NCBI GenBank assembly: GCA_903845055.1
Contig: CAIMWF010000040.1
Location: 54,508 to 118,507, forward strand
DNA: 64,000 nt
Direction: 5' to 3'
From: an uncultured Bacteroidales bacterium
Lineage (GTDB): Bacteria; Bacteroidota; Bacteroidia; Bacteroidales; FEN-979
The notes beneath the pieces were generated by a model. The model had not been told where the DNA came from and did not search any database. It saw nothing but the letters and a program-made list of their open reading frames with translations. The position numbers were made by a program, and so were the translations under genes. How positions within the stretch are numbered: position 1 is the stretch's first letter; each line of letters starts with the position of its first letter. Of this stretch, positions 1 through 64,000 are shown one piece after another.

Positions 1-59
1 ACAGGCAATGGGAAACAGGCAATAGGAAACAGGCAATAGGAAACAGGCAATAGGCAATA
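1..59. repeat. 14-bp tandem repeat (ACAGGCAATAGGAA type)
   Basis: ACAGGCAAT recurs at positions 1, 15, 29 and 43, an exact 14-bp period, then decays into GGCAATAA. It is the reverse complement of the ATTGCCTATTGCC-type sequence at 44538-44590 and near 54305, so it belongs to a dispersed repeat family of this genome. No gene is visible here. Confidence 0.85.
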
Positions 60-93
60 AAAAACACCAGCATTCAGGGTATTCAACTTTCCT

Positions 94-213
94 CATCAAA
101 CTCCCACATCCCCAATTTTCACATCCCCCAAATTTTCACATCCCCAAATCCCCAAATCCCCAAATCCTCAAATCTTCACATCCCCAAATCCTCAAATCCC
201 CACATCCTCAAAT
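94..213. repeat. Low-complexity CCCCAAATC repeat tract
   Basis: This is a degenerate 9-bp repeat (CCCCAAATC, CCTCAAATC, CCCACATCC and similar) running up to the stop codon of the adhesin-like gene on the minus strand. The copies vary and have no spacers, so it is a simple-sequence tract rather than a CRISPR array. Nothing else is seen in 1-213. Confidence 0.8.
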
Positions 214-1269
214 TTACTTCAGCCTCACATTCCCGAATTCGCTGTGAACGGTGACCTTCTGCGACGGATTGTCGCCACCGCCGATGTTCCCGCGGTAGAT
301 ATTTTCGGTTGAGGAGGTCGACCGAAACGAGAACCGGGCCTTTTCGGATGGAAATTCGAGGTTGCAGAATTTCAGTTCCGCATCCAGGGTATACCTGGCC
401 TGGTCGCTGAGTCCGACGGTGACATTTCCGTATTTGTTACGGATGTTGACCGAGGTAAAATCGGCCGGCATTTCGCGCACTTCGCAGCTGCCATACTGGA
501 TGTCCAGGTTCAGGCTCTGGTCGATCCTCCGGATGCGGATGTCGGAAAACTTCGACCGTGAATCGACCGCCGAAGAACGCTCCATGTCCAGTTTCCCTCC
601 TTCAAAGGCGACGTTGAGGGCGACGATCTTTTCGGCGTCAAGGTCCGAAAACTTTGAATCAAGCCTGAGGCTCCCCGCATAATCGAGATGCATCTCCGAA
701 TATTTCAGCGAAACCACGGCGCCCTTCATCCAGTTGACACGGGCTTTGCCGAACTTAATGTCGAGGGTGTTGTCGGAATTTGCCAGCTTTTTAGCCTCCA
801 GGTTCCCGTAGCCAAGGGTGATCTTCGTTTTCCCCTGCGTTTCGTTTACGAAAATATCGCCGAACTTGTTGGTCAGATCAAGGCTGGCGCCTACCGGCAT
901 GCTGATGACATAATCGATTGAAAATTTTCCCTTCCCCTGCCCCCTCGAATCCTGGAGGTTTGTGGTGGCTTTAACAGCGGTTGGTGAATCGGTGAAATCG
1001 ACCGTGATCTGCCTGAGTATCCGGTCGGCCTCCTCCTGGTCAGACGCCGTGACCGTGATTGTCACTTCAATGGAAATGCTGTTTTTTTCCCAGTTGGTGC
1101 ATTGCACCCTGCCAAAACGGTTGCTCACGGTAAGCAGCGGATCGGCAGTGACGGCAAACTCCTTTTTTATCTTCTTCGTGAATTCATCGTTTGCCTTAAC
1201 ACCCCTGATCCCGAGCAGGAAGATGAACATCAGGGTAAAGAATACTATTTTCAGCGTGGTTTTCATCAT
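214..1269 (-). CDS. DUF4097-like putative adhesin, exported
   Basis: A 351-residue protein with an N-terminal signal peptide or anchor (hydrophobic residues about 8-22). The rest is built from short beta-rich repeats such as NRFGRV, NKFGDI, SKFSDL, SKFSDI and NKYGNV, the spacing expected of the DUF4097 putative-adhesin beta-helix fold. It is the last gene of an operon with an ECF sigma factor and an anti-sigma-like membrane protein, 16 bases after the latter. In Bacteroidota, DUF4097-type proteins often follow such pairs and are inferred to sense or form envelope structures. No catalytic motif is seen. The family is moderately sure; the role is inferred from context. Confidence 0.72.
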   Translation of the reverse strand: MMKTTLKIVFFTLMFIFLLGIRGVKANDEFTKKIKKEFAVTADPLLTVSNRFGRVQCTNWEKNSISIEVTITVTASDQEEADRILRQITVDFTDSPTAVKATTNLQDSRGQGKGKFSIDYVISMPVGASLDLTNKFGDIFVNETQGKTKITLGYGNLEAKKLANSDNTLDIKFGKARVNWMKGAVVSLKYSEMHLDYAGSLRLDSKFSDLDAEKIVALNVAFEGGKLDMERSSAVDSRSKFSDIRIRRIDQSLNLDIQYGSCEVREMPADFTSVNIRNKYGNVTVGLSDQARYTLDAELKFCNLEFPSEKARFSFRSTSSTENIYRGNIGGGDNPSQKVTVHSEFGNVRLK

Positions 1270-1285
1270 TTCAGGTATTAACAGG

Positions 1286-1822
1286 TTAATTCTTTTGTGA
1301 CAATTGTCCGACCATCGCTTTCACAACGCTCTCCTTCATCTGCTGGTTCTGGACGATTGCATCGAGGATCCGTTCGTTGCCGGGATCGGCAGCCAGCATG
1401 GATCGGAGTTCGTCCGTGGAAGCGTCAAGATTCTTTATTTCAGCCAGTACCGATGCGCTGATGATCCCCGACCCGGGATGGGCGGTTGCCAGTTCTTTCA
1501 GGGTTCCAAGTTGTTTATTTGTTTGATTGTCATAATATTGTATGGCTTCCTTTATTTCGGCCGGAAGCTCTGCCGTTGCCTGGCCGGCCACAACCAGCCG
1601 GCGAATGGCCTGGCCTGCAAAGTCGAATACGAAAACGGTTACGGTGATCAGCAGCAGGATGAGGGCCGCAATCCTGAGCATCGTAAAACGGCTGATGCCC
1701 GCAGTCGCGCGCGCCGTCCCTGCGGCAAGGCGCTGTTCAAAACGGTCAAAATGGCCGGGATCGGGGTCTGCTGAATCGAATTCATCCCGGTGGTCCAACA
1801 TGTATTTTTCAAGGTCTTTCAT
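1286..1822 (-). CDS. Single-pass membrane protein, probable anti-sigma factor
   Basis: A 178-residue protein with a charged N-terminal part (about 1-44), one clear transmembrane segment (about 48-67, LRIAALILLLITVTVFVFDF) and a helical, probably periplasmic C-terminal part. It begins two bases after the stop of the ECF sigma gene, so the two are almost certainly co-transcribed and probably translationally coupled. Size, topology and position fit an anti-sigma factor that holds the sigma factor at the membrane, although I do not see a zinc-binding HxxxCxxC motif. The role is inferred from context. Confidence 0.7.
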   Translation of the reverse strand: MKDLEKYMLDHRDEFDSADPDPGHFDRFEQRLAAGTARATAGISRFTMLRIAALILLLITVTVFVFDFAGQAIRRLVVAGQATAELPAEIKEAIQYYDNQTNKQLGTLKELATAHPGSGIISASVLAEIKNLDASTDELRSMLAADPGNERILDAIVQNQQMKESVVKAMVGQLSQKN

Positions 1823-1824
1823 GC

Positions 1825-2394
1825 TCAGTTCGTGCTAAATGCGTGCCTGTTGTTTCCCTTCAGCATCCCGGCCAGTTTCTGGCGGGCACGGGAATACCGC
1901 GTCCGTGACAGCTGGTTCGAAATGTTCAGAATCTGCGATATCTCCTCATGGTCGTATCCCTCGAGTAAAAAGAGGGAAAGGATCACCCGGCAGTCGCCGG
2001 GAAGCTGCGAAATCGCCCGCTTCACCTCCGCCACCTGGTATAGGGTTTCATCTTCATGGTCATCTTCCTGCTCCTCCGGAAGGTCAATCCCATTCTCCTC
2101 GATGGAAAGGGTCTCTTTGGTCTTCCGCAGGGAATCGAGCGAACGGTTGATCACGATCCTCTTCAGCCATGACCCGAAACTTCCTTCGCCGGTGTAACTG
2201 TCCAGCCGCTGAAACGCATCAAGGAAAGATTCCTGCATGATATCCTCGGCTTCCGCCGAATTGTTCACGATCCTCAGGCTGGTGTTGTACATGGCTTTGT
2301 AATATCTTTTATAAATCTCGTACTGGGCATTCCGGTGGCCGGCCCTGCAGGCATCGATCAGTTCCTGGTGAATATGGATGTACCGGTTTTCCAA
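1825..2394 (-). CDS. ECF (sigma-70 family) RNA polymerase sigma factor
   Basis: A 189-residue protein with sigma region 2 (about 20-85, including a helix ending NSAEAEDIMQESFLDAFQRL) and region 4 (about 125-180, LPGDCRVILSLFLLEGYDHEEISQILNI) with its helix-turn-helix. The spacer between them is unusually acidic (LPEEQEDDHEDE). The predicted start codon is TTG; no ATG or GTG lies in frame nearby upstream, and the next in-frame ATG would delete part of region 2. A near-match to the -7 box (TAAAATTTG) lies within 10 bases of the TTG, so the message may be leaderless. First gene of the sigma/anti-sigma/adhesin operon. Confidence 0.9.
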   Translation of the reverse strand: MENRYIHIHQELIDACRAGHRNAQYEIYKRYYKAMYNTSLRIVNNSAEAEDIMQESFLDAFQRLDSYTGEGSFGSWLKRIVINRSLDSLRKTKETLSIEENGIDLPEEQEDDHEDETLYQVAEVKRAISQLPGDCRVILSLFLLEGYDHEEISQILNISNQLSRTRYSRARQKLAGMLKGNNRHAFSTN

Positions 2395-2474
2395 ATCCGC
2401 AAATTTTAGCCAATTGACTCGGCAGTTTTTGAAATGTTACAGGGAAAACTTAAAATTATTACAAATTTCCGGCA

Positions 2475-2545
2475 ATTTACGATATACGATCTACGATTTA
2501 CGATTTTTAAAGTGACGAGTGACGAATGACGTGTGACGAATGACC
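2475..2545. repeat. Dispersed TTTACGA / GTGACGAATGAC repeat
   Basis: Several copies of a 7-8 base TACGATT(T) unit are followed by GTGACGAGTGACGAATGACG-type units. The same two units, in either orientation, recur at 5567-5618, 21870-22003, 28408-28460, 28627-28700 and 44462-44515, mostly between genes. Confidence 0.8.
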
Positions 2546-2565
2546 GGTGAACTGTCATGTTTCGC

Positions 2566-2596
2566 TTTGGAGAGTGCCGGCAATTCGCTATTTTTG
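2566..2596 (+). promoter_or_regulatory. Bacteroidota-type promoter for the first EamA gene
   Basis: TTTG (2566-2569), a 19-base spacer and TATTTTTG (2589-2596) match the Bacteroidota -33/-7 consensus TTTG-N19-TAnnTTTG. The box ends six bases before the ATG at 2603, which implies a nearly leaderless message and argues against the longer start at 2540. Confidence 0.7.
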
Positions 2597-2602
2597 CCGT
2601 TG

Positions 2603-3490
2603 ATGAAAAGGATCCGGCTACCGGTATATTTTTATGCGCTCACCGCCATGCTCTTCTGGGGCATGTCGTTTATATGGAGTTCGGTTTTACTGAAATATTA
2701 CGAACCGGTGACCATCATTTTCATCCGGCTGATCATTTCCTCTGTCCTGCTGTTCGCATTCATACGCGTTGCTGGCGCCCGTGAAAGGATCGACCGGGGC
2801 GACTACCTGCTGATCTTTCTTTCGGCACTGTTCAATCCTTTCCTCTATTTCCTGGGTGAAAATTACGGGCTGAAATTCTCGACGCCCACCATTGCCGCTG
2901 TCATCATTGCCACCATCCCCGTATTTTCTCCGCTGGTGGCATACCTCAGTTTCAGGGAAAAGCTGACCCCGATCAACTTCGTCGGGATCGCCGTTTCATT
3001 TGCGGGGGTCGTCATGATCCTGGTCAACCGGTCGTTCGAACTGGCAGCAGATCCCCGCGGGGTCCTTTTCCTGTTCGCGGCGGTTTTTGCAGCCCTGCTC
3101 TATTCCGTCACCCTGCGCAAACTTACCGGGAAGTATTCGGCCGTTCTTATCGTTGCCGTTCAGAACCTCATCGGTGTTTTTCTTTTCCTGCCGCTGTTCC
3201 TGGTCTTCGAATACAAATCCACCATGGCTGTCCCCCTCAACGGGGAGATCATCTCGTCGATGCTCCTGCTCGCCGTTTTCGCCTCCTCCCTTTCGTTCGT
3301 CTTTTTCGCCCATTCAGTCAAATTACTGGGAATCAGCAAGACCAATATTTTTTCCAACCTCATCCCGGTCTTCACCGCGCTGTTTTCCTATTTCCTTCTT
3401 TCAGAGTCTTTTTCACTGCATAAGATTATCGGGGTTTTGATCGTCATCGGCGGTGTTTACCTCTCGGAAAGAACGAAAAAGCGGGCTTAG
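2603..3490 (+). CDS. EamA/DMT-family transporter (first copy)
   Basis: A polytopic membrane protein of 295 residues from the chosen start, with about ten transmembrane segments in two EamA repeats, typical of the drug/metabolite transporter superfamily (about 290-310 residues). The N-terminal repeat carries the usual FWGMSFIWS-type opening and a proline-rich loop near STPTIAAVIIATIPVFSPL. The substrate cannot be told from sequence. The ORF track extends it to 2540, but that extra part is polar, overlaps an intergenic repeat and lies upstream of a well-formed promoter; ATG 2603 is preferred. It stands alone, 48 bases ahead of hydG on the same strand. Confidence 0.88.
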   Translation: MKRIRLPVYFYALTAMLFWGMSFIWSSVLLKYYEPVTIIFIRLIISSVLLFAFIRVAGARERIDRGDYLLIFLSALFNPFLYFLGENYGLKFSTPTIAAVIIATIPVFSPLVAYLSFREKLTPINFVGIAVSFAGVVMILVNRSFELAADPRGVLFLFAAVFAALLYSVTLRKLTGKYSAVLIVAVQNLIGVFLFLPLFLVFEYKSTMAVPLNGEIISSMLLLAVFASSLSFVFFAHSVKLLGISKTNIFSNLIPVFTALFSYFLLSESFSLHKIIGVLIVIGGVYLSERTKKRA

Positions 3491-3506
3491 GCCGGGCTAA
3501 TTTTCG

Positions 3507-3514
3507 TACCTTTG
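3507..3514 (+). promoter_or_regulatory. -7 box TACCTTTG upstream of hydG
   Basis: An exact TAnnTTTG match 24 bases before the hydG ATG. No clear -33 TTTG is seen at the usual distance. It suggests that hydG and the two small genes after it have their own promoter. Confidence 0.55.
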
Positions 3515-3538
3515 CGACGATATTAAAGTCAACATTTC

Positions 3539-4975
3539 ATGATTTTCAGACCCGAGAAATTAAAGATAAAAGATCAGCGAATGAAACCCTTCATCGATGC
3601 TGACGAAATATGGGGATATATCAATGCCACCCCCGCCACCAAAGAAAAGGTGCGGGAGGTGATTGCCAAATCGCTTGACAAAAACCGGTTGACCCTGGAG
3701 GAGACTGCTGTTCTCATCAATGCATCGGATCCTGAACTGATAGAAGAGATCAAACAGGGAGCGCGAACCCTCAAGGAACGGGTTTACGGCCAGCGCATCG
3801 TGCTGTTTGCCCCGCTTTATGTGGGCAATCTTTGCACGAACAACTGCGTCTATTGCGGCTTTAAGGCTTCCAACAAACAACTCAAACGGGTCACTCTCAA
3901 CGAGGAGGACCTTATTGCCCAGGTGAAGGCGCTGGAGGATACCGGCCAGAAACGGCTGATCCTGGTTTACGGGGAACACCCGAAATATGATGCGAAATTC
4001 ATCGCCGATTCGGTGAGAACCGTTTATTCGGTCAGGAGCGGACCCGGCGAGATCAGGCGGGTCAACATCAATGCCGCCCCCATGGATATCGATGGCTTCC
4101 GCATGGTCAAGGATGCGAAGATCGGCACCTACCAGATCTTCCAGGAGACTTACCACGAAGAGACCTATGCAAAGGTTCACATGGGCGGCATGAAACGGAA
4201 TTACGAATGGCGTCTCACCGCCCTCGACCGCGCCCAGGAGGCCGGCATCGACGACGTGGGAATCGGAGCGCTGTTCGGACTCTACGACTGGCGGTTCGAA
4301 GTTCTGTCGCTGGTTCGTCACACCAACCACTTTGAAGCGGTTTACAATGTCGGTCCCCACACCATCTCCTTCCCGAGGATACAGTATGCCTCGCAGCTGA
4401 ACATCGACGGCACCCACCTGGTGACCGACGAACAGTTCACCCGCCTGGTGGCCATCCTGCGGCTTGCCGTGCCCTATACCGGGCTGATCCTGACGGCGCG
4501 CGAGCCGGCGGCGATTCGCGATGAGATCATGCAGTTCGGCGTTTCACAGATCGACGGCGGCACGAACATTGAAATGGGCGGTTATGCTAAGAAAAAAGAA
4601 AAGGAAAACGAGGAACAGGACATTGATCTCGAGCAATTCCAGATCAACGACAACCGCACCCTGAACGAGATCATGGACGAGCTGATTGCGAACAAGTACA
4701 TCCCGTCCTTCTGCACGGCCTGTTACCGGCTGGGCCGCACCGGGGAACATTTCATGGAGTTTTCGGTCCCCGGCTTCATCAAGCGGTTTTGCCAGCCGAA
4801 TGCCATCATGACCCTCGTGGAATACCTCGAGGATTATGCCCCGCCCGAAACAAAGGCAAGGGGATACGAACTGGTCAGCGAAAAGCTCGATGAAATCGAG
4901 GATCCGGCCTTCAAAGCAAACCTGCTCGACAAAATCGGGCAGCTCAAGGCGGGTAAACGTGATTTATATTTCTGA
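3539..4975 (+). CDS. hydG: [FeFe] hydrogenase H-cluster maturase HydG (radical SAM)
   Basis: A 478-residue radical SAM enzyme. The SAM cluster motif CTNNCVYC (CX3CX2C; C99, C103, C106) lies in a ThiH/HydG-like barrel, and the C-terminal CX2CX22C motif (C392, C395, C418; CTACYR...RFC) is the signature of HydG that binds the second, dangler-iron cluster. The family cleaves tyrosine to p-cresol, CO and cyanide and builds the Fe(CO)2(CN) synthon for the H-cluster in the cytoplasm. All six cluster cysteines are present, so it should be active. It is followed by two TM1266-type genes, a known neighbour. HydE, HydF and the hydrogenase are not in this window. A later start at M15 is possible. Confidence 0.96.
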   Translation: MIFRPEKLKIKDQRMKPFIDADEIWGYINATPATKEKVREVIAKSLDKNRLTLEETAVLINASDPELIEEIKQGARTLKERVYGQRIVLFAPLYVGNLCTNNCVYCGFKASNKQLKRVTLNEEDLIAQVKALEDTGQKRLILVYGEHPKYDAKFIADSVRTVYSVRSGPGEIRRVNINAAPMDIDGFRMVKDAKIGTYQIFQETYHEETYAKVHMGGMKRNYEWRLTALDRAQEAGIDDVGIGALFGLYDWRFEVLSLVRHTNHFEAVYNVGPHTISFPRIQYASQLNIDGTHLVTDEQFTRLVAILRLAVPYTGLILTAREPAAIRDEIMQFGVSQIDGGTNIEMGGYAKKKEKENEEQDIDLEQFQINDNRTLNEIMDELIANKYIPSFCTACYRLGRTGEHFMEFSVPGFIKRFCQPNAIMTLVEYLEDYAPPETKARGYELVSEKLDEIEDPAFKANLLDKIGQLKAGKRDLYF

Positions 4976-4987
4976 AAACAACACCAT

Positions 4988-5245
4988 ATGAAAGAGGTCA
5001 GAATCATCGGTTTACTGATCACCGATCGCATCAAGGAAGCCGGACTTACGCAGAAAGCCCTCACGAAATACGCCCATGTGATCAAATCGCGGCTCGGGTT
5101 TCACGAGGTAACCGAGGATGTATGCAGCCGCGTCGGCGTCATCATCCTGCAACTTGCCGGCAACCCGGAGGATTGCGGCAAACTTGAATCGGAACTTGCC
5201 CAGATCCGCGGGCTCGAGGTTCAGCGGATGATTTTCGGACTTTAG
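4988..5245 (+). CDS. TM1266-type iron-only hydrogenase system regulator, copy 1
   Basis: An 85-residue ferredoxin-fold (ACT-like) protein with the conserved core KSRLGFHEV and a C-terminal GLEVQRMIFGL. It matches the small TM1266 family that co-occurs with HydE/F/G and is annotated as an iron-only hydrogenase system regulator; its molecular action is not established to my knowledge. It starts 12 bases after the hydG stop, so it is co-transcribed. It is paralogous to the next gene (about 45 percent identical by eye) and keeps a CSR motif after the EV(T/S) core. Confidence 0.88.
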   Translation: MKEVRIIGLLITDRIKEAGLTQKALTKYAHVIKSRLGFHEVTEDVCSRVGVIILQLAGNPEDCGKLESELAQIRGLEVQRMIFGL

Positions 5246-5305
5246 GATATTTCCGGATTAAAAAACCCTCCCGGTCTTGCCGCCGGGATTTAAAGCTTTG
5301 ATAAT

Positions 5306-5566
5306 ATGACAAAAGAAATCTGGATTCTCGGTATCCATGTTACCGACAGGGTGAACAAAGTCGATGAACTTCAGCCGATCCTGACCAAGTTTGGCTGCAC
5401 CATCAAAACCCGTCTCGGACTGCACGAAGTGACAGATGACTTTTGTTCACGAACCGGGCTGATCCTGCTCGAACTCACCGGCAGCCGTGAAGAATTCCTG
5501 AAGCTGGAAAACGAACTGCTTAAAATCGACGGCCTTGAAGTAAAAAAGATGGTCTTTGCCGAGTAG
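5306..5566 (+). CDS. TM1266-type iron-only hydrogenase system regulator, copy 2
   Basis: An 86-residue paralogue of the preceding protein with the same plan: WILGIHVTDR strand, KTRLGLHEV core, FCSRTG, and GLEVKKMVF end. The 60-base gap between the copies holds a short CCCGG...CCGGG inverted repeat (5270-5287). The tandem pair may form a heteromer or reflect recent duplication. It closes the hydG operon; the end of the gene runs into a dispersed repeat shared with other gene ends. The family call is firm, the function is not. Confidence 0.87.
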   Translation: MTKEIWILGIHVTDRVNKVDELQPILTKFGCTIKTRLGLHEVTDDFCSRTGLILLELTGSREEFLKLENELLKIDGLEVKKMVFAE

Positions 5567-5618
5567 TCATTCGTCACTCGTCACTTCAAAATCGTAAATC
5601 GTAAATCGTAAATCGTAA
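5567..5618. repeat. Dispersed GTCATTCGTCAC / CGTAAAT repeat
   Basis: This is the inverted form of the 2475-2545 element: GTCATTCGTCACTCGTCAC, then four CGTAAAT units. It fills the whole gap between the converging hydG operon and the carbamate kinase gene. Confidence 0.82.
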
Positions 5619-6563
5619 TTATACAAGCGTGACCCTCGTCCCCCCATTGTCAATCCCCAGCATGGTGGTCTTGGTGATGATGGTATCCTTTCCTGAATGT
5701 TCCACAAAATGAATGGCGGCCCGCACCTTTGGGCCCATGCTGCCTTCGGGGAATTGTCCCTCTTCGAGGTAGCGCTTGGCTTCGGCGATGGTCATGCGGT
5801 CGAGCGACTGTTCCTGCGGCGTGTTGAAATTGATGCACACCTTGGGAACATCGGTGAGGATGAAGAACTTGTCGGCGTTGATCTGTGATGCAAGCAAAGC
5901 CGAGGCCAGGTCCTTGTCGATGACGGCATCGATCCCCTGCAATTTGTTGGGGGCCACGTAAAATACCGGGATGCCGCCGCCGCCCACGGCAATGGCGATC
6001 TGCCCGCCGCGTGCAATTTTTTCAATGGTCTTTTTGTTGATGATCACCAGTGGCGTGGGCGATGCAACCACCTTGCGCCAGCCGCGCCCGCGCGGGTCTT
6101 CCTTGAAAAATGCGCCGGTTTCCTTCGCCATGGCATCGGCCTCCGCCTTTGAATAATAGGGTCCGACGGGCTTGGTCGGTTTTGTAAACGCGGGATCATC
6201 CTTGTTCACCAGCACCTGCGTGGTGATGGTGATGATGTCGCGCTCCATGTCGTGGATCTCCAGGACATTTTTAAGCTGCTGTTCAATAATGTAACCGATG
6301 AAGCCCTGGGAATATGCGACGCAGATGTCGAGCGGCATCTCCGGGATCCCGAACATCTTGAAACCAGCCGAATTGGCAAGCATGATGTTCCCGACCTGCG
6401 GACCGTTGCCATGGGTGATCACGATGTTGTATTCGCGTTTGAGCAGCTTCACCAGGCTCTCGGCCGTGGCGTTTGCATTTTCCTCCTGTTCGTCAATGGT
6501 TCCTTTCTGATCGCCGCGCAAAAGGGCGTTGCCTCCAAGGGCTACTACAGCAAGCTTTTTCAT
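5619..6563 (-). CDS. arcC: Carbamate kinase
   Basis: A 314-residue amino-acid-kinase-family enzyme of normal length. It has the N-terminal ALGGNALL nucleotide-binding loop, THGNGPQVGN, the carbamate-kinase segment SPTPLVIINKKTIEKIARGG, AVGGGGIPV, and the C-terminal SMGPKVRAAIHFVE. It interconverts carbamoyl phosphate plus ADP with ATP plus carbamate, usually to make ATP from arginine, citrulline or purine breakdown. No ornithine carbamoyltransferase or arginine deiminase gene is nearby, so the source of carbamoyl phosphate is unknown. It is divergent from the second EamA gene and has its own TATTTTTG box 22 bases upstream of its ATG. Confidence 0.96.
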   Translation of the reverse strand: MKKLAVVALGGNALLRGDQKGTIDEQEENANATAESLVKLLKREYNIVITHGNGPQVGNIMLANSAGFKMFGIPEMPLDICVAYSQGFIGYIIEQQLKNVLEIHDMERDIITITTQVLVNKDDPAFTKPTKPVGPYYSKAEADAMAKETGAFFKEDPRGRGWRKVVASPTPLVIINKKTIEKIARGGQIAIAVGGGGIPVFYVAPNKLQGIDAVIDKDLASALLASQINADKFFILTDVPKVCINFNTPQEQSLDRMTIAEAKRYLEEGQFPEGSMGPKVRAAIHFVEHSGKDTIITKTTMLGIDNGGTRVTLV

Positions 6564-6584
6564 AGGTCGTAATTAATAAGGTGG

Positions 6585-6592
6585 CAAAAATA
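6585..6592 (-). promoter_or_regulatory. -7 box TATTTTTG for the carbamate kinase gene
   Basis: CAAAAATA on the plus strand reads TATTTTTG on the minus strand, an exact TAnnTTTG, 22 bases upstream of the carbamate kinase ATG. It lies back to back with the EamA promoter in a 66-base divergent gap. Confidence 0.55.
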
Positions 6593-6614
6593 GAAAAAAA
6601 TTCCGATCTTTAAG

Positions 6615-6622
6615 TACCTTCG
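6615..6622 (+). promoter_or_regulatory. -7 box TACCTTCG for the second EamA gene
   Basis: TACCTTCG differs from TAnnTTTG at one base and ends seven bases before the ATG at 6630, the same very short leader as at the first EamA gene. Confidence 0.45.
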
Positions 6623-6629
6623 CCCCCGG

Positions 6630-7532
6630 ATGAAAGCCCAGAAAAAAGCCTATTTCTATGCCTTCGCAGCCATCGGCTGCTGGTCGACCATCGGCTCGGC
6701 CTTCAAACTCACGCTGCGGGTCATGAGCCCGCTGGAACTCCTGTTTTACTCATCGTTCACAGCCTGTGTCGTTTTGTTGTCAATCCTGGTGGTGCAGGGC
6801 AAACTGCCTTTGCTGAAACAGGTCACGGCCCGTCAACTGGCGCATTCAGCCCTGCTGGGGCTGCTCAATCCGTTTCTTTACTACATCGTCCTGCTCAGGG
6901 GATACGACATCCTTCCCGCCCAGGAGGCCGGCACGCTGAATTATATCTGGCCGCTCATCCTGGTGTTGCTCTCCATCCCCATGCTGAAGCAGAAGATCAG
7001 CCTTATGAGCATTTTCGCCATCCTCACCAGTTTTGCCGGCATCCTGATCATCGCCAGCCACCGGGAGGCCGCGGTGCGTCCCGGCGGACCTGCACAAACG
7101 GGCGCCCTGCTGCATGCCACCGGTGTGGCCCTTGCCGTGGGAAGCGCCTTTTTCTGGGCGCTCTACTGGATTCTCAACATCCGCGACCGCAGGGAAGCGG
7201 TGAGCAAACTTTTCCTGAACTTTTTCTTTGGATTCTTCTATACCGCTGTTGTCATGGCCCTTGCCGGGCATTACCGCCTTCCCCCCTGGCAGGGCATCGG
7301 GGGTGCCGTTTATATCGGCCTGTTCGAGATGGGCATCACTTTCGTGCTCTGGCTCAACGCGCTGAAACACTCTGTAACCACTGCAAAGGTCTCCAACCTC
7401 ATCTACCTCTCCCCCTTCATCTCCCTGGTCATCATTCACTTCACCGTGGGCGAGACGATCTATCTCTCCACCATCGCAGGACTGGTTTTCCTGGTGACCG
7501 GGATCATATGGCAACAATACCTGAAGCATTAA
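6630..7532 (+). CDS. EamA/DMT-family transporter (second copy)
   Basis: A 300-residue inner-membrane protein with about ten hydrophobic helices in two EamA halves: the first opens YFYAFAAIGCWSTIGSAFK, the second starts near LLHATGVALAVGSAFFWALYWIL. It resembles aromatic-amino-acid or general metabolite exporters of the DMT superfamily. A C-terminal PFISLVIIHFTVGETI segment is typical. It is only distantly similar to the copy at 2603, so it is not a recent duplicate. It is divergent from the carbamate kinase gene; a shared nitrogen-metabolism role is possible but unsupported. The substrate is unknown. Confidence 0.9.
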   Translation: MKAQKKAYFYAFAAIGCWSTIGSAFKLTLRVMSPLELLFYSSFTACVVLLSILVVQGKLPLLKQVTARQLAHSALLGLLNPFLYYIVLLRGYDILPAQEAGTLNYIWPLILVLLSIPMLKQKISLMSIFAILTSFAGILIIASHREAAVRPGGPAQTGALLHATGVALAVGSAFFWALYWILNIRDRREAVSKLFLNFFFGFFYTAVVMALAGHYRLPPWQGIGGAVYIGLFEMGITFVLWLNALKHSVTTAKVSNLIYLSPFISLVIIHFTVGETIYLSTIAGLVFLVTGIIWQQYLKH

Positions 7533-7769
7533 CAACGACCATCATGCCTTCCACCGGTCCAGGCTGCCCCCGGACCAGCTTTCCTGAACCTTCCATAATT
7601 ACACATACGGTTACCCTGTATTTTTCCTTTGAATTGAAAAATGAAAGATGATTTTACATAAATTTGACTGATTCGGAGGTGATTTTCTTGTCTTTCTATT
7701 ATGTTCTCTTGTATTTCTCATGTGCCCTTATATTTCTCTTATAAAGTCTTGTAATAGCGGATAAAAAGA

Positions 7770-8471
7770 ATGAATACCGCACTTCGTACTACATGTTTGC
7801 ATCAGGGTCATACGGTGATGATGTTGGCTGTGCTGTCATGCCTGGCCTGGGGATGCACGAAACACCGGGAAACCAACAGCCCGTTCATCGCATCTTTCAC
7901 GGCTACCATTAACAAGGCTGCATTTTCGTGTGTACAATCGGCCGGGTACCGCCTGACCGGGGGAGTAAGTTTCATGGATCATCTCAACGGCACTGATTCA
8001 GCCGGGTTATCCCTGGAATCCTCTCTTCTGAAAACCAGGTTCGTACCCGACACCTCCAGGCAAAATACCGTGGCTGTCTTTGTTATCAGTCACATCCCCG
8101 ACGACAGTCTCAGCCCCGGGGCAGTGGTTCCTGTCCCGGAACACACCTTCCGGAGAATTCTCTCTGTTGGGAAATACGGGTATACTTACATGCCCTCCGT
8201 CAAAGGTGGAATAATCGTGGCCTGGTATGACGCAAACGGAAAAAAATGGGCTACCGGGATTGACGACCAGGCGGATACCATCCCCGGCAGGCTGCCCGAT
8301 TACACCCGGAATTATTTTACGGTAACATTCAGCCAGTCTGTGACCGTGGTTCCCGGAACTTACATTTACCGGCAGGAGGTTCACATGACCTTTAACTGCT
8401 GGGTTTATGATGGAGGGGGCGACAGCCTGCACATTGAAAATGCGAAATTCAATACCATCTTTTCCTATTGA
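7770..8471 (+). CDS. Hypothetical lipoprotein
   Basis: A 233-residue protein with a lipoprotein signal: a hydrophobic stretch ending LAVLSCLAWGC puts the lipidated cysteine near residue 29. The mature part is beta-rich; it opens SFTATINKAAFSC, the start seen in Bacteroidota lipoproteins of the DUF6252-like type, but I cannot assign it firmly. Both flanks are unrelated: the copA gene converges on it, and 237 bases upstream hold no gene. No promoter box was identified, and the region before the ATG is AT-rich with TTGTATTTCTC-like repeats. Function unknown; probably anchored in the outer membrane. Confidence 0.7.
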   Translation: MNTALRTTCLHQGHTVMMLAVLSCLAWGCTKHRETNSPFIASFTATINKAAFSCVQSAGYRLTGGVSFMDHLNGTDSAGLSLESSLLKTRFVPDTSRQNTVAVFVISHIPDDSLSPGAVVPVPEHTFRRILSVGKYGYTYMPSVKGGIIVAWYDANGKKWATGIDDQADTIPGRLPDYTRNYFTVTFSQSVTVVPGTYIYRQEVHMTFNCWVYDGGGDSLHIENAKFNTIFSY

Positions 8472-8479
8472 CGGGTGAC

Positions 8480-8520
8480 CGGGAAGCATTCAGCACAGGT
8501 TTCTGTGTCTACGCTTCCCG
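8480..8520. terminator. Hairpin between converging lipoprotein and copA genes
   Basis: CGGGAAGC (8480-8487) pairs with GCTTCCCG (8513-8520), and inside it CACAG pairs with CTGTG around a GTTT loop. The structure overlaps the 3' end of copA and could end transcription from either side, though there is no long T run. Confidence 0.45.
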
Positions 8521-11223
8521 CTTCCGCAGGAAAGAGATGCCAAACCAGAGGATCCCCAGGATGACCAGGGTGGCGAGCGCATAAACCACGGCCGTAAACC
8601 ATGACAGGTGCGGGATCATCGCACCATGGCCATTCATGGAGGTTCCGGATGGCATCATCAGCAGGGGGCCGGCAATGATCACGGCAAGGGCTGCCGCCGG
8701 GGCGATGATCTTCGGTACCAGTTCACCGGCCTGTCGCAGCATGCTTTTGGGTAATCCGAACGTTTTTACGTCGAACCTGCGCAGCCGCAGGCTGTTGGTC
8801 ACCACGAAAATGGAGCTGAAGGCCATGGCTCCTGCCGCGAACATCGGACTGAAGAGACCGGAGGCGGCGATGGGTATCAGGGCGACATTATAGAAAAGGG
8901 CCCAGATGAGGTTCTGCACAATCGTCTGAAAAGTTCCGCGCGACAGGGAGATCGCGTACCCGACGCCGCGCAGGTCGCCGCTGATGAGGGTAATCCCGGC
9001 TGCGGCCATGGCCACGTCGGTTCCTGTGCCGATGGCAATGCCCACATCCGCCTGTGCGAGGGCGGGCGCATCGTTGATGCCGTCGCCGACCATGGCCACG
9101 ATGCTTCCGGGTGCTCCGCCCGTGAGTCCCGCCTGCATGTTCCTGATGGCATCGGCCTTTCCCCCCGGCAATACTTCTGCAATGACCCGGGTGATGCCGA
9201 CCTGTTGCGCAATGGCCCCGGCGGCATTGCTGTTGTCTCCCGTGATCATCACCACCTCCAGCCCGAGTTTCTGCATTGCTGCGATGGCCTCCCCCGAACC
9301 GGGTTTGACGGTGTCGGCAACGGCGATCACGCCGATGACCAGTGGTTTGCCGGCAGCCATCGTTTTCTCATCCGTTCCGGGGAGGGTCTCTTTTCCAACC
9401 GCAACGATCATCACGGTCTTTCCACCTTCCTGAAGTTTTGTTATTGTTCCGGCAACCCCTGTCGTGTCGATCCCTTCAAGGCTCATCATCCTCGGGTTGC
9501 CGATCACAACGGTTTCGTCGCCGATGAGGGCGCGTACCCCCATCCCGCTGACCGCTTTAAAGTTGGCAGGCACCTGCAGTTCCATTGCCTTTTCCTTCGC
9601 CGACCTGACCACGGCCCTGCCCAGCGGGTGCTCCGACCCCTGTTCGGCGGAGGCCGCGATCAGCAATACCCTGTCGGTGCTGCATCCCGGTAGGGCAACT
9701 ACATCCGTCACTTCGGGCTCCCCGAGGGTAATCGTGCCGGTTTTATCAAGTACCACCACGTTTATCTTGCCGGCTCGTTCGAGGGTCTCACTGTTTTTAA
9801 AAAGGATGCCGCTCCGTGCTCCGCGCGTGGTGCCGACCATGATGGCGGTAGGCGTTGCAAGCCCGATGGCGCAGGGACAGGCGATGACCAGCACGGCAAT
9901 GGCATTCATGAGGGCGCCCGGCCATTCGCCATGGGAAACGACCAGCCAGCCGAAGAAAGTCATCATTGCCAGGGCGACGATCACAGGGACAAAATATTTA
10001 CCGATCTCATCCGACAGTTTCTGGATGGGCGCCTTGCTGGCCTGGGCCTCCTGTACCATGCGGACAATCTGTGAAAGGGTGGTGTTCTTCCCCACCCGGG
10101 TGGCTTCGAACCTGATCAGCCCTTCGCGGTTGATGGTGGCCCCGGTCACGTCGTCGCCGGGACCTTTCGTAACCGGCATCGATTCGCCGGTGATCATCGA
10201 TTCATCAAATGCAGAATGTCCTTCACTGATGATACCGTCAACGGGCACGCGCGCGCCGGGACGCACCACAAGCAGGTCGCCCACGACCACCTGGCCGATA
10301 CTGATCTCCGCCTCAACGCCTTCGTGGATGACACAGGCCGAGGTAGCGTTCAGCCCCATCAGGGCCTTCAGGGCATCGGAGGTCCTGCCCTTTGCCCGGG
10401 CCTCCAGGAATTTTCCGACCCGGATCAACGTAATGATGGCGGCACTTGTTTCGTAAAACAGGTATGGGCTGCTGAAAAAACCCAGGGTGACAAACAGGCT
10501 TGAAAAAAAGGCCACGGATGAACCGAGCATGATGAGGACATCCATGTTGGCGCTGCCCGACCGCAGGCTTTTCCAGGCGCCTGCATAAAACTGCCATCCC
10601 ACCACAAACTGCACGATGGTGGCCATGAAGAGCATGGCATACTGGTCGTACCGGGTGCCGGGGAAACCAAAGTCGCGTGCCATGCTGATGGTGACAAGTG
10701 GCAGGGTAAAGACCAGGCCGGTGATCATCAGCTGTTTCTGGTGCTTCAGCACCCCGGCCCTTACCGTTGCCTCCACATCTTCCCCTTCGTCCGAATCCTC
10801 CGCCCCGACCGGTTCAAAGCCGGCCCTGCGCATCACGCCGGCCAGCTCGGCGATCCCCGTCATGCCGGGGATGAATTCAAAGGATACCCGTTCAGAAGCA
10901 TAGCTCGCACTTGCCGATAGCACTCCGTTTTGCCTGGCAAGCAGCTTTTCGAGAGCCAGCGCATCCGAATGATCATGCAGCCCCAGGACCGGCAGGTCGG
11001 TTTTGCCGGTGGCAATGCCGAAACCAATACGCTTTACAACGGCGATGATCTCCTGCTCGGTGAGTTTTGACGGGTCGATGTCGGCGGTCAGTTTCTCACC
11101 CGTAAGGTCCACATTGACACCGGATATACCCTGCAGCTTGCTGACATTCCGTTCAATGTTGGCCGCACAGTTGGTGCACGACATGCCGGTCACAGGCATT
11201 ACGATGTGTTTAACCGCGGTCAT
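8509..11223 (-). CDS. copA: Copper-translocating P1B-type ATPase
   Basis: A heavy-metal P-type ATPase of 904 residues from the chosen start. The N-terminus has one intact metal-binding domain ([12 protein letters not shown]) and a second HMA-like domain (about 75-145) that has lost its CxxC. It has the TGES actuator, [10 protein letters not shown] in the membrane, DKTGTIT phosphorylation site, SEHPLG and [20 protein letters not shown], and a final helix with [13 protein letters not shown]. These are group 1B-1 features, so it exports Cu(I) from the cytoplasm using ATP. The C-terminus adds about 75 residues with two further membrane segments, which is unusual. ATG 11223 is preferred, since the ORF-track start lies inside the divergent mtaB gene. 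Confidence 0.95.
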
Positions 11224-11269
11224 CTTAAATTGGTTTCCACAAAGATCGGAATTATCCGGCCATCCTTTG

Positions 11270-11277
11270 TAAATTTG
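11270..11277 (+). promoter_or_regulatory. -7 box TAAATTTG for mtaB
   Basis: An exact TAnnTTTG four bases before the mtaB ATG, in the 58-base divergent gap with copA. It implies a nearly leaderless mtaB message. Confidence 0.55.
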
Positions 11278-11281
11278 CGGC

Positions 11282-12604
11282 ATGAAATTCAAATCTGTCG
11301 CTTTTCACCATTTCGGCTGCAAGGTCAATTTTGCCGAGGCCTCCTCCCTTTCGAGGAAGTTTAAGGATGTCGGGGTGGATGTTCGCGATTTTCATGAGCA
11401 GGCCGACGTCTACGTGATCAGTACCTGCGTGGTGACCGCTGTTGCCGAGAAAAAATGCAGGGCGGCCATCCGGCAGGCCCACAAACTGAACCCGGAAGCC
11501 AGGATCGCGGTCATCGGCTGCTTTTCCGAGCTTAAACCCGGGGAACTTCAGCAAATGGAAGGGGTGGACCTGGTACTCGGACATTCCGGGAAGTTTCGCC
11601 TGTTCGAGGAGCTTGAAAACCTGGATCATGCGGGCGAGCCCGGAACCATTAAACATCACGGGCATGATTATCACGGCGGGGGAATACCCGAAACCCGCGG
11701 TGAACACGATGTTTTTGTCCCCTCTTTTTCCTATGGCGACCGTACCCGCTCCTTCCTCAAGATCCAGGACGGATGCGACTATTACTGCACCTATTGCACC
11801 ATCCCACTGGCAAGGGGCCGGAGTCGCAGCGACACCATTGCGAATACCCTTAAAAACACAAGGGAAATCATTGAAAACGATATCAGGGAGATCATCCTTA
11901 CGGGAGTAAACATCGGCGATTTCGGCCGGCAGAACGGTGAGAGTTTTGCCGGGCTGGTAGAGGCCCTGGATAAAGTTGAAGGAATTTCAAGGATCAGGAT
12001 CTCCTCCATTGAGCCCGATCTTCTGACCAACCGTATCATCGAAATCATTGCCCGATCTGGGAATTTCCTGCCCCATTTCCACATTCCGCTGCAGTCGGGC
12101 TGCAATAAAACCCTGAAGGCCATGCACAGGAAATATACGAGGGAGCTTTACCGCGAACGCGTTGAAAAAATCCGTTCGCTGATGCCCCTTGCCTGTATTG
12201 CCGCTGATGTGATTACGGGGTTTCCCGGCGAAACCGACGAAGATTTCGATGAAACCTATACCTTCCTGAAAGAGCTCGACATCTCCTACCTCCACGTATT
12301 CACCTATTCGAAGCGTGACAACACCCTCGCGGCAAAAATGGCCGGACCTGTTGCTGATAAGGTCAAAAAAGAGAGGAGCGAACGGCTTCACCAGCTTTCT
12401 GATGAAAAAAAGAGAGCCTTTTACAATAAAAACACAGGCAGGGAAGTCCGGGTATTGTTTGAATCGGACAACAGCAGCGGGTTCATGCATGGCTTTTCCG
12501 GGAATTATCTCAGGGTGAGGCGTCCCTACGACCCGGCCCTCGTAAACCAGGTGGTGACGGTGAAGCTGGAGCAGCTGACGGACGAACCGGAATTTATCAT
12601 CTGA
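11282..12604 (+). CDS. mtaB: tRNA (t6A37) methylthiotransferase MtaB
   Basis: A 440-residue radical SAM methylthiotransferase. The N-terminal UPF0004 domain holds three cluster cysteines (FGCKVN, STCVVT, IGCFSEL). The radical SAM motif CDYYCTYC (CX3CX2C; C165, C169, C172) follows, and the C-terminal 60 residues form a TRAM domain. The FGCKVN opening places it with MtaB rather than MiaB or RimO. It converts t6A37 to ms2t6A37 in tRNAs reading ANN codons. It is the first gene of an operon, 15 bases before the inositol-monophosphatase-family gene. A histidine-rich loop ([10 protein letters not shown]) near residue 122 is not a family feature I recognise. Confidence 0.93.
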
Positions 12605-12619
12605 TCATACAATCAAGAA

Positions 12620-13417
12620 ATGGACATCGAAAAACTTACACGGAACGTGTGCGACTTGTCGCTGGAGGTCGGGGAATTCCTGAAGAAGGAGGTATCGAAA
12701 CTGAAGAACACCGATATCCAGGTCAAGGGAATCCACAATTTCGTAACCTATGTCGACCAGGAGTCGGAACGGCGCATCGTCGACCGGCTTTCATCCCTGC
12801 TACCCGGCAGCGGTTTTATCGCCGAAGAGAACCCGGCGCTGATGCCCGGGGATTTCACCTGGGTGATCGATCCGCTCGACGGGACCACCAACTTCATCCA
12901 TGGCGTTCCCCTTTACTGCATCAGCATCGGGCTGATGCACGAGGGCGAAACCATCCTGGGGGTGGTTTACGAGCCCAACCTGGGCGAATGCTTTTATGCG
13001 TGGAAAGGTGGGCCGGCATATATGAACCGCGAAATCATCCGGGTTTCGGCAACTCCCGCCATTGGGGACGGACTGTTCGCCACCGGGTTTCCCTATTACG
13101 ATTACAGCCGGCTCGACGACTACCTGGCCATTTTCAGGCACCTTCTTCAAAACTCCCATGGCGTGCGCCGGCTGGGATCCGCAGCGGCCGACCTGGCCTA
13201 TGTTGCCTGCGGCCGTTATGACGGTTTTTATGAATACGGACTCAGTCCGTGGGATGTCAATGCAGGGGCGCTCATCGTAAAACAGGCCGGGGGCATGGTA
13301 ACTGATTTTGGTGGCACAGAAAATTATATCTTTGGAAAACAAATCATCGCTGCAAACAACTCATTATATACTGAATTTCTCAAACTATTTACTGCATGGA
13401 AACAAGAATCGAATTAA
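12620..13417 (+). CDS. Inositol monophosphatase family protein
   Basis: A 265-residue FIG-superfamily phosphatase. The metal site is seen as EEN (about 72-74), [12 protein letters not shown] (about 91-102) and the C-terminal [15 protein letters not shown], with [18 protein letters not shown] before it. The family hydrolyses inositol-1-phosphate and related sugar phosphates with Mg2+; SuhB members also bind the transcription machinery. Substrate choice cannot be read from sequence. It sits 15 bases after mtaB and overlaps the macro-domain gene by 22 bases, so the three form an operon and are likely translationally coupled. Confidence 0.93.
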
Positions 13418-13905
13418 TCCAGGGAGACATTACCAAGCTTAAGGTTGACGCCATTGTCAATGCCGCGAATCCATCCCTGCTGGGAGGCGGAGGCGTCGAC
13501 GGGGCCATCCATCATGCTGCGGGCCCCGGCCTGCTGGAGGTTTGTCAGCTGCTGGGCGGCTGCAAAACAGGCGAAGCCAAGATCACCCGGGGTTACAAAC
13601 TGCCGGCCCAGTTCGTGATCCATACCGTGGGACCCGTTTGGGGTGTCGGCGACCGGAACGAAGCAGCACTGCTGGCGAGTTGTTACAGGAAAAGCCTGGC
13701 GCAGGCTACCGTACACGATTGCAAAACCGTTGCCTTCCCGAACATCTCTACCGGGATTTATCATTTCCCGAAGGAACTGGCAGCCGAAATCGCCATCACC
13801 GAGGTAAAAAACTATCTTGCGGCCAATGCCGTTCCTGCAAAGGTCATTTTTGCCTGTTATGATGATGAGAACTTCGCAATATACCAGGCACTGCTCAACC
13901 AGTAA
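13396..13905 (+). CDS. Macro-domain protein (O-acetyl-ADP-ribose deacetylase-like)
   Basis: A 169-residue single macro domain. It shows [30 protein letters not shown] with the invariant asparagine and GGGGVDGA loop, HTVGPVW, and the [12 protein letters not shown] phosphate loop of the MacroD/YmdB class. Such proteins bind ADP-ribose and remove O-acetyl-ADP-ribose or mono-ADP-ribose from proteins, DNA or RNA. The start overlaps the end of the phosphatase gene by 22 bases, a coupling that hints at a shared role in phosphate-ester or RNA turnover, but that is inference. The whole protein matches the usual length. Confidence 0.93.
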
Positions 13906-13951
13906 ACAGGGGCGTTCATCGATTTGTTATCACTATTGCCGGCGCTAACCG

Positions 13952-13959
13952 TATTTTTG
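13952..13959 (+). promoter_or_regulatory. -7 box TATTTTTG for the DUF5916 gene
   Basis: An exact TAnnTTTG 16 bases before the ATG at 13976. Confidence 0.5.
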
Positions 13960-13975
13960 GGTACCGGTTTCAAGC

Positions 13976-16423
13976 ATGAAAAAATATCTCCTGCTCTGTT
14001 TTTGCATTCTTACCAGTTTACCTGGCTTCGCCCAGCCGTCGAAGAAAAGCATCATGGCCATTCCAGTATCCCAGGCGCCGAAGATCGACGGGATCCTCGA
14101 TGAAGCGGTATGGCAGTCGGCGCCCGTCGCCACCGATTTTATCCAGCGCATGCCGTATGTCGGCCAGCCGGCACTGTTCCAGACCGAGGTAAGGTACCTG
14201 TACGACAACACAGGTCTGTATATCGGCGCCACCCTGTTCGACCCCCACCCCGACAGCATCCCCATGCAGACCGGGCTGCGCGACGCAAACAATCTCAATG
14301 CCGACAACTTCATTGTCATCCTGAGCCCCTTCAACGATGGGTTAAACGCTTTTTGTTTCATGGTTTATTCATCCGATGTGCAGGTTGACTTCAAACTGTC
14401 GGGCAGCAACGGGAATGATGATTACACCTGGGATGCGGTGTGGACCAGCAAGGCACGGCGCAATGAAAAGGGATGGGTGGTGGAGATGAAGATTCCCTAC
14501 TCGGCCATCAGGTTTCCCAAGAAGGAGGTGCAGGAATGGGGCCTCAACTGCCAGCGCAGCATCTACCGATTCAGGGAACTGGACACCTGGAATTTCATTG
14601 ATGCCAAGGTTTCGGGATTTGTCAACCAGTCGGGGGTGCTTACCGGGATCAGGGATGTGAAACCACCCCTGCGGCTTTCGGTATCGCCCTACCTTTCGGG
14701 ATATGTACAGAACAGTCCCGGCTCGAAGGATTACGACTTCTCCTATAATTTTGGGGCCGACCTGAAATATGGACTGAACGAAAGTTTTACCCTCGACATG
14801 ACCCTGGTGCCCGATTTCGGGCAGGTGCCGTCCGACGACAAAATATACAATTTCTCCCCCTTCGAGATCAAATACAACGAAAAACGCCAGTTTTTCACGG
14901 AAGGCACGGAACTTTTCAACAAGGGGGGCGTTTTTTATTCGAGAAGGATCGGATCGACGCCCCGCGGGTACAGCAGTGTTGACACCCTGGTTCATGAGCA
15001 TGAAAAGGTATCGGAAAACCCGACCCAGACCAAGCTCATCAATGCAACCAAGATATCGGGACGCACGAGCGGCGGGCTGGGGATCGGGATTTTCAACGCC
15101 ATGTCGGCCAACACCTGGGCCACCCTCGTGGATACGTTGACCGGGAAGACCCGGCGCGTGCTTACCCAGGGATTTACCAACTACAACACCCTGGTACTCG
15201 ACCAGAACCTGAAAAACAATTCCTATATCGATTTTCTCAATACGAATTACTACATCCCGACCGCCGGATATACCGCCAATGTCACCGGTACCGCCTTCAA
15301 GTTCGCCAACAAACGATACACGTACTCACTGAGTGGCGATGCCTTCGTGAGCCAGAAATATTACAGCCACAACAGTCCCGACCTGGGTTACCATTATTCC
15401 CTCTCCTTCGGGAAAATTTCAGGCAATTTCAGGTATTATTATACCCAGCTGCTGGAGACCAAAAATTACGATCCCAACGACATGGGGTTCAACCAGATAA
15501 ACAATAAATTCAACAATGCCATCATCCTCGAATACAACAAATTTTCGCCGTTCTGGAAGGTGTTGAACTGGTACAACAGCCTGCAGATCATATACAACTG
15601 CCTGTTTGATGGTCTGAAATACTCCGTCCTTGTCGCTCATGCCGAAACCAGCACCACCACCCTGAAACATTTCAGCCTGGGGGCAACCGCAGAGGTACAG
15701 CCGGTCACCGGGCGCGATTATTACGAACCAAGGGTTGCCGGCTGGATGTATATTACGCCGGCATCGGAATACCTCAATTTATGGATATCGACCGATTACC
15801 GCAAGACCCTTGCCCTCGATGCCTCAGCCGGCGCTTATAATGCATCCGCCATTCAATGCTCGGGATTTTCCTTCACCTTTGAACCCAGGTTACGGTTATC
15901 GAACAGGATCATGCTCCAGTATCACCTGCTCTATGAAAAACTCCTGAACGACCAGGGATTTGTAAAGGATTCCCTTAACAATGCAGGGAACACCGTTATC
16001 CTGTTCGGCCGTCGCGACAGGACCACCATCACCAACATCCTTGAAGGGAACTTCATGTTAACCAGCACTATGAGCATCAACCTGAGGGCACGGCATTACT
16101 GGGTGTCGGCACCTTACTTTTCATTTTCGGAACTGCAGCGCGGCGGAACCCTTGTACCGGTCGTTTACACGGGCGACCCCGATGTCAATTACAATCTCTT
16201 CAACCTCGACTTCAGCTATACCTGGAATTTCGCCCCCGGCAGCCAGGTCACTCTGATGTGGAAAAATGCAATTTCCTCTTTAAACAACAACATCGATCCC
16301 AACTTCTTCCGCAACCTGGATCATACCCTTGCCGACCCCGCATCCAACAGTTTCTCCATCAGGCTGCTGTATTACCTGGATGCACAGTATTTCAGAAAAA
16401 AAGGGGTAAAAAATCCCGCGTAA
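13976..16423 (+). CDS. DUF5916 protein with CBM9-like N-terminal domain
   Basis: An 815-residue exported protein: signal peptide of about 19 residues (ending GFAQ), a CBM9-like beta-sandwich (about 30-215, with PKIDGILDEAVWQ, FQTEVRYLYDNTGLYIG, WVVEMKIPYSAIRF), then a DUF5916 region that starts near GYVQNSP and ends in a series of aromatic-rich beta strands typical of an outer-membrane barrel. QFFTEGTELFNKGGVFYSRRIG is a hallmark of the family. These proteins are common in Bacteroidota next to carbohydrate or peptide use genes; the substrate is unknown. It stands alone and converges with the T9SS operon. Confidence 0.88.
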   Translation: MKKYLLLCFCILTSLPGFAQPSKKSIMAIPVSQAPKIDGILDEAVWQSAPVATDFIQRMPYVGQPALFQTEVRYLYDNTGLYIGATLFDPHPDSIPMQTGLRDANNLNADNFIVILSPFNDGLNAFCFMVYSSDVQVDFKLSGSNGNDDYTWDAVWTSKARRNEKGWVVEMKIPYSAIRFPKKEVQEWGLNCQRSIYRFRELDTWNFIDAKVSGFVNQSGVLTGIRDVKPPLRLSVSPYLSGYVQNSPGSKDYDFSYNFGADLKYGLNESFTLDMTLVPDFGQVPSDDKIYNFSPFEIKYNEKRQFFTEGTELFNKGGVFYSRRIGSTPRGYSSVDTLVHEHEKVSENPTQTKLINATKISGRTSGGLGIGIFNAMSANTWATLVDTLTGKTRRVLTQGFTNYNTLVLDQNLKNNSYIDFLNTNYYIPTAGYTANVTGTAFKFANKRYTYSLSGDAFVSQKYYSHNSPDLGYHYSLSFGKISGNFRYYYTQLLETKNYDPNDMGFNQINNKFNNAIILEYNKFSPFWKVLNWYNSLQIIYNCLFDGLKYSVLVAHAETSTTTLKHFSLGATAEVQPVTGRDYYEPRVAGWMYITPASEYLNLWISTDYRKTLALDASAGAYNASAIQCSGFSFTFEPRLRLSNRIMLQYHLLYEKLLNDQGFVKDSLNNAGNTVILFGRRDRTTITNILEGNFMLTSTMSINLRARHYWVSAPYFSFSELQRGGTLVPVVYTGDPDVNYNLFNLDFSYTWNFAPGSQVTLMWKNAISSLNNNIDPNFFRNLDHTLADPASNSFSIRLLYYLDAQYFRKKGVKNPA

Positions 16424-16429
16424 CGGCTG

Positions 16430-16447
16430 TGCCGGCTTCCCCCGGCA
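16430..16447. terminator. Hairpin between converging DUF5916 and T9SS genes
   Basis: TGCCGG (16430-16435) and CCGGCA (16442-16447) form a perfect six-base stem with a six-base loop in the 25-base convergent gap. No T run follows, so a terminator role is tentative. Confidence 0.35.
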
Positions 16448-16448
16448 A

Positions 16449-17306
16449 TTATCCGATCACGATCTTGCGGGTGACCATCCGGCCCGACCGCTGCAAAATT
16501 TTAACGATGTACAGGCCTGCAGGCAGTGAAGTGGTATTTACAACCTGGCGCGTACTTTCATGCATGTTTTGATTCAGTACCGTCATTCCGCCGGCATTCA
16601 AAAGTGAAACGGAGACCACCGGTTCGCTGCTTTCGATGATGAGTTCGCCTCGTACGGGGTTGGGATAAATACAGACGGTCGCGGGCACTGAATTGTTCAC
16701 GGCCGACATCACCTGTTTCCCTGTGATGTAGATATCGTCAATTTTGTCTATCCCGGCTGATGTAACAAGGGCGCCAACAGAATTGGTGTCGGAGGTCATG
16801 ACCCACTGAAGCCACAGGGAGGACTGGTTGGCACAGGTATCGGGCAGGGGAATGCTGTCGAGAACCCCGTTGGTCCAGTTGTTGGCCGTGACAATGGTTG
16901 TGCCCGGCACATCCTTCCATGTTCCGCCGGTGCCAATCCGGTACCTTACCACGAAATCGCGGGGGCCGGGATTGTTGCCCCCCGACTGCTGTTTTGAGGA
17001 TAGCTTCAGGTGATCGAAGTTCACGGTGGAGATCCCGATGACCCAGCTTTTGGTCATCGCACCGTTGTCCCAGCCAGTTGCCTGCGCCGCCTTGGTGGTC
17101 AGGCCGTTCTTCGAAAAATCGATAGCGCTTGTTCCTCCTTCGGTGTGGATCGCTTTCGTCAGGTTCGCAGGGATCCCGCCGTCGGCAAGGCTGTCTGACG
17201 GGGTCCCGGTAGGGAAGGTCCATTTAGCGACCACGGTCTGCCCGGTTGTTGCAAGGGCCCCAAACAATGCAATTGCTATAAATGCTTTTGTAAATATCCT
17301 TTTCAT
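16449..17306 (-). CDS. T9SS type A sorting-domain surface protein
   Basis: A 285-residue secreted protein. It has a signal peptide (about 1-27), a beta-sandwich (about 28-195, with aromatic-rich strands like FVVRYRIGTGGTWKDVPG) and a C-terminal type A sorting domain (about 208-285) that begins CIYPNPVRGELIIES and ends VTRKIVIG. The sorting domain directs export through the T9SS and attachment to the cell surface. The central domain resembles choice-of-anchor or lamin-like sandwiches but I cannot name it. It lies 103 bases after the TonB-receptor gene on the same strand, last in the proposed operon, so it may be the surface part of that uptake system. Confidence 0.85.
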   Translation of the reverse strand: MKRIFTKAFIAIALFGALATTGQTVVAKWTFPTGTPSDSLADGGIPANLTKAIHTEGGTSAIDFSKNGLTTKAAQATGWDNGAMTKSWVIGISTVNFDHLKLSSKQQSGGNNPGPRDFVVRYRIGTGGTWKDVPGTTIVTANNWTNGVLDSIPLPDTCANQSSLWLQWVMTSDTNSVGALVTSAGIDKIDDIYITGKQVMSAVNNSVPATVCIYPNPVRGELIIESSEPVVSVSLLNAGGMTVLNQNMHESTRQVVNTTSLPAGLYIVKILQRSGRMVTRKIVIG

Positions 17307-17409
17307 ACGATGTGGTTTTGAATGTTCAACTGGTTGCTATCTCTGTTCGTGAAAAATCAATGAATCTCCATTCCCCGGATGAACTGTTCCTGGCGTCTCC
17401 CTTCCCCTG

Positions 17410-19554
17410 TTATACCTTTGCAAAACGGTAAGCCACGCTAACCATGAAGAACCTTCCCGGTGAGAGGTTTCCCTTGGAATCGCAGTACCGGGTGTTGAAA
17501 ACATCCTGCACCACGCAACCCAGGTTAAGCCTGTTGAAAAATGTATGCCCGGCCTTCAGGTCGAATATTTTATACCCGGGCGTTTGCGTCGTATTCTGAT
17601 CATCACTCCACTGCGGGTCCCGGTAATTGAAGGTGAGTGAAGTCTGGACAAACCTGTTGTTCCAGAACAGCCCTGCCGAAAACTGGTTACGCGGCACTTC
17701 CATGATGAATTTCCCCGTAAGGTCAACATCCCCGGTGCCGGCGGCAAAGGAGGTGATCGTCGAATAATTCCAGGCGTAATTCGCCACCAGGTTCACTTTG
17801 CTGAAAACCTGCCACTGCAGCGACATTTCCGTACCGATGATGTGCGCGCGGCTGACATTCCGGCGTTTGATGATCGGCTTGTCCTTGTCGCCGCCGGTAT
17901 TGATGCTGTCGCCGGTATTGACGAAATACTGGAAATCATGCCCGATGCAATAATAGGCCGAGGGGTGAAAGGAAAACCCGGGAAATATCTGCCAGTCGCA
18001 CCCGATCTCGAAATTATCCAGGGTTTCCGGTTTCAGCTGGGGGTTGGCCAGTTTGAATCCCTTGGTGACATTTCCGTTCTTGCACATGTCGTCGAGCATG
18101 GGAGGCCGGAAGCCTTCCGAAACGAGTCCGTAGAAACTGAACGTTTTGCTGGCCAGGTATTTGATCCCGAGTTTGGGACTTACCGCATGCCAGTTCTGAT
18201 CGGAAAATGCGGTCGGGTATTTTGCCATGAAGGAGGTAAGGGTGGATGGATCGGAGATGATAAAAGAGCCATCGTAAAAGCGGGCCAGGTCGAACCTCAG
18301 GCCGGCAAGCACGATGATCTTTTCATGCAGCGTGTGCCACTCGTACTCCCCGAAAAGGGCGTAGAAATCCATCTTCCCCCGGTTGGTCAGGATGTCGGTG
18401 GAGGTGTAATAGGTATCATTGCCACGGACGCTTCCGCTGCGCAGGTCGAGACCGATGGTGTAGGTCATTCCGTGTTTTCCGTTCAGGGTGAGGTTCGACC
18501 AGAAACCGGCATCGATGCGCCTTGAATCGGTGGTGAACAGGCTGTATTTGTTTCCCTTTTTGGCCGCCAGCGATTCGCTGAGCCGGTGGTAGAACTCATC
18601 CTGGTAAAAGGCGCTCACCAGCAGGCTGGCCCCGTTGAATTTGTTGTTGCTCGTAACACGTATGGCATTGGTAGGATATTCGTTATATCCCCCGTCCGGC
18701 TCGAAAACCCGGAACCCGTCGCCCCGCTTGTCGTTGTAGTAACTGTATTCAATTTCGGTGTAGCTTTTCCGCCCGTACAGGTAACCTGCCTTGCCCGAAA
18801 CAAGGTATTCCAGGAGCGATGTTTTGATGTCATTGCTGTCGCGGGTCGATTCGGGTACCATGATGTAACCGGCTCCCTGCCTGTAAAACCCGTTCAGGAG
18901 GAAATAAAACCCGCTGTTTTCGTTACCTGTTTTCCCGCCAAGCGAAAACAGGCCGCCGGCCGTTCCGTAAGTTCCCGCAAAGGCTTTTACCAGGCCCTGG
19001 AGTTTCGCCACAGGCCGCGTGGAGATAAGGTTGATGACGCCCGCCATGGCATTGCCTCCGTAGACCGAAGAGGTGGGACCTTTTGCCACCTCGACCCGGT
19101 CGAGGAATTCAGGAATGATGCGGTTCCAGTTGATGCCTCCGCCATCGGCCTTGTTGAGCGGCACCCCGTCGAGCAGAACGAGTACACGGGGGGTCCCGTT
19201 CAGGCCGCGCATGGTGATGCTGGCATTCTTTGAAAATATGCCGTTGACCCGGTCGGTGTTCATCCCGGGGATCATTTCAAGCAGTCCGTCGGAATTGCAG
19301 GCGGGCATCCGGTCGATTTCGGTAGCAGTGACGGCGTTGAGCCTCACCGGCACCTCCTCCATCGCCCTACTGGTGCGGGTTGCCGTTATAAACAGCTCGG
19401 GGAGCTGGTTGGTCCAGGCCCTGCCTGCGGTATCCTTCCTGATGGTATCGTTTGTGGCGGCATGTACCGTCGTCAACCCGGCAAAGATGAACAGGAGCAC
19501 TGACCGGCAGGACAGAAAAGAAAAGACGGTAACTGTTTTGGTTTTCATCTTCAT
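17410..19554 (-). CDS. TonB-dependent outer-membrane receptor
   Basis: A 714-residue receptor: signal peptide (about 1-33), plug domain (about 50-175, with GLLEMIPGMNTDRVN, ITMRGLNGTPRVLVLLDGVPLN, EFLDRVEVAKGPTSSVYGGNAMAGVINLIS) and a 22-strand type barrel ending in an aromatic-terminated strand (FFMVSVAYRFAKV). It lacks the CarboxypepD-like N-terminal extension of SusC proteins, so it is of the siderophore/cobalamin receptor kind. The ligand is unknown. It starts 10 bases after the stop of a lipoprotein gene and is the fourth of five genes in one transcription unit that begins with the TiaS-like gene. No riboswitch was seen upstream. Confidence 0.92.
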   Translation of the reverse strand: MKMKTKTVTVFSFLSCRSVLLFIFAGLTTVHAATNDTIRKDTAGRAWTNQLPELFITATRTSRAMEEVPVRLNAVTATEIDRMPACNSDGLLEMIPGMNTDRVNGIFSKNASITMRGLNGTPRVLVLLDGVPLNKADGGGINWNRIIPEFLDRVEVAKGPTSSVYGGNAMAGVINLISTRPVAKLQGLVKAFAGTYGTAGGLFSLGGKTGNENSGFYFLLNGFYRQGAGYIMVPESTRDSNDIKTSLLEYLVSGKAGYLYGRKSYTEIEYSYYNDKRGDGFRVFEPDGGYNEYPTNAIRVTSNNKFNGASLLVSAFYQDEFYHRLSESLAAKKGNKYSLFTTDSRRIDAGFWSNLTLNGKHGMTYTIGLDLRSGSVRGNDTYYTSTDILTNRGKMDFYALFGEYEWHTLHEKIIVLAGLRFDLARFYDGSFIISDPSTLTSFMAKYPTAFSDQNWHAVSPKLGIKYLASKTFSFYGLVSEGFRPPMLDDMCKNGNVTKGFKLANPQLKPETLDNFEIGCDWQIFPGFSFHPSAYYCIGHDFQYFVNTGDSINTGGDKDKPIIKRRNVSRAHIIGTEMSLQWQVFSKVNLVANYAWNYSTITSFAAGTGDVDLTGKFIMEVPRNQFSAGLFWNNRFVQTSLTFNYRDPQWSDDQNTTQTPGYKIFDLKAGHTFFNRLNLGCVVQDVFNTRYCDSKGNLSPGRFFMVSVAYRFAKV

Positions 19555-19564
19555 TATTGCCGCG

Positions 19565-20509
19565 TTATTCCTGTATTTTCACAGTAAATTTCATCGTCCC
19601 GGCCGTGGTGCCCGAAAGGGTGGAGACTTTGATCAGCCCGAGTTTGCCGTCCGGACTTTTAAAGGCGACAACCATTCCGGGTGTGATGAATTTGGCCTTG
19701 CGCTTGCCGGCACTCGGATCATAGGCCGAAAGCAGGAGGCTGTCGTTGGCAGCAAGGTCGAAGGCCGCCGGCGAAACGGATGTGGTGTCATACCTTGTTT
19801 CGTTCCTGATGGTCCAGCCGGCAATTCCCTGCGTGCCGGTAAAAAAGCCGGGTGCCTCGGCTTCGGCAGGAGAGGCAAAGGTTCCCTGGTAAAGCCCGTA
19901 ATAATAGATCATGCCGATCAGCGGCTGGTTCATGAATGCCCCGCCGAGGGTAAATACCTGGCCGGAGGAAAAGGAGAAAAAACTTCCCGTGTCCGACCGC
20001 TCCTGTGCCCCGAGCGTGACATCGGGCAGCGTCCTGATCTTCCCCCATTTTGAATCGAGCGATTTTGTAAGAACAATCCTTGCACTGTCCGTCTGCCGGT
20101 TCCTGTCCATGATAAAAAAGGTCCAGGTTTCCACAGCCGAGGAGGTTTTGATGATGTCGACCGTATAGGTGAGCCGCGAACGGTTCATGCCGGTATCCAG
20201 GACGATTTTGGGCGAACCGTCGTTATACCTGATCGAAAAGTAGGTGATCCCGGCATCGTTCCCCCAGGCCTGGATGCCCACCCTTATTTTCTGCCCCGCC
20301 ACGATGACCGTGTCGTGCGTAGTGAATCCCGGATCGGCGATAAACTTCATGCCGGGCGGGATATGCGGTTCCTCCTTTTCCCGGCATGAAAGCAGCAGGA
20401 ACATTCCCAGCAGCATGATCAGGCTGGTAAGGCGGAGGAGGCCCGCATCATGTCGACATGTTGATATTTGCATATCGGTAATATTCGATGGGTTCATTTG
20501 CCGGATCAT
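19565..20509 (-). CDS. Lipoprotein partner of the TonB receptor
   Basis: A protein of up to 314 residues with a lipobox FLLLSC; the cysteine is about residue 42 from this start. ATG 20473 (M13) would give a cleaner 30-residue signal peptide and is an equally good choice. The mature part starts with an Ig-like beta-sandwich (about 55-150, VIVAGQKIRVGIQAWGNDAGITYFSIRYND) followed by a second domain with GSFFSFSSGQVF and AAFDLAANDSLLL. No catalytic motif is visible. It lies 10 bases before the receptor gene and 28 bases after a small membrane protein gene, so it probably sits on the outer membrane and works with the receptor. Confidence 0.75.
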   Translation of the reverse strand: MIRQMNPSNITDMQISTCRHDAGLLRLTSLIMLLGMFLLLSCREKEEPHIPPGMKFIADPGFTTHDTVIVAGQKIRVGIQAWGNDAGITYFSIRYNDGSPKIVLDTGMNRSRLTYTVDIIKTSSAVETWTFFIMDRNRQTDSARIVLTKSLDSKWGKIRTLPDVTLGAQERSDTGSFFSFSSGQVFTLGGAFMNQPLIGMIYYYGLYQGTFASPAEAEAPGFFTGTQGIAGWTIRNETRYDTTSVSPAAFDLAANDSLLLSAYDPSAGKRKAKFITPGMVVAFKSPDGKLGLIKVSTLSGTTAGTMKFTVKIQE

Positions 20510-20537
20510 TGCATTTTACATTCTCAACAGTAAAATT

Positions 20538-21113
20538 TCATGAATTCTTCTGCGCCAGGGTTAGTATCCCCGCTGCTGCCAGTCCGCCCGCGAGTCCGAA
20601 TGCCAGGTGCGTGATAACAGGATAAACCCAGCCGTTGCTGAAAGCGCCCATCGGCATGGTGAAAAAACAGGAAATTGTCAGACGGATCAAGGGGACCAGG
20701 ACCCAGCAGAGACCCGTGACTCCGGCGATGAGCCATGTTTTCGAAGTTTGTTTCGTCATGAAGGTGAAAACTGTGTCCATCATACATCCGGCCAGGATAT
20801 AATTGACGGCCATGAAAGGATCGTGGAACCCCGGTCCCGGCATCAGCAGCAGCATCGCGGCACCGGCGCAGGAGATGCTCGCACCGAAGGGCCATCGTGA
20901 CATTCCCCGGGCACTTACGACCAGCATAATGAAGAGAACGCCCTGTTTCCCGGGAAGGTGCATGGGCATGCGCAGTTTGCTGTGCAGGATAACCGCCACC
21001 ATGCCGACTGACAGCAGGAATATGAATTCGGCGGCTTTTGCGGCAAAGTCACCCGGAAATGCCCTTGATATAGTCTTTTGAAGCAGATTGGTACTCATAT
21101 GGTTCGTTTTCAT
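20538..21113 (-). CDS. Small polytopic membrane protein, ECF S-component-like
   Basis: A 191-residue protein with about six hydrophobic segments: FIFLLSVGMVAVIL, GVLFIMLVVSA, ISCAGAAMLLLMPG, MAVNYILAGCMMDTVF, WLIAGVTGLCWVLVPL and ITHLAFGLAGGLAAAGIL. Size and helix number fit the substrate-binding S-components of ECF transporters or small integral permeases, but I do not recognise the family. No ECF ATPase or T-component gene is in the window. The 5' end overlaps the end of the TiaS-like gene by 65 bases; ATG 21098 (M6) would cut the overlap to 50. Position between a TiaS-like protein and a TonB receptor suggests inner-membrane import of the same ligand; this is inference. Confidence 0.6.
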   Translation of the reverse strand: MKTNHMSTNLLQKTISRAFPGDFAAKAAEFIFLLSVGMVAVILHSKLRMPMHLPGKQGVLFIMLVVSARGMSRWPFGASISCAGAAMLLLMPGPGFHDPFMAVNYILAGCMMDTVFTFMTKQTSKTWLIAGVTGLCWVLVPLIRLTISCFFTMPMGAFSNGWVYPVITHLAFGLAGGLAAAGILTLAQKNS

Positions 21114-21786
21114 TAACTTTTTCAGCGATCAGCGTTATTTTCCCCCCGGCCATGACGGGCCTGCACCATTCGGTGATCCGGATAACGGCATCCTGACTGA
21201 TCCCGTCCAGGTTCTTTTCAACCACGCGGTCAATATCCACGATTTCGAGAAACTGGCGGATGGAGAAAACCCCGGTCGTTTCACGGAGATTGCGGGTCCA
21301 CAAAAGGCGGCCATCCTCCCCTCCTGCCCTGAGCCCCGCACCCGCCAGCGACCCGATCACACCGATCTTTGCATTTTTAAATCCTTCGAGGAAGATCCCG
21401 GTTCCACGGATCATGCTGTAGGCTTCATCCATGGTCAGCACCTCGGCCTTTGCCCGGCGGCCGTACGCAATAAGGGCAGGTGAAACCTCCTCCGCACGGG
21501 CAACGCACAACCCCACATCCGAATCAAAGGCGCTTTCGCGGACCAGGAAGGTGCGGCAATGATCGACTATCCGGTCAATACCGGCAAGTGCCTCCCCGGC
21601 CAGGCATGCGGAACTGTTGTGGGATGTGAACGGGATCCGCTTATCCACCAGCAGTTGATGACGCGTAATCGATTTAAGGTCGAACAGGCCTGCCGATATC
21701 AGCGAAAAGCCAAGCGATCTCGCCTGGAAGCCGGTTCCCCGGGTATCAAGGTTGTCGGTATCGTCGATGCCAATAAATATCTTCAC
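21049..21786 (-). CDS. Short TiaS-like (tRNA-Ile2 agmatidine synthetase N-terminal) protein
   Basis: A 245-residue protein whose N-terminus, IGIDDTDN, followed by HQLLVDKRIPFTSHNSSACL, matches the kinase-like (TCKD) domain of archaeal TiaS. Archaeal TiaS is about 420 residues and carries C-terminal tRNA-binding domains, which are missing here. Bacteria use TilS and lysidine, not agmatidine, at tRNA-Ile2, so this protein must do something else, or act on another small molecule. A conserved SLAGAGLRAGGEDG segment (about 145-158) is present. It is the first gene of the TonB-receptor operon. The family relation is likely; the function is unknown. Confidence 0.7.
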   Translation of the reverse strand: MKIFIGIDDTDNLDTRGTGFQARSLGFSLISAGLFDLKSITRHQLLVDKRIPFTSHNSSACLAGEALAGIDRIVDHCRTFLVRESAFDSDVGLCVARAEEVSPALIAYGRRAKAEVLTMDEAYSMIRGTGIFLEGFKNAKIGVIGSLAGAGLRAGGEDGRLLWTRNLRETTGVFSIRQFLEIVDIDRVVEKNLDGISQDAVIRITEWCRPVMAGGKITLIAEKVNENEPYEYQSASKDYIKGISG

Positions 21787-21867
21787 TCCGGGTCTTCAAT
21801 ATACCTGCAAAATAAAACAAATTATCGATGTGTCCGGAGGTGCATAACGAAGTTAGAAACGGTTTAA

Positions 21868-22003
21868 ATTACGAGTGACAAGTGACGAGTGACGAGTGAC
21901 GAATTGAATTTACGATTTACGAATTACGATTTACGATTTAAACTGCTTTGCCGGCGCAGAAGAAAATAGCTTACCGTCATTCGTCACTCGTCACTCGTCA
22001 TTA
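21868..22003. repeat. Dispersed GTGACGAGTGACGAATTG / TTTACGA repeats, two inverted arms
   Basis: A direct block (GAGTGACAAGTGACGAGTGACGAGTGACGAA plus TTTACGATTTACGAATTACGA) is followed 30 bases later by an inverted block (GTCATTCGTCACTCGTCACTCGTCATT). The two arms can pair. This fills the gap between the TiaS-like operon and the mevalonate operon. Confidence 0.8.
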
Positions 22004-22032
22004 TAAAAAGCCTGCATATTCCCTTCCGGGGC

Positions 22033-23040
22033 TTATGCATGCAAAAAAACCTTATAGATCACGATTTCCAGCACCAGGCCAAGGATGAAGAGCATCCCGA
22101 AACGGCGGTTGAACAGGAAGGCGTAGGAAACAAGGTAGAGGGGCCATGCACCGGCGTCGTAACCTTCGGGAGCTGCAGATGGACGTGGTTTGGAAAATAT
22201 CCTAACCATCTTCACAAATTCCGGCACGGTAAGAAAAACGATCAGCATGGCATATCCCAGCTGGTGTGAGAGAACAAGCCAGAGCACAAGTGCATACTGC
22301 AGGGCCCAGCAGGTGAGGGTGAGATACCGCGAGATTTTTTCTCCGAGGATTACCGGCAGGGTACGCACCCCTTTGGCCTTGTCTTCGGCAAGTTTGTCGG
22401 TGTGTTTGCCCAGCAACACCGTGGTGGGTCCCAGTGCATAGACAAGGCTGATAATCCCGATCCAGTTATCCCAGTGTCCACCCGAAGTCACGAAATAGGT
22501 CCCGCCGATCATCAGGGGTCCCCACACGATGATCACCGAAAGCTCGCCAAGTCCGAAATATTTCAGCGGCCAGGTGTAAAACAGCAGGAAAAACAGCCCG
22601 GCACCCACGAGGTAAAGCGTTGAAATGCCCACCTGCCATGTGATCAGTAATCCCAGGGCAAGGGCGATCGCACCGGAAACATAGATATAGTTCATAAAGG
22701 CCCGCCTGGTCAGGAAGCCATGTTCCAGCGGGTGAGGGCCATAAAGTGAACGGTAGTAATTGTTGTGATCGATCCCCTTCCTGAAGTCGATAAGATCGTT
22801 CAGGAGGTTGTTTGTCGCATGGGCAAAAACAATCCCCACGACTGCTTCGGCAAAGATAACCCATGAAAATGAGCCCTGCCTGTAGGCGAGAAGCCCGCCG
22901 ATCACGCCGGCCGTGGCCGTCATGACGAAAACTGCGGCCCTGGTCGCTACAAGCCACCGGGAGATGATATCAAGATGCCCCCACTCTTCCTTCGAAATCC
23001 GGGGGATCACCTTTAACGCTTTGATCCACATTTTAATCAT
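22033..23040 (-). CDS. UbiA-family prenyltransferase
   Basis: A polytopic enzyme of 335 residues from ATG 23040; the ORF-track start at 23064 is TTG and less likely. It carries the two prenyl-diphosphate/Mg sites: NNLLNDLIDFRKGID (NxxxDxxxD type) and HTDKLAEDKAKGVRT (DxxxD type), with about eight membrane helices. UbiA proteins join a polyprenyl chain to an aromatic or other acceptor in quinone, heme or lipid synthesis. The MenA-like candidate is plausible, but menaquinone genes are not nearby. It is the last gene of the mevalonate cluster, 36 bases after the mevalonate kinase stop, which links it to isoprenoid supply. Confidence 0.85.
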   Translation of the reverse strand: MIKMWIKALKVIPRISKEEWGHLDIISRWLVATRAAVFVMTATAGVIGGLLAYRQGSFSWVIFAEAVVGIVFAHATNNLLNDLIDFRKGIDHNNYYRSLYGPHPLEHGFLTRRAFMNYIYVSGAIALALGLLITWQVGISTLYLVGAGLFFLLFYTWPLKYFGLGELSVIIVWGPLMIGGTYFVTSGGHWDNWIGIISLVYALGPTTVLLGKHTDKLAEDKAKGVRTLPVILGEKISRYLTLTCWALQYALVLWLVLSHQLGYAMLIVFLTVPEFVKMVRIFSKPRPSAAPEGYDAGAWPLYLVSYAFLFNRRFGMLFILGLVLEIVIYKVFLHA

Positions 23041-23076
23041 ATATGCTGAGATTAGATGAAACAATAAAAGAACTGG

Positions 23077-24048
23077 TCATAAAAGATCGTTGCCGGGCCC
23101 TTTTTTCTCACCCCACGGGATGGGTACGCGGGTTACCGGGACCTGCTGTTTCTCAAAAAAGGCGTAGGTCGCTCGAAGATCGTGTGCAAAGCAAAGCAGG
23201 AAGCCTCCTCCTCCCGATCCGCAGAGCTTCAGTGAAAACATTCCTGTTGCCAATCCCTCACGCCAGCAGGGATGCAGATGTCCGGGAACCAATCCGGAGA
23301 GGGTTTCATGCTGGAATCCCGAAAGACTTCGGACAGCTTCCCGCAACGCATTATGATTTCCCTGGAGCAACTGGCCGATTGCCGTGTTTGTCAGCTGGAT
23401 CAGCCGCCGGCCATCGGGTGTGACCGCTCCTCCCGGGGCAAAATGGCGCAGGAAATCCCCGACGCGCGCGCCTGTGCTGCAGGGAATCCCTGAATCGATC
23501 AGCAGCAGGCCGCTCCCCCCGGAATCGGCATTTCCGGGAAAAGTTACGGTCGAGATGACGTTGTGTTGAATCTGCAACGGGCGGTCCAGGTAACTCACCA
23601 GCGGATCAAACCCGGAACTGGTTCCGTGGAAGAAAGACTCCATCGCGGCGAACCGCGAACGCAAAGCCTGCAGATCTTCTCCGTTCACATCGCCGGCAAA
23701 CGTCTCCCTGCCGGTAATGTAACGGTCAAAAACAGCAGCAGTGACGGCCCCCGAGCTTCCCATGCCATACCTTTCGGGGATGGTTGATGAAAGCCAGAGT
23801 CCCTCGTCCAGTTCCTTCCTGAAACGTTCAAGGAGGGGAATATCGGGAAACCCGTTGCCGGGGTTTGCCAGGAAACCGTGAAACTGCCTTAGTTCTCGGT
23901 TGCTTTGTGCCGCCTCCGGCGTGGGCCCTCCGGATTTTAATGCTGAACCAAAGAGATGCAGCGGAAGGCTGATCGCCGAAGAGCCGATCAGGATGGAATA
24001 CTCGCCAAAGAGCAACAGTTTGGCAGGAACTGTGAAGTGTCGGGTCAT
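23077..24048 (-). CDS. GHMP-family mevalonate kinase
   Basis: A 323-residue GHMP kinase from ATG 24048; the extension in the ORF track overlaps the upstream gene. The N-terminal PAKLLLFGEYSIL motif, the ATP loop YGMGSSGAVTAAVFDRY, the HGTSSGFDPLVSYLDRP catalytic-aspartate loop and KLCGSGGGGFLLCF (motif 3) are all present. The SGFDP loop and the position in the pathway favour mevalonate kinase (ATP-dependent C5 phosphorylation of mevalonate). Its ATG overlaps the TGA of the decarboxylase gene as ATGA, so the two are translationally coupled. Which of the two kinases in this cluster acts first is inferred by motif only. Confidence 0.82.
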   Translation of the reverse strand: MTRHFTVPAKLLLFGEYSILIGSSAISLPLHLFGSALKSGGPTPEAAQSNRELRQFHGFLANPGNGFPDIPLLERFRKELDEGLWLSSTIPERYGMGSSGAVTAAVFDRYITGRETFAGDVNGEDLQALRSRFAAMESFFHGTSSGFDPLVSYLDRPLQIQHNVISTVTFPGNADSGGSGLLLIDSGIPCSTGARVGDFLRHFAPGGAVTPDGRRLIQLTNTAIGQLLQGNHNALREAVRSLSGFQHETLSGLVPGHLHPCWREGLATGMFSLKLCGSGGGGFLLCFAHDLRATYAFFEKQQVPVTRVPIPWGEKKGPGNDLL

Positions 24049-25157
24049 TGTGGCACCTTTTCCAGGTCCATCCCCAGCTTTACCGGACCCGGACCACATT
24101 CATCATAAATCACCCGGCCGTCTTCGCAGAACGAGACAAGCACCTCATTGATAAAATGTTCAACAGGGCCTGCAGCATCCTTTGGGTAAAGCACATGCAC
24201 ATTTGCCCCGGCATCGAGGGTGAAAAAAACGGGCATGCCGCCTTTCCTGGCTTCCTGCACACGGTTGATGATCTCCATCGTCGCGGGCTTTACCAAGATA
24301 ATGGGAGGCATGGCGGTCATCAGCAGGGCATGAAGGGACAACGCCTCATTTTCGGAGACGGAAGCGACCTGTTCAAAATCGCCGCCTGCAAGGGCGCGCA
24401 GAAGCACACCGGTATTGACATTGGCCTGACGGATCCTGCCCTCAAGGTAAGGGTGACCGGGCATCGTTCCGTGCCCGATGGTACTTGAAACCTGTTTTTT
24501 GCCCGATGAAACAATCAGGATGGCATCGTGCATGGAGAGGAACACAGGATGCACACCCCTGCTGACATCGACCGCATGATCGTCGCCGGATGAGGGGACC
24601 AGGTTCGTTTTTCCCCACAGGGCAAAACCGCCGTACACCGACCGGCAGGCACTGCCGGATCCCATCCGCGATGCCTCCGAGGCCATCGCATCCCATTCGC
24701 AGGGAGAAGGTTTGGTGTGGGTCATTTGAACGGCAATATCGAGGAGACAAAGAGCAAATGCGCTCATTCCCGATGCCGATGAAGCAATACCAGCAGAATG
24801 CGGGAAGGTGTTTTCAGTCTCCGCGCGGATGGCAAGCCCGGAGAGACACGGGATGACGGGAACCAACTGTTCCAGCAACACTTTCATCTTCGGGACAAAG
24901 GGGTGGTCTGCCTCCCTGTTTACGGAAATCAACCCGGCAGGCTCCCCGCCGGGGGAGGCAGATAGCTTTGTCCGGGTAACAGCCTTGCTCAGGGTCATGC
25001 TCAGGGATGGATTCATGGGAACCTGCCCCTCCTTTTTGCCCCAGTATTTCACAAGCGCGATGTTCGAGGGACTCTGCCAACCGGCGCTGAAAGTACCTCC
25101 GGCAGGGGTGATGCACCCTTTTTCATTGAAATACCCGTGTATCATTCGCAGCGTCAT
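24045..25157 (-). CDS. mvaD: Diphosphomevalonate decarboxylase
   Basis: A 370-residue GHMP enzyme. It shows SPSNIALVKYWGKK near the N-terminus, FPHSAGIASSASGMSA as the ATP loop, SRMGSGSACRSVYGGFALW around the substrate serine/arginine pair, and FTLDAGANVHVLYP with the catalytic aspartate region. These are the hallmarks of diphosphomevalonate decarboxylase, which makes isopentenyl diphosphate with ATP. The start overlaps the next upstream gene by four bases and the stop overlaps the mevalonate kinase ATG, so the operon is tightly packed. Related phosphomevalonate decarboxylases cannot be excluded by eye. Confidence 0.92.
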   Translation of the reverse strand: MTLRMIHGYFNEKGCITPAGGTFSAGWQSPSNIALVKYWGKKEGQVPMNPSLSMTLSKAVTRTKLSASPGGEPAGLISVNREADHPFVPKMKVLLEQLVPVIPCLSGLAIRAETENTFPHSAGIASSASGMSAFALCLLDIAVQMTHTKPSPCEWDAMASEASRMGSGSACRSVYGGFALWGKTNLVPSSGDDHAVDVSRGVHPVFLSMHDAILIVSSGKKQVSSTIGHGTMPGHPYLEGRIRQANVNTGVLLRALAGGDFEQVASVSENEALSLHALLMTAMPPIILVKPATMEIINRVQEARKGGMPVFFTLDAGANVHVLYPKDAAGPVEHFINEVLVSFCEDGRVIYDECGPGPVKLGMDLEKVPQ

Positions 25158-26077
25158 GATACCGCTTTCAGGTCATTGAATCTGAAAATGTCGGAGAATC
25201 CCAGCTGTGTCAGGATCCTTTTTACTTCTCCGGGTTCGCTCCCGCTCACAAACATGGCAAAGTCGCCTCCCCACGCCCCAAGCGACTTGACCGTGCCCGG
25301 GAAAGTCGGGAACCTCCTGGCGATTGGCTCGCGTTTCATGATGGTGCTCAGCACCGATTCATGTTCTTCAACAAGAAGGAAAAGTTCATCATATGTTTTT
25401 GCGTTGCATATCAAGGTTGACAGTTCTGAAACATGATCGACCTCTTTGCTGGTGTGACTGAAATTTGCCAGGAAATTCGTCACCTCCATTTCGGTATTTT
25501 TCTTGAAGCCAAGGTAAACAAACCAGGTATTTTCAACCATGGCCCTTCCGGGAAAGGCAGGCATTGTTTCGGGTTGACTGTCAACGAGCCTGTAAAAAAG
25601 CATGTCGCGGCTGCCCGCACAGGCTACATCATATCCCGAGCCGTTGGATGTCAGGGTATGGAGATCGTGCGGCTTCACTCCGGCCCATGATGCAACAAGG
25701 TAGCAAAGGGTTGAACTGCTTCCAAGTCCCCATTCCAGCGGGTAATTTGACCGGGTCTTTACCTTAAAACCCTTTCCCGAAACCAGGAACCACGGGTTTA
25801 ACTGCCTCGCGGCCAACAGGAGTGTTTTCAGTCTTTCGGCTATCTTGAGGTTCTCCGGTGTGAGCACCCTGAAGTTGCGGTTATCGAACCGGGCGGAAAA
25901 CCATTTGCCCGAGGGAGCATGACTCTCCCATTCGATGCCCGGTGTGTCGGTTTCTTCAACCTCCAGCGTCTGCCCGTATTTCAGCGGAAGGGCAAGGGCC
26001 GTTGCACCGGCGAGCACAAGGTACTCCCCTGCAACGAGGAGTTTCCCCCTGGCACTGTCATTAAACAGTTCGTTCAT
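25154..26077 (-). CDS. GHMP kinase, probable phosphomevalonate kinase
   Basis: A 307-residue GHMP kinase with GKLLVAGEYLVLAG near the N-terminus, PLEWGLGSSSTLCYLVASW as the ATP loop and SGYDVACAGSRDMLFYRL, the GYDV motif typical of phosphomevalonate kinases. The C-terminal motif (GAWGGDFAMFVSG) differs from canonical GHMP motif 3 but keeps small residues. It should phosphorylate phosphomevalonate with ATP; the assignment to this step rather than the first is inferred from the GYDV loop and from having a separate mevalonate kinase downstream. It overlaps the HMG-CoA reductase gene by 17 bases and the decarboxylase gene by four. Confidence 0.78.
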   Translation of the reverse strand: MNELFNDSARGKLLVAGEYLVLAGATALALPLKYGQTLEVEETDTPGIEWESHAPSGKWFSARFDNRNFRVLTPENLKIAERLKTLLLAARQLNPWFLVSGKGFKVKTRSNYPLEWGLGSSSTLCYLVASWAGVKPHDLHTLTSNGSGYDVACAGSRDMLFYRLVDSQPETMPAFPGRAMVENTWFVYLGFKKNTEMEVTNFLANFSHTSKEVDHVSELSTLICNAKTYDELFLLVEEHESVLSTIMKREPIARRFPTFPGTVKSLGAWGGDFAMFVSGSEPGEVKRILTQLGFSDIFRFNDLKAVS

Positions 26078-27377
26078 GAAGAAAATGTTTTACCGCGTTG
26101 AAGCTTACCTTCCTGTTGGCAAACCACAATTCCGCTTCATCCCTCATGACACCGTCGACATTGAGCATGTTGAGAATGTTTGAAAGGTGTAGCCGCATAT
26201 GGCCTTTCTGGATCCCTGTTGTAATCAGGCTCCGGATGGCGGCGAAGTTTGAGGCCAGTCCCACCGATGCAACAATGCCCATCAGTTCCTTGGCAGTTGG
26301 ATTTCCCAGTACTTCAAGCGAAAGCCGGGCAAGCGGATGAAGGTTGGTAATCCCTCCCACCGTGCCCACGGCCAGCGGGATGGTGAGCCCGATGGTGAGC
26401 TCATCCCCTTCCATGGTGCTCCAGCTGAGAGCCCGGTATTGCCCGTCGCGTGCGGCAAAGGCGTGCGCGGCGGCTTCGGCGGCCCGGTAATCGTTCCCGG
26501 TGGCCATCAGTACTGCATCCACACCGTTCATGATCCCCTTGTTGTGGGTCACTGCACGGGAAGGGTCGTTCCCGGCGATCCGGTAAGCAAGCAGCATCTT
26601 TTCGGCGAACACTTCAACGGGGAGGCGCTCGGCGATGGACCTGAAATGATCGATGGTGCAGGAAGCCTCCACCGTCACCGTACACTGTGGGGTGTAATTG
26701 CTCAGGATCGCCATGGCCACCTGGCATTTTTTTCCCTCCGGATCGTTGTCGACCGCGAAGAAAAGGTCAAGGGCCTCAGCCATGTCCTCCAGGCAGGTAT
26801 TGATAAAATTTGCACCCATGGAGTTGATGGTTTCCACCTTTAACTCGAGTTTGAACAGGTTGTCGGCAGTAACGGCTGCATCGAGCAGTTCCAGACTGAG
26901 AATGCCCCCGCCACGCCTGACCATATTGGATGTCAGTTTTTTGAGCCGTTCAAGCAAAAACAGTTTCAGCAGGTGCCAGCGCTCCCAGATATACTCAGGG
27001 TCGCCGAGCCAGGTAAAATAGACATGCCCGAGTTTGATGGTGGAGACACCGGTAACGCGGAATCCCCCGCACCCGGCCCAGAAACGGGCGCTGTGCGAGG
27101 CTGCTGCCACCACCGAGCTCTCCTCGATGGCCATCGGCACATGGTATACCTTACCATCGACCATCACGTTCGGAGCAATCCCGTATGGCGTGTGAAAACT
27201 GCTGATGGTGTTTTCACTCAGGTCGAGGAACTGGCTTCTCTCAGCTTCATCCTCCATCAGGAAACGTTCGAACCGTTCGCCCGCCAGCGAGGTTTCCTTG
27301 CATAACGCGGCAATAAAATTTCGCTTCTCCTCTTCGCTGAGCTTGGAAAAGCCATGAATAATCTGGTTGTTTATCAT
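26061..27377 (-). CDS. mvaA: Hydroxymethylglutaryl-CoA reductase (class II-like)
   Basis: A 438-residue protein of class II size. It shows MAIEESSVVAAASHSARFWAGCGGF (the catalytic glutamate region), VDAVLMATGNDYRAAEAAAHAFAARDG (substrate asparagine/aspartate region) and IPLAVGTVGGITNLHP followed by LGNP. It makes mevalonate from HMG-CoA with NAD(P)H, or runs the reverse in degraders; the operon setting argues for synthesis. Its ATG overlaps the stop of the isomerase gene (TGATG). HMG-CoA synthase is not in the window, so the pathway entry lies elsewhere. Confidence 0.93.
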   Translation of the reverse strand: MINNQIIHGFSKLSEEEKRNFIAALCKETSLAGERFERFLMEDEAERSQFLDLSENTISSFHTPYGIAPNVMVDGKVYHVPMAIEESSVVAAASHSARFWAGCGGFRVTGVSTIKLGHVYFTWLGDPEYIWERWHLLKLFLLERLKKLTSNMVRRGGGILSLELLDAAVTADNLFKLELKVETINSMGANFINTCLEDMAEALDLFFAVDNDPEGKKCQVAMAILSNYTPQCTVTVEASCTIDHFRSIAERLPVEVFAEKMLLAYRIAGNDPSRAVTHNKGIMNGVDAVLMATGNDYRAAEAAAHAFAARDGQYRALSWSTMEGDELTIGLTIPLAVGTVGGITNLHPLARLSLEVLGNPTAKELMGIVASVGLASNFAAIRSLITTGIQKGHMRLHLSNILNMLNVDGVMRDEAELWFANRKVSFNAVKHFLHERTV

Positions 27378-28372
27378 CAGGTTCTTACTTTTAAAAATGC
27401 CCGGGCGAGTTTAAGACCGCTCACCTGGTCGGCTACATAACGCTGCAGTTCGGGATATTCTCCCGTTGCGTGCCGCAGGAAGCCGGAAGCCTGTCCAAAA
27501 ACACTTGTCAACGAACTTTTGGAAATAAAATAATACCCATCCAGGAAGGACCGGATCCCCCCTGAAATGATCAGTTGCCTGCATAACAGCGGCTCTCCTG
27601 CCTGTTCGAGGGCATTCACCGTGTCGAGCATTTCACCGGCTGTATGGCCCAGCAATGCCAGCGGACCAAAAAGCTCCTGTTTTTCAGGGTTGCCGCGGGC
27701 AAGTTCCACCTGTGCGAAATTGGTTCCGCCGAAGGCAGCGAATTCAATGGCCTCGAGGGGCAGGCACATCAGCCGCTTCAGGCTTTCAGGCCCCATTCCC
27801 TGGCCCACCTCTTTTACAATCACCTTCAGATTTGTAAGCGACATGAAAGCCTCAATGGACTCGATGGGCGGATGCCGGAGCACGTCTCCTTCCGTCTGCA
27901 GCCATTCCTGCAATGGGTTCACATGGATGATCAGCCCGTCGGCCCTCAGTTTCACAACCAGTTCGGCCAGCCGGTCCTGGCTCCCGGCCGACAGCATCTC
28001 CTCGAGCTGGACAATGCCGATATTGGCATAGAGCGGCAAGTCGTTCCCTATGACATCCCGCATGTTGAAATCATCAAAACAGGCCGGATGTTCCAGCAGG
28101 ATCCTGCATGAACCCAACCCCATGCCCATCCCGAATTCGCTGCATGCCTTTGCAAGGTTTGTGTTGATCGTCCGGGCAAGTTTCGTCCCGCCTGTCATGC
28201 TTGACACCCACATCGGAACCCGTAACCGTTTGCCAAGAAAGGTAAAAGGCTCTGTATCTCCACTGGTGTGAGATCCCAGCAACGGTTCATAAGTGAACCG
28301 GGTATCGCGGTGCAATGCATCGATGCGTGATGAAATGGCGAGGGCGATATGATCGTGTTTGCGTTGTTCCAT
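27377..28372 (-). CDS. fni: Type 2 isopentenyl-diphosphate isomerase
   Basis: A 331-residue flavin (FMN) TIM-barrel enzyme. RKHDHI at the N-terminus, PMWVSSMTGGT, GLGSCR, YANIGIVQLEEM, HVNPLQEWLQTEGD, IVKEVGQGM and FGGTNFAQVELAR all match type 2 IDI. The last phosphate loop (ISGGIRSFLDGYYFISKSS) is divergent from the usual GGIRxGxDxAKAxALGA, a lineage feature. It isomerises IPP and DMAPP. It is the first gene of the operon fni, mvaA, phosphomevalonate kinase, mvaD, mevalonate kinase, ubiA. No good -7 box was seen ahead of the ATG. Confidence 0.92.
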   Translation of the reverse strand: MEQRKHDHIALAISSRIDALHRDTRFTYEPLLGSHTSGDTEPFTFLGKRLRVPMWVSSMTGGTKLARTINTNLAKACSEFGMGMGLGSCRILLEHPACFDDFNMRDVIGNDLPLYANIGIVQLEEMLSAGSQDRLAELVVKLRADGLIIHVNPLQEWLQTEGDVLRHPPIESIEAFMSLTNLKVIVKEVGQGMGPESLKRLMCLPLEAIEFAAFGGTNFAQVELARGNPEKQELFGPLALLGHTAGEMLDTVNALEQAGEPLLCRQLIISGGIRSFLDGYYFISKSSLTSVFGQASGFLRHATGEYPELQRYVADQVSGLKLARAFLKVRT

Positions 28373-28680
28373 AGGTTAGCTCCGGCTTTGGGAAGAGGGC
28401 GTTGCAATTTACGATTTACGATTTACGATTTTAAAAATGACAAGTGACAAGTGACAAATGAATGTGACATATGCCGTTCGTTCGTAATTATTTTTTGTTA
28501 TGATATTGTAAAAATTATTGTCCATCAAAACGGTTGTAAAGTTATGCAAATATTTCTTTTTAAGTATTGCGGTATCACATGTCCTGAATAAAAAAATCGA
28601 AACATTTATTCCGTCATCCCCTCCTGCAAATTCCAAATCGTAAATCGTAAATCGTAAATCGTAAATCCACTTGTCACTCG
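28373..28680. other. 308-base gap with inverted dispersed repeats
   Basis: A TTTACGATTTACGATTTT plus GACAAGTGACAAGTGAC block (28408-28460) and its inverted counterpart (28627-28700, CGTAAATCGTAAATC plus CTTGTCACTCGTCATTCGTC) flank about 165 bases of AT-rich unique DNA. A 91-residue open frame here is built from the repeats and is not credible. No RNA gene or clear promoter for fni is visible. Confidence 0.6.
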
Positions 28681-30009
28681 TCATTCGTCCCTCGTCATTC
28701 TTTCATGTCTCAGCAATATCATCATAAACGCCAGTCCTATGGCAAAAAAGATCCCGATGGCCAGCACCGAATAGCGCATGTTCCCCGTGATCGCCTCGAT
28801 GATCCCGAAGCTGAAGGTACCGGTCACGGTAGCCATCTTCTCCATCACGTCATAAAAACTGAAAAAGGAGGTGTGATCGGTGGTTGATTCGGGAAGCATT
28901 TTTGAATACGTTGAACGGGCAAGGGACTGTGAGCCGCCCATGACCAGGCCGATGAAGAGGGCAGTGATGATAAACCCGGCTGCATCGCTGATGAAATAAG
29001 CCCCGATGATGATCAGTATCCAGATGAAAATGGAAAGGACCAGGGCCTTCAGGTTGCCGATGCGGCCGGAGATCCTTGCGAAAAGCCACGCCCCGGCGAT
29101 GCCGACCAACTGGATCACCAGGATGGTGGGGATGAGGATGTTCTCCTTCAGCCCGAGTTCCTTCTCCCCATAGGTGGCAGCCATGAACATCGTGGTGAGC
29201 AGCCCCATCATGATAAAGAAGAAACCTGAAAGGTAGATGCTCAGCCTGAACGATTTGGATACCTGTTTGAATACGATCAGCAGTTCACGGTAACCATTGA
29301 TAATGACACTGCCGTGGTTGCTTCGTTTGCGGAAAGTATATTTCGGAAGCCTCGAGAAGGTGATCCTGGAAAAACCGATCCACCACAGGAAGACACTGAG
29401 GAATGACAGCCGGGCCGGCAATCCCGAACCCCCGGGGATCCCGAACCACGCAGGCCTCATGATGAGGCACAGGTTGAACAGCAGCAGCAGCACACTTCCC
29501 AGGTACCCCATCGAATACCCGCGGGCACTTACCCGGTCCTGGTCTTCGGGTTCGGCGATCACGGGCAGAAAGGAGTTGTAAAAAACGATGCTGCCGCCAT
29601 ATCCAAGGGTTCCCATCGCAAAGGCGATGATGCCGAATTCAATGTTCGACCGGTCGAAAAAGAAAAGAAGGCCGCACGAAAGCGCCCCGATCCATGTGAA
29701 TACCTCCATGAAGGCCTTGCGCCTCCCGGTATAGTCGGCCATCGAGGAGAAAAGGGGCGATGTGATCGCCATCACAAGGTAAGCGGCTGCAATCGCCCAC
29801 GAATAGAGGACTGTGTTGATGACCCGCGTACCGAAAAAACCGACCGTAAAGTCGCTGCCGTTCCGGGTGACGGTGTTGTAATAGATCGGGAATACCGTGG
29901 AAGAGATCGTAAGCTGGTAAACAGAGTTAGCCCAGTCGTACATGACCCATCCCCGGATAACTTTTTTATCGCCTTTCCGTATGGGCTGGACCTCTTTGCG
30001 TTTGAACAT
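28681..30009 (-). CDS. UMF1-family MFS transporter (Atg22-like)
   Basis: A 442-residue permease with about twelve membrane helices. The N-terminus RGWVMYDWANSVYQLTISSTVFPIYY is the family mark (WxxYDWANS), and MGLVMGGSQSLARSTYSKMLPE-like MFS motifs follow (VMGGSQSLARSTYS). UMF1 proteins are bacterial relatives of the vacuolar effluxer Atg22; the bacterial substrate is unknown. It ends in MTRDE within the dispersed repeat at 28681-28700. It has its own TATGTTTG box 44 bases upstream of the ATG and appears monocistronic. Confidence 0.9.
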   Translation of the reverse strand: MFKRKEVQPIRKGDKKVIRGWVMYDWANSVYQLTISSTVFPIYYNTVTRNGSDFTVGFFGTRVINTVLYSWAIAAAYLVMAITSPLFSSMADYTGRRKAFMEVFTWIGALSCGLLFFFDRSNIEFGIIAFAMGTLGYGGSIVFYNSFLPVIAEPEDQDRVSARGYSMGYLGSVLLLLFNLCLIMRPAWFGIPGGSGLPARLSFLSVFLWWIGFSRITFSRLPKYTFRKRSNHGSVIINGYRELLIVFKQVSKSFRLSIYLSGFFFIMMGLLTTMFMAATYGEKELGLKENILIPTILVIQLVGIAGAWLFARISGRIGNLKALVLSIFIWILIIIGAYFISDAAGFIITALFIGLVMGGSQSLARSTYSKMLPESTTDHTSFFSFYDVMEKMATVTGTFSFGIIEAITGNMRYSVLAIGIFFAIGLAFMMILLRHERMTRDE

Positions 30010-30053
30010 CGTTACCCCGTGAATTTGAAAATGGGTGTTTCCCGGTTAATTTG

Positions 30054-30061
30054 CAAACATA
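30054..30061 (-). promoter_or_regulatory. -7 box TATGTTTG for the UMF1 gene
   Basis: CAAACATA on the plus strand is TATGTTTG on the minus strand, an exact TAnnTTTG 44 bases ahead of the UMF1 ATG at 30009. Confidence 0.45.
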
Positions 30062-30168
30062 TGAAAATTTAACTGGAAAAACATCTGCAGCCGGGAGAAA
30101 GGAAGCGCCAAAACCGCCTGTACGCAAAACAGTCCATTATGTGGCGGCAGGATCCGGGGAACCGGCTC

Positions 30169-31197
30169 CTATTCAGGATCGGGATACCTTCCCGTCATCT
30201 GCCGTTCAATCATCCAGCCAGGGTACTCCGGAGCCAGGGCACTGACCTTTTCAAGTTTCAGAAGGTCGTCATCCGTCAACTGCAAACGGGTTGCGTCGAT
30301 GTTATCCTTCAACTGGTCCGTATGTTTTGCCCCGATGATGACGCTCGTCACCACCGGCCGGGTGAGCAGCCATGCAAGGGCAACCTGTGCAACCGAAACC
30401 TGGTGTATGCCGGCAACCTCTGCCATGACATCGATAACATCCCATGCCTTTTCCTTGTTGACCGGAGGGAAATCAAATGCATCGCGGCGGCTGCTGCCGG
30501 CTTTCTGCTTCTCACGGGTGTATTTTCCCGACAGCAGCCCGCCGGCAAGCGGGCTCCATGGCATCAGGCCCAATCCTTCGCTCAGCGCCATGGGAACGAT
30601 CTCGCGCTCGACGTCGCGGCTGGCGATGGTGTAGTAATTCTGCAGGGCGACGAATGGCGACCAGCCCATCATCCTGGCATGATCGTTTGCCTTCATCACC
30701 ATCCAGGCGGGGTGGTTGCTGATCCCGATGTATCTTACCTTGCCGGCGCGCACCACATCTTCGAGCCCGCGCATGGTCTCCTCGAGCGGGGTGATGGGAT
30801 CGACCCCGTGAATATATAGCAGGTCAATGTGCGACATCCCCAGGCGTTCCAGGCTGTCGTCGACCGAGTCGCTGATGTGAAGCCGCGACAGGCCGACCTG
30901 GTTGGCCCCAGGCCCCATCCTCAGCCTGACCTTTGTGGCCAGCACCACCTGTTGCCGGCTGATCCCGAGCGAGGCCAGGGCCTTGCCGGTCATGATCTCC
31001 GATATGCCCTCAGAGTAGGCATTCGCCGTATCGATGAAGTTGATTCCCTGCTCAAAGGCAGCTTTTACAATCCCGGTCACCTCGTCCTGGGGCAGTTCAC
31101 CGATCGCTTTCCAGTATCCCTTGCCGCCAAAGGTCATGGCGCCGAGACACATTTCCGATACAAGAACCCCGGTCTTTCCTAAAGGTTTATATTTCAT
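30169..31197 (-). CDS. Aldo/keto reductase
   Basis: A 342-residue (alpha/beta)8 NAD(P)H oxidoreductase. It shows the catalytic tetrad: FIDTANAYSEG (Asp and Tyr), ATKV (Lys) and YIHGVDP (His), with the C-terminal cofactor segment SVIIGAKHTDQLKDN. It is closest to the YajO/AKR11-14 type reductases that reduce aldehydes or ketones; the substrate cannot be told. Its ATG is supported by a TACCTTTG box 22 bases upstream. It stands alone between UMF1 and chorismate synthase. Confidence 0.93.
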   Translation of the reverse strand: MKYKPLGKTGVLVSEMCLGAMTFGGKGYWKAIGELPQDEVTGIVKAAFEQGINFIDTANAYSEGISEIMTGKALASLGISRQQVVLATKVRLRMGPGANQVGLSRLHISDSVDDSLERLGMSHIDLLYIHGVDPITPLEETMRGLEDVVRAGKVRYIGISNHPAWMVMKANDHARMMGWSPFVALQNYYTIASRDVEREIVPMALSEGLGLMPWSPLAGGLLSGKYTREKQKAGSSRRDAFDFPPVNKEKAWDVIDVMAEVAGIHQVSVAQVALAWLLTRPVVTSVIIGAKHTDQLKDNIDATRLQLTDDDLLKLEKVSALAPEYPGWMIERQMTGRYPDPE

Positions 31198-31219
31198 ATG
31201 GTTTATGTTTTATTTATCG

Positions 31220-31227
31220 CAAAGGTA
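31220..31227 (-). promoter_or_regulatory. -7 box TACCTTTG for the aldo/keto reductase gene
   Basis: CAAAGGTA on the plus strand is TACCTTTG on the minus strand, an exact TAnnTTTG, 22 bases upstream of the ATG at 31197. Confidence 0.55.
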
Positions 31228-31355
31228 CGGGATTCTACCGGCCGGTATTTTTAACCGGTGATATTTAACACAGATTTCACAATGGGGAATTAGATAACGG
31301 ATGCCGGGAAACCAGGAAAAGCGGAAGGGCTCGGGAACCCGGAACCTGCCAGGGA

Positions 31356-32417
31356 TCATCCCGCGCGCAGGAGGTGGTCGGCCAGAACCAGCGCGGCCAT
31401 GGCCTCCACGACCGGCAATGCCCGGGGCACAACACATACATCATGACGTCCCCGGCCCTGTACGATGGCCGGCTCACCCGCGGTGGTGACCGTTTCCTGG
31501 TCCGTCATCAGGGTTGAAACAGGTTTAAAGGCAACATGGAAGATGATCTCCTCCCCGTTTGAGATTCCTCCCTGGATTCCTCCCGAATAATTTGTGCGTG
31601 TTCTGATCGTACCGTTGTCGTTCCAGAAAATGTCATTATGTTCTGAGCCCTTCATCGCCGCGCCGCCAAAACCCGACCCGTACTCGAAGCCTTTCACCGC
31701 GTTGATGCTCAGCATGGCTTTGGCCAGGTCGGCCTGCAGTTTGTCGAACACCGGTTCCCCCAGTCCGGCAGGAACACCGGTAATGGAACAGGAAATCACC
31801 CCTCCCGTCGTGTCTCCGCTGGTTTTCAGCTCTTCAAGATACGCAAGCAATGCAGGATCATCCAGCCCGGAGGCAACTTTATGGTCACGGGGTTGTGCCG
31901 ACAAAACTTCCGCGGATGGGGCTGCAACCTGGAATTCGCCGATCCGGGTCACCCTGGCCCGGATGCCGACCCCATGGGTTCCAAGGAATATTTTCGCAAA
32001 GGCACCCGCGGCGACGCGCACGAGGGTTTCACGCGCAGAGGTGCGCCCGCCACCGCGGGGATCGCGGAAACCGTACTTCTGCTGCCAGGTGAAATCGCCA
32101 TGCGACGGACGGTAGAGATCCCCGAGATGGTCATAATCGGCCGGGCGCTGGTCCTGGTTACGAACCAGGAAGGCAATGGGGGCGCCGGTTGTTTTTCCCT
32201 GGTAGAGTCCGGAAAGAATTTCAAGGGTATCGTTTTCATCCCGGGCTGAAGCATAAAATGCCTGTCCCGGCCTGCGACGCGCGAGTTCTGACTGTATAAA
32301 ATCAAGATCTACCGGTATACCGGAGGGGTACCCGTCGAGCACCCCGCCGACGGCAATGCCGTGCGATTCACCAAAAGAGGTAAGCACGAGCGCTTTCCCA
32401 AAGGAGTTGCCGGCCAT
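31356..32417 (-). CDS. aroC: Chorismate synthase
   Basis: A 353-residue enzyme of normal length. SFGESHG near the N-terminus, RRRPGQ, DPRGGGRTSARET (FMN/EPSP binding) and KGFEYGSGFGGAAMKGSEHND are all family signatures, with SGGIQGGISNGEEI at the C-terminal part. It removes phosphate from 5-enolpyruvylshikimate-3-phosphate using reduced FMN to give chorismate for aromatic amino acids and quinones. It stands alone on the minus strand, 58 bases after the DUF349 gene; no other aro genes are nearby. Confidence 0.97.
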   Translation of the reverse strand: MAGNSFGKALVLTSFGESHGIAVGGVLDGYPSGIPVDLDFIQSELARRRPGQAFYASARDENDTLEILSGLYQGKTTGAPIAFLVRNQDQRPADYDHLGDLYRPSHGDFTWQQKYGFRDPRGGGRTSARETLVRVAAGAFAKIFLGTHGVGIRARVTRIGEFQVAAPSAEVLSAQPRDHKVASGLDDPALLAYLEELKTSGDTTGGVISCSITGVPAGLGEPVFDKLQADLAKAMLSINAVKGFEYGSGFGGAAMKGSEHNDIFWNDNGTIRTRTNYSGGIQGGISNGEEIIFHVAFKPVSTLMTDQETVTTAGEPAIVQGRGRHDVCVVPRALPVVEAMAALVLADHLLRAG

Positions 32418-32475
32418 AGGCGGATGGATGGAATAGGATAATATTTCGTTACGTAAAGCGCAACGCGTTACGTTT

Positions 32476-34764
32476 TTACGCTCCCTGCTGTTTCAGGATC
32501 TTCATCTTGGCCTCCAGTACCTTCAGTTCGCTCTTGGCTTTGCTGATCTTGTTCTCAAACTCCTCCTTTACAACGGAGGCGCTTTTTGACTTGGCAAAGA
32601 AACCGATGTTGTTCTCCCAGAGGATGATCTCTTCCTTCATCTTTGTGATTTTGGTGGCAAGGAATTCACGTTCCTTCCCGATCACGCGGCGGGCATTGGG
32701 ATCATTCTTCAGGTTGTCGAACTTGGCCTGGAAACTCACGGTGCTCATTTCAACTTCGCTGATCTTCAGCTTGTCAAGGTGTTCATTCACCAGGGTCCTG
32801 AATTCATTGTGCAGCTTGTCCTTCTCCTTCATCGGAACATGGCCGATCTCGGTCCATTCACGCTGGAAAGCCTTCAGGACATCCAGGTTGGCGCTTTTAT
32901 TATCACCGAACTGGTATTCCCTCAACCGGGTCATCAGGTCAAGCTTCTTGTTCAGGTTTTCGGTTTCGCTGGCCTGGATGGTGGAAAAATATCCCTGCTT
33001 TGCGTTGAAAAACTCATCGCAGGCGGTGCGGAAACGTTTCCATATCTTGTCGGAGTTTTTCTTCGGAACCGGCCCGATCTTTTTCCATTCGCCCTGAAGG
33101 CGGATGAGCTCGTTGGTGGTATTCTTCCAGTCGGTGCTGGTGTTAAGGGACTCAGCCTGCATGCACAGTTCAACCTTCAGGTTATAATTATGCATCTGCT
33201 GCTCTTTCAGCTTGTCGAAATAATCCTTTTTGTTGGCAAAGAATGAATCGAGGGCCGTTTTAAAACGGTTCCAGGTGTCGGTGTTGACCTTCTGAGGCAC
33301 CGGGCCTATGTTTTTCCATATCTTGAGAAGGTCGTTCACCTTGTTGGTGTTGTCCTGCCAGTCCTTGATCGATTCATTGGGCAAACCGAGAACGATTTCC
33401 GCCTGTTCGCACAGGGCCGTCTTGGTCTCCAGGTTTTTGTCCTGGTCCTCTTCGATCAGCGCATAATGCTCGCGGCGGCGGTCGTTGATTTTATCGGTGG
33501 CATTCTTGAACCGTTCCCAGATCTCCTCTTTTTTATCAGCGGGAACAGGGCCGAGTTCCTTCCATTCTTCGTGGTATTTCTGGAGCTTTTTAAATGACTT
33601 GATCACCGAAGTTTCGAGGAGAAGCTCCTCGGTCTTTTCGCACAGGGCAATCTTGGCCTCCAGGTTCTTACGCAGGTCGAGATCTTTGAGTTCCTTGTTC
33701 AGTTTTACCTTTTCAAAGAATTTCTCCACCAGGAAATGGTAGTTCTGCCAAAGGTTGTTGATCTCCGTGCGGGGAACCATGCCGATCTCTTTCCAGCGTT
33801 CCTGGAGCACCTTGAATTCATCGTAGGTCTTTTTCAGCGTCTCTTCCGAACTGATCAGCGCCTTTAATCCGTCGAGGATCTGGAATTTCTTCTTCAGGTT
33901 TTCCTGCTTGATCTTTTCCTGTTCCTCGGTATGACGGGCCTTGTTGGCCCTGTATATCGCAAAATATTCATTGAATTTCACATCCAGGCTGTCCTCTGGG
34001 AGTGCCTCTTCCTTCGGCGTGCCATCTTCCTGCACCTGTTCGTACTTCTCAAGGTTCTCCTCTTTCTTCTTCTTCAGGAAGGCTACCTTGATCAGGGCTA
34101 TCCGGGTTTTTACCGAATTGAAGTCAGGATCGTTGACTGCTTTTTCAAGCTGCTCGATCAGTTGTTCACGGGAAAAACTGTCGAAATTATTTTCTTCGTC
34201 CACCACAATGTGCTCGACATTCTCTTCCGTCACCTCATCCAGGTGTTCTTCGAGTGGTTCGTCAAGCAGCAGGTCGATGTGTTCTACGGCGGCGGGTCCG
34301 GCAACAGGGGGTTCGGCAGCGGGTGTTTCCGCGGCAGGTGCTGCAACAGGCGCTTCGGCAACGGGAGTTTCCGCAGCAACTTCGGCAGGCAGGTTCGTTT
34401 CAGCGATCGTTTCTTCCGTAATTTCAGGTTCGGGGATCACCACGGGGGCCTCCTCATGTTCAACGATTGCAGCAGGAACAGGCTCTTCAATCCCGGCGGC
34501 AGGCAGTTCAGCAATTTCAGTTGTGTCAATTTCCGCAGGGACCTCCTCCACCGCATCCGCGGTTTCCGTTGCGGCGGCTTCGGCAACCATTTCCGGTGCC
34601 GCGATTTCGTTCTCTGCTTGAAGGATTTCTTCGGTCTGATCTGAATCAGGTGGGACCATGGGGTTGATGTTATCCATTGCCTCGCCGGCAGTGGCAGCAA
34701 TCTCCTCCTGAACGGCCGGTTGCTCCGGTTCAGGATTCTGAGGGGTGTTTTTGGAATTTTCCAT
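32476..34764 (-). CDS. DUF349-repeat protein with acidic N-terminal region
   Basis: A 762-residue cytoplasmic protein. Residues 1-190 are a low-complexity acidic stretch rich in Glu, Ala, Pro and Val. The rest is alpha-helical, with about six DUF349 repeats spaced 70-75 residues apart and marked by W(K/T)EIGPVP-type motifs (WKEIGMVP, WKELGPVP, WKNIGPVP, WKKIGPVP, WTEIGHVP), and a C-terminal coiled coil. DUF349 repeats occur in a small group of proteins with no agreed function. A promoter box (TATTTTTG) is seen upstream. The acidic tail is of a kind common in Bacteroidota members. Confidence 0.9.
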   Translation of the reverse strand: MENSKNTPQNPEPEQPAVQEEIAATAGEAMDNINPMVPPDSDQTEEILQAENEIAAPEMVAEAAATETADAVEEVPAEIDTTEIAELPAAGIEEPVPAAIVEHEEAPVVIPEPEITEETIAETNLPAEVAAETPVAEAPVAAPAAETPAAEPPVAGPAAVEHIDLLLDEPLEEHLDEVTEENVEHIVVDEENNFDSFSREQLIEQLEKAVNDPDFNSVKTRIALIKVAFLKKKKEENLEKYEQVQEDGTPKEEALPEDSLDVKFNEYFAIYRANKARHTEEQEKIKQENLKKKFQILDGLKALISSEETLKKTYDEFKVLQERWKEIGMVPRTEINNLWQNYHFLVEKFFEKVKLNKELKDLDLRKNLEAKIALCEKTEELLLETSVIKSFKKLQKYHEEWKELGPVPADKKEEIWERFKNATDKINDRRREHYALIEEDQDKNLETKTALCEQAEIVLGLPNESIKDWQDNTNKVNDLLKIWKNIGPVPQKVNTDTWNRFKTALDSFFANKKDYFDKLKEQQMHNYNLKVELCMQAESLNTSTDWKNTTNELIRLQGEWKKIGPVPKKNSDKIWKRFRTACDEFFNAKQGYFSTIQASETENLNKKLDLMTRLREYQFGDNKSANLDVLKAFQREWTEIGHVPMKEKDKLHNEFRTLVNEHLDKLKISEVEMSTVSFQAKFDNLKNDPNARRVIGKEREFLATKITKMKEEIILWENNIGFFAKSKSASVVKEEFENKISKAKSELKVLEAKMKILKQQGA

Positions 34765-34837
34765 TCTTAGTTAAAACCATTAATATAAATAACAATGAGT
34801 GTCCGACATTTGCCGGTTGAATTGGGTCAATAAGCGA

Positions 34838-34845
34838 CAAAAATA
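34838..34845 (-). promoter_or_regulatory. -7 box TATTTTTG for the DUF349 gene
   Basis: CAAAAATA on the plus strand is TATTTTTG on the minus strand, 73 bases ahead of the DUF349 ATG, leaving a fairly long leader. Confidence 0.45.
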
Positions 34846-34875
34846 CGAATTATTTCTAAACCAACTAAATTTAGC

Positions 34876-37185
34876 TTATGGCATCGCCCTGCGATTGAAG
34901 AGGATATATCCGAAGTTGAAATTAAAGGTAAAATGATCGGGCATTTTGTCATAATAGTTCACCCCGATGCTGACCGGGCCGAGCGGACTGTTGTATACTA
35001 TTGAAGTGGAGCCCATGTAGGCCCGGTTACCGAATTGAGGCCCGTAGTAAGCCGAAAGGTCCGCGGGGTTCTGCAATATCTCCCGGTAAGGCTGGAACAC
35101 ATAACCCTCCAGCCGGTAAGCGATCTTCTTGTAGATCTTCACCACCATCTTGAGCCCCCCCGCGGCATAATTCATGGCTCGGAAAGGGGGCAGGAAATAG
35201 GTCTGTACCTCCGGCAGCGGCTGGAATGAAGAGGCATACAGCATGGTCGATATGTAGTTTGAGAAGAGGGGCTGGTTCGACAGGACCCCTTCGCCGAAAA
35301 ATCCGAACTTGACAGGCCCGAGCGAATTAAAATAGTTGTCGTAGGCGACCTGGAACTGGTACCAGTTGTGATACCTTGAAACAACCGCCTTGTTTACGGC
35401 GGTTGAACCGGGAACCATTCCCTCATGGCCCGTGACATATGACAATTTCATCATGAGCCGCACGCCGGCATCCGGGAACTGCTTGCGGTTCAAACTGTTC
35501 AGGTCAAAACAAAGCGAAGGGGCAATGAACCTGAAGGTGGTCAGATCAGAGGTATCAGAACGGGTAAAGGTATTCGACTGGTAATACTTCTTGCTGGTAA
35601 AGGCGTAGTTCATACCAAGCACCAGCTTTGAATCACTCGTGACGGGAAGCCCGGTGTGAAGGTCGCCGAAATATTCGGCTTCCAGGATGTAGTTGGGCGT
35701 TTTGTCATCAAAGAAAAAACTGGCGCTCATGAAGTAGTTGTAATGGTTGTAGGTATAGTTCAGGTCGAGAAACCAGGGGAGCTTTGAATTAAAATCGAAA
35801 CGGGCACCCATCTTCGCCGAACTGTAGACCTTTCCGAAATACCCATTGGCAAAGAACAGGAGCGCTTTCGACCAGAGGTACTTGTACTGAAGTTGCAGGA
35901 ATGCCTCGCTGGCATTTCCAAGGGAAAAGTTCCCGCCGAATTCCGCCCCGAAGCTGTTGGCTTTTTTCACATCAAGGAAGAGGTCGTAATAACCGGTCTG
36001 GTGGTTGAATCGCGCCACCGGGAAGATATTTTTGATGTAACCTTCGTCGATAAACCTGAAATATTCGTGGCGAAGTTCATCCACGGTTATCGTTTTCCGG
36101 CCGTGCTTCAGGATCTTCAGCACATAGGCCGTCTGCGTTTTGTTCAACCCGGCAATGTGAATGGAGTCAAAGAGAAGCACCCCTTTCTGTTTGTTGAACA
36201 TTTCACGGCGCCTGGCGATCTCCTCGCTGCTGATGCTGTCGCGCAAGAGTTTCCTGATCTCGGGGATCTTCCGCAGGGTGGCCTGGTAGCCGCTGTCGGC
36301 CAGCAGGGCGGTTTTTGAGAAATCAAGCAGGTTGATGGCGGGGATCGAAGGGACGATCATGACCGAACGCGGGTAGCTGATCGTATCGCTCTGGCGTTCC
36401 ATCAGCATGGTGAGCAGCTGTGAAATGATGTCGTCACGGTCGGGCTTTATATATCGCTGCGCCACCCTGCTGCCTATGATCACGTCGGGGTGAAATTCAT
36501 GCATGGCGACGTCACAGGGGAAATTATCATACATGCCGCCGTCGAACACCATTTTATCGTTGATCACTGCCGGGCTTAGGACCAGCGGCAGGCTCATCGA
36601 ACCGCGCACCGCCGCGTTCAGGTCGCCGCATCGCAGCACCATCTGTTGTGAGGAATCGATGTCGGAAACGACGCACCTGAAGGGGATCATCAGCCGGCTA
36701 AAATCGCCCGAGGCTACCGCATTCGATTGCGAAAGCATCTGCATCAGCTGGAAATCAATATCATATGTTTTTACGAACTGTGACGGGAGGATCGCCGACA
36801 AACGTTTTGTGAAATCAAAATTGGTTGTGATCAGCGATGCATTCGGGTCCTCCTTCCGGTAGTAGTATATGTATTTCTTATCCAGGATCCCTTCGGCCCA
36901 CTGCTGGAAGGCCCTGGAGTTCATAAGGGTTTCAATTTCGTCAAGTGAATACCCGCTGGCATACATGGCACCCACCACCGCCCCTATCGAGGTTCCCGTG
37001 ATGGAACTGATCGGGATGTGGTTCTCTTCAAGGGCGCGCAGCACGCCAATGTGCGCGCCCCCTCTCGCCCCGCCTCCCGAAAGCACGACAGCCACCCGCT
37101 GCGCTGCCACCGGGCGACAAAGGAACAGTGAAAAAACCAGGATATAGAATGAAATCAGGCCCGTCGTGCGGATTGAAAATTTCAT
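34876..37185 (-). CDS. Patatin-like phospholipase with C-terminal outer-membrane barrel
   Basis: A 769-residue protein. After a signal peptide (about 1-28) comes a patatin domain: VVLSGGGARGGAHIG (oxyanion loop), GTSIGAVVGAMYASG (GxSxG, nucleophile Ser) and FDGGMYDNFP (DGG, catalytic Asp). A POTRA-like linker (about 335-400) and a surface-antigen/Omp85-type beta-barrel (about 410-769, ending FTFNFNFGYILFNRRAMP) follow. This is the PlpD-like architecture in which a lipase is passed to or displayed at the outer surface. All catalytic residues are present. It is 36 bases after the PLP-enzyme gene on the same strand, probably co-transcribed. Confidence 0.92.
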   Translation of the reverse strand: MKFSIRTTGLISFYILVFSLFLCRPVAAQRVAVVLSGGGARGGAHIGVLRALEENHIPISSITGTSIGAVVGAMYASGYSLDEIETLMNSRAFQQWAEGILDKKYIYYYRKEDPNASLITTNFDFTKRLSAILPSQFVKTYDIDFQLMQMLSQSNAVASGDFSRLMIPFRCVVSDIDSSQQMVLRCGDLNAAVRGSMSLPLVLSPAVINDKMVFDGGMYDNFPCDVAMHEFHPDVIIGSRVAQRYIKPDRDDIISQLLTMLMERQSDTISYPRSVMIVPSIPAINLLDFSKTALLADSGYQATLRKIPEIRKLLRDSISSEEIARRREMFNKQKGVLLFDSIHIAGLNKTQTAYVLKILKHGRKTITVDELRHEYFRFIDEGYIKNIFPVARFNHQTGYYDLFLDVKKANSFGAEFGGNFSLGNASEAFLQLQYKYLWSKALLFFANGYFGKVYSSAKMGARFDFNSKLPWFLDLNYTYNHYNYFMSASFFFDDKTPNYILEAEYFGDLHTGLPVTSDSKLVLGMNYAFTSKKYYQSNTFTRSDTSDLTTFRFIAPSLCFDLNSLNRKQFPDAGVRLMMKLSYVTGHEGMVPGSTAVNKAVVSRYHNWYQFQVAYDNYFNSLGPVKFGFFGEGVLSNQPLFSNYISTMLYASSFQPLPEVQTYFLPPFRAMNYAAGGLKMVVKIYKKIAYRLEGYVFQPYREILQNPADLSAYYGPQFGNRAYMGSTSIVYNSPLGPVSIGVNYYDKMPDHFTFNFNFGYILFNRRAMP

Positions 37186-37221
37186 AATGTCAAATCATTT
37201 TGACAGGAATTGCAGGCAATT

Positions 37222-38403
37222 TTAAACCTTGTCGAGCGCCTGGGCGAGGTCGGCAATGATATCCTCAACCTCTTCGATGCCAATGGAAAGCCGCACCAGT
37301 TCATCACTGATCCCGCCCTCTTTCTTGGCTGCAGCCGAAAGCTTGCTGTGGGTCATCGAAGCGGGATGCTGGATCAGGGTTTCAATACCTCCCAGGGAAA
37401 CGGCGAGTACACACAATTCAACACTGTCCATGAGCTTTTTGCCGGCCGTCAGCCCGCCCTTCAAACCGAAACTCATCATGGCGCCGGGTCCGCGCATCAG
37501 CTTTTTGCCCAGTTCATACTGGGGATGCGAGGCAAGTCCCGGGTAGATGATCCATTCAATCTTCGGGTGCGATTCAAGCCATTCGGCAACCTTGATGGCG
37601 TTTTCCTGGGCGCGGTCGATGCGGATGCCCAGTGTTTTCAACCCACGCCGGGTAAGAAATGCCTGGTGGGGATCCATGTTGCATCCCATGGTTACCATCA
37701 CGGGGCGGATTTTTTTATAATCGGCCTCGGTTTTGGTCACGATCACGCCGCCCACGATGTCGGCATGGCCGTTGAGGAATTTGGTCAGGGAATGCAGAAC
37801 GACATCTGCACCCAGGTCGAGCGGCAGCTGCAGATACGGGCTGCAGAAGGTATTGTCGACACATACGGGTATGTTCAGTTTGTGGGCGATCTCGCAGATG
37901 GCCGGGATGTCGGAAATGCCGATGGTCGGGTTGGCCGGCGTTTCAAGGTAGATGAGTGCCGTGTTCGGCCGGATGGCCGCCCTTACCTGTTCCAGGTCGG
38001 TGGTGTCGACATAGGTCGATTCGACTCCGAATTTTGCAAAAAGACCTTCGATGACCCCTCTCGCGGGACCATAAACGGCGTTGTGGCTCACAATGTGCTT
38101 CCCGGCCCCGAGATAGGCCATGTAAACCGTTGTCACCGCTCCCATACCCGAGGAACAGCCGATGCCGTCGAAGCCGTGTTCGAGCATGGCGATGGTCGTC
38201 TCGAGATCGCGGATGGTGGGATTCCCGATCCGGGTATAGATGTACCCGTCGCTTTCGCCTGCAAAACAGGCAGCACCGTGATCGGCGTTTTTAAAGGCAA
38301 AGGTGGATGTCTGGTAGATGGGTGTGATCACACTGCCCAGCGGGTCTTTGGCGCCGGCGCCGTGCACAAGACCTGAGTTGAAGCCTGAAGGTTTATGTTT
38401 CAT
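37222..38403 (-). CDS. Cys/Met metabolism PLP-dependent enzyme (gamma-lyase or gamma-synthase type)
   Basis: A 393-residue fold-type I PLP enzyme. It has [15 protein letters not shown], the cofactor segment [37 protein letters not shown] with the Schiff-base lysine, and [18 protein letters not shown]. The family includes cystathionine gamma-synthase, gamma-lyase and methionine gamma-lyase. The cysteine that marks methionine gamma-lyases after the YG motif is a proline here (VYGPARG), so cystathionine gamma-lyase or gamma-synthase, or another homologue, is more likely. It heads a two-gene unit with the patatin gene. Substrate is not resolved. Confidence 0.87.
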
Positions 38404-38431
38404 ATATGGTAGTTGTTATAGGTTTTAAGTT

Positions 38432-38520
38432 GAGCCGCACTGCTGTGCGGCTTTACATCGTGTATCCCGCAGAGCCGGCCTGCTGTGCGGCTTTACATCG
38501 TGTATCCCGCAGAGCCGCAC
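38432..38520. repeat. 40-bp tandem repeat with hairpins
   Basis: The unit GAGCCGCACTGCTGTGCGGC plus TTTACATCGTGTATCCCGCA repeats at 38432 and 38472 with a partial third copy at 38512, an exact 40-bp period. In the first copy AGCCGCAC and GTGCGGCT form a perfect 8-bp hairpin around TGCT. A further hairpin CCGCAT/ATGCGG lies just downstream (38528-38543). Confidence 0.8.
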
Positions 38521-38575
38521 CGTGGCGCCGCATCGCAATGCGGCTCCACGTGCGGTGTATCCTTATCGGCGGGCC

Positions 38576-38971
38576 CTAGCCGCGGATGACGTTTATTTCG
38601 TTTTCGATGGCCGGGTTGAGGTGACGTTTCACGGCACAGAGCGATGCGGTTTTGATGACGGCAACGTCGTACTGTTCCGGGAAGTCGGCCGGCACATAGA
38701 TGTTCAGGATGAATTTAGAGATGGTCTTCTGCACGTTGTCATACTGGTAGTCCATGTTCAGGCGGACCTTCGAAGTGTCGATGCCGCGCTGGTCGCAAAA
38801 GCTTTTAACGTAAATCCCCGCACAGGTTCCAAGGGATGCAAGGAAGAGGCTGAAGGGTGTCGGAGCCGATCCCTCTCCTCCCGACTGCATGGACTGATCG
38901 GTGGAAACTGTAAACCCGTCTATATCGGCATTCACCTTCCTGGCACCGGTGTAATAGATCTCAATTGCCAT
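38576..38971 (-). CDS. OsmC-family protein
   Basis: A 131-residue protein from ATG 38971 (the track's 38992 start is TTG). GGEGSAPTPFSLFLASLGTCAGIYVKSFC carries the first conserved cysteine, and AVIKTASLCAVKRHLNP the second, the redox pair of OsmC/Ohr-type thiol peroxidases. It probably reduces organic hydroperoxides or acts as a small thiol-active protein; the YhfA-like subgroup is most similar by eye. It has its own TACTTTTG box 18 bases upstream. It stands alone, next to the hairpin repeat. Confidence 0.88.
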   Translation of the reverse strand: MAIEIYYTGARKVNADIDGFTVSTDQSMQSGGEGSAPTPFSLFLASLGTCAGIYVKSFCDQRGIDTSKVRLNMDYQYDNVQKTISKFILNIYVPADFPEQYDVAVIKTASLCAVKRHLNPAIENEINVIRG

Positions 38972-38989
38972 AAATGCTGTTTTATGTTG

Positions 38990-38997
38990 CAAAAGTA
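38990..38997 (-). promoter_or_regulatory. -7 box TACTTTTG for the OsmC gene
   Basis: CAAAAGTA on the plus strand is TACTTTTG on the minus strand, an exact TAnnTTTG, 18 bases upstream of ATG 38971. It supports this start over TTG 38992, which would lie inside the box. Confidence 0.55.
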
Positions 38998-39097
38998 CTA
39001 TTTTATTGCCAGCTACGCATTCCTGCCGTTATTTTGAACGCAGAACCGGTTTATGGATGATTCTTTATCGAGTAATTCGCCGGAATTGTCGAAATAA

Positions 39098-39129
39098 TTG
39101 GTAATATGTCGGAATTCTCAATATTTTTG
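39098..39129 (+). promoter_or_regulatory. Promoter for the tricorn-like protease gene
   Basis: TTG (39098-39100), 21 bases, then TATTTTTG (39122-39129), an exact TAnnTTTG, lies 35 bases upstream of the ATG at 39165. Confidence 0.55.
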
Positions 39130-39164
39130 TTTTTTATAAAAAAATCAACAAAATTTCAGATCTG

Positions 39165-42100
39165 ATGAAAAAACTCTCTTTGCTTTTTATGCTCCTCTTG
39201 TTGACTGGCGTGACCATGGCCCAGGATGAAGCGCGTTTGATGCGGTTTCCCGCAATGCATGGCAACCAGGTGGTGTTTACCTACGCCGGCGACCTTTATT
39301 CTGTTGATAAGGCAGGCGGACTTGCCAGGAAACTCACCAACGACGAAAACGGCTACGAAATGTTCGCCCGCTTTTCACCCGACGGCAAACAAATCGCATT
39401 TACGGGTCAGTATGACGGCAACACCGAAGTTTACCTGATCCCCGCGCAGGGAGGCGTTCCAAAAAGGATTACCTACACGGCAACCCTGAACAGGGATGAC
39501 ATTTCAGACCGCATGGGACCCAACAACATCGTCATGACCTGGAAAGACAACGAAAATATTGTTTACCGTTCACGCAAACAGACTTTTAATGATTTCAAAG
39601 GGCAGCTTTTCGTCGCAAGCACAAAGGGAGGTCTGTCCCAGGAACTGCCTCTCCCCTGCGGCGGGTTCTGCTGTTATTCCCCGGATAAATCCAAACTGGC
39701 CTACAACCGTGTTTTCCGCGAATTCCGCACCTGGAAGTATTACAAAGGCGGGATGGCCGACGAGATATGGATCTATGATTTCAAAAGCAAGGCAACGGAA
39801 AAAATCACCGACAATATTTACCAGGACATGTACCCGATGTGGAATGGCGACAAGATCTATTTCCTTTCGGAACGCGAACGGCCCACAAACCTCTATTGCT
39901 ACGATCTGAAATCAAAGGAGACCAAAAAGGTGACCGACTTCAAGGAGTTTGACATCAAGTTCCCTTCGCTGGGCGACAACGGGATCATCTTTGAAAACGG
40001 CGGATTCATCTATACCTTCGACTTTGCAACGGAGCAGACCCGGAAAATCACCATCCGCATTTCCGATGACTTTATCACGGGCCGCAACCAGCTGAAGGAT
40101 GCCAGTAAATTCGTAAATTCATTCTCCCCGTCGCCCGACGGGAAACGCATTGCCCTGGATGGCCGCGGCGATGTATGGACCATTCCCGCCAAAACGGGGA
40201 TCACCAGGAACCTGACTAATTCACCCGGTGCCCATGACCGTGACGTAGCCTGGTCGCCCGATGGAAAATATATCGCTTTCATCTCCGACATGAGCGGCGA
40301 AGATGAGATCTATATCCAGAAACAGGATGGCAGCGCGGCTCCTGTGGCCGTCACGAAAAATGCCGATACTTATAAGTACGCTGTCACCTGGTCGCCCGAC
40401 AGCAAAAAACTCTTGTGGGCCGACAAAATGCTCCGCCTGCAGTTTGTCGACATCGAATCCGGGGCAGTGACCCTCGTCGACAAGGCAACAACCTGGGAGA
40501 TGAACGATTACACCTGGTCCCCCGACAGCAAATGGATCGTGTATACCTTCCCCAACCGACACAGCACCTCGCGGATTTTCCTGTATGAACTGGCCTCAAA
40601 AACCAGGACACCGGTCACCGACATATGGTACGACGCAAGTGGCGGCAACATCAGCAGCGACGGTAAATACCTCTTTTTCACCTCCAACCGCGACTTCAAC
40701 CCCACCTACAGCTGGACTGAATGGAACCATTCATACAGTGATATGACCAGGGTTTATTTCGTAACCCTTGCCAAATCGACCAAAAATCCCTTCGCCCCCG
40801 AAAATGACGAGGTTGCTGTGAAGGATGAAAAGTCAGCAACCGATGCCAAACCTGAAGAAAAGGATGGCAAAAAAGAGGGTAAGAAAGCCGATAAAAAAGA
40901 TGACGGCAGTACCGAAGCAAAAAAAGATATCACCGTGAAAGTTGACCTCGACGGCATCATAGACCGCATCGTCGACCTGCCCATCGAAGCCGGATCATAC
41001 AACAACGTGAACTGCGTGGGCGACAATGTTTATTACCTGAAAGGCGGCAGGAGCGGCCACCCGGGCGGGCTGATGCTTTATAACCTCAAGGACCGCAAAG
41101 AATCGAACCTCGGGGAGGTCGGGAACTACGAAATCACCGCCGACCTTAAAAAAATGGTGGTAGGCGAGCGCAGCAGGTATAGCATCATCGATCTTCCCCA
41201 CGGTGGAAAGATCGAAGTGAAGGATTATGCTGACATGTCAAACATGAAGGTGATGGTCGACCTGAAAGCCGAATGGGCGCAAATCTACCATGAATCATGG
41301 CGCCAGATGAAGTACTTCCTTTACGATCCCAACATGCAGGGGGTCAACTGGCCGAACATCCAGAAAAAATATGAACCCCTGCTTGCCTATGTGAACAACC
41401 GCAACGACCTTACCTACATCATCGGCGAAATGATCGGGGAGATCAGCATCGGCCATTCATACGTGAGCGGCGGCGACAAGCCGGAACCGAAACGGGTGAA
41501 AATGGGATTGCTTGGCGCGAAGATCAGCCGCGACGAATCGGGCTATTACAGGATCGACAAAATTCTCAAGGGTGAAAACTGGACCTCCGAAGCCCGTTCA
41601 CCGCTCACCGAACTCGGTGTGGAGGCAAAAGAGGGTGATTTCATCATCGCCATCAACGGCAAGTCAACAAAGGAAATGAACGACATCAACGAAGCGCTGG
41701 TCAACAAGGCGGATGTGCAGGTTGAACTTACCCTTAACAGTTCCGCTTCCGAAACCGGCGCCCATAAGACGATCGTGGTTCCCACCGACAAGGAGGCCGG
41801 GCTCTATTATTACAACTGGGTCCAGAACAATATTAAAAAGGTCACCGATGCTTCCAACGGCGAGATCGGCTACATCCACATCCCCGACATGGGCGTGGAA
41901 GGACTGAATGAATTCGTGAAACATTTCTATCCCCAGCTCTCAAAACGCGCGCTGATCATCGACGACCGCGGCAACGGCGGGGGCAATGTTTCGCCCATGA
42001 TCATCGAACGGCTGAACAGGGAAATGACCATGATCGCCATGGCCCGTAACACCGTGGGTGCCCCCGGTCGCCTGGAGATGCAGTGGGGACCGAAGTGCAT

Positions 42101-42467
42101 TCTCATCGACAACTATTCCGCCTCCGACGGCGACCTTTTCCCCTACCAGTTCAAAAAACTGAAGATCGGCAAAGCCATCGGGAAACGCACCTGGGGAGGT
42201 GTCGTGGGTATCCGCGGCAGCCTGCCGTTCGTTGACGGCGGCCAGTTGATGCGTCCTGAATTCGCCCCTTACGACAACGAAGGCAAAAACTGGATCATCG
42301 AAGGACATGGCGTGGATCCCGACATCGCAGTCGACAACGACCCCGCAAAGGAATATGCCGGCGAAGACCAGCAGCTCAACCGGGCGGTCGACCAGATGAA
42401 GGAGGAGCTGAAATCGTGGCCGAAGGAACTTCCCGGGATGCCCCCCTTCCAGGATAAGACCAAATAA
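39165..42467 (+). CDS. Tricorn-like S41 protease with beta-propeller and PDZ domains
   Basis: A 1100-residue protein: signal peptide (about 1-19), two beta-propeller regions (PD40-type SPDGKQIAF, SPDGKYIAF, SPDSKKLLW motifs, about 25-690), a very charged linker (about 548-590, rich in Lys, Glu and Asp), a helical segment, a PDZ domain (about 770-855) and an S41 protease domain (about 880-1080). The catalytic region shows DDRGNGGGNVS and DNYSASDGDLF with the nucleophile serine. Bacteroidota tricorn-like proteins are exported, unlike archaeal cytosolic tricorn. It should trim peptides from other proteases. It has its own promoter and precedes the glycosyltransferase gene by 24 bases. Confidence 0.93.
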   Translation: MKKLSLLFMLLLLTGVTMAQDEARLMRFPAMHGNQVVFTYAGDLYSVDKAGGLARKLTNDENGYEMFARFSPDGKQIAFTGQYDGNTEVYLIPAQGGVPKRITYTATLNRDDISDRMGPNNIVMTWKDNENIVYRSRKQTFNDFKGQLFVASTKGGLSQELPLPCGGFCCYSPDKSKLAYNRVFREFRTWKYYKGGMADEIWIYDFKSKATEKITDNIYQDMYPMWNGDKIYFLSERERPTNLYCYDLKSKETKKVTDFKEFDIKFPSLGDNGIIFENGGFIYTFDFATEQTRKITIRISDDFITGRNQLKDASKFVNSFSPSPDGKRIALDGRGDVWTIPAKTGITRNLTNSPGAHDRDVAWSPDGKYIAFISDMSGEDEIYIQKQDGSAAPVAVTKNADTYKYAVTWSPDSKKLLWADKMLRLQFVDIESGAVTLVDKATTWEMNDYTWSPDSKWIVYTFPNRHSTSRIFLYELASKTRTPVTDIWYDASGGNISSDGKYLFFTSNRDFNPTYSWTEWNHSYSDMTRVYFVTLAKSTKNPFAPENDEVAVKDEKSATDAKPEEKDGKKEGKKADKKDDGSTEAKKDITVKVDLDGIIDRIVDLPIEAGSYNNVNCVGDNVYYLKGGRSGHPGGLMLYNLKDRKESNLGEVGNYEITADLKKMVVGERSRYSIIDLPHGGKIEVKDYADMSNMKVMVDLKAEWAQIYHESWRQMKYFLYDPNMQGVNWPNIQKKYEPLLAYVNNRNDLTYIIGEMIGEISIGHSYVSGGDKPEPKRVKMGLLGAKISRDESGYYRIDKILKGENWTSEARSPLTELGVEAKEGDFIIAINGKSTKEMNDINEALVNKADVQVELTLNSSASETGAHKTIVVPTDKEAGLYYYNWVQNNIKKVTDASNGEIGYIHIPDMGVEGLNEFVKHFYPQLSKRALIIDDRGNGGGNVSPMIIERLNREMTMIAMARNTVGAPGRLEMQWGPKCILIDNYSASDGDLFPYQFKKLKIGKAIGKRTWGGVVGIRGSLPFVDGGQLMRPEFAPYDNEGKNWIIEGHGVDPDIAVDNDPAKEYAGEDQQLNRAVDQMKEELKSWPKELPGMPPFQDKTK

Positions 42468-42491
42468 CCCGGCAATCACAACGATTGCTGA

Positions 42492-44459
42492 ATGATCAAC
42501 CCCGGAAAAAATAATAATCACAGGATCAGTGCCGCCGATACGGCACTGATCGCTGCGATTCTTGTTATCGGGGCGATCCTCCGCTTCTGGCGGCTGCACG
42601 ACATCCCCTTCACCTACGACGAATTCAGCGCGATTTTCAGGACGAACTTCTCAACTTTCGGCGAACTGATCGAAAAGGGGGTAAAGGTCGACACCCATCC
42701 CGCCGGTGTCCAGGTCTTTTTATTCTATCTTGTTAAATTTTTCGGCAGTTCGGAAGCGGTCGTAAAAACACCGTTCATTCTTTTCGGCCTGGTCTCCGTC
42801 TGGCTGGTATACCTGGTGGGCAAAGACTGGTTCAATTCCACCACGGGGCTGGTGTCGGCTGCATTCGTCTCCTTCCTGCAGTTCCCGGTAATGTACAGCC
42901 AGATCGCGCGGCCCTATGCGTCCGGCCTGTTTTTTTCGCTTCTGATGGTCTTTTTCTGGACGAAAGTCATCTTCCACCCGCAACGAAGGTATTATGCCAA
43001 CCTTGCCGGGTATGTGCTGGCAGGTGCACTGTGCACCTACAACCACCACTTCAGCCTGATGTTTGCCGCCATGGTGGCCGGGACTGGTTTGTTTTTCTGC
43101 CCCCGGCACCGCATGGTCCCTTACCTGGTGGCAGGCATCCTGATCGCACTTTTATATGTTCCCCACCTGTCGATTTTCTTTACCCAGCTGGGCATGGGGG
43201 GTGTGGAGGGATGGCTGCACAAACCGCGGTATGATTTCCTGCTGGATTTCATCCGCTATATTTTTCATTTCTCGGTGTTCGTTTACCTGCTGGTTTTCCT
43301 CCTCCTGAGCCTGCAGCTCTTATGGTGGGAAGGGACGGCCCCGAAAAGCCGGAAATTCATCATCATCTCGCTCCTCTGGTTCCTCCTGCCCTTCCTGGCC
43401 GGATTTTCCTATTCCATCTTCCGCAACGCAGTTTTACAGTATTCGGTACTTATCTTTTCATTCCCGTTCCTGTTTTTCATCCTCTTCGGTTATTTCACAA
43501 CCGCGAAACCGCTGCACAAGGTCATCCTGGTCACGCTCGTTGCAGCCATCGTCATTCCCTCCCTGGTGATGGAACGAAAGCATTATACCCTTTTTTACAC
43601 CTCCCCTTATCGTGCGCTCGTGGCGGAATCGAAGCGCGTGACCGATTCCCTGGGCCAATACAACTCCAAGGTCATCCTCGATACCAAGCAGGAGATCAAC
43701 CGGTACTACCTGGAAAAGCTGAATTGCCGCAACCTGCCGTTCGACGACCTGAAAGCCGTCGGGGGGAGAAACAGGCTGCTTGCCTGGCTCGGGCGCTGCA
43801 GGACAAACTACATCGCCTTCGGATGCATCTCTTCCTCCCTGCCCGAGAATTACCCGCTCATCCTCCAAAAATACCCGTACCTGGTGATGCACAAATCGTA
43901 TGTCGGAGGCGATTTCTACCTTTTCTCGAAGATCAGTCCGGTGAAAAAGCTGGATGAGTACTTTTATGCTGCCGTCAACACCTTCGAACCCTCCCTGCCC
44001 GAGTGGGGTTTTGTGAAGGAGTCCCAATGCACTGACTCTTTACCGATCGACGGGAAAAAGTCTTTCCATGCGCGCCCCGGCGCCGAATTCAGCCCGACCT
44101 TTTATGTGCCGCTGCACAACCTGATGCATACCGAAAATGATGTGATCGATGTTGCGGTCGACCTGCGCCTGCCGGTGGTTTTCCCGGCGGCCTGGCTGGT
44201 GGTCAGCGTGACCTCCGGAAAGAAGGTGATTTACTGGGATTCGACCCCTGTAAGCGATTACATATCCCCCGGCGGAACAGGACGGGTGTTTCATTCCCTC
44301 AGGCTCAGCGATACCGACCTGCGCCACCACGGGCTGATCCTGAAGGCCTTTCTCTGGAACCCGGTGAAATCGCCCTATGTCATGGATAACTTTTCCGTCA
44401 GGCTCAGAACCGGCAACCCGGTTTTATATGGGATATACAGGAAGGTGAGCCTTTATTGA
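42492..44459 (+). CDS. GT39/ArnT-like membrane glycosyltransferase
   Basis: A 655-residue integral membrane protein. LRFWRLHDIPFTYDEFSAIF near the N-terminus carries the acidic catalytic motif of GT-C enzymes (YDE), followed by about 10-11 hydrophobic helices to about residue 370. Residues about 385-655 form a soluble, probably periplasmic, domain. The N-terminal half matches the family 39 glycosyltransferases that use polyprenyl-phosphate sugars to modify proteins or lipids. It begins 24 bases after the protease gene and may share its transcript. The acceptor is unknown. Confidence 0.85.
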   Translation: MINPGKNNNHRISAADTALIAAILVIGAILRFWRLHDIPFTYDEFSAIFRTNFSTFGELIEKGVKVDTHPAGVQVFLFYLVKFFGSSEAVVKTPFILFGLVSVWLVYLVGKDWFNSTTGLVSAAFVSFLQFPVMYSQIARPYASGLFFSLLMVFFWTKVIFHPQRRYYANLAGYVLAGALCTYNHHFSLMFAAMVAGTGLFFCPRHRMVPYLVAGILIALLYVPHLSIFFTQLGMGGVEGWLHKPRYDFLLDFIRYIFHFSVFVYLLVFLLLSLQLLWWEGTAPKSRKFIIISLLWFLLPFLAGFSYSIFRNAVLQYSVLIFSFPFLFFILFGYFTTAKPLHKVILVTLVAAIVIPSLVMERKHYTLFYTSPYRALVAESKRVTDSLGQYNSKVILDTKQEINRYYLEKLNCRNLPFDDLKAVGGRNRLLAWLGRCRTNYIAFGCISSSLPENYPLILQKYPYLVMHKSYVGGDFYLFSKISPVKKLDEYFYAAVNTFEPSLPEWGFVKESQCTDSLPIDGKKSFHARPGAEFSPTFYVPLHNLMHTENDVIDVAVDLRLPVVFPAAWLVVSVTSGKKVIYWDSTPVSDYISPGGTGRVFHSLRLSDTDLRHHGLILKAFLWNPVKSPYVMDNFSVRLRTGNPVLYGIYRKVSLY

Positions 44460-44461
44460 GG

Positions 44462-44590
44462 AATGACGAGTGACGAGTGGCAATTTACGATTGACGAATT
44501 ACGATTGACGATATAACTGGTTGCCGGCCGGCGACCAATATTGCCTATTGCCAATTGCCCACTGCCTATTTCCTATTGCCTATTGCCTAA
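44462..44590. repeat. Dispersed GTGACGAG / TTTACGA / ATTGCCTATTGCC repeats
   Basis: GATGACGAGTGACGAGTG and ATTTACGATTGACGAATTACGA (44462-44515) are followed by ATTGCCTATTGCCAATTGCC-type units (44538-44590). The second part is the inverse complement of the 1-59 tract. This joins the three dispersed repeat families in one gap. Confidence 0.75.
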
Positions 44591-44618
44591 AGCCAGACCG
44601 ACCCCTCATGTTTTGAAT

Positions 44619-44670
44619 ATGGCACAAACCCATCGGTAATGTTATTCGCAGACCATCCTATGGGTGAAGA
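44619..44670 (-). pseudogene. Remnant of a T9SS gene 3' end
   Basis: 47 of 52 bases match 45212-45263, the 3' end and downstream flank of the neighbouring T9SS gene. On the minus strand it would read FFTHRMVCE-stop, like the ending FTQRMVRE-stop of that gene. No coding sequence extends beyond it; homology stops five bases before the hairpin element. Confidence 0.6.
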
Positions 44671-44675
44671 AAATG

Positions 44676-44886
44676 AATTGCCCCCTGCTTTAGCTGGGGG
44701 TTGAACAAGCCGGGATAACCATGGGCTTTAGCCCAAAACATTCAGTTTTGTCATTTTCCTTTCTCTGTTTTTCAATAAAGAAGAAAAATAGAAAAGTCTC
44801 TGCTGTTTCATCAGGGATTAAAAAATTGGGCTGAAGCCCAAGGTTATACTGCTATTCTCATCCACGACTTAAAAGTCGTGGCAATT
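44676..44886. mobile_element. REP-like hairpin element with AATTGCC/GGCAATT ends
   Basis: A 211-base block bounded by 7-base inverted ends: AATTGCC (44676-44682) and GGCAATT (44880-44886). It holds four hairpins: CCCCCTGCTTTAGCTGGGGG (44681-44700), GGGCTTTAGCCC (44723-44734), TTGGGCTGAAGCCCAA (44826-44841) and CCACGACTTAAAAGTCGTGG (44862-44881). It has no open frame. Such hairpin pairs resemble REP elements moved by RAYT (IS200-like) transposases; no transposase is in the window, so the class is inferred. Confidence 0.55.
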
Positions 44887-45234
44887 AATGATCCTGCATA
44901 CAGGAGTATGAACAATCGAACATTCGATCAATGAACTGTGAAATCAGAACAGTTGCCGGGGGCAAAACTTCTGACTTCAAAAATCGTTGATCAATAACCG
45001 GTATTCAAATACGGGGAAGGATGTTCAGGAAGAAGTCCGCCGGAGGAGGTCATGTTTTCAGCGTCACAACAGCCATTTTCAAAAATGAACTCAATAAAAA
45101 TCAAGGCTTTTGGAGCACTTTTTTAAAGTGCGTAAAATAGGAAGATAAGGAATATTTCCCCGGAAAAGAGAAAAGGCACAAAAAAATTGCGCCCTTTCCT
45201 TGAAATTTCAAATGGCATAAAGCCATCGGTGATG

Positions 45235-47073
45235 TTATTCGCGGACCATCCTCTGGGTGAAGAGCTGGCCGTCGATGTTCACGGTGATAAGGTAGAAACC
45301 CTGCGCAAGGCTGCTGCAGTCGAGCGTGACGGCATGGGCGCCGGCAGCCATGCTGCCATTTTCGGAGTACATGACCTGGTTTCCTGCAAGGTTGGTGACC
45401 TTAACACTGACGCGACCCGTGCGGGCAAGGGAGATGTTGAAACTGGCCTTGCTGGTCACCGGGTTGGGATAAACCTGGCTCACCCGGGTTTCGTCAGAAA
45501 CAGCGTTGTTGTCGATACCGACCGGGAAGAAATCGGTCCCTGTAAGTTCGCGGTAGGTAACGCTGACATCATGCACCGGGATGGTGGTATCCTGGATGTT
45601 CGAGCCCGGCTGCGAAGAGGTCTGGAAGATCAGGGGGATGGTGCTGTTGTTCTTCACCCGTGCAGCAGTGGCTGGGTAGACGAACTCCTGGAAAATATAG
45701 AGAAACCCGGCGTTCCAGTCGACCATATCCCTGAAGGCATTCACGCTGTGTTTCAGAACCCGTCCCCAGATATGGCGGTAGTTCAGCGGTGTGGGATCGG
45801 GGTTGCCGACGGTGATGCCCGACCAGATGAAATAGATGTTCTGGGCAGGGTCGATGACGATGCGCGGGAAGGAGCTCAGCCCCACACCATATTTGGGAAA
45901 GCCCACAATTGAATCACCGGCCAGGTCGGTGGCCACATAACCAACCAGCTGATGGTGCGCATCCAGGGTATCCAGGTTGCTTAACCGGGTGGTATCGATG
46001 ACCGGCATGCTTTCATTCCAGTAAACCAGGCCATCGGTACCGGGGTAATAATACCGGCTTGTTCCGTCGCAGTTCACGCGCATCCTGCCAAAGGCAACAT
46101 GCGCCTTGCCTGTGTTGTCAAGCTGGATGGCTCCCGAACCATCGCTGCACCAGAAAACCGGCACCACGGTGGCGGTGGTTGACATTTTATAAGGGTTGTT
46201 GAAAAAAACCTTCTTGGTCCAGGTGGCGCCGTTGTCAAACGACTTCATGACGTAACCGTCCGACCAGCTGCCAACGACCACGAAAGCGATCGTGTCGCCG
46301 TGGGGTGCTGCCCAGGTGTAATCATCGCCTGTGTAACCTGATCCGTCGGCCGAAGTCATTCCCGGGAGGACGATCCCCTGTTTGTCCCAGGTGACACCAC
46401 CGTCAAGCGAGCGGAAATAGAGCAGTGCATCGCTCAGCCCCTGGTAGTTGGACTGGCCGATGGCAAGTACATGAACATACTGGTGGTTGCTGCCACTGGT
46501 GATGACACTGGGCCATAATAAGGCCGTAACGCCTGTGGGTCCTGTCGGGGCCGTGGATTGAGTCCACGCGCCGGTGCCTCTTACCGGGCGGGTGTTCATG
46601 ATCAGGGTTGCGGTTGAATTATGCGCGAAGTTGATCTCGCCGTTGCCGTTCCAAGGATTGACATTCGTCCAGCCGGTGCGGGTGGTTTCCACGCGTGCGG
46701 TCGGGGCTGCATTCCATGTCGTGCCATTGTAATAATTATATCCGGTTCCGCGGTCACTGTAACCGGCGGCGTCAAGCTCGCCATAGATCCAGGTGGCAGT
46801 AACCGCATTATCGGGCCACAGGTAGATGCGGCTCATGATGCAGCCGTTGGTCTGGTTGTCGTAACGGGAACCACCGATCACATCATCGGTCACATTTTTC
46901 GTACTGCTGACAGTGGTATTCGAGGTTTTGAGCGGCAGTTCAGCCTGCCCGTTGTATTTTTCTGACCTTACGGCCTTGTCCCGCAGGGAGCGGGAGATCA
47001 ATGCCCTGCCCGGTTGTGCAATTGCCGGAATCGTCAGGGTGACAATGATGAACGCCAGTAAAAGTTTCTTCAT
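45235..47073 (-). CDS. Asp-box (BNR) T9SS type A sorting-domain protein
   Basis: A 612-residue secreted protein: signal peptide (about 1-19), a central beta-propeller-like region with two clear Asp-boxes (SLDGGVTWDK, SFDNGATWTK) and aromatic-rich strands, and a C-terminal T9SS sorting domain (about 530-612) that begins VYPNPVTSKASFNI and ends QLFTQRMVRE. The Asp-box fold is shared with sialidases and other sugar-binding or lytic proteins; no catalytic set is evident, so it may be a binding protein. It is exported and attached to the cell surface by T9SS. It has its own TAAGTTTG box about 40 bases upstream. A copy of its gene end lies downstream. Confidence 0.85.
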   Translation of the reverse strand: MKKLLLAFIIVTLTIPAIAQPGRALISRSLRDKAVRSEKYNGQAELPLKTSNTTVSSTKNVTDDVIGGSRYDNQTNGCIMSRIYLWPDNAVTATWIYGELDAAGYSDRGTGYNYYNGTTWNAAPTARVETTRTGWTNVNPWNGNGEINFAHNSTATLIMNTRPVRGTGAWTQSTAPTGPTGVTALLWPSVITSGSNHQYVHVLAIGQSNYQGLSDALLYFRSLDGGVTWDKQGIVLPGMTSADGSGYTGDDYTWAAPHGDTIAFVVVGSWSDGYVMKSFDNGATWTKKVFFNNPYKMSTTATVVPVFWCSDGSGAIQLDNTGKAHVAFGRMRVNCDGTSRYYYPGTDGLVYWNESMPVIDTTRLSNLDTLDAHHQLVGYVATDLAGDSIVGFPKYGVGLSSFPRIVIDPAQNIYFIWSGITVGNPDPTPLNYRHIWGRVLKHSVNAFRDMVDWNAGFLYIFQEFVYPATAARVKNNSTIPLIFQTSSQPGSNIQDTTIPVHDVSVTYRELTGTDFFPVGIDNNAVSDETRVSQVYPNPVTSKASFNISLARTGRVSVKVTNLAGNQVMYSENGSMAAGAHAVTLDCSSLAQGFYLITVNIDGQLFTQRMVRE

Positions 47074-47112
47074 GGGTTTTTGGTTTAGGGTTTATGGTTC
47101 AAAGTTGGGTTA

Positions 47113-47120
47113 CAAACTTA
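47113..47120 (-). promoter_or_regulatory. -7 box TAAGTTTG for the Asp-box T9SS gene
   Basis: CAAACTTA on the plus strand is TAAGTTTG on the minus strand, an exact TAnnTTTG, 39 bases upstream of the ATG at 47073. Confidence 0.5.
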
Positions 47121-47196
47121 ACAATAATTGTGTATGGATGAAAAAACAACCGGCGCTTTTTTTTTCGCACCACTGGTCCCCCTTTGCAAAGCCGCA

Positions 47197-48681
47197 CTAT
47201 CGCTCAATCTCGTTTCTTGTATAACCGAGTTTCAGCAGGTTTCCCGGCTCCAGGATGGTTTCAAGTTTTTCAGCCGGTAAAAGATTCAGCTCTATGTTCG
47301 CCCCGAAGATATCCATTCCCGTGCTTTTCATGATCCGGGCGAGTTCGGAGGCCTGGTGGTAGCCGATATAAGGGACCAGGGCGGTGGTAATCGACGGACT
47401 CCGGTACAACTGCTGCAGGCTCACCTCTGCATGAACGGTCAGACCGTCGAGCAGGTTCGTATCCAGGGTATCATCACAGGCTGTGAGCAGTTTAAGGCTG
47501 TCGATCAAAGCATGGCCGATGACCGGCAGGTAAGCGTTCAGTTCCAGGCACCCCTGCGCGCAGAGTGAACTGATGAGCTGGTCGTTGGCATAAATTTTAT
47601 GTGCGGCGCTGATGACGAATTCGGGGATGACCGGGTTGATCTTGCCGGGCATGATCGAACTCCCCACCTGGCATTGGGGGAGGGAGAGTGACGAAGTCCG
47701 AGTGACGAATGACGAAGTAAGGTCGGAGGATAGCAGGCGGATGTCGGAAACCATTTTTTCGAGGTTCACCGCGTGGGCTTTGAGGGTGGCGTGGACCTCG
47801 ACAAAGGAATCCAGGTTGCTGGTGGCGTCGGACAGGTTCTCGCTGCGGGTCAGGGGAAGCCCGGTGAGCTGCTGGAGGTGCCCGGCGGCCTCCATGATGA
47901 AATAACGGGGAACGGCCAATCCCGTGCCGATCGCACTTCCGCCGAGGTTGACCATTTTGATCCTTTCAAAGCATTTGGAAACACGCCACCAGTCGCGTGA
48001 AAGCGCTTCGCTGCAGGCACTGAACATGTTCCCGAAGGAGGTCGGCACTGCCTCCTGCATTTGCGTGTACCCGGGCCTGAGATCGTTCTGGTGGGTCACC
48101 TCGAGCTGTTCCATGGCAAACCTCAGGCGGTTGATCGTTTTTTCAAGACCCTGGAGCAGGAACATCACGGCCACCCTGAGGGAGGTGGGGATGACATCGT
48201 TGGTCGACTGGTAGATGTTTGCATCCTCGATCGGGTCGATGAGATGGTAACTGCCGGGGAGGGCGCCCAGTTTCAGCAGGGCGACATTGGTAATGATCTC
48301 GTTGACATTCATGTTGATGCTGGTACCCGCACCTCCCGAAACGGCGGGAACGATGAAGTGGTCGAAATGGTCCCCTTCGGCAACCTCCGCGGCTGCATGG
48401 ATGAGATGGGTCAGCCGGTCGGGATGACCGGCGTGATGCTCACCTTTTGCAACATCCGGCCCATGCCCGTGACCATACTTTTCTTCCATCGCTTTCGCAT
48501 ATGCATCCGCTGTCAGGTAGCAGGCTTTTTTCACCAGTCCGATGGCCCGGTACCATTCCGGGTGGAAGGGGGTCGTGTCGGGAAAATTTTTCCGTGCCCT
48601 GGCAGCATGAATCCCATACAGTGCATCTTCGGGCAATTCCATTTCACCAATAAAATCAATCTCTTTACGCATGACCTGCAT
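47197..48681 (-). CDS. aspA: Aspartate ammonia-lyase-like enzyme with an altered active-site loop
   Basis: A 494-residue fumarase/aspartase-superfamily protein from ATG 48681 (the track's 48726 start is TTG; M at 48672 is also possible). It has SGGAGTSINMNVNEI, YQSTNDVIPTS and the catalytic loop GSSIMPGKINPVIPE, with the VIPE ending typical of aspartase rather than fumarase. It converts aspartate to fumarate and ammonia. Two oddities: a His-rich insert (KYGHGHGPDVAKGEHHAGH, about 66-84), and the segment LTSSFVTRTSSLSLPQCQ just before the catalytic loop, where the family has GPRxGLNEI. The latter is encoded by a dispersed repeat (see findings). It may be less active or tuned. Confidence 0.85.
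   Translation of the reverse strand: MQVMRKEIDFIGEMELPEDALYGIHAARARKNFPDTTPFHPEWYRAIGLVKKACYLTADAYAKAMEEKYGHGHGPDVAKGEHHAGHPDRLTHLIHAAAEVAEGDHFDHFIVPAVSGGAGTSINMNVNEIITNVALLKLGALPGSYHLIDPIEDANIYQSTNDVIPTSLRVAVMFLLQGLEKTINRLRFAMEQLEVTHQNDLRPGYTQMQEAVPTSFGNMFSACSEALSRDWWRVSKCFERIKMVNLGGSAIGTGLAVPRYFIMEAAGHLQQLTGLPLTRSENLSDATSNLDSFVEVHATLKAHAVNLEKMVSDIRLLSSDLTSSFVTRTSSLSLPQCQVGSSIMPGKINPVIPEFVISAAHKIYANDQLISSLCAQGCLELNAYLPVIGHALIDSLKLLTACDDTLDTNLLDGLTVHAEVSLQQLYRSPSITTALVPYIGYHQASELARIMKSTGMDIFGANIELNLLPAEKLETILEPGNLLKLGYTRNEIER
47690..47716. repeat. Dispersed GTGACGAATGACGA repeat inside the aspartase gene
   Basis: The plus-strand sequence GAGTGACGAAGTCCGAGTGACGAATGACGAAG matches the intergenic repeat at 2520-2545 and 21880-21905 (GAGTGACGAATGACG core). 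It lies in frame in the aspA coding sequence and encodes LTSSFVTRTSS. Other members of the family in this window lie between genes. Confidence 0.7.
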
Positions 48682-49247
48682 TATTTTAAATTTTACGTTA
48701 CCCCAGCTTGTTAGGTTGGACTTCAACGGATTTTATGTAATTTTACGCAATAATACCGAATGATAAGGAAACTTGGGGAAAAATTATTTATCATCGTGAT
48801 GAATCACAATGATACCAAAAAAAGAATAAATACCGGTATCCCCGAATAATAAATAATTATCGGTTGCCGGGGTTTTGCATATTTTTGGAATTGCCAGGAA
48901 GGCTGAATACTTTAACCACGAAGGACCCAAAGAAATTACACGAAGGACACTAAGAAAATAATACCTGTTTTTCCTTGCGCTGGCAGGAAGGACACGCCTG
49001 CGGATTTTTTTTTATCAAACCGGGAAATACTGATATTTTAAAGACAAATCCCGCGTCAGTGGACAACCGACTCAGGACCTGCGGGAAATGATCCTGAAAA
49101 AAAGAAAAATCAGGCAACTATTCATTATATGACAGTGTCTTATGCAACAGTAACTTTATGGTGGTTTTCAACGTATAAAAGCAGATGCCCTGAATACCTT
49201 TTGCAGTGCATGTTTCGATCAACGATAATAAATTTTGATTTGCACCC
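48682..49247. other. 566-base divergent intergenic region
   Basis: This lies between aspA (minus) and the large FISUMP gene (plus). It holds an imperfect inverted repeat TATCATCGTGAT/ATCACAATGATA (48788-48813), a TATTTTTG box at 48880-48887 on the plus strand, and a CCACGAAGGACCC...CACGAAGGACACTAAG stretch (48917-48955) of a type common in Bacteroidota gaps. No credible gene; small open frames here are shadows. Confidence 0.5.
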
Positions 49248-52200
49248 ATGAGCAGAAAATATCGCGCCCGGATTATATTTTTCCTCGTCTGTTTCGTTCT
49301 GCCGGCTATCCATGTCCTGGCAGAGGGCTCCAAAGAGATCTACATCACCACCCACAACACGAGCCTATACCTGTGCAACGACTTCGCCGGCAAATGCAAC
49401 ACCACGCCTCCCTTCAACGGAAACCGCACGCAGTTTGCCATATACGGCTGCGCGGAAGTGGACCGGATGTACTTTGTAAAATTACACCTGTCGGAGGTGA
49501 TCTACCTGGGTTTTAACGGCAGCAACGCCGGCAACAACAACCACATCGTTTTCGAAATCAAGAACCTCGCCGGTACGGTCGTCTATCCCGAAACCACGCT
49601 GCCTGCTTCCGGAACCGGTTTTATCGCCAACATCGGCCAGGCCAGGGTCGGGCCGAACCAGATATACACCACGGGGGGATACACCGCCATCGACTTCCAC
49701 CCTGCCGACACCGGGATGTATTACATCGAATTCACCAAGAAAAACACCTCCAACACCGTTGTCACCGGGAATTTCAATATTGACTTCTTCGATGTTACCC
49801 TGTATGATACCGTCAGCCACCAAGTATACCCCGGCAGGCTCTATTCAAAATCGTGGCAGTTCCAGGAACAGTCGGGATGTTCGGCAAAGACCTATGTTTA
49901 TTCCAACGACAGCATCATCACCTCCTGCACCTTCAACAACCTGGGCGGCGGGGTGTGGGTGCAATACTGCAACCAGACCGGGTGTGCAAATACCGGCAAT
50001 TTCCCGGTTGACCGGAAATCCCTTTATAACCTCCAGGCATTGCTTCCTGAATTCAGGGTATTTTTAAATTTTCCCGATGTCACCCTCTTTCCGCCTGCCA
50101 CGGTGCTGGGCGCTGTGGTCGCCCCCCTGCCCTGGGGCGACCGAAACTGCCTTACGGGGCATGTCCTTTTTCATGTCAATGTGAACAAACCCGGCAAGGT
50201 AACGATCCTCCTTACCTTCGGGGGGGGCTATACCCCCATCACCCTCACCATCACCAACGCGGTGGTCGGGGAGAACATTTTCGACTGGAACGGCCTCGAC
50301 GGGGCCGGGCTTGCCGTTCCCAACAACACCTCCATCACCTTCACCGTGAGTTATATAAACGGCCTTACCAACCTGCCGCTTTACGATGTGGAGACAAACT
50401 CAAACGGGTTTACCATCAGCCTCGAAAGTCCGACCGGGGCGCAGGTGACCTCCTACTGGGACGACACGAACATCCCGGGCGGCATAAACAACTCCGTTAC
50501 CGGGTGCGCAACCCCACCCTGCCATTCATGGGGGAACAACTGGGGTAACCTGAACACGGTCAACACTTGGTGGTACAACGTATCCTCCTCCATCACGCAA
50601 CCCCCGATTTTCGAGTTCCGGAATCCCGGCACCCTGACCTTCCAGCAGACACCACCCCAAAATTACTGCGAAAACACTTCAGGCCACGTGTTTTCAGTGG
50701 CACTTGACCCCAATACCGATGTCTACCACTGGAGTTATACCCCTTCAACAGGTGTGACCCTCGTGCCCAGCGGCAACAGCGTTACCGTAAGTTTCGGGCC
50801 GGGTGCCACCTCGGGGACCCTCAGCGTTTACGGTACCAATACCAACTGCGCCACACAGGGCCCAACCTCAACGCTTGCCATTACCATCAGTGCTGCACCC
50901 CTGCCGGTCATCATAGGCCCGGGATCGGTGTGCGTCGGATCCACCGGGAATTCATATGCGACCCAGACCGGGATGACAGGATACTTCTGGACCATTTCTC
51001 CGGGGGGTACGATCAACAACGGCCAGGGAACCAGCGATGCCCACGTGACCTGGAACACACAAGGGGCAAATACCATTTCGGTATCCTACACCAACAGCAA
51101 CGGTTGTGCTGCGGCCTCCCCGACCTCCTTCCCGGTAACGGTTCATGCGCTCCCAACCCCTACCATCACAGGGCTGCCGAGTGTCTGTGAAGGAGCTTCA
51201 TCCATCACCTATACCACCGAAACGGGAATGTCGGGATACGTCTGGACCGTCTCTTCGGGTGCTACCACCACCGCCGGCGGCACAGGCTTCGACTTCATCA
51301 CGCTCACCTGGACCACTGCCGGGATCCACACGCTGTACGTCAATTACACCGACGGTTTCGGCTGTACCGCCCTTGTTCCCTCCCAGACGACTGTTACGGT
51401 AAACCAGCTTCCCAACGTGACCTTTACCTACAATACCCCGGGCAGTTGCTCCGGCGTGCCCCTGAACATCCAGCTTTCGTCGAATGTTGCCGGCGCCAGC
51501 TTCAGCTGGACCGCCACGGGCAGCTCGGGAAATGTCTCCCCGCAATTTACCGCGGGCACCGGCGACATCACCATCCCCTTCATCAATTCGGGAACCGCCA
51601 TCGAAAACGTGGTATTTTCGGTCGTTCCGTCTGCCGTTGGCTGCTCGCCGGGATCACCGTTCTTGTCCAACCCTGTCCCGATCTACCCGGTTCCCGATCT
51701 TATCGTAACCCCCGCCACCCTTACCGTATGTTCCAATGCCCAGGCCAGTATTTCCCTGAGTTCAGTTGTCCAGAACACGACCTATTCATGGACTGCTACC
51801 GGCGGTACCGGCATCACGCCGGCTACGGTGAACGGTGTCGGAAATATCGCTGAAACCTTCCAGAATTCCGGGAATACGCCCGCAACGGTCAGCTTCGCCA
51901 TCGTGCCTTCCGCCAATGGCTGCAGCAACAATGCCACGGTTCCCTACCTGCTTACCGTCAACCCGAAACCGGGGGTGGTATTCCCGCCCGTCCCGGCCAA
52001 CCCGCAAACCATCTGTTCGGGAACGGCTTCGGCAGCGGTCAACCTCCAGTCGACCGTCAGTTTGCCTGTCATCACCTATGCATGGACGGCAGCAGGTTTC
52101 GACCCGGTCAACCCGACCGGCAGCATCAACGGTTTTACCGCTTCGAACAGCGGCAACACCATCCCGGGTGAGACCATCACCAGCACCCTCCTCGGGCCGG

Positions 52201-54242
52201 GCGTGGTCAAATACGAGGTAACGGCAACCTTTACCAGTGGCGGGGCAACCTGCCCCGGTGATCCCTCCGAATACCAGGTCGTGGTGAACCCTGCCCCCAT
52301 CGTGTCGCTCACGCCGGTCAACCCGGTCGGCCAAACCATATGTTCAGGTACCAGCAGCACCGCCATCACCTTTTCTCCCAATGTCACCCCGGTATCCTAT
52401 GTGTGGCAGGCGGTCGAAGTGGTGGGGATCAATCCCCCCGTCATGAACGGGGTCTCCTCCTCCATCCCGGCACAGGTACTCACCGTGACCGGCGCGGTGC
52501 AGGGACATGTCAAGTACAAGGTCACCCCGACCTTCCTCGGCAGTGGCAGCAACTCCTGCCTGGGGGCCGATTCCTACTCCACCATTTTTGTGAACCCGCT
52601 CCCGTCGCCGCTGATCACCAGCACCTCGCCGCAAACGGTTTGCGAACTGCAGACCAACGTCCTCTATTCAACCCCGGCCATCGCGGGCAACTCCTATTCC
52701 TGGACCGTGACCGGCTCGGCATCCGTGACCAACGCAAATACCCATGCCGTTACAGTGAACTGGGGGCCCTATACCGCGTCGCCCGGCACCGTAACCGTTA
52801 CCGAAACGATCACCGCCACCGGCTGCCAGGTCACCACCCCCGCCTTCCCGGTGACCCTCCAGCAGCGGCCCGTGCCCACCCTGACCGGCACCCAGACCGT
52901 GTGCGACGGAACCTCCGGCGTGCTTTACCAGACCGAACCGCTCATGTCGAACTACACCTGGTCGATCGCCGGCGGATCGATCACCGCAGGCGGCGGAAAT
53001 GCGAGCAATACAGCTGTTGTTACCTGGAATACGCCCGGAGCCCAGTGGATCCAGGTGAATTATGTCAACGGGCTCGGATGCCCCGGTTTCCCGGCCAAAC
53101 AGATCACCGTTACGGTGAACCCGTTGCCGGTCTCCGCCATTTCGGAGGGACCCGGAGCGGTTTGCGACCAGCAGGCCCATAATTACAACACCGCAGCCGA
53201 TGCGGCTTCCACCTTTACATGGTCGGTCATTCCATCCGCCAGCGGGGCGGTGACCACCGGCCAGGGTACCAACGCCATCACCGTGGGATGGCTTGCAAGC
53301 GGGAATGCCACCCTGGCGCTCACCGTCACCAAAACCTCCAGCGGATGCTCCACCAGTTCAACCTACGCGGTACTGGTCCATCCCACCCCGGCGCCGGCTT
53401 TTTCGGCATGTTTCGACGTCAAGACCACCCTCAGCGCCAAAAAATTCACCCTGAAGGGCGGAACGCCATACCTCAACGGGCAGGGGGTGTATTCCGGCAA
53501 CCGGGTCAGCTACAACGCTGGTAGCGGGATGTATGAGTTTGATCCCTTCGGCGCAAGCACCGGGAATTACAACATTACCTACACCTATACCAACACCTTT
53601 GGCTGCGCAGCCTCCACCCCCGCCGTGACCATCACCGTATTCAGCAATGCCTTTGCCTGCAACGGCGATCTGACCGATGTCAGGGACGGCAAAAAATACA
53701 AGACCTCGCTGATCGGCGGGAAATGCTGGATGCGCGAGAATCTCGCCTACGGCACGGTGCTCGACCCGGCCATCCCACAAACCGACAACTGCATCAGCGA
53801 AAAATACTGCCTCACCACCGACCCCACCTGCACCACCTACGGCGGGCTTTACCAGTGGGATGAACTGCTTGCCTACGCCTCCACTTCGGCCGGGCAGGGC
53901 TTGTGCCCTCCCGAATGGCACATCCCCACCGAGGCCGAATGGCAGGCGATGATCGATGCGATCGTTGCCGGGGTCATCCCGCCCGTTGATGGTTTCGGCG
54001 GCAGTTTCCTCAAGGATAACTTCCTGAATCCTGGTTTCCGTGCCCTCACCAGCGGCATCTACTACCTGAACAACACCTGGGCCTTTACCTCCGGGACACT
54101 GACGGGAACCCAGTACTGGAGCTCAACCACCGCAACCCCCACCCGGGGCGTGGCAAGGGGTGTCAACCTCATCAACCCCAGCATTTCGAAATACCAGGGA
54201 AGCAGGGGGAATGCGTTTTCGGTGAGGTGCGTGAAGGATTAG
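49248..54242 (+). CDS. Large PKD-like surface protein with C-terminal FISUMP domain (first paralogue)
   Basis: A 1664-residue exported protein: signal peptide (about 1-26); an N-terminal unique region (27-457) rich in Cys, Tyr and Asn; about ten PKD/Ig-like beta domains of 85-105 residues (458-1384), each with one Cys near the start (SVCVG, SVCEG, TICSG, TVCEL, TVCDG, AVCDQ) and one near the end; a GQGVYSGNRVSY-containing domain (1385-1470); and a FISUMP domain (1471-1664; VRDGKKYKTSLIGGKCWMRENLAYG, QYWSSTT, FSVRCVKD). The Cys pairs probably form disulfides outside the cell. FISUMP proteins are poorly understood and may be adhesins. No T9SS sorting domain is seen, so surface anchoring may be by other means. 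The next gene is a paralogue. Confidence 0.88.
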   Translation: MSRKYRARIIFFLVCFVLPAIHVLAEGSKEIYITTHNTSLYLCNDFAGKCNTTPPFNGNRTQFAIYGCAEVDRMYFVKLHLSEVIYLGFNGSNAGNNNHIVFEIKNLAGTVVYPETTLPASGTGFIANIGQARVGPNQIYTTGGYTAIDFHPADTGMYYIEFTKKNTSNTVVTGNFNIDFFDVTLYDTVSHQVYPGRLYSKSWQFQEQSGCSAKTYVYSNDSIITSCTFNNLGGGVWVQYCNQTGCANTGNFPVDRKSLYNLQALLPEFRVFLNFPDVTLFPPATVLGAVVAPLPWGDRNCLTGHVLFHVNVNKPGKVTILLTFGGGYTPITLTITNAVVGENIFDWNGLDGAGLAVPNNTSITFTVSYINGLTNLPLYDVETNSNGFTISLESPTGAQVTSYWDDTNIPGGINNSVTGCATPPCHSWGNNWGNLNTVNTWWYNVSSSITQPPIFEFRNPGTLTFQQTPPQNYCENTSGHVFSVALDPNTDVYHWSYTPSTGVTLVPSGNSVTVSFGPGATSGTLSVYGTNTNCATQGPTSTLAITISAAPLPVIIGPGSVCVGSTGNSYATQTGMTGYFWTISPGGTINNGQGTSDAHVTWNTQGANTISVSYTNSNGCAAASPTSFPVTVHALPTPTITGLPSVCEGASSITYTTETGMSGYVWTVSSGATTTAGGTGFDFITLTWTTAGIHTLYVNYTDGFGCTALVPSQTTVTVNQLPNVTFTYNTPGSCSGVPLNIQLSSNVAGASFSWTATGSSGNVSPQFTAGTGDITIPFINSGTAIENVVFSVVPSAVGCSPGSPFLSNPVPIYPVPDLIVTPATLTVCSNAQASISLSSVVQNTTYSWTATGGTGITPATVNGVGNIAETFQNSGNTPATVSFAIVPSANGCSNNATVPYLLTVNPKPGVVFPPVPANPQTICSGTASAAVNLQSTVSLPVITYAWTAAGFDPVNPTGSINGFTASNSGNTIPGETITSTLLGPGVVKYEVTATFTSGGATCPGDPSEYQVVVNPAPIVSLTPVNPVGQTICSGTSSTAITFSPNVTPVSYVWQAVEVVGINPPVMNGVSSSIPAQVLTVTGAVQGHVKYKVTPTFLGSGSNSCLGADSYSTIFVNPLPSPLITSTSPQTVCELQTNVLYSTPAIAGNSYSWTVTGSASVTNANTHAVTVNWGPYTASPGTVTVTETITATGCQVTTPAFPVTLQQRPVPTLTGTQTVCDGTSGVLYQTEPLMSNYTWSIAGGSITAGGGNASNTAVVTWNTPGAQWIQVNYVNGLGCPGFPAKQITVTVNPLPVSAISEGPGAVCDQQAHNYNTAADAASTFTWSVIPSASGAVTTGQGTNAITVGWLASGNATLALTVTKTSSGCSTSSTYAVLVHPTPAPAFSACFDVKTTLSAKKFTLKGGTPYLNGQGVYSGNRVSYNAGSGMYEFDPFGASTGNYNITYTYTNTFGCAASTPAVTITVFSNAFACNGDLTDVRDGKKYKTSLIGGKCWMRENLAYGTVLDPAIPQTDNCISEKYCLTTDPTCTTYGGLYQWDELLAYASTSAGQGLCPPEWHIPTEAEWQAMIDAIVAGVIPPVDGFGGSFLKDNFLNPGFRALTSGIYYLNNTWAFTSGTLTGTQYWSSTTATPTRGVARGVNLINPSISKYQGSRGNAFSVRCVKD

Positions 54243-54275
54243 AGGTAGCGAGGTAGCGAGGTAGCGAGGTAGCGA
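54242..54275. repeat. 8-bp tandem repeat (GAGGTAGC) after the first FISUMP gene
   Basis: GAGGTAGC is repeated four times plus GA, starting in the last base of the TAG stop codon at 54242. Downstream, to 54451, there are only ATTGCCTGTTGCC-type repeat fragments and a TTTACAATGGGATATTTTACCT region with no clear -7 box. Confidence 0.8.
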
Positions 54276-54451
54276 AATTTTGAAGATAGACGGATGCTGC
54301 CTGCTTTTTATTGCCTGTTGCCTGAACAGGGTGTTCATTGAAAATTACTGCTTCCTTTGTTAGGGTATGAAAAAAATTGTACTTTTACAATGGGATATTT
54401 TACCTTAGCCGGTTATCGCGAAAATCATTCGTTCCTTTTGACCTTTTTTCT

Positions 54452-57400
54452 ATGAAAAAACACCTTTACCCATTCATTTTTCCCTGTCTTATTTTCCTGG
54501 TTTTCCTGAATGTTTTATTGGTTTCAACCGTCGCAAAGGGGCAGGCGAACGATACAACATTATCAGCCAAAGGTTTGAAACCTGTTGAAACGCTTACACC
54601 TGCTGAAACCGAAACACGAGGGGACACTGTTCCCTTTGTTGACGGGGTCCGGGTAGAACCCGATCCGTCGGTAAATATCCAGCCCTATGTGGAGACCGTC
54701 CGGCCCAGGCCGGCAACGAGCAATTATTATCTTGGAAAGCAGTTGGCGCCGGTTATGGATACTACCAATTTCTTTCACTACACGACCCCCCTGAACCTGG
54801 TTACTGCCTGCAATAACTCGGATTTTTCCTTAGGAAACTGGACCAACTGGATCGGATGTTATGGAACATTTTCAGGAAATCCCCCCGGTCAACCCATTGT
54901 ATTTGCACCATGCACCACTCCAGGATTCAGTTCTACCCGTCATGTCATCATGCCTATCAGCGGCTGGACGTATGATCCGTATATCGGTGGGACCTCATTA
55001 TCCACGGTATTTCCAGGGGAAACTCATTCTGCCCGACTTGGTGATGTTACTGGTGGCGGGCATGCGGAACAATTAAAATACAATGTTACGGTGAACTCAA
55101 GTAACTATCTTTTCGTTTACAGGTGGGCAGCGGTCCTTGAGTCATACGGGCATACACCACCCATGATGCCCAGGTTTACCCTGCAGGTTCAGGATCTAGC
55201 CGGGAACCCCCTGGGTGATTCCTGCGGCTATTATGAATATACAGCTCCGACCTGTGCTCCTCCCGGCCCGGGTTGTATTGTACCCATTGATTGGCAATAC
55301 CATCAATACAGTTCAAGTGTTAAGCTTTATTGGCATGATTGGACGACTGTAGCACTTGACCTTACTCCATTTCAATCCCTTGGGACCGTGCAAATTGTTT
55401 TCACTACCCGGGGATGTTCCCAATCAGCCCACAGGGGATATGCCTATATTTCAACCTATTGCAGTTCACTCATCGTACAAACTTCTCTCTGTATCGGTGC
55501 AACACAGGCAATCCTTACAGCCCCGCCGGGTTTTGCCACATATTTATGGAGTACCGGGGAAACGACTCCCTCCATAACTATTTTGAATCCGCTGGATGGC
55601 GACCAATTTTGGGTCGATGTCACGTCTAACAACGGATGTACCGCTCACATCACCAACGTACTTCATTTCACAACACCAATCGCTGCTTTTACACATGGAA
55701 GCGCCTGTGCCGGAATGTCCACCTCCTTCTTTGATCAAAGTACCATTAACCAGAACCAGATTGTAGGTTGGGACTGGGACTTTGGGGATGCATCTCCGAT
55801 TGATCACAACAAAAATCCGACGCATGTATTCGCAACCGGCAACACCTATAATGTAACGTTAACAGTACATTCAACGGAAGGATGTACAAATTCGGTTATG
55901 ATTCCGGTCCTGGTGAACCCGTTTCCTACAGTAAATACAGTGCCAAACCAGAACGTATGCAACCAGGATAATACAAATCCAATAACTTTTTCAAGTTCTC
56001 TTCCGGGCACTACCTACACCTGGACAAACAGCAATACAACGATCGGGCTGGCCGCAAGCGGCATTGGAGACCTGCCTGGTTTTACCGCTCTCAACACCAC
56101 AACTGCTCCCGTTGTCGCCACCATATCCGTGATTCCGAATCAAAATGGCTGTATCGGGCCTCCCTATAATTTTACAATTACAGTTAATCCGTTTCCGGTA
56201 TTGACAAACGGCCCGCACGCACCTGTCTGCTCGGGAGCACCTTTCAATGTCACCCTTACGTCAGGCACTGCGGGAGCTAATTTTACCTGGACAGCTTTCT
56301 GTACTCCTGTTGGTGCCGTGACCGGTTTTACAGGGACACAAGTTGTAAAGGTTACTGTAATCAACGATATACTTACGAATGTAACAACAGATCCTGCTAC
56401 CGTCACCTACCATATCACTCCATTTGCCAATGGTTGTACTGGAATTCCCTCTGATTACACAGTGACGGTTTACCCCAGTGTAGTGGTTACCAGTGCGGCA
56501 ACCGCCAATTGGTGCAGCGGTGTTTCCAATACCTACACCTCAACCTGCAGTACCACCACGCCTGTCCCGACCTATACGTGGACCAGGGCTTCGGTACCAG
56601 GGATCACCCCGGCCACCGGTGCCGGTAGTGGCGCCGCCATCACTGAAATGCTGACAAATTCTACCCCAGATCCGCTTATTGTCACTTACATAATCACCCC
56701 GACTGTGGGCGGCTGCACAGGAACCCCGAAAAATGTAGCTGTGACCGTTGACCCTCTTGCAATTGTCAGCAGCCAGGCTTCAGTTAAATGGTGCAACGGG
56801 ATGCCTAACACCTACAACATCACCAGCACCAGCACATCGCCCCCCCCTGCCTATGCATGGTCAAGGGCCGCCGTGGCCGGGATTTCGCCTGCAACTGCTG
56901 CGGGGACCACCGATTTCATTACCGAAACGCTCGTGAATTCAACCACCGAGCCGGTCGTGGTGCACTACCTGATCACCCCGTCGGTAAACGGCTGCACCGG
57001 GATTCCTTTCGACCTTTCGGTTACCGTCGATCCGACATCGGTTGTTACAAGCCCGGTTACCGCCAACTGGTGCAACAATGTGGCGAATACTTACAACATC
57101 ACCAGCAGCACAGTCTCCGCTTCGCTGACCCTTGCCTGGACCAGGGCCGCTGTGGCCGGGATTTCCAATCCATCCAACGCGGGCACAGGGGCCACGATTA
57201 CCGAAACCCTGGTGAACACCACAACCGATCCGGTGGTGGTTACTTACATGATCACACCAACGGTCGACAACTGCACCGGTATCCCGCTGGCGGTGAATGT
57301 TACCGTGAACCCCACGGCCGTCATCACCAGCCCGGCAACGGCAAACTACTGCAACGGCGTGACGATGACCTACAACATTACCAGCAACAGCACCACGCCT

Positions 57401-60400
57401 GCACCTAACTATGCATGGAGCAGGGCCGCCGTAGCGGGCATCCTCAACCCGGCAGGTTCCGGGGTTGGCTCCGCCATCACCGAAACCCTGGTCAACACAA
57501 CGACCGACCCCATCGTCGTCACCTACCTGATCACCCCCACGGTCAACAACTGCGACGGAACGGTGAAAAACGTACTGGTAACGGTGAACCCGACGGCCGT
57601 GATCACCAGCGCCCCCTCGGCCAACTGGTGCAACAACACCCCGAACACCTATAACATCACCAGCAGCAGCATTGCCCCACCGCCAGTCTTTACATGGAGC
57701 AGGGCGGCTGTTACCGGCATTTCGAACCTGGCAAATTCCGGAACAGGCAACGCCATCACCGAAACATTGGTCAATACAACCCCCGACCCGGTGGTTGTCT
57801 CCTATGTGATCACCCCGACGGTAAACGGCTGCGCGGGGACCCCTTCGACCATTTCTGTCACGGTCAACCCCACTTCGGTGGTTACCAGCCCCGCCACGGC
57901 CAACTGGTGCAACAACACCATGACGACATACAATATCCTGAGCAGCAGCTCCGCCCCGTTGCCAACCTTCGCTTGGAGCCGGGCCGTGGTTGCCGGGATT
58001 TCCAACGTTGCCGGCTCAGGCTCCGGGAACTCCATTTCCGAATCCCTCAACAACACAACGCCCAACCCGGTGATCGTCACCTACCTCATCACGCCGAACG
58101 TGAACGGGTGCAACGGAACCCCCTTCAACCTCCTGGTTACCGTTAACCCGACGGCCGTGATCACCAGCGCGGCGACTGCCAACTGGTGCAACGGCGCTTT
58201 GGGAACCTACAGCATCACCTCCGCCAGCACCACCCCTCCCCCCACCTATGCCTGGACCCGCGCGGCGGTTGCCGGCATCACCCCTGCCACGGGGGCAGGC
58301 ACGGGGAATTCGATCTCTGAAACCCTGACCAACGCAACCCCCGACCCGATCACGGTCAGTTACGTGATCACACCCACCGTCAATGGTTGCGACGGTACCG
58401 TGAAAACGATCGCAGTCACCGTCAATCCCACGGTCGTGATCACCAGCGCGGCAACCGCCAACTGGTGCAGCAACGTTGTAAACACCTATAATATCACCAG
58501 CAACAGCACAACCCCTCCACCGGGATATACCTGGACGCGGGCTGCGGTTCCCGGCATCACGCCTGCCACCGGCGCCGGTTCGGGAAATTCCATTTCGGAA
58601 ACCCTGGTGAATGCAACCACCGACCCCATCGCCGTGACCTACCAGGTCATCCCGGCTGTGAACGGCTGCCCGGGCACCACGAAAACGGTGACGGTCACCG
58701 TGAACCCGACCGCCGTCGTCACCAGCCCGGCCTTGGCCAACTGGTGCAACAATACCCCCTCCACATACAACATCACCAGTTCCAGCACCACGCCGCCACC
58801 GGTTTTTACCTGGACGCGGGGAGCCGTGGCAGGGATCACCCCGGCCATTGGCTCGGGGACGGGCAACTCCATCAATGAAACGCTTACGAACGGCACGCCC
58901 AACCCAATCGTTGTCAATTACGCGATTACCCCAACGGTAAACGGCTGCGCCGGCACGGTGTATAATGTGTCGGTTACCGTCAATCCCACAGCGGTGGTCA
59001 CCAGTACCGCCACTGCCAACTGGTGCAACAATCTCAGCAACACCTACAACATTACCAGCAGCACCACCTCCACAACACCGGTTTACGCCTGGTCAAGGGC
59101 GGCAATACCGGGGATCACCCCCGCAACAGCCTCCGGTTCAAGTGCCGCCATCACCGAGACGCTGGTCAATTCGACCACCGACCCGATCGTGGTGAACTAC
59201 GTGATCAACCTTTCCGTCAACGGATGCCCCGGAACCCAGCAAACCGTCGCCGTGACAGTCAACCCCACGGCGGTAATCACCAGCCCGGCGACCGCCAGCT
59301 GGTGCAACAATACCTCAAATACCTACAACATCCTCAGCAGCAGCACGACCCCTCCGCCAACCTATGCATGGTCAAGAGCCGTCGTGGCGGGGATCAGCAA
59401 CGGGGCGAATGCGGGCGCCGGCAACTTCATAACCGAAACCCTCAACAATACGACGCCTAACCCGGTCGCAGTGACCTATGTGATCACACCCACGGTTAAC
59501 AGCTGCGCCGGGACAACCAAAAACGTGGTGGTGACCGTCAACCCCACCGCCCTGATCACCAGCGCGGCAACCGCCAACTGGTGCAACAACGTGATGACCA
59601 CCTACAACATCCTCAGCAGCAGTACCACGCCGCCCCCCACCTACACCTGGACGCGCGCTGCAGTGACCGGTATTTCCAATGCCGCGGGTGCCGGAGCAGG
59701 ATCCTCCATTACCGAGGCCCTGGTCAACACCACCACCGATCCGGTGGCGGTTACCTATGTCATCACGCCCAGTGTCAATGGCTGCATCGGCACCATCCAG
59801 AATGTCGTCGTTACCGTAAACCCGACGGCGGTGATCACCAGCCCTGTCACAGCAAACTGGTGCAACAACGTCTCCAATTCCTATAACATTACCAGCAGCA
59901 GTTCCACGCCTCCCCCGGTATTTACCTGGACCAGGGCCGCGATGCCGGGAATCACCCCCGCAACCGGTGCCGGTACCGGTATAACCATCACCGAAACCCT
60001 GCTCAATGCAACCACCAATGCAATCGTGGTGACCTATGTGGTGACCCCCACGGTGAATGGCTGTGCAGGAACGTCCCAGAACGTTGCAGTAACGGTGAAC
60101 CCGTCGGCCATCATCACCAGCCCGGCGACTGCAAACTGGGCCAACAATGTATCGAACACCTATAATATCACCAGCAGCACAACCACACCCGTTCCCGTCT
60201 ATTCCTGGACCCGGGCGGCGGTTGCGGGGATCACCCCGGCCACCGGTGCAGGGGTGGGACCGGCAATCACCGAAACGCTGGACAATTCGACCACCAACCC
60301 CATCGTCGTTCATTATATCATCACGTTCACGGTCAACGGATGCCCGGGAACCACCTTCGACCTGGCTGTAACCGTGAATCCCACTTCGGCGATCACCAGC

Positions 60401-63400
60401 CCCCCGACCGCCAACTGGTGCAACAATACGACGAACACCTACAACATCACCAGCAGCACCGTACCCACCCCCGACTATTCGTGGACCCGGGCGGCCGTAC
60501 CGGGGATCTCGAATCCGCCGGGAGCCGGCATCGGCGCCACCATCACCGAAACCCTGGTAAACACCACACCCGATCCCGTGGTAGCGACCTACGTGATCAC
60601 ACCCTCCATTAACGGATTCCCGGGAACTCCGGCATTCGTGGCCGTAACCGTAAATCCCACCGCGGTGATCACCAGCCCGGCAACCGCCAACTGGTGCAAC
60701 AGCATACTGAACTCTTATAGTATCACGAGCAGCAGCACCCTCCCGCCGCCGGCCTATACCTGGACCAGGACCGCCGTAGCCGGGATCACCCCGGCAACAG
60801 GCTCAGGGACCGGGACGCCCCTCACCGAGACCCTGGTGAACGGGACGGTCAACCCGGTCGTGGTTTCCTACCTCATCACTCCTTCGGTGAACGGCTGCGA
60901 CGGGACCCCGAAAACCATCTCCGTCACCGTGAATCCGACGGCCGTCATCACCAGTCCGCCCACCGCCAACTGGTGCAACGGCATCCAGGGAACCTACAAC
61001 ATCACCAGCAGCAGCAACGCCCCCACACCCTCCTACTCATGGACAAGGGCTGCCATGCCGGGGATCACGCCGGCGACCGGGGCAGGCGCCTCCGCCACCA
61101 TCCAGGAGACCCTTACCAATGCAACCACCGACCCCATCGTGGTTCATTACCTGGTGACCCCGACGGTGAACAGCTGCACCGGGACCGTTTATGATGTAGC
61201 GGTTACGGTCAACCCGACGGCCGTGATCACCAGCGTCCCCACCGCCAACTGGTGTAACAGCGTCGTGAATACCTATAATGTGACCAGCAGCAGCGCCAAC
61301 CCGCCCCCGGCATATTCATGGACCAGGGCAGCCGTTGCAGGGATTACCCCGGCGACCGGCGCAGGGGCCGGCGCTGCGATCAGCGAAACGCTCATCAATT
61401 CAACCACCGACCCGATCGTGGTGAGTTATGTCATCACCCCCTCGGTGAATGGCTGTACCGGGACTCCAAAGACGATCAACGTTACGGTAAACCCGACTGC
61501 GGTGGTTACCAGCCCGGCGATTGCAAACTGGTGCAACAACACCTCCACCACCTATAACATTACGAGCAGCAGCACCACCCCGCCGCCAGTCTTTACCTGG
61601 ACCCGGGCTGCCGTGGCAGGGATCACACCGGCTACAGGCGCGGGCTCGGGCAACGCCATCACCGAAACACTTACAAATGCCACCACCGACCCGCTCGTGA
61701 TCAGCTACGTGGTCACCCCTACCGTGAACGGCTGCGCCGGAACACCGAAGAACATATCCGTAACGGTCAACCCGACGGCCGTGATCACCAGCCCCGCCAC
61801 CGTGGCATGGTGCAACAATGTCATGAACACCTACAACATCACCAGCAGCAGCACGGCTCCGCCCCCGGGATACAACTGGACCAGGGCCGTGGTGGCCGGC
61901 ATTTCGAATGCAGCAGGCGCAGGTGCAGGTAATTCCATCATCGAAACCCTTGTGAACACGACCACCGGCCCGGTGACGGTGACCTATGTGATCACCCCCA
62001 CGGTGAACGGCTGCACCGGCACAGTGAAAAATGTCGCTGTTACGGTCAACCCCACACCGCACCTGATGAACACGGCGCCGTTGCCCATCTGTTCGGCAGC
62101 CACCTTCAATGCAACGCTGCTACCCGATGTGACCGGCGGCAACTTTACCTGGACCGCCTCCTGTTCCCCCGCTGGTTCAGTCACCGGCTTTACCACACCC
62201 CAGCTTACCGGCACCACCACCATCAACGATGTGCTTACAAACTCCGTCAACATACCGGCAACCGTCACTTACGCAATAACACCCGCCGCAAACGGGTGTC
62301 TCGGGGCCGTGACAAACTATGCGGTCATCGTTTACCCGGTGCCCAACATCTCCTGCCTGGCGGGACAGTCCATATGTTCAGCCACTGCAACAGCCCCGGT
62401 TACCCTGAATTCAACGGTTACCGGCACGGTCTATTCCTGGTCGGCAGCCTGCCCGGTCGGCAGCGTGAATCCCTGCCCGGTAATTCCCGGCATCGCAAAC
62501 CCGATCCCGGCCACCAGTTTCACGAATGTGACCAACGTCCAGCAAACGGTGACCTATACCATCACCTCCGCTTATAACGGATGTCCCGGCACGACCACCA
62601 CCCACGTGGTGACGGTCAATCCAAACGCGACGGTGACCAACTGGCCGCTCGACCAGACCATTTGTTCCGGCGGCTCAAGCATCCAGGTTAATCTTACCTC
62701 GAATGTAACCGGGGCAACCTATGCATGGACCGCTTCGACTATCTCGCCCATTACAGGCTTTACAACGACCGGGAGTGACCACATCCCCATCCAGAACCTC
62801 TTCATCCCTCCCGGCAACACCGGGTTTGTGAACTACCATATCACCCCGATATTCACCAGCGGACCGACCTGCCCCGGGACCTCCGCCGACTACAAGATCA
62901 ACGTCAACCCATTGCCGACCCCGGTCATCAGCGGGAATACCCTTGTTTGTGAATTGCAGCCGAATGTCACCTATACCACCCCATCCGTTCCCGGTCATTC
63001 CTATCTCTGGAACGTAACAGGAGCATCCAGCGTGACCAATGCCACCACCAACACCGTGACGGTGACGTGGGGACCCTACACCGCTTCGCCTGGCACCCTG
63101 TCGGTGACCGAGACGATCGATGCAACCGGGTGCCTGCAAACCACCTCAACCTATTCGGTGACCCTACAGCAAAGGCCCATCCCCTCCCTGACGGGTCCGC
63201 AGACGGTTTGCGACCAGTCCTCGGGCAATGTATACCAGACCGAAGCGGGCATGTCAACCTACACCTGGTCCATCAACGGCGGCAGCATCATGACGGGCGG
63301 CGGAAACGGAAGCCCGACGGCCACCGTCACATGGAACACCCCGGGCACCCAGTGGATCCAGGTCAACTATGTCAACAGCCTCGGATGCCCCGGTTACCCG

Positions 63401-64000
63401 GCCAAACAGATCCCGGTCCTGGTCAATGTGCTGCCGACGGTGACCATCACCGAAGGCACCGGGCCGAACTGCGAAAGCGCCACCCACTCGTACGATGTTC
63501 CTCCCGACCCCCTGTGCTCCTATGCCTGGTCGATCGTACCGGCAGGACGGGGATTCATCTCCCTGGGACAGGGAACGAACAGCATCAATGTCGACTGGCA
63601 GACCGCCGGCGCGGCAACCATCGCGGTCACGGGGACCAACAATTCAACGACCTGCGTTGCATCTTCGACCCACCTGCTGACGATCCACCCGAAACCACTG
63701 CCAACCTTCACGCCCTGTTTCGACCAGATTACGACTTCGGGTGCGAAAAAGTTCATCCTGCGCGGCGCTTCCCCCATTCTTGCCGGCCAGGGCGTATTCT
63801 CGGGTGGCAGGGTGAGTTTTAACGCCCTCACCGGGAACTATGAATTTGATCCTTACGGGGCCGGGATCGGCAGTTACCCGATCACCTACACCTTCACCAA
63901 CAATTACGGATGCGTCAACAGCGCCGGGCCGGTTGCCATCAGCATTGTAAACAGCAGTTTCAGCTGCGGCGGACTCCTTACCGATGTCCGTGACGGCAAA
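54452..64000 (+). CDS. Giant repeat surface protein with FISUMP start at window edge (second paralogue, partial)
   Basis: An open frame from ATG 54452 to the window end with no stop (3183 codons seen), missed by the ORF track because it has no stop in the window. The signal peptide is about 1-31. A unique N-terminal region follows, then a true PKD domain (WDWDFGDASPI...YNVTLTV, about 410-490), two PKD-like domains (491-675), twenty 93-residue modules (676-2534), a domain like the one before the array (APLPICSAATFNATL), and then the same C-terminal modules as the preceding gene (VCELQ, VCDQS, NCESATHSY, GQGVFSGGRVSF), ending at TDVRDGK as a FISUMP domain starts. The gene is therefore an expanded paralogue. 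The first 2 kb is AT-richer than the array. Confidence 0.9.
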   Translation, partial: MKKHLYPFIFPCLIFLVFLNVLLVSTVAKGQANDTTLSAKGLKPVETLTPAETETRGDTVPFVDGVRVEPDPSVNIQPYVETVRPRPATSNYYLGKQLAPVMDTTNFFHYTTPLNLVTACNNSDFSLGNWTNWIGCYGTFSGNPPGQPIVFAPCTTPGFSSTRHVIMPISGWTYDPYIGGTSLSTVFPGETHSARLGDVTGGGHAEQLKYNVTVNSSNYLFVYRWAAVLESYGHTPPMMPRFTLQVQDLAGNPLGDSCGYYEYTAPTCAPPGPGCIVPIDWQYHQYSSSVKLYWHDWTTVALDLTPFQSLGTVQIVFTTRGCSQSAHRGYAYISTYCSSLIVQTSLCIGATQAILTAPPGFATYLWSTGETTPSITILNPLDGDQFWVDVTSNNGCTAHITNVLHFTTPIAAFTHGSACAGMSTSFFDQSTINQNQIVGWDWDFGDASPIDHNKNPTHVFATGNTYNVTLTVHSTEGCTNSVMIPVLVNPFPTVNTVPNQNVCNQDNTNPITFSSSLPGTTYTWTNSNTTIGLAASGIGDLPGFTALNTTTAPVVATISVIPNQNGCIGPPYNFTITVNPFPVLTNGPHAPVCSGAPFNVTLTSGTAGANFTWTAFCTPVGAVTGFTGTQVVKVTVINDILTNVTTDPATVTYHITPFANGCTGIPSDYTVTVYPSVVVTSAATANWCSGVSNTYTSTCSTTTPVPTYTWTRASVPGITPATGAGSGAAITEMLTNSTPDPLIVTYIITPTVGGCTGTPKNVAVTVDPLAIVSSQASVKWCNGMPNTYNITSTSTSPPPAYAWSRAAVAGISPATAAGTTDFITETLVNSTTEPVVVHYLITPSVNGCTGIPFDLSVTVDPTSVVTSPVTANWCNNVANTYNITSSTVSASLTLAWTRAAVAGISNPSNAGTGATITETLVNTTTDPVVVTYMITPTVDNCTGIPLAVNVTVNPTAVITSPATANYCNGVTMTYNITSNSTTPAPNYAWSRAAVAGILNPAGSGVGSAITETLVNTTTDPIVVTYLITPTVNNCDGTVKNVLVTVNPTAVITSAPSANWCNNTPNTYNITSSSIAPPPVFTWSRAAVTGISNLANSGTGNAITETLVNTTPDPVVVSYVITPTVNGCAGTPSTISVTVNPTSVVTSPATANWCNNTMTTYNILSSSSAPLPTFAWSRAVVAGISNVAGSGSGNSISESLNNTTPNPVIVTYLITPNVNGCNGTPFNLLVTVNPTAVITSAATANWCNGALGTYSITSASTTPPPTYAWTRAAVAGITPATGAGTGNSISETLTNATPDPITVSYVITPTVNGCDGTVKTIAVTVNPTVVITSAATANWCSNVVNTYNITSNSTTPPPGYTWTRAAVPGITPATGAGSGNSISETLVNATTDPIAVTYQVIPAVNGCPGTTKTVTVTVNPTAVVTSPALANWCNNTPSTYNITSSSTTPPPVFTWTRGAVAGITPAIGSGTGNSINETLTNGTPNPIVVNYAITPTVNGCAGTVYNVSVTVNPTAVVTSTATANWCNNLSNTYNITSSTTSTTPVYAWSRAAIPGITPATASGSSAAITETLVNSTTDPIVVNYVINLSVNGCPGTQQTVAVTVNPTAVITSPATASWCNNTSNTYNILSSSTTPPPTYAWSRAVVAGISNGANAGAGNFITETLNNTTPNPVAVTYVITPTVNSCAGTTKNVVVTVNPTALITSAATANWCNNVMTTYNILSSSTTPPPTYTWTRAAVTGISNAAGAGAGSSITEALVNTTTDPVAVTYVITPSVNGCIGTIQNVVVTVNPTAVITSPVTANWCNNVSNSYNITSSSSTPPPVFTWTRAAMPGITPATGAGTGITITETLLNATTNAIVVTYVVTPTVNGCAGTSQNVAVTVNPSAIITSPATANWANNVSNTYNITSSTTTPVPVYSWTRAAVAGITPATGAGVGPAITETLDNSTTNPIVVHYIITFTVNGCPGTTFDLAVTVNPTSAITSPPTANWCNNTTNTYNITSSTVPTPDYSWTRAAVPGISNPPGAGIGATITETLVNTTPDPVVATYVITPSINGFPGTPAFVAVTVNPTAVITSPATANWCNSILNSYSITSSSTLPPPAYTWTRTAVAGITPATGSGTGTPLTETLVNGTVNPVVVSYLITPSVNGCDGTPKTISVTVNPTAVITSPPTANWCNGIQGTYNITSSSNAPTPSYSWTRAAMPGITPATGAGASATIQETLTNATTDPIVVHYLVTPTVNSCTGTVYDVAVTVNPTAVITSVPTANWCNSVVNTYNVTSSSANPPPAYSWTRAAVAGITPATGAGAGAAISETLINSTTDPIVVSYVITPSVNGCTGTPKTINVTVNPTAVVTSPAIANWCNNTSTTYNITSSSTTPPPVFTWTRAAVAGITPATGAGSGNAITETLTNATTDPLVISYVVTPTVNGCAGTPKNISVTVNPTAVITSPATVAWCNNVMNTYNITSSSTAPPPGYNWTRAVVAGISNAAGAGAGNSIIETLVNTTTGPVTVTYVITPTVNGCTGTVKNVAVTVNPTPHLMNTAPLPICSAATFNATLLPDVTGGNFTWTASCSPAGSVTGFTTPQLTGTTTINDVLTNSVNIPATVTYAITPAANGCLGAVTNYAVIVYPVPNISCLAGQSICSATATAPVTLNSTVTGTVYSWSAACPVGSVNPCPVIPGIANPIPATSFTNVTNVQQTVTYTITSAYNGCPGTTTTHVVTVNPNATVTNWPLDQTICSGGSSIQVNLTSNVTGATYAWTASTISPITGFTTTGSDHIPIQNLFIPPGNTGFVNYHITPIFTSGPTCPGTSADYKINVNPLPTPVISGNTLVCELQPNVTYTTPSVPGHSYLWNVTGASSVTNATTNTVTVTWGPYTASPGTLSVTETIDATGCLQTTSTYSVTLQQRPIPSLTGPQTVCDQSSGNVYQTEAGMSTYTWSINGGSIMTGGGNGSPTATVTWNTPGTQWIQVNYVNSLGCPGYPAKQIPVLVNVLPTVTITEGTGPNCESATHSYDVPPDPLCSYAWSIVPAGRGFISLGQGTNSINVDWQTAGAATIAVTGTNNSTTCVASSTHLLTIHPKPLPTFTPCFDQITTSGAKKFILRGASPILAGQGVFSGGRVSFNALTGNYEFDPYGAGIGSYPITYTFTNNYGCVNSAGPVAISIVNSSFSCGGLLTDVRDGK
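56477..62053 (+). repeat. Array of twenty 93-residue modules in the giant surface protein
   Basis: The module runs about VITSPATANWCNN, SNTYNITSSSTTPPP, YxWTRAAVAGITPATGAG, ITETLVNTTTDPVVVTYVITP, VNGCxGTPKNVAVTVNP. Tryptophan (or Tyr/Trp) codons of WC recur at 56510, 56789, 57068, 57347 and so on to 61808. The step is 279 bases every time, except 276 between 60416 and 60692. Two subtypes (GITPATGAG and GISNxxGAG) alternate in irregular order. All modules have the WC and GC cysteines except modules 14 (WA) and 15 (GF). Confidence 0.95.

Follow-up and report, generated by a model that had tools for sequence, protein, structure and literature searches.

The last ten kilobases of the window (the whole stretch of 64,000 nucleotides analysed here, from an uncultured member of the Bacteroidales that lives in a lake) raise the question of what kind of protein is encoded by a reading frame that opens at 54452 on the + strand, meets no stop before the sequence ends and holds twenty tandem modules of nearly uniform length. 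The first-pass annotation had described the frame as open from 54452 to 64000 (3183 codons), which our analysis confirmed, with zero stops found, and had treated its absence from the ORF track as an oddity. That absence proved to be an artefact of the listing rather than a property of the gene. The end of the 64-kb window is also the end of its contig, C40 (118507), and the gene was missing from a listing of closed ORFs because its frame runs past that end. When open ends were allowed the listing gave 54377..64000, marked '3open'.

The missing 3' end is carried by a second contig of the same genome, C146. The final 141 bases of the window match one end of C146 exactly, no overlap other than 141 bases fits among lengths of 100-399, and by its length the overlap looks like the k-mer overlap of an assembler. 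Joining C40 to C146 gives a complete gene, 54452-64558 in joined numbering, that encodes 3,368 aa and has a FISUMP domain at its C-terminus, as had been expected of the array's end. The join is independently backed by G037, a genome from another species of the same genus, in which a single contig carries relatives of both flanks in matching order. As the genome is metagenome-assembled and repeats readily misassemble, the giant frame might be suspected of being an artefact of assembly or collapse, but the DNA identity between modules is just 59-76%, far below what a collapse needs, and the same design is found on a single contig in the syntenic ortholog of the other species. We regard the artefact reading as refuted in the main and extremely improbable, although the number of modules might yet shift.

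The encoded protein consists, in order, of a signal peptide, an N-terminal region of ~300 aa, a PKD_4 domain, 25 PKD_5 domains, PKD_6 domains and FISUMP. The features in the window are as follows.

49248-54242, + strand: upstream paralog of 1664 aa, with signal peptide, six PKD_6, five PKD_5 and FISUMP
54452-64000, + strand: giant gene, 5' 3183 of 3368 codons; the contig end cuts the gene, and the stop codon lies at 64558 after the join
54452-54547, + strand: signal peptide, type I as judged by eye, a long hydrophobic stretch to ...AKGQA without a lipobox
54752-55651, + strand: N-terminal region, aa 101-400, without a Pfam match of its own
55673-55894, + strand: PKD_4 domain (PF18911), aa 408-481, from Pfam
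55913-56467, + strand: two pre-array PKD_5 domains of 90 and 95 aa, from Pfam
56468-62044, + strand: core array: twenty PKD_5 modules, all of 93 aa except one of 92 aa at 60374-60649
62045-62902, + strand: three post-array PKD_5 domains of 95-96 aa, each with a single ortholog among those of G037
62903-63960, + strand: three stretches matching PKD_6 (PF19408) plus a linking domain; identity to the syntenic ortholog is 75%
63961-64000, + strand: start of FISUMP (PF09603/TIGR02145), the remainder being on contig C146:39421-39948

Only the ~13 first FISUMP residues (SCGGLLTDVRDGK) thus fall within the window. The start of the signal peptide, MKKHLY..FPCLI, is common to the giant and its syntenic ortholog.

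The module had been taken to belong to no named family. It is in fact Pfam PF19406, PKD_5, which matches the protein in 25 stretches with 624 bits against a cut-off of 25; because the E value is 2.1e-192, the array is not a chance likeness. Two of these domains lie ahead of the core array, 20 within it and three behind. The spacing reported for the core, a 279-base step with a single 276-base exception, was reproduced exactly over 56468-62044 (19 units of 93 aa and one of 92 aa).

The suggestion that the modules are PKD/Ig-like in style was supported by structure prediction. The best of five models of a module pair had a mean pLDDT of 94 (three of the five were at 55-60) and placed every strand within two beta-sandwiches, so the modules are predicted to fold as tandem Ig-like beta-sandwiches. 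A Foldseek search of the PDB with the pair returned Ig and Fn3 tandems from titin and from cell-adhesion molecules, together with the neck, base and fragments of GhpA from Aureispira (TMq 0.43-0.54, 18-22% identity), many other Ig tandems being comparable. A broad PKD_5 profile run against PDB sequences failed to find GhpA even at E 10, and a second profile gave none at E<=1; any likeness to GhpA would therefore be one of fold only. No solved structure closely related to the module by sequence was found.

Each module was said to have a WC and a GC cysteine. The two cysteines are indeed general, although three exceptions occur within the array: Y replaces W in the module at 57305 (1 of 20), and two modules each lack one cysteine. 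A survey took in 507 PKD_5 modules, drawn from 88 reading frames in this genome and its relatives: C occupied the first cysteine column in 499/500 cases and the second in 497/498, counts that may be slightly flattering as the detecting profile favours cysteine. The only two cysteine substitutions among the 507 modules are both in the window gene and in adjacent modules. The module at 60095-60373 has A for the first cysteine (codon GCC at 60140), and that at 60374-60649, which is also the sole 92-aa unit, has F for the second (TTC at 60617). The two cysteines left over in 60095-60649 face one module junction and are 26 residues apart in sequence. This paired loss may reflect either a bond between modules or a locally relaxed constraint; either fits. 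Elsewhere the near-invariance of the pair suggests one disulfide per module, which would join Cys16 to Cys83.

The strict unit length had been attributed to an array either held or copied under length control. The strict length stands; recent copying does not. Mean identity between core modules is 64% for residues and 67% for bases, and residue identity is flat with distance between modules, with a slight drop at the largest separations. Where modules share a residue with a four-fold degenerate codon, the third base was equal in 41% of cases; codons picked at random would give 37%. Since third positions at these sites are nearly randomised, the module copies are old, and recent copying is ruled out by this result together with the flat identity. 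The uniform length is more likely to be held by constraint from the fold. Codon selection against recombination was likewise not seen, the observed third-position identity being slightly above random rather than below it. A phage origin was considered and rejected, as a tblastn search with two modules gave no match in phage records.

The giant does not stand alone. It is the second of six consecutive + strand genes, all FISUMP-ended, that encode proteins of 1664, 3368, 1834, 2159, 1832 and 1224 aa, the last four lying on contig C146 (L087). The six putative rods differ in length and in N-terminal region. Between the first two genes, at 54244-54276, is an octamer tandem repeat, GGTAGCGA, of about 4 copies, just past the stop of the 1664-aa gene and ~175 bases before the giant gene; a 20-mer of this repeat has 19 further occurrences at about 13 places in the genome and none in a reversed control. 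The window also contains, at 45235-47073 on the - strand, a gene for a 612-aa protein that combines weak BNR/Asp-box matches with a type A sorting domain of the T9SS, a relative of which was not found on the syntenic G037 contig.

That contig (C336) carries in order a tricorn-type protease, a PMT_2 protein, a lyase, an extra FISUMP giant, genes of 1667, 2947, 1913 and 1224 aa, and a relative of the gene at 87023; the syntenic set therefore has one additional giant ahead of the first. C-terminal to the array, the window giant and its G037 ortholog are 73-77% identical, and in a tree of modules each of the last three PKD_5 domains of one protein is paired with its counterpart in the other. Between the two arrays, identity is just 32%, compared with 64% (window core modules) and 71% (G037) within each gene. 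In the same tree, which was built on 97 columns and leaves many of its inner forks undecided, G037's 95-aa modules cluster with the modules flanking the window gene's array; the 20 core modules of the window gene instead cluster with modules from G031 and G010, the latter grouping having good support (100/97). These groupings and the low identity between arrays indicate that, at one and the same position of the gene, the two lineages multiplied different founder modules to a similar number. As judged from sequence comparison, the N-terminal regions are mosaic as well: the best relatives of the giant's region are in G036 and G018 (65-67%), the syntenic ortholog reaching just 36%. Relatives within the genus span 36-67% identity, two of them with a weak Ig_7 match at the region's end; a scan of genome contigs with the region gave no match.

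PKD_5 was found in 39/41 genomes sampled from the family, with 1 to 97 matches each and often in arrays. A search of related genomes for arrays like that of the giant was successful, the arrays having 8-27 PKD_5 copies and a uniform unit of 91-96 aa. Each module of the giant is a clear PF19406 member like those of other PKD_5 arrays of Bacteroidota, but the 93-aa units form a subtype of their own (WC...NGC), nearest to the arrays of G031 and G010. Named FISUMP relatives are nearly all from uncultured Bacteroidales or Bacteroidetes, many of them lake-derived. The giant is an ordinary, though large, example of a trait of this bacterial family.

The C-terminal domain, read from C146, matched TIGR02145 with 106.3 bits (cut-off 41.65, E 2.9e-30) and PF09603 with 77.7 bits (cut-off 33.9), and its match to Lcl_C, the former DUF1566, was just below the cut-off (33.1 bits against 34.9, 7.4e-08). 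The giant thus shares a C-terminal FISUMP with other FISUMP/Fib_succ_major proteins and differs from them in the long PKD_5/PKD_6 rod ahead of it. A paralog's FISUMP was modelled with low confidence (pLDDT 65). Foldseek ranked 4EPS, a fimbrial protein (pilin) of Bacteroides, first for this model at E 0.13, with several C-type lectins beneath, and none of the matches passes E 0.001. DUF1566 and Fib_succ_major have been described as similar, both being C-terminal variable domains of proteins targeted by diversity-generating retroelements (DGRs), some of which have Ig-like domains, and a DUF1566 variable protein was compared with 4EPS (PMC4159848). The giant's head belongs to this same class of C-terminal domain, but no match to the reverse transcriptase family PF00078 was detected in this 95% complete genome, whereas the controls did match. 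DGR diversification of the head is accordingly rejected: the giant shares the type of head with the DGR targets, but nothing points to its diversification by a retroelement.

The genome has 26 FISUMP matches, 25 of them over the cut-off. In this high number of paralogs it resembles Fibrobacter, with 17-119 per genome (PMC4704652), and Ornithobacterium hominis, in which a quarter of the many FISUMP paralogs also have a predicted Ig-like fold (PMC6421346). The genome also has small, stand-alone FISUMP proteins (L062, L067 and L068) that bear a lipobox, judged by eye, and are hence lipoprotein-like.

How the giants cross and are anchored to the outer membrane is less readily explained. The genome encodes the T9SS translocon SprA (2595 bits), yet neither a type A (TIGR04183/PF18962) nor a type B (TIGR04131) sorting domain was detected in the giant, whose C-terminus gives only FISUMP at E<=1. 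Such domains are lacking on all the giants, whereas the 612-aa neighbour has type A. Inspection by eye of aa 1-40 showed no lipobox cysteine after the signal peptide, nor was one seen in the other giants. One could suppose that FISUMP-ended giants form a separate export class in which FISUMP doubles as an outer-membrane sorting or anchoring signal replacing the T9SS domains, and that the locus is a 'length-graded' set of fibres with fixed ends and arrays rebuilt from different founders; this is a speculative scheme to which we give little credence.

We propose, with a probability of about 0.65, that the giant is an exported, rod-like surface protein in which the array is a spacer that holds a C-type-lectin-like FISUMP head for ligand binding. 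The signal peptide would lead the protein into export, the PKD_5 array, stiffened by one disulfide per module, would hold the head tens of nanometres off the cell, and the head would bind a ligand such as a glycan, a particle or other cells. An Ig-like domain is ~4 nm long, and 20-25 of these would thus give an extended rod of about 80-100 nm. The architecture, family membership, tandem cluster, synteny and near-invariance of both cysteines are seen directly in the sequences, and the Ig-like fold of the modules is a computed prediction; the disulfides, the extended shape, the role of the head and adhesion are inferred. The presence of SprA speaks for the proposal, whereas the weak FISUMP model, the three low module models and the lack of a sorting domain and of a lipobox speak against it. 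Searches for PF19406 and FISUMP in the literature library used returned no functional study.

Two other functions were weighed. The rod might be a filament for motility or prey capture, driven or flung out by the gliding/T9SS machinery in the manner of Flavobacterium SprB or Aureispira GhpA. The phylum is the same, SprA is present, and the giant size is in keeping with such a filament. SprB, the 6497-aa gliding adhesin of Flavobacterium johnsoniae (PMC9870892), is a giant surface protein of a T9SS-bearing member of the Bacteroidota, and GhpA of Aureispira sp. CCB-QB1 (PDB 9flp, 9flw, 9fly), a giant Bacteroidota surface protein with tandem Ig-like domains, scored among the top structural hits for the module pair. 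However, the sorting domain that T9SS substrates carry was not detected here, the matched fold is common to many unrelated Ig-like proteins, and the PKD_5-wide profile misses GhpA in the PDB. Unlike GhpA, the giant ends in FISUMP, and no sign of hooks or predation was seen. We judge a role of this type to be quite unlikely. Alternatively, the rods could be released and build up a biofilm matrix or a sheath outside the cell; FISUMP would then serve to assemble them, in the manner of a cohesin, instead of binding a ligand. The lack of a recognisable anchor and the differing lengths of the six paralogs are consistent with such a coat, and the Fibrobacter domain has been suggested as a possible cohesin analogue (PMC4704652). 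Nothing specific contradicts a coat, although the lipoprotein-like character of the small stand-alone proteins fits cell-bound heads; we consider a matrix role unlikely. The most likely identity of the giant is a putative stalk-type adhesin of the cell surface, with FISUMP as its C-type-lectin-like head.

The locus adds a fully resolved tandem of six giants to an abundant class of putative surface proteins of the Bacteroidota. Orthologous rods have kept their C-terminal part, while their spacer array has been made anew from another founder module and has reached a comparable count of units. Selection may therefore act on the length of the array more than on the sequence of its modules.
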